From Lota lota (taxonomy: Eukaryota; Chordata; Actinopteri; Gadiformes; Lotidae): 64,000 nt of DNA. The position numbers and the translations under genes are program-made. Positions 1 to 64,000 of the stretch are shown here, piece by piece. Under the pieces are notes generated by a model that was not told the origin of the DNA, made no database searches, and saw nothing but the letters and a program-made list of their open reading frames with translations. Position 1 is the first letter of the stretch. Every line of letters starts with the position of its first letter. Where the stretch lies: assembly GCA_026745465.1 (NCBI GenBank), contig JACYXH010000091.1:581001-645000 (forward strand), given 5' to 3'.

Positions 1-522
1 CTTCATTGTGACTTAGAATGTGACTCTAGCCTATTTATGAACAGATCATTGTTTGTGATGTGATCATGTATACAAAGAAAAAGAAAATCTCGAACTATGA
101 TGTTGAAAACTGAAGCAGGTAACAGATTCCTGTGGACTGTACAGTGATCAAGGCATGTTTCCCATGGATGTTTAAAGCAAATGTTTGTGTAAAGCATATT
201 TACATGTTTCTGTTTCCAAGCCGTACCATCTTTTATTAAGCCTTTTTATGACATGTAAAGTGTGTTGGTAACTAGTACTGTCTGGTTCGAGTCTTTGTAT
301 TGTTTTACCTCTACTACCTTTTGCTAATGTATTTATTATCACTCCTATGTGTGTTCTTCCTACACAGATCACCCTTGACTTGTTTGACGTATTTCACTGT
401 ACAGAATGATCCTGTTATACCGCACAATAATAATGAACCACTTTGACTTTTTAACCTGGTCGCAGTTGGATCGGGGCGGTAGAGGATGTGAAAGGTTTGT
501 ACTGGAGTGTTTTTGTTCTGAC
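1..522. other. FIRRM intron, no exon recognised
   Basis: This lies downstream of the last FIRRM exon I can place (523-612, minus). No segment here matches the next part of the protein with valid splice sites, so it is taken as intron running off the window. An open frame on the minus strand across 451-927 is not supported (see rejected). Confidence 0.5.
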
Positions 523-1054
523 CTGGTGGTGGGGGGTCATGAGGAAGACCATGCGTCTGAGCAGCTGGCCCAGGTGGGACGACTGGTACACCCAGCTGGC
601 ACACACCTTCACCTGGGGGAGGGCAGCAGAGGTGAGGGGCCAAGTCAGCGTGTTGGCCCAGCAGTAGAGGAAAACCGGCCATAAAAAGGAGAGGAGATGG
701 GAGAGGTGTGGGAGGTGTAAATTTGTGAGTTTCAGGCTTATTGTGCTGCACAATGGGCCCCGGTTAAGGGAGAGGTGTCGCCGTACCCCAGGCATAGAGA
801 CACCAATTGTCGCCTCTGCTGGAGCGCCACACTGAACAAAAGCCCACAGCCTGTTTTTGTTGAGCAGAGGGCAGTGTTTAAAGAGGTTTGGAGGTTCTTG
901 AGTTGTTCCAAGGGGATAGCAAGACAACTACAATTGAGATACTAGATATGAATACAAGACAGGTAGAAGTGGAATACACATGTCCTAATTCATTTGTATA
1001 TAATGTATACGTCAGCTTAAAGCAATAGATAGTTCTCTATGCCAAATCCCATCC

Positions 1055-1095
<41 letters not shown>

Positions 1096-4000
1096 AAAAA
1101 GGTACACTTTCTGATCAACATGCTGTGTTATAATGTCCACTGTAGGCCTCTACCCACCAGGTGAGCTATGAGCAGGGCGTGTTGCAGACAGAGTTCTGCA
1201 GTTCCGTACCTGAAGACAGAGAGAACTCCATTAGCAGTGGAATAATCCCACTAGTGGAACCTCAAATTGTTTCTTCGCTTTTTTTCTAGTATTTGTACTT
1301 TGTTTAGATACATTCACATTTTCAAAATAACCATTAATAGTCGTCTATTAAAAAGCCCTAAGTGCGAATCGTCCGTAGTTTGCCAGGTAGAAAACCCGTC
1401 GGTTCTCACCGTGCTGTGAAACACCAGACGTCTGCAGCCAGCAGGGCTGTCTGCCAATCAGCCTGCAAGACGGCTTCCATTAAACAATGCTCCTGGGGAG
1501 GACAGGAGAGGAAAAACACACCAATGGAAAGTGAAAGAAAGAGGAAAAACACATCAATGGAAAGTGAAAGAAAGTCCACCAGATTTTAACTAAAAGGCAC
1601 TACCGTTATGAATAGTAGGAAATCCTGTTGGAAACTCCCACAAAATGTTATAAAAACAGTGAAATCCACAAAGCCATTTTACATTCTAGCTATGTCATAG
1701 CACATGTTTACACCAAACTTTATCCAGCAATCTTAAATAAAGCAGCCCAGCCCTTATTTATTCCCTAAGCATCATGGGAGTGAGGGGGTTTCCACACCAG
1801 CACTGGGAGGTAGGATGGTGGGAGTGAGGCGACACTGGCACACAGATGCACACACACGTGGTGATGCAGGCTGACTCTTCCCTGGGCCTGACCCTTCATC
1901 ATCACCCCCGGCAACAGCACGGGTTCCAGCCGCTCGGTGCAGCACACCCGGAAGCTGTTCATGATGGCCTGATAGATGGTGAACCTGGGGAGACAGTGAA
2001 CAGAACGTGCTTTGTGTCATCATAAAGCGCCACAGGGAATGTATTGATCAAGATGGTGTCTAACCCAAAGTTATAATAAATGGTGTGAGACACCACAGCA
2101 TGCAAAGTAACTGAACAGTGCTACAAACGACATTCAACATTTTTTATTAAACTTTAAAAGTTAGCTTTCTGATAAAGAAAAAAAAAAGCCTGTTTCAATA
2201 TGCAAAGCGGTTGATATTCCCTTGACGAGGCCGACGATGTGCGTCTTCATTACATATTGAAAGTGAGACTTTGATCGCAGGCCAGCTTGGACCTTGGGCA
2301 GGACCTGGCTACCTGGGGGTCTCCTCAGGGAAGAAGCTGCCCTGGTGCCAGAGCTGCAGGGTCTCCTCTGGCTGGGAGGCCAGGTGACCCAGTACGCTCA
2401 CCAGCAGCAGACACTGAGGGAGCTGCCGTTCCGCACTCAGCTCTGTGCAAAAACATTCAACACCAAAGGTTCAACAAAAAGCCATTGCAGTTTCATAATC
2501 AAGATCTCATTGCAGTAGAATTGCAAAAGCACACTGTATGTATTAGCACAAACTAGCTTTTTTTTTGGCACGCAAATGCTTTTGAACAATATAGAGGTAA
2601 CTGCAGAATGATAGTTTGTAACTGCACTTTAGGTTCCAAACACATTTTCAAACAAACCCCACCATAGACCAACATATCAGCGATATTAAGTGCAAGCTAA
2701 CTGCTATCTCACTGCATCCCTTTCATAACAAGTGGAAAAGGAAACCACTTGCCGTCAGCAAAAAGACTGATGGCAAAAACAACACCGGAGGGGACACGAG
2801 GACACAGAGCGTTCAAACTCACGCTGGTCCTTCCCGAGAATGACCTCCGCGAAGGGCCGCAGGGGCAACAGCTGGATCAGTAGGGCCTCCATGGGTAGCA
2901 GCGCCGCCGCACTTAGCTCCTCAGACAGCGGTGGAGGCAAGCTTGGGGCACACAGGCTGGGAGGGAACATACTGAGGGGAAGAACACAGCCTGGAGCTCA
3001 GAGGTTGTCTGTATGGTGTCCTGTATATACAACCCAAGTCCCCCTTCCTTAAAGTGTGATCGAGTTATATTAGATCTCTTCTAATATGTAATATATACTA
3101 ATATTTTGTTCAATGTATTCACCTACCTGGTAATATGGAAGTAGAGTTGATGAAAGCGGCTGCAATACTTGGACAGGAAAGAGCTGAATTCCTGTTAGAG
3201 GTAAGAGTTACAAGTTGTGACTTGTAACGCCATCATTGTTTTTCAATACAAAACATGCAAACATTTTAAATTTAGAGAATATCCGTAAGGCTTTGCCAAA
3301 GGCCAAACATCTGTCACCTTTATGTAATGGACTAAAGTGTTGGCAAAGAATCTGCACATCTTCATGTTTTTCTGAAACAGCTTGTATTCCGCACATTGGG
3401 TCATCTCCTGAGATTACATAAAAAAACAATGGTGTCAGTGTGTGTCCTTCACTTCACCTGACGCCTGAACTCAGGTTCAACACCTCTCACCACAATCATT
3501 GTACTCCAGAAAATCAAATGTGCATAGCAAGCACAGAGCAAAGGGTCTAGCAAGGGACGCAATAAATACTCTGACATAAAAAGATGTCACATTGTATGGT
3601 GCAAGGTGTTGAAGTTGAAGAAATAGTGTACAATGTTAATAACACTGCAGTTATTCACATTATAGACATTTTGCTGAACACCATACACTTCTTGGCATCA
3701 AAACATGCTAATTGAAGCAGGTATGGCGTCCCAAATAACAGGGACACAAGCAATGTTCCTGTGGGCATGACAAAAGTGGAACAGAAGCCAGCGTCCAGTC
3801 CTCTCTACCTGCGGTCCGGTGTGTCTGATCTGGTCACCCAGCTCCAAACAGGTACGGAAGGATGCCAGCAGGTTGTCACACAGACAGCTGCTGATGTCCC
3901 CGTGGCGAAGATGCTCTTCCACGTACGATTGGTGCTTCACGCTCTGTCTGACCACAGGGATGTCACTCGTTTCATTACAGCCATTGCTCATCATACGCAC

Positions 4001-5790
4001 ATGTATAACTGAAGCGAGGGGTGATGAGAACGCGATGGTGCTTACTTGACTATGAATTTCCACGTGTTGGCGTGCAGCGCCATGTCCAGGTCTGAGATCA
4101 CATAGCAGAGATCCAGCAGGCTGTGAATGACTGGAATTAAAAAGCAATGGTAAATATCTTCGGAGAAGTAACCTAACACTCACACTCACACACACACACA
4201 CCTGTGACAATGTCAGTAACGTCCTCCTCCGTAGCCTGAGTGTCCAGAGAGATGCGATCCAGCAGCTCCATGAGGCCCTTTTGGAGGGAGTAGGCCTCCT
4301 TGAAGAGTACCTGTAGCAGGTCTGCCACCAGGGACAGGCGGCCACAGTACACCTCCTCACTCTCCTAGGAACCAATCAATCAATGGTGTAAATCACTCAG
4401 TCTTCATTCATATTATCTGTCATTTAGAAACAGCTTGAATGCAGCCAACAAGCGCTGGAGGCTAAATGATGATTGACCAGATTATAAATAGATGGAATGG
4501 ATTAATGATGCAGTACAACATTCAATTATGCATAAAATATGTGCTCATTTAACCAGCATCAATCTCAGTGATGCAATATATGAATTGAGGTTGACGTATA
4601 TATCTTGTTTATACTACCTTACAGTGTTGGAAGGTGTGCTTCAGTACTTTGAGGATACACGATGGTAGAGAGCGGATGGCGTCCAGGACTGGTGCTTCCT
4701 CAAACAAGCAGACATGACGAACACAGGCAGACATCGCTTCGATGATCTGCACCGTTGCCTTGCAATGAAAAGAGAAATGTCTTTAATATATGTATTGATA
4801 TTGGCCCATTTGTTTTTTGATCAATAGTGAAACTTATACTGCTATAGGGCCCTCATTTGGTTCTTCCATACCATACCACCACATAAGATACAAGGGTGTA
4901 GTTAATTACTAATTATTATTATTAATGAAGCACCTGCAGGATGTTTCTCAGTAGGGTACGCAACTCTGTGTTTTGACTGGACAGTCCTCCAACTTGGTTT
5001 GAGATCTCCTTCATCAAATTGTCAAACATGGTGACAGCCTGCAAACAAAGACAACATGTGTGGGATAAAGTAATTGCAAATGTAAATAAACAATCCCCCT
5101 GCAATCAGAGTAAAACTTTAGTCAAGTGGTTAGACATTTTTCCAACTGTGGACACACACCACTGATGTAATCAGATGATATTCACCTTAGGCAAGACTTT
5201 GGAGAAGCACTCCTCCACTTCATTCAAACCAATGTGAGGGAGGAACATTTCTGTGATGATTTTCAGGATACCTGAATGGAAAGACATTGCTATTAATCCT
5301 CCGAGATGTAGGTAAATACAATCACTCTGCTGAAGATGAACAAGCGGCTTACGAATAAAATGAATGCACTTACGAATATGCTCATCCCAGCTCTCAGACT
5401 TGTCATGCAGAGAGTACAAATGGTCAAGGAAGACCTAAATGGTTAACATCTTTTTGACATGTTAGTATTGATTCACAACTCGTGTAGTGTTACATTAGAA
5501 GCATTATTGAGACTTGCAGAACTATTGCATTGGGGAAAGTACACGTTCAGGGTTTCCAGCTCCACAAAGGAAAAGTTGAAATTAGATTCAGTCTATGCTT
5601 GGGTTCAACTGCGATAATGGTCATCTTTTGGACCACACAATTCAAATCCGATCTCAACAGTCAAACCAGTTGTCACAGCGCACTAAACATGGGAGGATAT
5701 GGTAAGTTTAGGCAGGACGGATCTGAGCTCTTTGCGACATGTTTCCTGACTCCAGTGTACCACCTCTTCCAGAAGAGTAGTCTGCGACAT
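523..5790 (-). CDS. firrm: FIRRM (C1orf112), 5' two thirds, partial
   Basis: Homologue of the FIGNL1-interacting regulator of recombination (C1orf112), which works with FIGNL1 on RAD51 in interstrand-crosslink repair and meiosis (family knowledge). Start codon at 5790 (MSQTTLLEE). Coding exons on the minus strand: 5701-5790, 5374-5434, 5186-5271, 4934-5038, 4618-4758, 4202-4364, 4046-4130, 3809-3947, 3318-3407, 3127-3191, 2823-2971, 2313-2442, 1798-1984, 1410-1492, 1158-1209, 523-612. They sum to 1716 nt, 572 codons, all phases compatible. Recognisable blocks include RILKIITEMFLPHI, GGLSSQN, SVKHQSYVEEHL, CRFFANTLVHYIK and HHHVCVHLCAS. The left end of 1798-1984 could instead be 1807 (same phase). 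The last third lies beyond the left edge; I found no further exon in 1-522. Exon 1 uses an unusual donor (see findings). The exon begins at 5817 after an AG, so a 5'UTR exon lies upstream. Confidence 0.9.
1059..1091. repeat. (GA)n microsatellite in FIRRM intron
   Basis: Pure GA dinucleotides between FIRRM exons 1158-1209 and 523-612; in the transcript it reads as TC. Confidence 0.85.
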
Positions 5791-6189
5791 GTTGGGAGGC
5801 AGGGCTGGTCAGATGAGCTGCACAAACAATGAACATTAACGGAATAAATGCTGAATATGACAAGATTGTAATAGTTTGCTATATGGTGTAAATCGTTATT
5901 TCGCTAATACGTTTTGGCATAGACTAACGTTAATGATAACGTTAGTCATCGAAACCGCGTCAGATTATCCAACAAAAAATACTTACCATTTAACTATTAC
6001 TTTCCATAAAAGCCAAATATCCTGTATTCCGTAGTTTAAATTATTCGCTAACTCTGTTTTGTAATTACCATTGTATATGGTGTTTATATTACATAAAAGA
6101 ATGTCAACATTTAAACAAAAGTCAAATTGTGGTGCATAGTTTATGTACAACGTTAACTAGTCGCATATTCCAGTGGTCGTAACGCGCGC

Positions 6190-6215
6190 TGTTTTTCACG
6201 GAAGTGACGCTTGGT
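6190..6215 (-). promoter_or_regulatory. Probable FIRRM promoter: ETS/CRE-like motif
   Basis: A short CpG-rich island in otherwise AT-rich DNA about 400 bp upstream of the FIRRM start codon contains cggaagtgacg, a composite of an ETS (GABP-type CGGAAGTG) core and a CRE-like TGACG half. Such sites are typical of TATA-less housekeeping promoters. Position fits a 5'UTR exon spliced to the acceptor at 5818. Assignment is inference from motif and position. Confidence 0.45.
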
Positions 6216-8600
6216 AACCGGGACGTTTGATTGTACTCTGATTGGCTACAACTATTAATGCTATTGAATAGTTTAAAGTTATTATCATGTAACATGTAAA
6301 TTATTTGATTGGAACGCTAAAAGACAAAAAAAATATCAACAAACAGATAGGTTTGATTAGTTATTGATTAGAAAGCTTTACACATGACTAAATTATAAAT
6401 TGGAGAATCACTTATCATTGTTTGTGTTAAACATTGTTTGTTTTCTGATACTTATAAAGAGTAACAAGCCTACATGTAATATCATGAAAAATGGAAAGAA
6501 CCTGCTCAGGGAATGTTTATTCAAATCGTCACAGAACGTCTGGAACATTACTTTAGACGTCTGGAAATCCCATTGGCTCTCGTCCCGGCGACTTCATCTG
6601 GCCAGTGTATCAAAGGCTATTTTTGCACGGATAAGATCTTCATGGAGTAAACCACCTCCCAAGTTGTCTTTCCTTTGTTCCCGGCAGTCGGAGGTGCTGG
6701 CTGCTGTTGGTTAAGGAAGTGGCCAACTAAGATACAGGAAATTCTAAAGTCAATTACACAGTGACTAGTCCCTGCAGATTTAACTTTGGCGTCTATATGG
6801 CTACGTCTGATAATCAATATAACGCCATATAATAATAATTAAATATATCAAATTTGGTTTACGTAATTAGCCAAAATGTTTAACAATAAATATCTTGTAA
6901 ATGTCTAACCCTGCCTGACCAAATGCCTTGCTGTTTCAGATGAGCTATACAGGACCTCATTTTTATTCAGACTTCAAGCATGTATTTCTTTAATTAACTG
7001 TTGTTATGACATTGGTGATGAAAAACATGAAGTGTAATTATTGCTAAATGAACACAATATGTTTGAGTGAGGGATTAAGCGGATTGTTAGTCACAGATTG
7101 TATCCTCGTTAACTGTCCACAGGGAAATTCTCTTCACATTTGACCCCCGTATTTGACCCCCTACACAGAGGGTGTTAAAGTGATGCCAAAGTTACAAATG
7201 ACTTGCTTCAAAATAATTCTAGCATGGTACATACGCTTTACAAAAATACTCTCACTTCACGTGCTTTACTTAAAAACTCGATGTGCCTCGAATGCGGAAG
7301 GGGTACAATTTGCCGTATTTATTTATTAGTAAAAAAAATTAAATTATATATATATATATTATTATACATAGGTTGCCTTAGATGTGACCATGGGGGGAAA
7401 AACATTTTCTTTATATTTTTAAACAGTATTTCTGAGTCATTCGTATCACAAAATTTATTTTATTTGGCATGAATGTAAAACATCTACTCTATTCCGTGGA
7501 ATATCCTTATTTCTCAGTCAATGGAAAGGTTATCACGAGCAGGAAACAAGCTACAGATCTAGTAGGGAAGGGAGGAAGGTGTATTTTTTTTAATCGTGGT
7601 ACCAAAAGTGTGCTTTTGAAGGTCAAGGTGGAGAGGGCAGCTTTCCATTTGTCTTTGGTTATTTTAACATTGTTCAACATGTCAAATGCTTCAAAACAAA
7701 AACACTACTACACGAATGAGGCTTTTTATTTTAAAGAACCACAATGGAAGGTAATGATAAGAATACATAATGTTTAACTGCAAGAAAATATTTAAATGAA
7801 ACTGAATGAGCACTTCTAATTGTATTTTATTCTAGAATTATCTCCATTAACTCAACTTCAAAATTTAAAATGTGAAATCACTAAAGGAGATGTAAAGTTT
7901 TATTTTACGTGATGTCTGTATGATCAGTGCTCTACAGGCAGTCAATCATGCTTTTTCCTAATGAGCTAATGGTGAGGGATTTATAATTACATTTGAAGTA
8001 GTTAAAGTAACCACTAAGACCTACGTAAACACACACAAATCTCATTTTCTATTTGGTTGCATATCTGATTAAACCTAATTGGTTACATTTCAGGGATTCC
8101 ATGCAATATTTAAATGAAAAGTAGTCCAGTAATCAAGCTTACAAATTGCTTTGACGATTGCAGTATACGTATATAGTATAGGTTTTGGGGAACTGTTTGA
8201 ATTGACCTGATCCCTTCTTTTGAAACATTCACAGAGTCCAAAAAATATATATTGAACATGTATACCTCTTGACTATTCTGCTACTCCGTTTTGAATGGCT
8301 TTCAACTGTGTCATATGATTCTTATTTTTTAATCAAATGGCAACTTTCCCTCAAAGTAACAGGATATGTTTTTGATACTATGTCACGCAACCCTTCCTGT
8401 GTGGATTTTCTGCTTGGCTTATAGCCTGATTCTTTGACCAAATAACCCACCACAGAGTTATGGGCAAGTTGCCTAAACGTAACACAAAGCAATGAGATGA
8501 GTCTATTATTTTGCTTAGAAATGAGACAATACATGCTTGTAGATTTACAAACAGATATGTCATATAAAAGAAAAATCATACAGCAACAAAAGGCCAAGAG
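6216..8600. other. Intergenic, AT-rich, no gene seen
   Basis: This is the spacer between the FIRRM promoter and the PHPT1 3' end. It is AT-rich with short scattered open frames that show no domain, codon bias or splice structure. I see no RNA gene or mobile element I can name. Confidence 0.6.
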
Positions 8601-8601
8601 T

Positions 8602-8607
8602 TTTATT
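8602..8607 (-). terminator. PHPT1 polyadenylation signal
   Basis: TTTATT on the plus strand is AATAAA on the minus strand, about 170 nt past the PHPT1 stop codon. It is the nearest canonical signal and gives a normal short 3'UTR. Confidence 0.6.
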
Positions 8608-8776
8608 TGATGAATTTACAGTGTAGGCCACAGGTCTGAAAGGCTTGTGCACAACACCAATAATTGCAAGTGGCAAAAAATGTGTGCTAACATTTGTACT
8701 GCAAATGCAGGAAGTGGCCATCTGTATAGCCTACATTAAGAATAACATAAGAATAGCACAATAATTACTTGTCTGT

Positions 8777-9492
8777 CTATTTCTTGTCATCATACCAGGA
8801 GACCTCATAGTCACCGTAGACGCTCTTCAGCATCTCTACGGCCACAGAATGATCTGCTTTTCCAAAAGCCTATAGAGGGGTAAAAATACAAATAAAAGAC
8901 GATTGCAATTATGTACTGAAACCACGCCCACTTAAAGTAATTGCGAGCCCGTGTGCACACAAAATGAATTAATTATTGAATTGGTCGTGTTTCCCTCTTA
9001 CTCCAGCCATGACTTACAGTTGATTCACCAAACACTCTGAGTTTTCTGTCTGTGCTGTTGTGCTCTATCTTCCCTCCACCAAGACACTGACACACCAATC
9101 CCAAGGATTCCATCGCTGGACTGACCTTCTCAAATATGTGATCTGAAATCAACACCGAGGTAACGTTAGAAAGGTATTAGTTATTACAGGCCAACAAGAC
9201 ACTGGCGTATTCAGAATCGAAGTGCTGAAATTGTCTATCCGGTTTAGACATAAACTGGTCAAAATCAAGACGTAGAGTGAAGCATAAATCTCGTTTGGCG
9301 GCGTTTCTGCGAGCAACGTAGCATGCCTGCAACAGTGAACTTCAACTTACTGTGATATTCAGCACTTTTTGTGCCTCTTATTATATCTTTATGTACGTCT
9401 CCATCTTTTACCTTTACTCTTACTAATATATATTTAAAAGTTCCTTCCGGATCGATCTCTACATTGGACATTTTTGCCAAAGCTTCAGCCAT
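8777..9492 (-). CDS. phpt1: PHPT1, 14 kDa phosphohistidine phosphatase
   Basis: Protein histidine phosphatase that removes phosphate from phosphohistidine on cytosolic proteins such as ATP-citrate lyase (family knowledge). Three exons: 9351-9492, 9018-9142, 8777-8869; 360 nt, 119 residues plus stop, close to the usual ~125. Visible hallmarks: FKYILVRV near residue 19; the EYH motif with the catalytic histidine at residue 47, the last whole codon of exon 1; CQCLGGGKIEH in exon 2, the substrate-loop region; and the ending YGDYEVSWYDDKK, matching the conserved YPDYEV-type C-terminus. Splice sites are A|GTAAG, CAG|AT, ACT|GTAAGT and TAG|GC. The start at 9492 is the first Met; a Met at codon 8 is possible but would shorten the N-terminus. 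It is convergent with nothing close; its promoter faces the sele promoter. Confidence 0.95.
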
Positions 9493-11000
9493 TGCGAATT
9501 GGTGCGATTGGCAAGTGCCACACTACGGATACCAATGACGACCACACATACATGGACATGGTGTTCTTCTTAAAGAGACAGACAATGGACAAGTGCCATA
9601 TTTTTCCAATGGGTAATTTGTATTTAAACATGTATTATAATAGTTGATTGCTCATTTAAGCGTCAATTTAGTTTTGGAAATTGTTAGTATATCATTGCAC
9701 ACTGCCATGGCGCTATTATAGGCATAGTTGACCCATAATTTAGAGTGGCAAACATGTCCATCTCTGGGTTAGTCAGACAGGAAGGATATGATCACTAGTG
9801 GAGACAAGGGCAGGCGCCTCATTAACTGTTTCTAACTTTCTCGGTCACACTTTCCCGGTCACACTTTCCCTCTTCCCAGAAATCCTATTTAAATACCTAA
9901 CTTTGTTAGATGCTATTGTAGGCCTAAGCAAATACCTACATTTATTTATTCTTGTACTGAGTACATACTTAACACCAGATATTATGTTGTTTTCCTTGTG
10001 TTTGCAGAATGCAGGAGCAATGGTCCATATTTCTCCAAATGTCTGCACTAAATTGTCATTTATTATTTATTAGAGAGGCTAAACTGACACATTTGGGATT
10101 TCCCCAGCACAACATTTATGAACACATTTTCCCAAGTTGAAAGAACAAATTGGAGACATGAACAGAACCAATTTATTCTCCCATTATATTTAGTTTATTT
10201 TCTTGCTCACATTCTATTTTCATTGCCATTTCATGTGGTTGTAACCACAATTAAACTAAATTGTCATTCCTATCACTGTTGAAATTCACCGTGACCCTTA
10301 TCACCATATCAACACAAGCAGTCACTCTGACCACCTGTTTCTAACGTTATCACTCAAATGAATATAAACGGGTGACCGAACAGTACTTTCACGTGAATAG
10401 TGGATGTGATTCATGTCAAGATACTCAAAGTGATGTGATCTGTGTATGTCTATTCAGAAAGAAAAGTTATGCCTAAATGTATCAGACACATAAAGTGCTG
10501 CTGCTAAATTGAAAACAACAAAATCTCACACTCTCTTTTGCTTTATTGAGACAATGGAAGTAGAAGAAAGGTTGTCACACAGACACACAGACAGAACATG
10601 TCAGGGACCATTTGATGTGTCACAGTTTTGTTTTGGAAAAAGAGCTGAACAAACAGGAGGAGAGTTGTGTTTAACATCCCAGAGAACCACAAAGGCTTGA
10701 TTCTATTTAGGTCAAACTCAGGTCTAAGCTCATATATATAGTATATATATATATGCAATATAATGTGCAATATACGCTCTAAACTGTCTGCTGTCAGTGA
10801 AACAAACTTATGTATTTATTTTAAAATGGCTATTATAGTTATTATTAAGTAGTAGTACTGATTGTAGTAGTGTAGTAGTATTAATACTGATAATAATAAA
10901 CAATAATAGTTAATGATGTTATATTTAGGGTCTGTATTATAAACCTTAGAAGAAGCTGTCTTAATTCCTGTCCTATAATTAGGGGGCTGTAAAAGAAAGT
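9493..11000. other. Intergenic between PHPT1 and sele promoters
   Basis: Divergent spacer between PHPT1 (minus) and sele (plus). It is AT-rich with no coding exon recognised; 10730-10757 is a short (TA)n tract. The PHPT1 promoter must lie just right of 9493, but no motif stands out. Confidence 0.5.
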
Positions 11001-11009
11001 TAGAGTGGG

Positions 11010-11087
11010 GGGGATTTCCAGTGAAGTTATGTCCAGCATCCTGGTAGATTCCCGGAACAGCTAGCCAGATCTGCAGAGTGTATATAA
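11010..11087 (+). promoter_or_regulatory. sele core promoter: NF-kB, GAS and TATA
   Basis: Three perfect consensus elements sit in order upstream of the sele first exon: GGGGATTTCC at 11010-11019 (NF-kB), TTCCCGGAA at 11049-11057 (STAT/GAS palindrome) and TATATAAA at 11081-11088 (TATA box). The start codon is at 11206, so transcription probably begins near 11110. Mammalian E-selectin promoters are known for NF-kB control by TNF and IL-1, so the arrangement supports the gene call. Binding is inferred from sequence only. Confidence 0.75.
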
Positions 11088-11205
11088 ACAGTCACAAGAG
11101 TCGAGCAGGCACAATCCTCTTCCCTGAGAGTCTAGAGTGTTAGACAACCTGTTTTTATCTTTATTTCATACAAGCAAACGGCAAGTTATCTTACACATAT
11201 AGAAA

Positions 11206-14200
11206 ATGGTGAGTGCAAAACCGGTTAAATGTTTCCTAATCCAAATGTTTATGGGGGGTTTTGTTGTTAATTGATCATTGTCTTTCTTTGTGCCTGTACT
11301 GTGACCACATTTCTGTGCTTTTGTTTGGAGTTTTCCACAATCAAAGTATTTTTTATTTAAAAGGTCTTTTTTATTTGCAGAAGTCTTCCTTTGCCTCAAA
11401 CCAAGCAGGTGGATCTAAACTCTTAACCTCATGGATCATCTATTTTCATCTAAGTAAGCAGACTATTGCCTGGAGCATGTCAATACTTTACTGTAAGATG
11501 TGTTTATTGTCATGAATCTAATCATGATAGTTTCTCTGTCTTTCCCCCAGTGTTGTGCATATGGACGGGGGCTGTGGAGGGCTGGTCCTACTTCTACTCA
11601 GACTCCACCATGGACTGGACATCAGCCAGAGGCTGGTGCCAGGATCACTACACCGACATGGTGGCCATCCAGAACCAGGAGGAGATTGCACACCTCAACA
11701 GCTGGCTGCCCAGGATGCCAACCTACTACTGGATAGGGATCCGCAAGGTGGACAACGTGTGGACCTGGGTGGGCACCAACAAGAGCCTCACAGACGAAGC
11801 TACCAACTGGGCAACAGGGGAACCCAACAACGCCATGGACAGCAATACGAAGGGGACAAACGAAGACTGTGTGGAGATGTACATCCAGCGGCAAAGCCAG
11901 ACAGGAAAGTGGAACGACGAGAGATGTGACAAGTTAAAGAGGGCCCTGTGCTACGCAGGTGAGCCACGCTCATTCAACCTATAACCTTTAGTTAATTTCA
12001 AAGGAGGAGTCCTCATTTACAATGGCGATGTTGGCTTTGTTTAATTCATTAATTCGCTCTTTTGTACTATGTAGACATTATCGAAGTTGGATAGAGGTTT
12101 TTGTGCCTGTTTGACATTTTAACATATATTGGCCCTTCCTCTTCCACCCCAGCTGCCTGTAAGAATGACTCCTGCATCCACGGGGAGTGTGTGGAGACCA
12201 TCAACAGCCACACGTGCGAGTGCTTTGAGGGCTTCTACGGAGACAAGTGTGAGCACGGTAAGAGGACGACACATCGGTTGGCCTTTTTCACCACTGTCAA
12301 GTCACGCTCACATTCAGAGCACATAAAGTCTAACCGCGTCTCATTTTATTTTAGTCGTGCAGTGCGATCCAGACAAGGTGGTGGCTCCTGCAAAAGCCCG
12401 TTTCAGCTGCTCCCACGCGCACGGCACTTATGCGTACGGCACCCTGTGCACCTTCTCCTGCGAGGACGGGTACGGGCTCAGCCATCCCGGTCCCATGAGA
12501 TGCACCGCGGCAGGCTCCTGGTCGGAATCCCCCACATGTGAACGTGAGTTAGGCGAGAATACGGGAAATCCACAATCATCGCAAAAAGAGCATACATTTT
12601 CCCATCAAATCAATGTTTTTTAAACGTCTTTGTGTATTGCCGTACAGTGGTTCAGTGTGAAGAGCTGTCCCGACCAAGACACGGCACCTTGGAGTGTGAA
12701 AACCCACTCGGAAATTCCTCCTACCAGTCTTCCTGTGTTTTTTCCTGTGAGGAGGGCTACGACATGCTCCATTCCCGCTCTGACACCCTCCTCTGCGGAG
12801 CCTCTGGGTATTGGAATGACTCGGTGCCAGTATGTGCTGGTACGAACCCATTTCCTTTTCATTTCCTTTTTACTTGCAATACTGTCATGGTATATACAAT
12901 ACATGATTCACTGGAATTGGAATACAAGAAGAAATTTGAAAGGACAGATCCGGAGGAAGCATACTGATATTCCTTTCATGATCCGCAGCTGTCCAGTGTC
13001 CTGCGCTCTTGGAGATGGACAACATGGCCGTCCGATGTGAAGGGGACACGAAGGATGGGTTCAGCTATGGCAGCAACTGTAGCTTCACGTGCTCACGGGG
13101 CTACCGCATGCGGGGCGCGCACACAACCACGTGCACGGCGACGGCGGCGTGGAGCGAAGCGGTGCCTAGTTGTGAACGTGAGCACATATCCCCTCATCGT
13201 CTATCAACCATCATACAGTTACATTTTAACATATATTGGCCCTTCCTCTTCCACCCCAGCTGCCTGTAAGAATGACTCCTGCATCCACGGGGAGTGTGTG
13301 GAGACCATCAACAGCCACACGTGCGAGTGCTTTGAGGGCTTCTACGGAGACAAGTGTGAGCACGGTAAGAGGACGACACATCGGTTGGCCTTTTTCACCA
13401 CTGTCAAGTCACGCTCACATTCAGAGCACATAAAGTCTAACCGCGTCTCATTTTATTTTAGTCGTGCAGTGCGATCCAGACAAGGTGGTGGCTCCTGCAA
13501 AAGCCCGTTTCAGCTGCTCCCACGCGCACGGCACTTATGCGTACGGCACCCTGTGCACCTTCTCCTGCGAGGACGGGTACGGGCTCAGCCATCCCGGTCC
13601 CATGAGATGCACCGCGGCAGGCTCCTGGTCGGAATCCCCCACATGTGAACGTGAGTTAGGCGAGAATACGGGAAATCCACAATCATCGCAAAAAGAGCAT
13701 ACATTTTCCCATCAAATCAATGTTTTTTAAACGTCTTTGTGTATTGTCGTACAGTGGTTCAGTGTGAAGAGCTGTCCCGACCAAGACACGGCACCTTGGA
13801 GTGTGAAAACCCACTCGGAAATTCCTCCTACCAGTCTTCCTGTGTTTTTTCCTGTGAGGAGGGCTACGACATGCTCCATTCCCGCTCTGACACCCTCCTC
13901 TGCGGAGCCTCTGGGTATTGGAATGACTCGGTGCCAGTATGTGCTGGTACGAACCCATTTCCTTTTCATTTCCTTTTTACTTGCAATACTGTCATGGTAT
14001 ATACAATACATGATTCACTGGAATTGGAATACAAGAAGAAATTTGAAAGGACAGATCCGGAGGAAGCATACTGATATTCCTTTCATGATCTGCAGCTGTC
14101 CAGTGTCCTGCGCTCTTGGAGATGGACAACATGGCCGTCCGATGTGAAGGGGACACGAAGGATGGGTTCAGCTATGGCAGCAACTGTAGCTTCACGTGCT

Positions 14201-16198
14201 CACGGGGCTACCGCATGCGGGGCGCGCACACAACCACGTGCACGGCGACGGCGGCGTGGAGCGAAGCGGTGCCTAGTTGTGAACGTGAGCACATATCCCC
14301 TCATCGTCTATCAACCATCATACAGTTTGACTGTATTCATTAAGAAATGTTACGTATCTTTGATGTAACTTTCTGTTGCTCTGTTTCATGTTTGTGTTTC
14401 TACAGGCATCACCTGTCCAGTACCAGAAAATGATTCGCACACGGTCACCCAGTGCAGCGACCCGCTGGACCAACTGCAGCTGGGCTCCACCTGCAGCTTC
14501 ACCTGTCATGCAGGCTTTGAGCTCCAGGGGGCACCTGTGATTCAGTGTACTGAGGATGGGACATGGAACACAAGCGCACCCATTTGCAAAGGTAAACAAA
14601 ACAACAAAAACATGTGAACATATCTACTGTGTTGTTTTTTTTAAACCACTTCAACTGCAGAGATGCTGAGGCTTAATTATCCCTTGTAAATTCTGTGTTT
14701 GTTTCTTGGTTTTTAGTGGTTACGTGTGATCCAGGCAAGGTCTACGCAGCTCCTGAACAACACTCCATTGCAAGGTGCTCCCCCACGCACGACAGTTTTG
14801 CGTACGGTACAGTGTGCGAGTTCTCATGTGAAGAAGGATTCCAGCTCAGCGACCTATCCCAAAATATCATGAAATGCACAGCCAAAGGGACCTGGTCACA
14901 ACAACCTCCTCTTTGTGAACGTAAGTTAGGTGGAACTATAGAAGCACCACAGGAAATATGATGATGTGGAAGGGCTTTATAATGACATTCTGTCGTCATT
15001 CCTACTTTCAGCGCTACAATGCTCTCCACCCGTGGCTCCAGAGTGGGGTCAGATCAACTGTCAGCTGTCCCTCTCTGGGACGGCGTCCCTGTCTTCTGCT
15101 CTGCCCACCTCCTACCCGCAAGGCTCAGTCTGCACCTTCACTTGTAATGAAGGCTATGACCACCAGGGGCCGCTCACCACCAAGTGCACACAGTCAGGCC
15201 AATGGAGCTCCCCACATCCTACCTGCACAAGTAATGATGCCGAAGAATAGATATAGAATCTTCAATTTATGTATTATATATATGAATATAGGTATTCACA
15301 GTGTATCTGTGGATACCTATTGTTATTGTCGCAGTTGGGTAGTATTATTCTTGATTGGTAACGCTTATATCTCCGCGATGCACAGGTCAAAAGTTTTCAA
15401 ATTTGGGGGATTTATACATTTCCGTGGTAAGCAGGTCTCGAAGAAGTCTGCCGGCGAATTGTGCATAGGTGGCGCTATTACATCCGGTTAAAGTTAAACG
15501 ATCAACCCGTCCGCCCCTATGGATGAACATTTCTGAAACTTGGTGTATATGCCATATTTCACATGCTTAAAAACTTAAAAACGACCTTGTGCTCTAAATT
15601 GTATGATAAAAAAACATCTTTCTGTCTCATGCTACAGCGATCAGATGCCCCGTGCTAGATGCTCCAGTCGACGGCGCTCTGAACTGCACACACCCGGACC
15701 CGACACATGCCTCACAGTGTTCCTTTGCCTGCAACCAGGGCTACACCTTAGACGGACACCAGGTTGTCACCTGTGGTCTCCATGGCAACTGGACAGCAGA
15801 GACACCCGTTTGCCAAGGTATGGGGCATAAACGACAAAATACCCGGCAGGTTAAAAGGTACATTTTGGACAAAATAAATAACGTAGAATTGTATTTTTCA
15901 ACAGCTGTCCCTCAGCCCCTCCTGAGTCCCACTGTGATGGGGTTAGCCACAGGGGGCGGCGTGTCTGTGGTCGGTCTCTCTCTGGCTGTCACTCTACTGA
16001 AACGACTCAGGAAACTGAAAGAAAGGAAGTTTTCTCTTGCCAGGTAGTTAACTGTAACAACGCTGGTATATTGAAATGAGGTAAACAAAATGTTATTTTA
16101 TTGGATTGTTTTTTAAACTTTGTACTTTTCTTTGCAGCAATTCAGATGTAGAAGACCCACCGCAGCATTACAAAAACAGTATTGACAGCCTCATCTAG
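11206..16198 (+). CDS. sele: E-selectin-like with duplicated EGF and CCP block
   Basis: Endothelial leukocyte adhesion receptor, type I membrane protein. Exons: 11206-11208 (ATG only), 11381-11453 (signal), 11551-11958 (C-type lectin), 12153-12257 (EGF), 12355-12543, 12648-12839, 12989-13177 (CCP 1-3), 13260-13364 (second EGF), 13462-13650, 13755-13946, 14096-14284 (CCP 4-6), 14406-14591, 14717-14920, 15012-15230, 15638-15817 (CCP 7-10), 15905-16043 (TM), 16138-16198 (tail, TAG). Total 2823 nt, 940 residues; all extracellular domain exons are phase 1-1. The mature protein starts WSYFYS, as in mammalian SELE. Ligand-binding motifs GEPNN and WNDERC are intact. The tail ([14 protein letters not shown]) is closer to E- than to P- or L-selectin, and it ends in DSLI. 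The second EGF comes from a 1107-bp duplication. Paralogue choice is inferred from the tail, N-terminus and promoter. Confidence 0.92.
12114..13220 (+). repeat. sele tandem duplication, unit 1 (1107 bp)
   Basis: First copy of a direct repeat carrying the EGF exon, three CCP exons and their introns. The copy at 13221-14327 matches at a constant offset of 1107 bp; I see only two substitutions (c/t in the intron before CCP2 and in the acceptor region of CCP3). The left boundary is the start of acattttaac; the right boundary is the end of catacagtt. Confidence 0.92.
13221..14327 (+). repeat. sele tandem duplication, unit 2 (1107 bp)
   Basis: Second copy of the EGF plus three-CCP block, directly abutting unit 1. 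The join reads cagtt|acattttaac. The four exons are unchanged at the protein level, and phase 1 splicing keeps the frame, so the product gains one EGF and three CCP domains. Confidence 0.92.
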
Positions 16199-16215
16199 AC
16201 TGCGGACTGTAGCAG

Positions 16216-16344
16216 GTAAACTGGGCTCTATATCTATTTCATGTCTAATCCTGTCATTTATCATGGGAAGAAAACTAATTTTGTCATTTTTTATATTCAA
16301 ATATTTTGTATTTAGGTTGACTTTACTTTCTTTTCCTTCTCCAG
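16216..16344 (+). other. sele 3'UTR intron
   Basis: A good donor (AGCAG|GTAAAC) lies 17 nt after the TAG stop and a pyrimidine-rich acceptor (TTCTCCAG) ends at 16344. Because the junction is less than 50 nt from the stop, nonsense-mediated decay would not be expected. Splicing here is inferred from sequence. Confidence 0.5.
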
Positions 16345-16839
16345 GTGGTCCATGGAGTCCTTGGGAGACATCAGCAGCCAATAAAAGATGGCTTATCGGT
16401 CCACAACAGAGACAGACTGTTCATCCCCAACGACTCCCGTTTCTTCATCAAGCTTATTTAATATTTATTTAACTTTGGTTCATCTATTGATAATTCCCAT
16501 TTTAAATTATGTTAAGTTTCATGAGTGACTATCGTTTGAATCGTTTTTCAGCATCATTGTGACGCTGGTCTCAGTGTTGGTATGTGCAGTTGCATTTGAA
16601 AAGACATAGCAGCAGTGCTATCTACGCATATCTTTCTCCCAAAGGGAGATGTATTTTGAACATATTGTTCTGCAGTCCAGCATTCTGGGAAGATGTTTTA
16701 TTGCTGGATGCATGACGTTTTGCAAAGTTTTTGTGTATTCTACCATGAAATATGAGATTTTCTTTATTTCTGTGTCAACAAAGAACTGTGAAAATAATTT
16801 AAAGTATGTTTTGTATATTTAAATATCCCATCTATCTAA

Positions 16840-16845
16840 AATAAA
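16840..16845 (+). terminator. sele polyadenylation signal
   Basis: This AATAAA, about 640 nt after the stop, follows an AT-rich 3'UTR and has no competing coding feature after it. Confidence 0.55.
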
Positions 16846-17267
16846 CTATTTTACAGCTGGCTATTGCTTGTAGAATAATAATTATTAGTTTGTGTAAAAC
16901 CTTTTCTATTGTATTTTGTTTCGGTCAAATTAAGTGAAACTACAAAATCAAAAAAACTATTTTAAATAACCCCAATCTATTTTATTTGGAATACCCTTTA
17001 TTTCTCATAACTTCAACTTGTTAATTCGTTAATGTTGAAAAAACAATAGCTTTATTTTTTTTTATGCACTAAAATTGACCTCACATACAGTAGTACCAGA
17101 CCCAATTCCAGAGCTGCTGGCCCATTCAGCTAACAACAACATTTGTCTTGGCCTGGCAGGACATAGATATGGGTTGATGAGTCAAATATATGTAGAAAAT
17201 GCAGGGTTCAGGGTTATTTCCATACTAGTCTTACAAATGAAACTAGAATGAGACTGGATATAAATCA

Positions 17268-17325
17268 AAAGTATGAAGTCATCAGACTTTAGATATTATT
17301 CTAAAGTCTGATGACTTCATACTTT
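17268..17325. repeat. Perfect 26-bp inverted repeat with 6-nt loop
   Basis: The arm 17268-17293 (core gtatgaagtcatcagac) is the exact reverse complement of 17300-17325; the loop is tattat. It lies between sele and sell in AT-rich DNA with no open frame. Possible sources are a small palindromic mobile element or a hairpin RNA. Confidence 0.8.
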
Positions 17326-18109
17326 AGATTGATAGCAAACTAGCTCAAATCTAGGGGAATGGGGCGTTTCACTTTTTCTGGCTTCATATTCATTTCGACC
17401 AATCATATTACTGGAGGCAGGGATCTGTAAGCGTGTAATTGGCTATTAACAGTGAACACAAACTTTGCCAGCAGTAATAAACTGTAAAAAAGTGTCTGTA
17501 AAAGCTTAAAGCAGCCCTTTGTATTTGGCCACTGTAGAAATACACGTATTGAAGCTTCATCCACTTGTGCAAATTAGTTTTCTTTGGTATATTATCTCTG
17601 TAAAGAAACAGGAAACATGACTTTTGGCTCTGTGCTGTCTCCACTCCGAATGTTCTGCTATAACATGATAGGACTGCTGGGTCTGAGATTATTTCCATAC
17701 TGATCCATGTCCTGTGTAACCCTGTCACCCTGGTTCCAGAGGTCAAGGCACATTCAATGTGGTGACATACCATCTAAAAGCTGCAGCATCAGCAGTAGTT
17801 AATATTACACCATATTCCTTTTTTTTACATCGCCATTGTTTGTTTCACCGAATATGGAGTCTCTTATCTCTGAACCGCAGTTAAGAATAACTCTGGTGCC
17901 TGAGTTTTCACCTATGAGCAAGGGACCTTTGGGTCAGTAGTTATGGGTGGACATACCAGGAAGCAAGTCAACTCTACAGTTAAAGATTTGTTAATGTACC
18001 ATTTTCAAGTTGGATTGGGTGATGTGTAAACTCTAATTAACTACATTGAAAAATATGTTGAAGCCCACTATCATTCCATTACACCAATACATCATTGTCT
18101 TAGTGTCCA

Positions 18110-18330
18110 CAATTGCACATCATTTGTAGCTCAGATTGGGTTCTTTCCACCCCAGGATTGCTAGTTTGGCTATCCACCTGACACCTCAGCATAGTTTTTC
18201 TCACTATGTCAAGGTGTCCTTTGAGCAAGCTAACCTGACTGTTCAAACAAGCTGGTTGTTTCCTTCGCCTTGTCAGTGTTTGAATGAGTAGTTAAACGTG
18301 ACACATTGTAAAGCAACGGCAAAGCAATTT
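18110..18330. mobile_element. Degenerate SINE-like remnant
   Basis: The phrases gtagctcag, tgtttgaatgagtagttaaa and gacacattgtaaagc resemble the tRNA-like head and conserved tail of fish SINEs. The copy is decayed and its borders are uncertain. The rest of 16900-18600 shows nothing nameable apart from the inverted repeat. Confidence 0.3.
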
Positions 18331-18614
18331 TTAGGGCCTGCAGAGAAGCTTCTTGTGAGATATCATGTTATATTACATGTATATATTATACATATACATA
18401 AATGCAGACTAAGAATGCTTATTATCATCTTGGAAAATCAAGCTTACCTGAAATACTGTGGGTCTGTTTTCTGGAAGTTTCTCTATTTATACCCGGTCAA
18501 TCACTGATGTAGTTGGCCAGTCACTCAGCAAGCCCTTTCAATTTTGTTTAGAGAAAACTGTCACACATCCAGCTATTCTTCAGCAATGTTGTTCTGAATG
18601 TATCCGGAGATTTG

Positions 18615-18687
18615 TATAAATACAAATGCCTGACCCCCATACCCCACATCTGGAAGTGCAGTGCTACATACAAGCATTCAGAATAAG
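18615..18687 (+). promoter_or_regulatory. sell TATA box and 5'UTR exon
   Basis: TATAAATA at 18615-18622 precedes a short stretch ending in a strong donor (GAATAAG|GTAAGAT at 18687/18688), which fits a first untranslated exon. The coding start follows in the next exon at 18932. Confidence 0.55.
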
Positions 18688-18931
18688 GTAAGATATAATA
18701 CAAAAAAGGTTTTCTATATTGATCTAAAGTTTAAGATTTTAAAGGAAAATATGTGTAGGTTGATTAGTCATTATTTATGGCAAATGTACATGACCCTTTA
18801 TACCAGTTTCTAACTAATCTCTAATAATTTCAATGTTAATTCTCGACTTGCACTTTTCTGCTTATGACATGTTGCTGAGAGCAGAGGTCCATCTGCCACG
18901 AGTTGGAAGCTCCTTGTGGTTCTGAAGCACT

Positions 18932-21663
18932 ATGAAGTGCGCATTGATCCTCTTCATGTGTCAGTACAACCCCTTTACAAGTCTAGCTTATGAATACATT
19001 TATAAAATATAAACTGGACATCAGTCTACCCGATAATGTCGATCAAAAAAGATGAAAACAACTAAATTCCAATAATGCATTACTGTAAATGTGGGATTTT
19101 CTTGTAATGCCTTTCCATGCGATCAACAGGTTACCTGGCTGGCCGTGCCCATGGCTGGCAGTATTACCACTCCACAGAGCCCATGAACTGGACCCAAGCC
19201 AGGCGGTGGTGTCAGAACAAATACACTGATATGGTGGTCATCCAAAGCCAGAAGGAGAATGACCATGTGGTCTCTCTGCTGCCCAACAGAACGGGAAGTC
19301 CGTACTACTGGATAGGAATCACGAAGAGCAAGAAAAGCGACCCGTGGACCTGGGTAGGAAACAACAGCACATGGATCGGTAATCAGTCGTGGGCCACCAA
19401 TGAGCCCAACAACAACCACAGCACCGAGTTCTGTGTGGAGATATATGTCAACCACAACAAGGACAACAGAGGAAAGTGGAACGACGAGAAGTGCAGTCAT
19501 TTGAAGTATCCTGTTTGTTACCAAGGTGAGATGTGTGCTTTGGTCATTTGGGATTTAGGAAATAGGATCAGCTTGTCGATAATAGTATGGTTTCATCATC
19601 ACATGATGAACTAACCAGTGTCGAATGAGCAAATGTTTGCTGGAAATGGATGAACCTTCCATTTAGTATGAGTTAATCTTCTATCCTACCCTTTCCTGTG
19701 CAGTCCAGTGCAATCAGACGTCATGCAACAGAGGGAGATGTCGTGAAACCATCAATGACATCTTCTGCCTTTGTGAGCCTGGCTTTGGAGGGGACAGGTG
19801 CCAAACAGGTAAGAATAGAGCTACTAATAATATAGTTATTTAATAGTTTCTTTAATACGTCATGGCTTCGTTTACATCTCTTGTATTATGATTGTTGCTT
19901 CTAATAACATGCCGATGACAATGATTTGATCGATTTTTAGAAATGGGGCATGAATACCTAATCATCAGGAAAAAATTACTTACAAAAACACACAATTTTA
20001 CTTTCACATGAAAACACCGTTGTCACATGGTAAGGTATTGCTACAGAAGCGATTGTCCAATACATTCTGTCCTTCCTGTATTTCCTGGCAGATACAAACT
20101 GCTAGGAAACGTTCAGGGTCAGGTGTGAGGCTTAATGGCCGTGAGATGTCAAAGATCTTGGTGTACTTAGCAGTCTCAAGATATAGTACGCTATTGATCC
20201 AGCGTGACGGCTCCAAGCATCTTTAATGACCCATATCATGGCCCCTTAGCCAAGCAAAAAGTGTTTAGGTGGCGTTTGACCTTTGACGAGTGCATATGTT
20301 TGCATGTTTGCAATGCATTTGAATTGTTTTCGCGCTGCCCTTGCACGCCAACCCATCTGCTTCCTGGATTTCCTGGGGTCAGGCTGATGAGCCACCAATC
20401 TTCCTTGAACATCAACATCAACAGCGGGTTAGGGAGATAGTGCCTTCACGCGATTAACCGGTCAAGTAACCGCGGGAAACCCTTGATCCCTTTAACTTGA
20501 ATCTCACTGATCCACACAAACAGATTTCGTGCCTCTTTATCACATCGACATTCTTTCATATAATGTATTTTATTTTGTATATGACAAGAAACACCTAAAA
20601 GTCAAGAAAATCTCATCCATTTGTTTGTTCACTATAGTTTATATTGTGCTCTTATTTATGGTGAACTTAGATTTGATTGTTTATTGAATTCTAAAGTTTG
20701 CTATCTAACTGAATGTGACTAGATTCGACTTGAATCTGTGTGTTTGTGCCTCCTCCAGTGGTAGGCTGCCCCCCTCTCTTCCGATCCTTGTATGGACGTC
20801 TGAACTGCTCTGACCAGAGCCACGCTTTAAACTCTACTTGCCGTATAGGCTGCCCCTCTGGATCCCTCCTACTGAGGTCAGCCCAGGTCACCTGTAGCAG
20901 TGATGGGACCTGGCATGGACCGAGACCCATTTGCACAAGTAAATGATGTCCCATTTTCATTGACAGACGATAACAGCTGACTAGGTGACCACTGTTAAAT
21001 AACCATAATTGTAATTTGTTATATTTGTGAGCTTGTAATTGATCGGGAAATTGCATTTTAATCTACATTCTGAAGTGTTTCAACTTTTAGCTATGACTTA
21101 GCTACCCAACTAGATCAGTTTCAGAAAATAAATAAATAAGGAGTTGATTCAGATTATCAATAGAAATATATTCTATTTTGCAGATTATAAACATGCTTTA
21201 ATGGCTCTGGCTGGTTGTGGGGCCTTTGGCATCATGAGTTGCATCTGTTTTTGTGCTTTGAAGCGCAGAAAAGGTAGGTACCATCGGCTTCAGTATTTCA
21301 AAACCCCAAATGCCATGCAATGTTTTTGCAACAGAAATCAAATCATGTGTTTGTTCTTACTGTCACCAGGAAAGAAGCTTACCCAACTAAGGTCAGTGTT
21401 GAAATGTCAAGTTTGGCGACTCCACCCTTACTTGCATTACTTGATATGTTGCCATCACTGTGGTAAAGGTTTCTTTACAGTTCCTTACCTTTGTGTTTAT
21501 TTAGCAATACGATGGGAATCTATAGAACGTTTGTAGTTTAATTCATTAATTTAAACCTGCACTATGTCTCTTTTTCACTGCTGCTGTAACATGTACCTGT
21601 ATGTGTCGTCTTTATAGGGGACCTGAAGAAGACATAGGTTCAGCGAATGAGGCTCATAGCTGA
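18932..21663 (+). CDS. sell: L-selectin-like, single CCP
   Basis: Leukocyte homing receptor-type selectin. Exons: 18932-18959 (start, MKCALILFM), 19130-19525 (lectin), 19704-19808 (EGF), 20759-20938 (one CCP), 21184-21273 (TM), 21370-21391 and 21618-21663 (tail). Total 867 nt, 288 residues; all junction phases agree. The signal peptide ends near AGRAHG, just before WQYYHS. NEPNNN and WNDEKC keep the Ca2+/sugar-binding residues. The single CCP has six cysteines, the selectin pattern. The TM is followed by a basic juxtamembrane stretch, KRRKGKKLTQLR, like ERM-binding tails. Mammalian L-selectin has two CCPs; the 950-bp intron before this CCP shows no second exon. Orthology to SELL is inferred from short length and order; the stop is only ~490 bp before the selp start. 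Confidence 0.88.
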
Positions 21664-21795
21664 AGGAGGAAGAAACGATTATTCAACGATAGCATGGGGC
21701 AGCATGTATCATTGTGTTAATCCTTAACTCGTATTGTGTAAGAAAATGAGATGCAAAACTATGTAAATCTGAAGATCTGGAGCTGTATTTCATTG

Positions 21796-21801
21796 AATAA
21801 A
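21796..21801 (+). terminator. sell polyadenylation signal
   Basis: This AATAAA lies 133 nt after the sell stop codon. It is followed by a GT-rich region, the usual downstream context for cleavage, which here is also a TG microsatellite. Confidence 0.65.
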
Positions 21802-21867
21802 TGCAGACGTTTTCAGATGGTGCATTGCAAAATGTGTGTTTTAGTATGTGAGCATTGTGGTGTGTGG

Positions 21868-21990
21868 TTGTGTGTGTGTGTGTGTGTGTGGACATGGACA
21901 CGTGTTTGTGTGTGTGTGTGTGTGGGTGGACATGTGCGTGTGTGTGTATGCATGTGTTTATGTGTGTGTGTGTGTGTGTGTGTTTCTGTC
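21868..21990. repeat. Interrupted (TG)n between sell and selp
   Basis: An imperfect TG dinucleotide tract sits in the very short sell-selp spacer, so it is at once the GU-rich region after the sell polyA signal and part of the selp upstream region. Confidence 0.85.
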
Positions 21991-22154
21991 TGCATATGTG
22001 CACATCGGAAGGGTCATTGCTATGCCTTGGGTGTGAGAGTGGTATTAACCTCAAAGGAAGTCCTGGTCCAAGAGATATTACAAAACAGTGTTGACTCATT
22101 GGTAGCCCAACAAACTGTGTCTATCAAACACAAGTGCCCTCGCCTGTTAAAGAA

Positions 22155-25100
22155 ATGGTAAGTAACAACATTTCAATGTAAAATGTGTACTACATTACCT
22201 GCAGTGTTGCATATATTGCTTTTCTTGTGACCGAATGTTTCAGGAGCCAATTCGTCTGAACCCAGGTCCCTACCCCCTGCTGATAATAGCCACAATGACT
22301 GCACTCATTCAGGGTAAGTTTGCGTGACTATCACACTACCACCAAACAGTCTAGCTCTCGTTCACAAAAAGCAAACGTGTGTTTCCATATATCTGATCCC
22401 AGATCTGAGCACTACAGGAGGGGCCCACGCGTGGAGGTACCACTACAGCACCGACCCAATGCGTTCCTGGAGCTCAGCCCGAACCTGGTGCCAGCAGCAT
22501 TACACAGACATGGTGGCTATCCAGAACCAGGGGGAGATCACCTACCTCAACCAGATGCTGCCCTTCAACCCCAGCTACTACTGGATCGGCATCCGCAAGG
22601 TGGCGGGGGTCTGGACCTGGGTGGGTACCAAGAGGAGCCTGACACCAGATGCTGAGAACTGGGCGGTCGGGGAGCCTAACAACGCATACGAGGACTGTGT
22701 GGAGATGTACATCAAGAGGGATAAGGACACGGCGAAGTGGAACGACGAGCGGTGCAATAAGAAGAAAGGAACGGTCTGCTATACAGGTATATAGTTGTCA
22801 TGTATATATTATACTTTCAAATATCTGTCCTCTATAAGTCATTCGCAAGCAGTTCAATGAAACATGAAACACTTAGATGTTGTAAGTACGTTGTAACGTC
22901 CATTATTAGCTCACATTCCATAATATTCTCCTATGTACTCAGTTATAGAGTACACATGTACTGGACTGTCTGTGCAGTTTGATTTCTAACTCTCGATGGT
23001 TATAGCCTCGTGTTTAGAGGGATCCTGTGGTAACCATGCAGACTGTGTAGAGACCATAGGAAACTTCACCTGCCAATGTCACCCCGGCTTCCTAAGCCCT
23101 CCCTGTGAAGAGGGTGAGTAGACTTACAGTTATGATCCTGAAATGAGCATGTACTTATGTATGTCATTAAGGAGCAGGTAGGGGTCACGCCTCTTGCTCA
23201 AGGGTGCCTGAAGGAAAACTGTAGACACCAGGGTTTGATTTGGACATCAAACTCCCTAACCACTAGACTACCCTACCCTCCAACCCACTCAATCACAATC
23301 TGTTACAGTCTGAATCATATTTGAAATATCATCTCCTATGATAATTCCTCAGCTGAAAATAGACATGTCATGCCCTTTCGGTGCTTCTGTCCGTTTCTCC
23401 ACCAACAGCAGTCACGTGCGACGCCCTCTCGGGTCCCCAGCACGGCCGTCTCCAGTGTTACGACTCCTATGGACCTTCACGCTTCAATTCATCCTGCCAG
23501 TTCCACTGTGACCTTGGATACCGGGTGGAGGGCCCGGAATGGCTGCAGTGTCAGGCGTCCGGACGCTGGGACCATCCGGCCCCTCGGTGCCAAGGTAGGG
23601 GTTATCGGTCGGGAGACGACATCGATTGAATCATTTTGTAACATTTTCAAAGTTGAGTTTGAAGGTAAGCTTTTCTTCCCCGATAGTGGAACGGTGCACG
23701 GCTCTGAACCGAACGTCTGACAGACTGCTCATGACTTGCAGCCATCCGATTGCTCCTTCCAGCTTCAACTCCACTTGTGCGTTCAGTTGTGAGGAAGGTT
23801 TCGAGCTTAGCGGACAGAGCTTGACAGAATGCGACCATGCGGGAAAATGGACCGCCGATGTCCCAACGTGTTCAGGTAAAATCTGTTTGTTTTCTTTTTA
23901 TTGTTTAATAAAGCAAGCATATGCATTCATGCATTATTTTCAAATAATTATCATTATGATCTACAATCTTTTGATGTTATTATCGACATCATCGTACATC
24001 GTAGTTTTGCATTATAGGTTAGTTGTAACTCAGTTTACATAATGGTGCATTGTCTCCATTTAGAAACATTGTACAGGCAGCGATTTAAATGAGTCAGAGG
24101 CATGTAAGTATTTGTTGTCTTTTGGTTTTCCAATATTAAACAGAAGATGCAAATTAGACCTAATCTCTGTAGTGCAGATACCACAACTCTTCCGACAGAC
24201 ATGACCTCTCGATACACAGTTGCACGTGCATATCAGACATGACCTCTCGAGACACAGTTGCCCGTGCACAACATCAGACATGACCTCTTGACCTCTCTTT
24301 CACGCAAACAACCTCTTATAGTCACACAAACCCCTTTGAAGCTTCAGGATACAGGACCAACATCCGCTAATTCAGGCCATCGGTTTCCACAACAACATGG
24401 AAACACACTCTGCTGCCTTGACAACACTAGTCCCATTCTGTATTAGATTGTTTCCCAACGAGTTCTGAATATTTGGCAATCAACCGTATGATGAACACAA
24501 TTCAATGTGAATAAGCCCTTGCCATTTCCCTCGACTGTAAATCATGTCAACATCATTTTTTTTCACACCATAATCTGTGCATATATTGAATGAGTGTTTA
24601 TATGAAACCGTGATATGGTGTGCTTTTCATCAGCTTCTATTGAAATCATACTCAAAAAGACAAAAAACGAAATGCATTCCTGCATCCACCTGAATGTGTG
24701 TGTGACCCTTGGATGTATGTGATCCTCCACAGTGATTGCGTGCGCTCCCATTTCCCCTCCTGCTATGGGCAACATGACCTGTGTTGACAGCCTGGCTCAG
24801 TTCTCCTTTGGCTCCTCGTGTAGCGTCACCTGTTTGGAAGGCTACACTCTGGCTGGCAGCCACACACTGGCCTGCCTAGCCTCTGGAGAGTGGAGCCAAG
24901 CTAGACCCACTTGTATAGGTACGATCTGTTTTTATGGTCTGGAAATGTAGAGCACAAAAAAAAACTGAACAAAATTGAAATATATTGGAAAAGCATGAAG
25001 TATGAAGTATTGAAAAAAAACAATTTCTGGAAAATGCTGCATATTTCTGTGAATCCAAACAAACTATCTGATTTTTTTTTTCAAAATAATAATTTTGAAT

Positions 25101-25836
25101 ATATGAGGCCTAAAGTGTTCTTGACCTTCTTCAGCTGTGCGGTGCAGCAGTCTGAAAGTCCCCCCCCATGCCGTCTTGGGCTGCCAGGATCCTATCAGAG
25201 TCTCCAGCTACGGTTCCACGTGCACCGTGCACTGTGAAGAGGGATTTAATCTGATCGGCAGCAACACCACTCAATGTTCAGCACAGGGCCGCTGGAGTCG
25301 TGGACTTCCTGTCTGTCAGGGTATGGAAGGAAGATGAAGGCCCTTTTGGGCCAAATTACAAACACACTTTTTTATGAACCTTTTCCCTGTGTTTAACTCC
25401 CTCTCCTCATTCAAATATATGGTTCATGTTTACCAGGAACTACACTAGGAACTATTGTATTTGTACTCAAACTATAGGATCTATTATTGCATAGGAACCA
25501 GGAAGTACACACAGGAATTTACTGGAGGGGCTGTGAAAATAAAAAAAAAACAGACCCATTTCATGATCAGTAGGCCATATAATACATGCTTTTTCAGTCC
25601 CTATGTTTTTTTTCCAGCAGCGGTGCTGAGATTTGTGTGAGGTGCACAACATTTGTTTCGCCATTAATGTAAATACAGTTTGCAGCTATCCCATTGTCTG
25701 GTGTCCATAATACAGTTGCAAACAATTAGCATTTGGGGTGCCCACATTTTTTTGTAATAATAATCCAGCAGCAGCGCTGTTTCACTGATGGATGCATGGA
25801 GGAGAAAAACTGGTCACTGGTTTGCTTATCTCTCCC

Positions 25837-25879
<43 letters not shown>

Positions 25880-27372
25880 CGTCACGGCTCCCAGTCCTGT
25901 TCCCATCCATTTGGCCCCATCAGCAACGTGCCATGCATGGGGGGCTTCTTCCTGCGAGGGACGGCTCACACGTCATGTGTTGAGGATTGTATTAATTGTT
26001 AAAAAGTTTGATATGGTTTCGCCTCATGCTGTTTTCCCCATCCTTGCCAAAGCCCTGTCTCTGACTCCCACTGTTAGTTGACGACACCTTTTCCCTGCCC
26101 TCACGCTCCTTCCTGCCAGATCCCTTTCTCTGACCCTCAGTTTTAGTTGATCAAAGAATTATGTCTTCACCTTCATCCTGTTCTCATCCTCCTCCCTGCC
26201 AGACGTCTGTCTCTGACCCCCTTTTGTTCTTAAAGCAATTGATCAACGGAGCAATTGAGGGGTTGGTATTAGCATCAAATGGCCCTTCTTTTGTCTTACA
26301 GCTCAAAAACAGATCCCTGTCTCTGACTCCCACTTTTAGTTGATTTATGTGTATTTACCTTCATTCTGTTATTAATCCCCCTCCCTGCCAAACATCGGTC
26401 TATATCCCTCCACTACTCTTGAGGAGTTGATTGAACAATTTGTGTATATCCACATTCATCCTGTTATTAAATCCCCCTCCCTGCCAGACACCGGTCTCTA
26501 TCCCTCCACTACACTTGAGGAGTTGATCAAACAATTCATGTGTATTCACCTTCATCCTGTTCTCATCCTCCTCCCTGCCAGACGTCTGTCTCCAACCCAA
26601 AGCGGCCCTTCCCTTGTCTCACAGCCTAACAGATCCCCCTCAGACCAACAGGTCGGGGGCCCATCACACACCAGCAAATGTTTAGCCTAGAGAGGGTGTA
26701 GGCGGTTTGTAACCCAATAGGATTCTGTGGGTTACACCTTTTTGTATAATAACAGGTAATGATTGGAGGTAACTGAGAGCCCCGCCCTTGTCATGTGCTT
26801 TAAGATATTGTGTTTTGCAATGAATGAAGAACTTTAATGGGAAAATAATGAGAACAAAAATGGGAGAGCAAGGAGGATTTACACACAGAATTAAGATGCA
26901 GAGAAATTAGGTAACCACAGAAGGACTGGTGGTTGTTTTGGGTATCCTGCGTGATCCCACGAATAAAGTGTAATGTGAATAATGTGAAGTATTGACGCCA
27001 CAGTCTTTTTGGAAGAATTGGACATGGAAACTTGCCCTGGATTGGATCTAACTTCTTCACATGCCTGGAGCACAGCAGAGCCTTGCAGTGCTTGGGTCAA
27101 AGAAAATAGAATAGTATAGAATACAATGGAGGCTCTTAGGTGGCTGATTTCATCCCAAGTGTACAATACTGTATGCAGTACACAGGATTGCTAGACTGGG
27201 TACATAGAGAGATGGTAGAATTGTACTGTTAGAGGGGGAACATTTGTACATCAAGCATCGGTGATTCAAGTGGGAATAAATCCCCCAACTCTAGCAGTGT
27301 CAATGCCATGCTCTGCCAATTGAGCTGCACTCACACATGCACGTGCACAAACGCACGTACGCACATACACGC

Positions 27373-27411
<39 letters not shown>

Positions 27412-30400
27412 TTAAACATGTTCCACCTCTCTGTGTCTCTTCAGCCATGCAGTGCAGAGTCCTGTCTGCTCCCCCTCACGGCTCCCTGTCCTGCTCTGAC
27501 CCCCATGGAGCGTTTAGCTTCTCCTCTCGCTGTGCTCTTACCTGTGATGAAGGCTTCCTGCCTAACGGGACGGCCCACACCGAGTGCTCCTCTCTGGGGA
27601 CATGGAGTCAGGAAGTCCCTCAGTGCCTGGGTAAGACATGATAAGACTTAGAAACTATATATCTATATAAACTTGTAGGATGCTCGTATCAGTGCTATTG
27701 GAACTACACAGACTCTCTTAGCACTGTGGTTGTCATTTCCTAAGTCCTTTTGAATTCTCCTTAGCATCTTTCCTTGGCCTCATGGAGTTTTTCATCGAGG
27801 TCAAGGAAAAGGGGTTAGGAAAGGACATAGGACGTAATATCTTTTTTTGGACTATTCAACCGAAGCCCAAGTTCAGATCATAAACGTAGGAACCAGGAAG
27901 TATACTTGCCCAGGTTCAGATCTTAAACATAGGAGCCAGGAAGTGTACCTACCCAGGTTCAGATGTTAAGCATAGGAACCAGGAAGTATACCTGCCCAGG
28001 TTCAGATCTTTCACATAGGAAACAGGAAGAACACTATTCCAGGTTCAGATCTTAAACATAGGAACCAGGAAGTACACTAGTCCAGGTTCAGATCTTAACC
28101 CTAGGGGTTTTCCACCTCTCTGTGTCTCTTCAGCCATGCAGTGCAGAGTCCTGTCTGCTCCCCCTCACGGCTCCCTGTCCTGCTCTGACCCCCATGGAGC
28201 GTTTAGCTTCTCCTCTCGCTGTGCTCTTACCTGTGATGAAGGCTTCCTGCCTAACGGGACGGCCCACACCGAGTGCTCCTCTCTGGGGACATGGAGCCAG
28301 GAAGTCCCTCAGTGCCTGGGTAAGACATGATAAGACCTAGAAACTGTACATGTATTAAGAACTAGTAGGATGTACGTATAAGTACTATAGGAACTACGCT
28401 TCTATAGAAACCAAAAACAACACTAGTATAGGAACTAGTAGGATGTTTGAATTGCAACTACAAGTATAGTTACATAGGAACCAGGAAGTATACCTGCCCA
28501 GGTTCAGATCTTAAACATAGGAACCAGGGAGTATACTTGTCCAGGTTCAGATCTTAAACAAAGGAACCAGGAAGTATACTTGCCCAGGTTATGATTGTTA
28601 AGCATAGGAACCAGGAAGTATCCTTGCCCAAGTTCAGATCTTAAACATAGGAACCAGGAGGTGTACTTGTCCAAGTTCAGATCTTAAACAAAGGAACCAG
28701 GAAGTATACCTATCCATGTTCAGATGTTAAACATAGGGGTTTTCCACCTCTCTGTGTCTCTTCAGCCATGCAGTGCAGAGTCCTGTCTGCTCCCCCTCAC
28801 GGCTCCCTGTCCTGCTCTGACCCCCATGGAGCGTTTAGCTTCTCCTCTCGCTGTGCTCTTACCTGTGATGAAGGCTTCCTGCCTAACGGGACGGCCCACA
28901 CCGAGTGCTCCTCTCTGGGGACATGGAGTCAGGAAGTCCCTCAGTGCCTGGGTAAGACATGATAAGACTTAGAAACTATATATCTATATAAACTTGTAGG
29001 ATGCTCGTATCAGTGCTATTGGAACTACACAGACTCTCTTAGCACTGTGGTTGTCATTTCCTAAGTCCTTTTGAATTCTCCTTAGCATCTTTCCTTGGCC
29101 TCATGGAGTTTTTCATCGAGGTCAAGGAAAAGGGGTTAGGAAAGGACATAGGACGTAATATCTTTTTTTGGACTATTCAACCGAAGCCCAAGTTCAGATC
29201 ATAAACGTAGGAACCAGGAAGTATACTTGCCCAGGTTCAGATCTTAAACATAGGAGCCAGGAAGTGTACCTACCCAGGTTCAGATGTTAAGCATAGGAAC
29301 CAGGAAGTATACCTGCCCAGGTTCAGATCTTAAACATATGAACCAGGACGTGTACCTGCCCAGGTTCAGCTGTTAAGCATAGGAACCAGGAAGTATACTT
29401 GCCCAGGTTATGATTGTCAAGCATAGGAACCAGGAAGTATCCTTGCCCAGGTTCAGATCTTAAACATGGCAACCAGGAAGTGTACTTGTCCAAGTTCAGA
29501 TCTTAAACAAAGGAACCAGGAAGTATACCTATCCATGTTCAGATGTTAAACATAGGGGTTTTCCACCTCTCTGTGTCTCTTCAGCCATGCAGTGCAGAGT
29601 CCTGTCTGCTCCCCCTCACGGCTCCCTGTCCTGCTCTGACCCCCATGGAGCGTTTAGCTTCTCCTCTCGCTGTGCTCTTACCTGTGATGAAGGCTTCCTG
29701 CCTAACGGAACGGCCCCCACTGAGTGCTCCTCTTTGGGGACATGGAGTCAGGAAGTCCCTCAGTGCCTGGGTAAGACATGATAAGACCTAGAAACTGTAC
29801 ATGTATTAAAAACGAGTACGATGCTTGTTTAAGTACCATGGCAACTACACTTGTATAGAAACCAGAAACTAGTATAGGAACTAGTAGGATGTTTGAATTG
29901 CAACTACAATTACAGTTACATAGGAACCAGGAAGTGTATTTCAATAGTAACCAGAAAGTATAATTGAATATAAATAAGAAAATATGCTTGACTACGAACC
30001 AGGAAGTATACCTGAATCGGAACTAGGAAGTATACTCAAATATAAACCAGGAAGCTTACTCCCATCAGGAAGTATACCTGAATCGGAACTAGGAAGTATA
30101 CTCAAATATAAACCAGGAAGCTTACTCCCATCAGGAAGTATACTTGAACAGGTTCAGATGTTAAACATATGAACTAGGAAGTATACTTGCCCAGGTTCTG
30201 ATCTTAAACATAGGAACCAGGAAGTACACTAGTCCATTTTCAGATGTTAAACATATGAACCAGGACGTGTACCTGCCCAGGTTCAGCTGTTAAGCATAGG
30301 AACCAGGAAGTATACTTGCCCAGGTTATGATTGTCAAGCATAGGAACCAGGAAGTATCCTTGCCCAGGTTCAGATCTTAAACATGGCAACCAGGAAGTGT

Positions 30401-33400
30401 ACTTGTCCAAGTTCAGATCTTAAACAAAGGAACCAGGAAGTATACCTATCCATGTTCAGATGTTAAACATAGGGGTTTTCCACCTCTCTGTGTCTCTTCA
30501 GCCATGCAGTGCAGAGTCCTGTCTGCTCCCCCTCACGGCTCCCTGTCCTGCTCTGACCCCCATGGAGCGTTTAGCTTCTCCTCTCGCTGTGCTCTTACCT
30601 GTGATGAAGGCTTCCTGCCTAACGGGACGGCCCACACCGAGTGCTCCTCTCTGGGGACATGGAGTCAGGAAGTCCCTCAGTGCCTGGGTAAGACATGATA
30701 AGACTTAGAAACTATATATCTATATAAACTTGTAGGATGCTCGTATCAGTACTATTGGAACTACACAGACTCTCTTAGCACTGTGGTTGTCATTTCCTAA
30801 GTCCTTTTGAATTCTCCTTAGCATCTTTCCTTGGCCTCATGGAGTTTTTCATCGAGGTCAAGGAAAAGGGGTTAGGAAAGGACATAGGACGTAATATCTT
30901 TTTTTGGACTATTCAACCGAAGCCCAAGTTCAGATCATAAACGTAGGAACCAGGAAGTATACTTGCCCAGGTTCAGATCTTAAACATAGGAGCCAGGAAG
31001 TGTACCTACCCAGGTTCAGATGTTAAGCATAGGAACCAGGAAGTATACTTGCCCAGGTTATGATTGTTAAGCATAGGAACCAGGAAGTATCCTTGCCCAG
31101 GTTCAGATCTTAAACATAGGAACCAGGAAGTGTACCTATCCATGTTCAGATGTTAAACATAGGTGTTTTCCACCTCTCTGTGTCTCTTCAGCCATGCAGT
31201 GCAGAGTCCTGTCTGCTCCCCCTCACGGCTCCCTGTCCTGCTCTGACCCCCATGGAGCGTTTAGCTTCTCCTCTCGCTGTGCTCTTACCTGTGATGAAGG
31301 CTTCCTGCCTAACGGGACGGCCCACACCGAGTGCTCCTCTCTGGGGACATGGAGCCAGGAAGTCCCTCGGTGCCTGGGTAAGACATGATAAGACCTAGAA
31401 ACTGTACATGTATTAAGAACTAGTAGGATGTACGTATAAGTACTATAGGAACTACGCTTCTATAGAAACCAAAAACAACACTAGTATAGGAACTAGTAGG
31501 ATGTTTGAATTGCAACTACAAATATAGTTACATAGGAGCCAGGAAGTATACCTGCCCAGGTTCAGATGTTAAGCATAGGAACCAGGAAGTATACCTGCCC
31601 AGGTTCAGATCTTAAACATAGGAACCAGGGAGTATACTTGTCCAGGTTCAGATGTTAAACATAGGAACCAGGAAGTATACTTGCCCAGGTTATGATTGTT
31701 AAGCATAGGAACCAGGAAGTATCCTTGCCCAGGTTCAGATCTTAAACATAGGAACCAGGAAGTGTACCTATCCATGTTCAGATGTTAAACATAGGTGTTT
31801 TCCACCTCTCTGTGTCTCTTCAGCCATGCAGTGCAGAGTCCTGTCTGCTCCCCCTCACGGCTCCCTGTCCTGCTCTGACCCCCATGGAGCGTTTAGCTTC
31901 TCCTCTCGCTGTGCTCTTACCTGTGATGAAGGCTTCCTGCCTAACGGGACGGCCCACACCGAGTGCTCCTCTCTGGGGACATGGAGCCAGGAAGTCCCTC
32001 AGTGCCTGGGTAAGACATGATAAGACCTAGAAACTGTACATGTATTAAAAACGAGTACGATGCTTGTTTAAGTACCATGGCAACTACACTTGTATAGAAA
32101 CCAGAAACTAGTATAGGAACTAGTAGGATGTTTGAATTGCAACTACAATTACAGTTACATAGGAACCAGGAAGTGTATTTCAATAGTAACCAGAAAGTAT
32201 AATTGAATATAAATAAGAAAATATGCTTGACTACGAACCAGGAAGTATACCTGAATCGGAACTAGGAAGTATACTCAAATATAAACCAGGAAGCTTACTC
32301 CCATCAGGAAGTATACTTGAACAGGTTCAGATGTTAAACATATGAACTAGGAAGTATACTTGCCCAGGTTCTGATCTTAAACATAGGAACCAGGAAGTAC
32401 ACTAGTCCATTTTCAGATGTTAAACATATGAACCAGGACGTGTACCTGCCCAGGTTCAGCTGTTAAGCATAGGAACCAGGAAGTATACTTGCCCAGGTTA
32501 TGATTGTCAAGCATAGGAACCAGGAAGTATCCTTGCCCAGGTTCAGATCTTAAACATGGCAACCAGGAAGTGTACTTGTCCAAGTTCAGATCTTAAACAA
32601 AGGAACCAGGAAGTATACCTATCCATGTTCAGATGTTAAACATAGGGGTTTTCCACCTCTCTGTGTCTCTTCAGCCATGCAGTGCAGAGTCCTGTCTGCT
32701 CCCCCTCACGGCTCCCTGTCCTGCTCTGACCCCCATGGAGCGTTTAGCTTCTCCTCTCGCTGTGCTCTTACCTGTGATGAAGGCTTCCTGCCTAACGGGA
32801 CGGCCCACACCGAGTGCTCCTCTCTGGGGACATGGAGTCAGGAAGTCCCTCAGTGCCTGGGTAAGACATGATAAGACTTAGAAACTATATATCTATATAA
32901 ACTTGTAGGATGCTCGTATCAGTACTATTGGAACTACACAGACTCTCTTAGCACTGTGGTTGTCATTTCCTAAGTCCTTTTGAATTCTCCTTAGCATCTT
33001 TCCTTGGCCTCATGGAGTTTTTCATCGAGGTCAAGGAAAAGGGGTTAGGAAAGGACATAGGACGTAATATCTTTTTTTGGACTATTCAACCGAAGCCCAA
33101 GTTCAGATCATAAACGTAGGAACCAGGAAGTATACTTGCCCAGGTTCAGATCTTAAACATAGGAGCCAGGAAGTGTACCTACCCAGGTTCAGATGTTAAG
33201 CATAGGAACCAGGAAGTATACTTGCCCAGGTTATGATTGTTAAGCATAGGAACCAGGAAGTATCCTTGCCCAGGTTCAGATCTTAAACATAGGAACCAGG
33301 AAGTGTACCTATCCATGTTCAGATGTTAAACATAGGTGTTTTCCACCTCTCTGTGTCTCTTCAGCCATGCAGTGCAGAGTCCTGTCTGCTCCCCCTCACG

Positions 33401-35507
33401 GCTCCCTGTCCTGCTCTGACCCCCATGGAGCGTTTAGCTTCTCCTCTCGCTGTGCTCTTACCTGTGATGAAGGCTTCCTGCCTAACGGGACGGCCCACAC
33501 CGAGTGCTCCTCTCTGGGGACATGGAGCCAGGAAGTCCCTCGGTGCCTGGGTAAGACATGATAAGACCTAGAAACTGTACATGTATTAAGAACTAGTAGG
33601 ATGTACGTATAAGTACTATAGGAACTACGCTTCTATAGAAACCAAAAACAACACTAGTATAGGAACTAGTAGGATGTTTGAATTGCAACTACAAATATAG
33701 TTACATAGGAGCCAGGAAGTATACCTGCCCAGGTTCAGATGTTAAGCATAGGAACCAGGAAGTATACCTGCCCAGGTTCAGATCTTAAACATAGGAACCA
33801 GGGAGTATACTTGTCCAGGTTCAGATGTTAAACATAGGAACCAGGAAGTATACTTGCCCAGGTTATGATTGTTAAGCATAGGAACCAGGAAGTATCCTTG
33901 CCCAGGTTCAGATCTTAAACATAGGAACCAGGAAGTGTACCTATCCATGTTCAGATGTTAAACATAGGTGTTTTCCACCTCTCTGTGTCTCTTCAGCCAT
34001 GCAGTGCAGAGTCCTGTCTGCTCCCCCTCACGGCTCCCTGTCCTGCTCTGACCCCCATGGAGCGTTTAGCTTCTCCTCTCGCTGTGCTCTTACCTGTGAT
34101 GAAGGCTTCCTGCCTAACGGGACGGCCCACACCGAGTGCTCCTCTCTGGGGACATGGAGCCAGGAAGTCCCTCAGTGCCTGGGTAAGACATGATAAGACC
34201 TAGAAACTGTACATGTATTAAAAACGAGTACGATGCTTGTTTAAGTACCATGGCAACTACACTTGTATAGAAACCAGAAACTAGTATAGGAACTAGTAGG
34301 ATGTTTGAATTGCAACTACAATTACAGTTACATAGGAACCAGGAAGTGTATTTCAATAGTAACCAGAAAGTATAATTGAATATAAATAAGAAAATATGCT
34401 TGACTACGAACCAGGAAGTATACCTGAATCGGAACTAGGAAGTATACTCAAATATAAACCAGGAAGCTTACTCCCATCAGGAAGTATACTTGAACAGGTT
34501 CAGATGTTAAACATATGAACTAGGAAGTATACTTGCCCAGGTTCTGATCTTAAACATAGGAACCAGGAAGTACACTAGTCCATTTTCAGATGTTAAACAT
34601 ATGAACCAGGACGTGTACCTGCCCAGGTTCAGCTGTTAAGCATAGGAACCAGGAAGTATACTTGCCCAGGTTATGATTGTCAAGCATAGGAACCAGGAAG
34701 TATCCTTGCCCAGGTTCAGATCTTAAACATGGCAACCAGGAAGTGTACTTGTCCAAGTTCAGATCTTAAACAAAGGAACCAGGAAGTATACCTATCCATG
34801 TTCAGATGTTAAACATAGGGGTTTTCCACCTCTCTGTGTCTCTTCAGCCATGCAGTGCAGAGTCCTGTCTGCTCCCCCTCACGGCTCCCTGTCCTGCTCT
34901 GACCCCCATGGAGCGTTTAGCTTCTCCTCTCGCTGTGCTCTTACCTGTGATGAAGGCTTCCTGCCTAACGGGACGGCCCACACCGAGTGCTCCTCTCTGG
35001 GGACATGGAGTCAGGAAGTCCCTCAGTGCCTGGGTAAGACATGATAAGACTTAGAAAGTGCACATGTATTAAAAACTAGTAGGATGTTTTATAAGTACCA
35101 TAGGAACTACCCTTGTATAGAAACCAGAAGTCCAGGAATTAGTAGGATGTTTGAATTGCTACAAAAAATATAGTTACATAGGCCTGTATGTTATGTTCTA
35201 TAGGCTTATACTGTGTAGGTTCTAGGAACTATACTATGCCATACGTGTATGCGAAAGTATATACTTGTATAGGTACTGCAAACTGTACTCAGAAAGTAAC
35301 TTTGAACTGACTTTGCTATCTATATATACTTGAATGTACAATTTTTTTATTTTGTGTATTCGAGTAGGGCTAAACTGCCAATTTCCAAGGACTTTGAATT
35401 GAAGTCATTTTCTACACAAACGTGCGTGTCTGTGTGTGTGCTTCTGTGTGTGTGTGTGTTTGTGTGTGTGTGTGATTGTGTGCGTGCCTGCGTGCATCTG
35501 TGTGTGT

Positions 35508-35547
<40 letters not shown>

Positions 35548-37098
35548 CATTACTTTGCTCAACTGTTTGCTCAACTGTTACTTTACCCAGTTTATGTTGT
35601 TCCACTGTGATTTCCAGCTCGCCCCTGCCCTCTACTGGTCGATGCACCTCACCACGGCTGGATGAACTGCAGCCATCCTCACTCGTCCTTCAGCCACGGC
35701 TCCCACTGTGACCTTGGGTGCAGCGAGGGCTTCCAGCTCAGTGGAACACCAAGCATAAACTGCAACACATCCGGCAGCTGGAGCGGGGAGATGCCAACGT
35801 GCAAGGGTAAAGTCTAAGGAAGAACTCTTTATTGGCCATTCGTAACAGGAAATGTATGAAACATCTGACAGGAACTTTAGACAGGGACACCTACAACCAT
35901 TTGATGAAAATGTGCAAACAAAGAGTGCAAACCACTAAAGGTGACTGCACACTGCCCAACGGTTGGCCGAAGTTGGCCAACACAGAATCCTACAAAACAT
36001 TTAATCCAAAAACAGCCAACACAATGAGCCAACAACCACCAGCGGCTATGGCACACTGGCCGGACCATGAGTTTTGTTGCCGTTTTTAGCTGTTTGTTGT
36101 GGCAGTGTGCCAGCACTTTTAAGGTTTTACAATTTCATTAAATATGACCGGAGAAAAATCATAAATCATAGTAAGATCTATGTGTACTTACCATGTAGTG
36201 TTGATGTGTGTGTTATATACTGTGCCTCTCTCACACACCAGTGGTCCAGTGTACGGCTAGCTGGCTGGCTGGCCTCCCCGCCTCACCCCTCTCCCTCAAC
36301 TGCTCCCACCCCCGGGGGAACTTCAGCTTCGGCTCCTATTGTCGGTTCTCCTGTGCGGGGGGTTACTCCCTGAACGGTACTGAGGACCTGCTCTGCTCCT
36401 CCTCCGGGCTCTGGAGCAGTGCTTTACCAACGTGCGCTGGTAAAACTCCCCCATTTTATATGAAAAGTTAACTTGATTAATGCAGTATCGTAAGTGACTA
36501 TTTAGTCATTTAGCTGAAGCTTGCTATCCTTGTGAGACCATCCTGATCTCGCTAGTTGGCATTCTGTTTCAACTTGAATATGTGGATGGTCTCACGAGGC
36601 TAGAAGCATGCATCCAAAAGGCATGAAGCTTTAGGGCAGGTAGGGCTTAGGGGTTCTAGGGATCCAACTCAGAACCTTTCCTCTGGGAGTCACTGAACAC
36701 CTTCACACCACCACACTATCCATACTATTCACTGATACAGTTTGCGTTTAGGCCATTCAATAGCAATGCATAATCCCTTTTGGGTTTTGAGGTATTTGAA
36801 GGTTTGATTACTGGTGTGTGTTCCAGAGGAGGGCACGCCTATGTGGTTGGCCATCCTGATGTACTCTGGAGCGGCGGCTGCCTCCCTCGTCGCGCTGCTC
36901 CTCGCAGTCGGGCTCGGCCTGCTGGCCGCCAAACACTTCCGGAAAAATGGTGAAAAGCCTGATTGTCTGACGAGATACACATGACTATATTTTTATTTAG
37001 TTTGAGAGTAACAATGCTGTTTATTTCATCATACAGGTTTTATGGATGTGAACAATTCATTCTGGGAAGAGAGAGAAAACCCAGCTTTTGAACCTTGA
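22155..37098 (+). CDS. selp: P-selectin-like with 17 CCP domains
   Basis: Platelet/endothelial selectin, type I membrane protein. Exons: 22155-22157 (ATG), 22244-22313 (signal), 22403-22786 (lectin), 23006-23113 (EGF), CCP 1-4 at 23409-23594, 23687-23875, 24733-24918, 25135-25320; CCP 5-15 are the near-identical array starting at 27445, 28134, 28766, 29585, 30502, 31192, 31824, 32675, 33365, 33997 and 34848 (186 bp each); CCP 16-17 at 35618-35806 and 36242-36439; TM 36827-36949; tail 37037-37098. Total 3930 nt, 1309 residues. Lectin motifs GEPNN and WNDERC are intact. The tail ends ENPAFEP, like the mammalian P-selectin ending used for sorting and endocytosis. Mammalian P-selectin usually has nine CCPs, so the stalk is about twice as long. 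All exons are phase 1-1, so copy number can change without frameshift. Confidence 0.92.
23165..23285 (-). mobile_element. tRNA-derived SINE fragment (reverse)
   Basis: In the intron between the selp EGF and CCP1 exons, the phrases ttgctcaagggtgcctg, gggtttgattt and ctaaccactagactaccc match the typical reverse-oriented tRNA-like part of teleost SINEs. Borders are approximate. Confidence 0.45.
25838..25877 (+). repeat. C40 homopolymer
   Basis: Forty uninterrupted C residues lie in a selp intron directly before a decayed CCP exon. It appears to have grown from the ctccccctcacggctccc phrase of the ancestral exon. Such a tract can form i-motif/G4 structures and is prone to length errors in assemblies. 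Confidence 0.85.
25878..25985 (+). pseudogene. Decayed CCP exon relic in selp
   Basis: Sequence after the C40 tract aligns by eye to the array CCP exon: cacggctccc then gtcctg, a CCCAT..TTGG block, ggcttcttcctgcgagggac (array: ggcttcctgcctaacgggac) and ggctcacac. Frame and splice sites are gone, and the 5' half is replaced by poly-C. It is probably an old copy of the same exon family left of the active array. Confidence 0.6.
26050..26630 (+). repeat. Imperfect tandem repeats, selp intron
   Basis: Recurring phrases such as tccctgccaga, ctgtctctgac, ttttagttgat and cttcatcctgtt appear at irregular spacing, so this is a degenerate tandem repeat block between the CCP relic and the array. No coding exon is seen in 25321-27444. 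Confidence 0.6.
27190..27335 (-). mobile_element. tRNA-derived SINE head (reverse)
   Basis: Read on the minus strand, the segment gives agctcaattggcagagcatg followed by a degenerate B box near gggggatttattcccac. This is the tRNA-like promoter head of the SINE class common in protacanthopterygian fishes. It lies just upstream of the first array exon and is followed by a (CAGA)n tract at 27375-27410. Confidence 0.55.
27860..34830 (+). repeat. Intronic ~43-bp minisatellite in selp array
   Basis: Every array intron is made largely of a ~43-bp unit with the core aggaaccaggaagtatac followed by ttgcccaggttcagatctt and aaacat. Units vary by point changes. A 66-bp internal duplication at about 30008-30140 makes the copy 4 intron longer than its type c sisters. 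Each unit contains AGGAAGT, an ETS-type core. Confidence 0.9.
30502..32674 (+). repeat. Higher-order CCP repeat unit 1 (2173 bp, a-b-c)
   Basis: Three CCP exons (30502, 31192, 31824) with their introns form one block that recurs at exactly 2173 bp. Type a introns begin gacttagaaactatat, type b gacctagaaactgtac with ttaagaac, and type c the same start with ttaaaaacgag. Confidence 0.9.
32675..34847 (+). repeat. Higher-order CCP repeat unit 2 (2173 bp, a-b-c)
   Basis: Second copy of the three-exon block (32675, 33365, 33997), identical or nearly so to unit 1 by eye including intron minisatellites. It is followed by an eleventh exon at 34848 that starts a third, truncated unit whose downstream intron diverges after gacttagaaa. 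Confidence 0.9.
35428..35545. repeat. (TG)n before selp CCP16
   Basis: An interrupted TG tract ends about 70 nt upstream of the CCP16 acceptor at 35617. In the transcript it is a UG repeat, the known ligand of TDP-43-type proteins. Confidence 0.85.
36490..36725. mobile_element. SINE remnant with nested inverted-repeat insertion
   Basis: The phrases atttagtcatttagctgaagctt and, further on, ggttctagggatccaactcag resemble a SINE split by an insert. The insert (about 36527-36605) has near-perfect 16-bp terminal inverted repeats, ccttgtgagaccatcc and ggatggtctcacgagg, like a small non-autonomous DNA element. It lies in the selp intron before the TM exon. Confidence 0.4.
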
Positions 37099-37221
37099 AT
37101 CTTCCTCTGTTAGGGAAACTACACAAAAATATTGTGTTGTGGCCATTTGGTCAATTTTGTTGGGGGTAAGTGGAATGCCTATAGGTGCTTGTAAAGTTTT
37201 TATTAGATTAAGGACCTCTTG

Positions 37222-37227
37222 AATAAA
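37222..37227 (+). terminator. selp polyadenylation signal
   Basis: AATAAA 124 nt after the selp stop. A second AATAAA near 37853 could serve a longer 3'UTR that would include the G27 tract. Confidence 0.6.
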
Positions 37228-37317
37228 GTGTACAGGGAAAATCGTAATTGTAAGATTATCCTGTGGTGTGGGGTATGTTAAGATTGTATTTGTTAACGAT
37301 TCGATATCCTGTAGCGT

Positions 37318-37344
37318 GGGGGGGGGGGGGGGGGGGGGGGGGGG
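37318..37344 (+). repeat. G27 homopolymer
   Basis: Twenty-seven uninterrupted G residues lie just past the proximal selp polyA signal. The length is probably unstable and the tract can form a G-quadruplex. Confidence 0.85.
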
Positions 37345-37899
37345 ACCACGAGGACAGCCGAGTCTGCAGTGTACGGATGGTCACGTGGAAAATAATTAAA
37401 CCAATTATGAGCCACGCCGACCAGGAATCAACAGAAGCCATGGCAGAAAAAGCGAATGTGATGGATTGGCCAAATAGAGGGGTCTAACTCACGCTGTGAC
37501 ATGAACTGTCCATTTTCACGCAATCTCCATGACCTCGTCCATAGTTCTTTAGGATGCCCGCCATGTTGTTTACGCTTAAGACACGTTTTTGATCCCTGGA
37601 TTGCAATTGCGATTTGCGTATGTATCCGTTTTGAGAATCATGACTGGGTTGTTGGGAACGTAATCGGTTAGTGTGGTGTACTGTGTTGGCAAAATCGTTT
37701 TCCTTTCACACACTTAAAGACCTAAACAGTTAGATGTATCATCATCAATCGTTAGATGTGTGGTCTCTCTAACGTTTCCTGCATTTGAAAAATCGTCTTG
37801 TATTTGGTTATATTTTCTATATTTCTGTTTAGATTTTTTTTTGTACATGATAAATAAAGTATACCAAACACAACACTACCTTTGTCATTAAGCTGTTCT

Positions 37900-39411
37900 T
37901 CACCTCCAGCCACTCCATCCTATTATCATACACTACATAAGACATGCATATATTACTGGCTTTTTCTCACTGGGATGTGTGAGGTGTGATGTGGCATGAT
38001 GTCATCCTCATGCTGCCAAGTGTCCCATATTTCTCTTCCCTTAACAGCCCCCATGACTGTGAGGTCACTTGGCTGCCAAAACTGCATAAAGTGACATCTT
38101 AGCTGGGCCCAGTGCCCCGGTCGTTATAATGATAAAAAACTATTACGACCTCAGTGTAATTGTGTGTTTGTCTTTGGTCGCACAAGGATGAGAAATACAT
38201 TACTCTCAAATGCCAAGTACATATGAAGGACCTGCATCATTGGGTGGATTTCATTGTTAATTTTGTCATTTTGTGTTTGTCTGACTTAGATTTCTTCTCT
38301 AATTGCATCAATGCGCCTATAGAAATCGCTGTGTATCTGTGCCAGCGCACCTGAGAATACAGCCCACACCAGACCTCTCTCCACGCACCAGATAGGCAGC
38401 GGGAGAAACTTGAGCAAAGTGTGTGCATCTGCCTCGGCGCTGAAACAGCATGAAGCCAATTATAGTGGTTAAAAGACAGAGGGTTTGTGGCATGGGGGAT
38501 GCAATAAATAACCAAACTGTTGACAGGAAACTGTTTGGCTACCGTCAGAATAATAATGAGGTTATTGCTGCCCACTGTGGCCGTACGTTCATACTTTTGA
38601 TTATCCCCCCCACCCCCAATCGGATGCTGTGGACATGCACGCGCGCCTGCCAACTGCCAACTGTGCCCAGACTAGCACACAGGAAGGAGAAAGGCCTGCA
38701 GGTGAGGCTCTTGGCGTCCTGCCCTTATACTTTATACTCTCTTTTCTTCCGACTACTGGAAGGAAAAATAGACATTCATTGTGCTCTCCTTGCACACAAA
38801 AATTGTAAAGAAAATGTGTGCAGAGAAATGGTAACCGTGATGATACTCTCTCTCTTTATCCCTCTCTCTTTCATATATTTGTGTGTGTATAACATACAAT
38901 TTTTGGATGATCACAGACACACAGACTACACTTACACACACTACAATTACACACTACACACTGCTTTGGCGCTGCTTGGCTGTGGCATACCACGCTGACA
39001 GACAGTTGGATTGTTCCTGACCATTGACTTGTGCTCCCTGGCCGGCGAGGTCTGATTTCATACTGGGAAATATGAGAGGCGTCCCGGGGAGGGTTCACGG
39101 CCGGGGCAAGGAGCCACTCTATACAGTGGGCCTTCATATCTATGTGTCGCCCCTTCTGCATTCTGCCCCCAGCAGCCCCTCCGTGGTCTACCAGCCCTCC
39201 CCCCACACCCCCCACCTGCATCTCCACAATGGGTGCATTCCAGCTGGGCACAGAAAATATACCTGGGTGGTCTCATATACACACACACACACACTCCTTT
39301 GACTCGAGGTAGCAAAAATAAGAACATGAAGAAGAAGAAGGGGAAAAATAGCAAAGGCACATTTGAACCAGAGGAGCACAATGCAGAGCGTTGAGGATAG
39401 CTGAGGGGATT

Positions 39412-39461
<50 letters not shown>

Positions 39462-39800
39462 TTGGGGAAGGAGGGTATATGGAAGTGGTTTTTACCTGCC
39501 GTTGACCCTGTTCCTCCTGTCAAGAGCCCAGCAGACTCTTCTGATCCACACACACGCACACACACACACACACACACGCACACACGCCAGCCACTGGAAG
39601 ATACCTCGGCCATCTGACCGAGAGAGCGGACTGATAAGCCCTGCGGATGGACTGACCTGGCGGTAACCTACCCCTGCCCCTACCCCACCCTCCAGCAGCA
39701 TGAACAGTCCTATCCCCATACCATCAGATCAGCTGTGGAGCACAGACCTCCACAGCTCTGGCTTCTGTACGTTCATCATGTGACCATTACGCTTATAGTA
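37900..39800. other. Intergenic between selp and lmx1al
   Basis: The two genes converge here. I see no exon. The stretch holds a TG tract at 39414-39460, CA tracts near 39280 and 39547-39580, and G20 at 40023-40042. Short open frames here come from the dinucleotide tracts. Confidence 0.5.
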
Positions 39801-39809
39801 CAGCCTTGA

Positions 39810-39815
39810 TTTATT
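39810..39815 (-). terminator. Candidate lmx1al polyadenylation signal
   Basis: TTTATT on the plus strand (AATAAA on minus) lies about 490 nt past the lmx1al stop. It is the first canonical signal I found downstream of that stop, but usage is unproven. Confidence 0.4.
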
Positions 39816-40306
39816 CAGTGAGGATTCACATAATGCAGGACATCACACACACAAACAGAAAAACAATAAATAAAAATCAACAGGAGCACACAAATATTTA
39901 CACAAGATATAAGTACAATTGATATAATTGCAGAATTTGACTGTCAAGCATTGTGGATATTTTGTCTGAAATCACCATGCATTTGCAACAAAAAATCTTT
40001 TTTGAGGTGTGCATTGTCCGTTGGGGGGGGGGGGGGGGGGGGTGGGGGTTCTGAATACAGTCATGCAATTGCAGATGTGCTCAACCGGTTCATCTGGAAA
40101 TTCACTCGTTACTACTATGGCCGATCAATCATCCTTTCTGTCCAATGGTCCATGAGATGAGAGGGTGAGGTCATGGTATAGTTTCCCATCCCTCGGCTGT
40201 CCATTGCCCTGCACCAGGTGTTGGTATTCAGGTCCTTGTGGTCAAACGGAGGAGCGGGTCAGCAGCATCAGCTAAAATTGGGAAAGCCATGTGAACGCTG
40301 TGTCTC

Positions 40307-49474
<9,168 letters not shown>

Positions 49475-49540
49475 ATCTTTATTAACACAAGACAAGAGAG
49501 ACATGCTCAAATCATTATTTCTTAGTATTTTCATGTTCAC

Positions 49541-50262
49541 GGGTCCTCACGCCGTACACACAAACAGCTGGGCCTGTAATACAGTGAAGCCACTCTGTGA
49601 AGGAAAGACTATTTAATAACTAAATTAGGTTTGAGACTATAAATATGAATGCTGGATGAATTACAAAAGAGACATGTTTAGAGGTTATTATTCATTTAAA
49701 AAGGTTGATTAATAGAAGATAAACTAAATTTGGTCAATTGGAAATGACCGTAATTTCCCCCTTAAACGTGTATAGGCCCATGTTTAAATTAAAAAATAAT
49801 AATAATAAAAAAAGTAAATCTAGCTGGGTTTACCAAGGAACGAGGTTGTCGATCTTTCCCCCGTGGCAAAGTTCTACAAAGGTAAAGGAAGGAAATGAAG
49901 GAAAGGCCTACAGATTTCAACTACAAGAGTATGTTTAACAAGAAAGTCATATAGGACACAAGCTACATCTGTGATGGTATAATTGCAATTATTACAATTT
50001 GATTACAGGCTACCTCATAGATTTCCTCTTGGAAATAGTGTCTTAAATGCCTCCGAGTTCTCCTCTCCTCATCTTATTGACTGCTCGAGTCCCTCCGGCC
50101 AACGGACACCGAACACCAAAACTTTCTCCTTGTTCCGTCCGCGTTCACCTCGGCTGCTGTGTCGTTGAGTCTGTTTGTCAATTATCCCATTAGAAACACG
50201 GGAGAGGAGGGACGGCTGGCTCGGTGATGTCGACAGAGCGATAGAGATACATCTGAGAGAGA

Positions 50263-50339
<77 letters not shown>

Positions 50340-51660
50340 TGCACCTGCACATAGGAACGGTCTCTCTGTCATCGCCTCCCAACTCAACTCTCCCTCTTAT
50401 CTCCGAGACGCCTGGCCCCCTGCGTCTGCGGAATCCTTCACAATGAAACTGCCAGGACGCGTCAAGTTGCCAGTAACCGGCATCTGAGGAATGACGCTAT
50501 GACTAATATAGACCGGAATAAAGCCTGCGTCCTACAAAAAGCCGAGCCATATTAATTGCATATTAAAGCATGCTAGAGCCTATAACGGGATGAGTGGAGT
50601 TCAAAACTTTTAAAACCTAATGTGGACGAAGACGATGATGCGTTTTGGTAGCTTTGATAGCTTGCATAAAAAAAAGCCATAGGCTACAGTCATCTAAATG
50701 AAAGCCTATAAAGGAAAATAACACATACAAATTAGGCCCAATAAAGTATTCAATAATATAGGCCTTATATGGTGGGCTATAGACGATGGTCTCCTATAGA
50801 TCTTGTACAGCCAACTCATACATCCAGAGATATGCTTTTCTGAAAATCTAGGATTATGCTTAATTTACTTTTCCTTTATACAACTTTAGTGCTTTTTCGA
50901 TGCTTCAAACATTGCAACGAAAAGCATTAAACGGGGATTTTAAGGGAAACATTTGATTTCCCTTTAAATCGCTAGGTTATCCCACTGCCTTCGGGAGTCA
51001 CCTGCCCTGAGACAGGCTCCTCGCCGGTGGTAGAAAACAAAAGCAGAGTCCCAGAGGCCGGCCGCAGCTCCTAGATCACCCATCTAACTTTGAATGAGAG
51101 GAAGTGGGAGAACCGGGGTATGCCCCCTGCTGGCGGATGTAGGTAAATACCAATGTCTTACCAAATCTACTGCTGATGGGATTGTATTCGGAGTAGCCTA
51201 CAGGATACAGTCGTGTTGTGACTGTTGATTTGACCTACATGGAATACTTAAATGTTGTGTTGGACTTAACGGTCTACCAATAAATATTTAACGGAGTGAG
51301 TCAGTATCAATTCACATATGGGTATTGTACAAAAAATATTTTATCTAGTTATGCAGCTGACCACATGGCTGTAGGCAGCATAATTATGACTACACTTTGA
51401 ACATCTGGATGTACATAGGTTACTAGTCACTATGGTAAAAGATTGTTTGTTACATATTCCCTAATAATACAAATGAATACCTGTCAATTTGGAAAATAAA
51501 ACATATTTAAAAGTTACACAACAGAGACTTGCCTATAAACCTAGCGAACATATATGTATCAATTGTATCTGTGAGTTTAAATAATGTAAGAAAGTTGGAT
51601 TGTGGCAAAGCTCAAATACATAGTCAAGAAAAACAACGTGTTTCACATTAGTTTAAATAA
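49541..51660. other. Region upstream of lmx1al LIM1 exon
   Basis: The first coding exon and promoter of the LIM-homeobox gene should lie here or further right, but I find no MLDG-type exon on the minus strand. It contains a (GA)n tract at 50255-50334 and otherwise AT-rich unique sequence. Confidence 0.45.
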
Positions 51661-51748
51661 TTTTATTCTGTAAGAATTCTAAAATGAATTTTAGAAATGT
51701 ATGGATGGTATTTTGTTTTTGTACAATTTACTTTTGAATAAAATATGA

Positions 51749-51754
51749 TTTATT
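51749..51754 (-). terminator. Candidate rxrg polyadenylation signal
   Basis: AATAAA on the minus strand about 340 nt past the rxrg stop. Another lies at 51662-51667. Either could end the transcript. Confidence 0.45.
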
Positions 51755-52090
51755 CCATATTGCTTTGGGCTGCTTTTAAAAAGAATATCTGGAATTATCT
51801 ATTTACAAAATAAAAAAAATCAGTTAACAATTCTATTAGAATTCATTTTTTAACTGTATACTTTACAATCCACGCTACTACGTCTCGGCTTCCATGTAAA
51901 CCATAAAATACAATTTATTTCCAATTATAAGAATCATTTGTGCTTGGTACAAAATATGCCATTTTACAACTTGAATCAAGTTATGTATTTTTGTAAAAAT
52001 TAGTTTTTTTTTTAAATGTTCGTATCACCGACATTTTGGACGTATATACAAAGACAAGGAGGGGTGGGTCGGGGGATCACATGACTTGTG

Positions 52091-61029
<8,939 letters not shown>

Positions 61030-61609
61030 CTACAGGAAGAGGAGGAGGAGGAGGAGGAGGAGGAGGAGGAGTGTCAAGTAGGGACTTTGAAGGCATGTGG
61101 ATGCCTTTTATAAATACACGTACGACATTTGGTGGAAGCAGATTGTGTTGAGCATGGCCAGTGGCTGCACGGCAATGTTAATGCCTTGTTCTGCAAACTG
61201 AGCTGGGCCAGCATGACAACTGTTGGGGTTCTTCTGTGCAAGACCCCAAGACCTTAAGATCATTCAAAAAAGCACAAATAAAAACAATGTTGAGTTGCAA
61301 GACCCTCGATAACATAAAATGAATCAGAAGTAATCTACAACTTAAAGCCATACCTTGCATAATCACAAACACAAAACAAAATACCAGTACAGAGTTCGAA
61401 CAGTTCAAAGCACACTACAAGCATTCCAAGGATAATCACAACCTCAAGACGAAACTTCCACGAGACTCGACAGCATCGTTAGCAATTGCAGGTGGCTATA
61501 GCTGAGGTTGAGAGGAGAGCCGAAATAAAATATCTTTAATACAAAATATCATAATATTGCTTGCAACAACCGTGTGGTTCCCATGTCTAGTCAGATTGCA
61601 ACCCCCAAG

Positions 61610-61654
<45 letters not shown>

Positions 61655-62207
61655 ACTCCGGTAACAGAAATGAGTGCTGACTTTGCTTTGCATCCATCTA
61701 TTGATGTAAACCGACAGGCTGGCATTTACGTAGGTGACCTATTTAGAAAAGCTGTCATTCGACTGGGCAATGGGGTGCATGGAGTATAACCTCATGCTTT
61801 TGGCTTTAAGGATATTCTTCATCGCAGCAAAAAGTAAATCACACACAAACAAACACACACACACAGGCATTCGGTAGTATAATCTGCATACAAACACAGG
61901 CATACACATACATGACACACACAAGCATAAACATGTAAAACTGCAAGCAGGTGAAACTTAGAATAACCCTTTTTCTTATCGCGCAATCAGTTCTACAATG
62001 CTGTTGTGTGACCGTAATTCAGGTAATTTAGATTTAGAAGTATTGGACACACTGGGGTGAAGGGGAAAACCCCACTGACACACTAGTTAGACAGACACAC
62101 ATACACACACCTCCTGATGCTCCAGTGATCGACGGTGTATTTTTGAACACGTGCACATTCATAGCCATACACACACATACACACTCACTTTTAACCCCCT
62201 GCCCCCG

Positions 62208-62255
<48 letters not shown>
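62208..62255 (+). repeat. C48 homopolymer
   Basis: Forty-eight uninterrupted C residues flanked by further C-rich groups (gcccccg on both sides). It is the longest homopolymer noticed in the window. Confidence 0.85.
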
Positions 62256-62256
<1 letters not shown>

Positions 62257-62407
62257 CCCCCGCCCCCAAACATGACACTGACCTCACAGCGTGCCGCCAA
62301 TCCAACTCAAATGTCACATTCCCCAGCGTTGCATGGTAGGGGTGTGTGTGTGTATGTGTAAATTGATATATATAAATGTGTGTGTGTGTGCGTGTATATT
62401 TATGTGT

Positions 62408-62421
<14 letters not shown>

Positions 62422-62438
<17 letters not shown>

Positions 62439-62446
62439 GGGGGGGG
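62422..62446 (+). repeat. G25 homopolymer
   Basis: Twenty-five uninterrupted G residues follow a TG tract, about 170 bp from the C48 tract and complementary to it. Confidence 0.85.
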
Positions 62447-62957
62447 ATAAGCGCCTGTACAGGAAGGGGAGGAGGGGGGAGGAATGACCATCCTCTCTAG
62501 CGTCCCAAAGCGCCTCCTGAAGATGCCTTGTGAATCTTGTTATCTCGCTCCTGACACACAAGCTAATGAGGTTGTTTGTTGAAGTGCTGTTCAACAGTGA
62601 GCCGTAACAGCCCTAAATGATGTGCTTATTAGGGGGTCATGTGAGCGGGATCAGCCAAGATGGATTCACTGTAATGTAAACAGATGTAAGCAGACTATTC
62701 TTTCACTCTCTTGGACAAGCAAAAAAAAAAAAAACACGAAAAATAAACAATAGGTCACGTTTTGTCCTATTGGCGACTTTGAGAAATGAGGAGGAAAGAA
62801 AAATAAGCTCTTCTTGCATGGACACGGGCGGTTTTTTTGTACACAAAAATGAAACAACAAACACATGTCCACACACTCACACATTCACACAGCGCGCCAT
62901 TCAATCCCTCCATGTCAGGCAACAGATGTTGTGTAACTTCCTGTCAGCACGGAGATG

Positions 62958-63016
<59 letters not shown>

Positions 63017-64000
63017 CTCTCCCTCTCTTTCCGCAGCATATCATGAGCTATCCCTCCATTGTTCGTAAGTCAGTACTGTATGTGTGTTTTGGAGCATCCC
63101 CACTCCGTCTCCCCCAGCAGCGAGATGACTTATGGGGGAGTTTTAGAATGCGGCGATATTAAAAATATTTGGTGTGTTTTTCTTATCTTATGTTTATTGA
63201 GAGGGAGCTTGTGAGAAATTCGACCGCGATAAAGAATGGCATGATTAGCACATTATTTACACAATTACCCCCCCCCCCCTCCCCCCCACAACTATAAACA
63301 CATGCATCCCAATTTCCTTGTATTTCACTTCCAAAAGCTTGGGAGTGATCATTTTTGGGATTGTGAATATATTAATGGTCAGTCTTTTTTGCTTGCGCTG
63401 CGCTGTTGGATACCATTGACCAAATTAAGGTGCGAGTCGAGATTCCCCTCTGGGGCAAGTAAAGATCAATTCTATTCTAGAAGTGCAGAGCGGCAGATAC
63501 AGTTATATGGCCCTAGCCCTGCCGCCAACAATGTGCCAACATTCTCTCTCAAAGACCACCAAGCATCCCCCGCCCCCCTCGGCAGGGAACTCTAAAGCGA
63601 TGATGTAAAGGTTATACAATGTGAACATCCACATAAGTAGACGGTAACATACAGCAGCTGGGCTCTGAGGCTGAAGCGTCATGAAAGGGCTGTTGAAAAG
63701 GCGAATGCAATTGTTTTGTGTACTGTGGACGGTGTTAAGTTTAAATAATGAATCACCTTTTCAATAGCGATGCACCGTAGACCAGCGATGGCGTCTGTTC
63801 TCACACTCCCGCCTAACGCGCTCACGATACATCTATGTTCTCCCTGAGGCCAGGCCATCCCCACGACCAAAGCATTCCAGATATTGCACACAGAAACGAG
63901 TGTAAACAATAGGTCATCGAATTTCTTCATAGGGAATTTGCTTTTGTTTTTTCAGGAAGAAAACAAAGGACAATATTTCTCATCCTGCCAACTATATAGC

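Follow-up and report, generated by a model that had tools for sequence, protein, structure and literature searches.

A 64,000-nucleotide stretch of the burbot (Lota lota) genome, referred to here as the window, contains a P-selectin-type gene with eleven near-identical CCP exons in its stalk. We consider it quite likely that this gene is intact and that one symmetric CCP exon is repeated in its stalk as a tandem array of variable length, shaped by unequal exchange and concerted evolution. Under this model, copies would be gained and lost through unequal exchange between intron repeats, with a three-exon block of 2,173 bp as the latest growth step. The exons would be homogenised within a species by unequal crossing-over and probably by short-tract gene conversion centred on the exon. 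The predicted product is a long rod of 17 CCPs that would carry a calcium-dependent selectin lectin head further from the membrane, with one N-glycan site per unit in the array. The gene structure, the exact block duplication in this assembly and, at the protein level, the likeness of units inside each record as opposed to their difference between genera are directly observed; we infer that the transcript includes every one of the eleven exons, that the number of units is polymorphic, that the exons undergo conversion, and that it is reach or compliance that varies.

Structure of the array gene

The gene model encodes a lectin domain, an EGF domain, 17 CCPs, a membrane span and a tail in 1,311 amino acids, without a stop and with AG/GT splice sites throughout. 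The earlier note had read the gene as P-selectin with 17 CCPs, and a P-selectin-type gene with this count is borne out. Four CCP exons lie 5' of the array and two lie 3' of it, and the lectin, EGF, CCPs, membrane span and short tail are all present. The exons are listed below with the intron types (A to C) that are described in a later section.

22235..22313, + strand: signal-peptide exon with a putative start codon, ending in phase 1 (compare the start of cod protein P0001)
22403..22786, + strand: C-type lectin exon (Pfam Lectin_C; PDB alignment)
23006..23113, + strand: EGF exon (weak hEGF/EGF_3, below the Pfam cut-off; aligns to the E-selectin EGF)
23409..23594, + strand: CCP1 exon, acceptor possibly 3 bases later
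23687..23875, + strand: CCP2 exon
24733..24918, + strand: CCP3 exon
25135..25320, + strand: CCP4 exon
25862..25990, + strand: decayed remnant of an array-like CCP exon, domain start missing (E 3.3e-4; adjoins a run of about 44 C)
27445..27630, + strand: array unit 1 (CCP5), then A-type intron
28134..28319, + strand: array unit 2 (CCP6), then B-type intron
28766..28951, + strand: array unit 3 (CCP7), A-type intron
29585..29770, + strand: array unit 4 (CCP8), H>P variant, C-type intron
30502..30687, + strand: array unit 5 (CCP9), A-type intron
31192..31377, + strand: array unit 6 (CCP10), Q>R variant, B-type intron
31824..32009, + strand: array unit 7 (CCP11), C-type intron
32675..32860, + strand: array unit 8 (CCP12), copy of unit 5
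33365..33550, + strand: array unit 9 (CCP13), copy of unit 6, Q>R
33997..34182, + strand: array unit 10 (CCP14), copy of unit 7
34848..35033, + strand: array unit 11 (CCP15)
35618..35806, + strand: CCP16 exon
36242..36439, + strand: CCP17 exon
36827..36949, + strand: transmembrane exon, weak donor gtgaaaag (membrane span read by eye)
37037..37098, + strand: cytoplasmic tail exon and stop (resembles the tails of P0006 from Lota lota and P0001 from cod)

Assignment to the selectins rests on an N-terminal C-type lectin followed by an EGF domain, which matches Pfam only below the cut-off, and on six-cysteine CCPs (cysteines counted in the array unit), a membrane span and a short cytoplasmic tail. 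The best PDB match of the lectin head is E-selectin (4c16), and L- and P-selectin match it too. In the alignment to E-selectin the GEPNN, EDCVE and WNDE motifs are retained, which have a role in calcium binding; judged by this alignment, the predicted head is an ordinary selectin lectin-EGF. The named best matches of the whole protein are mostly P-selectin or E-selectin, used for the same kind of protein. P-selectin (SELP/CD62P) has the same succession of lectin, EGF, CCPs, membrane span and short tail, and the difference lies in the stalk. It has 17 CCPs here, eleven of which repeat a single exon almost without change, while human P-selectin has nine CCPs and cattle P-selectin six according to an excerpt of PMC5395145.

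Three consecutive genes of selectin type occupy the + strand of the window, as shown by their lectin exons (11556-11960, 19126-19527, 22402-22788), and the third of them is the array gene. A neighbouring selectin gene carries a 1,107-bp tandem duplication with 2 mismatches. The mammalian P-selectin gene lies next to F5, and SCYL3 is a neighbour of the selectins in human. No F5-type exon was recognised by eye among the + strand open frames of at least 60 residues in the right part of the window, nor among the longer open frames of the 40 kb beyond it. Some open frames (L013) look SCYL3-like by eye, but two of them have no Pfam match.

The array exons

All eleven exons that the earlier note had placed at 27445..35033 were found, and each is 186 bp long, in phase 1-1, with six cysteines and intact splice sites as described there. 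Every exon is flanked 5' by gtgtctcttcag and 3' by gtaagaca, and the phase 1-1 frame is open in each. Six of the 186 nucleotide sites vary among the copies, and across the array there are, as previously noted, three residue changes in total (unit 4 has H>P, and units 6 and 9 have Q>R). Each unit contains one N-glycan site together with its six cysteines, and the residue changes leave both intact. Gains or losses of whole units keep the reading frame, all of the array exons being symmetric, a point on which the earlier note was right. The decayed CCP remnant at 25862-25990 contains array-like residues, suggesting that units have probably been lost as well as gained.

Searching the 575-Mb assembly (867 contigs) with the array exon gave at least 11 DNA matches, a lower bound as for any repeat, and 11/11 of these lie inside the array gene, so copies scattered through the genome were rejected. 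A chance or low-complexity repeat was also rejected, as the array consists of eleven intact 186-bp exons that are 98-100% identical and stand in a full gene.

Introns and block duplication

Successive units are spaced by 689, 632, 819 and 917 bp, and then by 690, 632 and 851 bp twice. Based on identity and length, the introns were sorted into type A (503, 633, 504 and 504 bp), type B (446 bp, three times) and type C (731, 665 and 665 bp), which follow each other along the array in the order A B A C A B C A B C before the terminal intron. The repeated spacing corresponds to a duplicated block of three exons:

30502..32674, + strand: three-exon block, first copy, 2,173 bp, units 5-7
32675..34847, + strand: three-exon block, second copy, identical to the first, units 8-10

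At the block offset, identity is exact over 2,819 bp (30066-32884 versus 32239-35057), and with 0/2,819 differences the 95% upper bound on divergence is 0.11%. This bound lies below the heterozygosity of 0.5% that an excerpt of PMC8650494 gives for one sequenced burbot. If the duplication is real and its copies were not polished alike, it would be younger than a typical allele pair, and under the same provisos we would expect it to be still segregating. The array introns also contain a 43-bp minisatellite, which is a plausible substrate for unequal exchange and which may inflate intron divergence.

Exon uniformity was quantified on eight non-redundant units, with units 8-10 left out as copies of 5-7. 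Compared in pairs, these units differ by 0.96% over the exon and by 1.4% over its 35 fourfold sites. Downstream, the intron differs by 3.3% in its first 25 bases and by 17% and 19% in the next two 25-base windows. Upstream, where unit 1 was left out except where stated, the difference is 0% in the last 25 bases of the intron and 6 to 18% in the seven preceding windows (without unit 1). Counted as variable sites, the exon has 6/186, fourfold positions 2/35, the first 17 intron bases 0, and intron positions +18 to +34 6/17. Under Fisher tests, which assume independent sites, this last interval differs from the exon (P 9e-5) and from the fourfold sites (P 0.011). Protein-level selection alone would leave fourfold sites unprotected, and exchange tracts centred on the exon are therefore favoured; some splicing constraint perhaps acts besides them.

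Arrays in other gadiform fishes

The comparison of CCP number in related fishes that the earlier note called for places an array at the same position in five gadiform genera including Lota, with 4 to 11 units among the annotated proteins listed; copy counts outside the window rest on gene predictions. In cod P0001 (6 units), Muraenolepis (5 units, identical) and Coryphaenoides (4 units), the array follows CCP4 and precedes the last two CCPs. The hake protein has 8 units that are identical at the protein level, in a model without CCP4 and part of CCP2, and a second cod protein (P0013) has 4 units in a model without most of CCP4. A second Lota lota protein, P0006, has 5 units; its gene prediction joins two genes into a chimera and leaves out CCP16. 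Outside the array, the window product and P0006 differ at 11/598 residues (1.8%), compared with a mean of ~13% between the window and cod in the flanking CCPs. A difference of 1.8% is rather high within a species, so the two may represent distinct lineages.

Array units were then compared at the protein level, leaving out P0013, P0080 and the flanking CCPs that were partial or missing in the models (hake CCP2 and CCP4, P0006 CCP16, Muraenolepis CCP17 and Coryphaenoides CCP1). Within a record, mean identities are 97.1-100% and the lowest pair is 95.0%; between genera, means are 79.2-91.8% and the highest pair is 93.3%. Variation is confined to 17/61 columns, of which 11/17 are fixed within each of the five species when P0006 is left out. 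At two of the 17 columns, more than one species is polymorphic, and R occurs at one of these two in burbot, cod, hake and Coryphaenoides, which suggests that homogenisation is incomplete or that the change recurred. In a tree of CCP units built on 60 usable columns, the flanking CCPs cluster by position across species (with weaker support for CCP16, 89/74), and the units of hake, Muraenolepis and Coryphaenoides each cluster by species. The cod units do not form one group, and units 6 and 9 of the window are placed apart from the remaining burbot units. By protein identity across the five genera, copies at this gene position are more alike within than between species, and judged from these protein sequences the array exons evolve in concert within species.

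Possible copy-number variation between individuals

The earlier note had further proposed that copy number could vary between individuals. Three observations point in this direction, namely the exact 2,173-bp duplication, the Lota lota counts (11 units in the window and 5 in P0006, the latter an annotation) and the differing cod proteins (6 units in P0001 and 4 in P0013, both predictions). The two cod proteins carry different variant sets, so exon dropping alone is insufficient to account for their difference. They support the proposal indirectly, the protein part of the evidence consisting of annotations; subject to annotation and assembly caveats, the P0006 and cod counts suggest length polymorphism. 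A protein search for burbot fragments spanning spliced array junctions gave 4 matches, none of them a burbot fragment, with a best identity of 73%. Over evolution, the length of the stalk seems to expand and shrink.

A broader proposal, on which we are almost evenly divided and lean slightly against, is that the codfish P-selectin stalk behaves as a fast-turning coding VNTR. Alleles would differ within species in the number of identical CCPs, conversion tracts would be confined to the exon and its splice edges, the reach and compliance of a vascular adhesion receptor would be a heritable and tunable length trait, and the same slot would have been expanded repeatedly across fishes.

Survey of selectin-type proteins

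To place the array among related stalks, 147 proteins (146 from databases and the window product) were collected from the best 120 of 1,156 and the best 120 of 658 matches, a choice that leans to close, long relatives. Discarding 31 proteins without exactly one lectin domain at the start left 116 for scoring; these are mostly from fish, and several are isoforms of one gene. A near-identical run was scored where a unit of one, two or three CCPs occurred twice or more in tandem and neighbouring copies were 88% identical or more. Such runs occur in 61/116 of the single-lectin proteins among the matches listed, both numbers including the window and P0006. The 116 proteins listed have between 8 and 29 CCPs each, the median being 11. 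Nine others of the 116 have 17-29 CCPs, some of them with SVEP1-like names or perhaps misjoined gene models; the stalk length of the window is thus not extreme, and 17 CCPs were rejected as a record length.

The layout of CCP1-4, N array-type CCPs and the last two CCPs is found in 60/116 of the matches listed (window included) with N from 2 to 11, and the window has the largest N (11) among these 60. Many of the 60 have diverged units, which indicates that homogenisation is a feature of some lineages; in another fish protein, P0003, a long stalk is made of 10 units with a mean identity of 74%. The P-selectin of Cottoperca gobio resembles the array gene in having 11-12 near-identical units, with 12 array-type units counted and CCP3 and CCP4 types absent. 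CCP runs also occur in Brienomyrus, where two CCPs together are repeated six times, and in gar and whitefish, where the repeated unit has three CCPs, but with another period and other CCP types.

Alternative explanations

Part of the array could be an assembly artefact, the second 2,173-bp block and other extra copies arising from false tandem duplication or polishing and the true array having approximately eight units or fewer. In its favour, the two blocks are exactly identical over 2,819 bp at the offset, short-read polishing can raise the apparent likeness of copies, the neighbouring selectin gene holds another exact-looking tandem duplication (1,107 bp, 2 mismatches), and P0006 shows 5 units. 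Yet eight units that differ in introns or exons remain without the second block, the 7.6-kb array can be spanned by ordinary long reads and sits in a contig of 5,615,000 bases, and arrays also appear in the annotated cod, hake, Muraenolepis and Coryphaenoides proteins. We therefore regard an artefact of this kind as unlikely.

Two further explanations concern why the copies are alike, and we find each somewhat less probable than an assembly error. Strict purifying selection on the sequence and on splice enhancers, rather than exchange between copies, would conserve the exon and its splice edges while introns diverge, as is seen here. Against it, the unit differs between genera (8-21% of residues, mean), mostly in all copies at once (in each of five species, 11/17 variable columns are fixed), and the exon is almost as uniform at fourfold sites as elsewhere. 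Selection of this sort would be supported by copies less alike within species than across, the reverse of the protein comparison. Equally little weight is given to the idea that the array offers a surface for multivalent binding (complement C3b being one candidate ligand, as in CR1) and not a spacer, each unit being a putative binding site that is kept alike for this reason. P-selectin binds C3b, and near-identical repeats would give repeated identical sites like the repeats of CR1; against this, the comparisons of the array CCP covered selectin-type CCPs, and P0003 attains its long stalk with diverged units. Unequal exchange with concerted evolution of a symmetric exon remains the explanation that we prefer.

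Function and known parallels

The length of selectins is known to matter for leukocyte capture and has been tested with shortened constructs, according to excerpts of PMC7076219. In these, P-selectin with five, six or nine repeats attached similar numbers of neutrophils; with four repeats the concentration had to be higher, and constructs of three or fewer did not work. For E-selectin, binding improved as repeats were added (up to six). Stiffness was highest for L-selectin (two repeats) and lowest for P-selectin (nine). The earlier note suggested that stalk length may change tethering under flow; similar capture with five, six and nine repeats implies that going from 9 to 17 need not alter capture, and the gain seen in E-selectin leaves room for an effect of length. 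Taken together, the capture and stiffness results in these excerpts suggest that a change in compliance or reach would be likelier than a gain in capture for the array protein.

As far as excerpts of the sources go, the closest working parallels are the KIV-2 array of LPA (apolipoprotein(a)) and the size alleles of CR1. The repeats of CR1 are long homologous repeats of seven CCPs each, whereas the array gene repeats a single CCP and has duplicated a block of three. In both genes the repeats consist of CCPs, and in CR1 their number changes by unequal crossing-over (excerpt of PMC4842007). Like the array gene, LPA has a coding tandem array of near-identical in-frame domain exons, and truly identical KIV-2 units have been suggested (excerpt of PMC11462820). 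The LPA unit is 5.6 kb with two exons, is present in 1 to ~40 units per allele and is proven to be polymorphic, in contrast to the one-exon unit of the array gene, which recurs every 0.63-0.92 kb and whose polymorphism we infer.

Any novelty would lie in the presence, within a selectin, of an exon array that is homogenised and probably polymorphic in length, and in its recurrence among fishes. No such array appeared among the matches listed in a literature search on selectin stalks, fish and exon duplication, which had subscription journals mostly outside its scope and is weak evidence of novelty. Since natural stalks share one scaffold and range from 2 to 11 array-type CCPs, they would allow length to be studied separately from the rest of the molecule, and the array is a compact case in which to ask why exons are homogenised yet introns a few bases away are not. 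An expansion of P-selectin gene number described for clams in an excerpt of PMC9484242 is a distinct phenomenon.

Selectin genes upstream of the array

The upstream selectin gene contains a 1,107-bp tandem duplication (12114–13220 and 13221–14327, with 2 mismatches between the copies), and the duplicated content consists of an EGF exon and three CCP exons. Because the EGF exon is among the repeated sequences, the product predicted for this gene is a selectin in which a second EGF lies internally. Alternatively, the duplication could be an assembly error. In the middle selectin gene (19126–21400), in which the EGF and membrane span were recognized by eye, the lectin exon is followed by a single CCP (20764–20937), whereas two CCPs are described for mammalian L-selectin (PMC7076219).

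Public gene models

Adjacent selectin genes are joined into chimeric proteins in the public models for Lota lota (P0006), Muraenolepis (P0005), Merluccius polli (P0002), and Coryphaenoides (P0122), and annotated CCP counts at this locus should therefore be treated with caution. The two annotated Muraenolepis proteins, P0005 and P0080, have five array units (single CCP exons of the array) apiece, with one divergent unit in P0080, and are recorded on contigs of unequal size.

Sequences flanking the array

One degenerate feature was identified between CCP4, the last CCP exon before the array, and the array itself:

25862–25990, decayed CCP exon remnant, adjoining a run of approximately 44 C

The introns of the array (27865–34819) share a recurring 43-bp minisatellite, and a single copy of a motif that appeared similar to it by eye lies near 25490, within the intron that follows CCP4. 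Approximately 15 kb past the right end of the window, the open-frame listing of the continuing contig (L010:4600–7300, minus strand) includes frames resembling a retroelement polyprotein.
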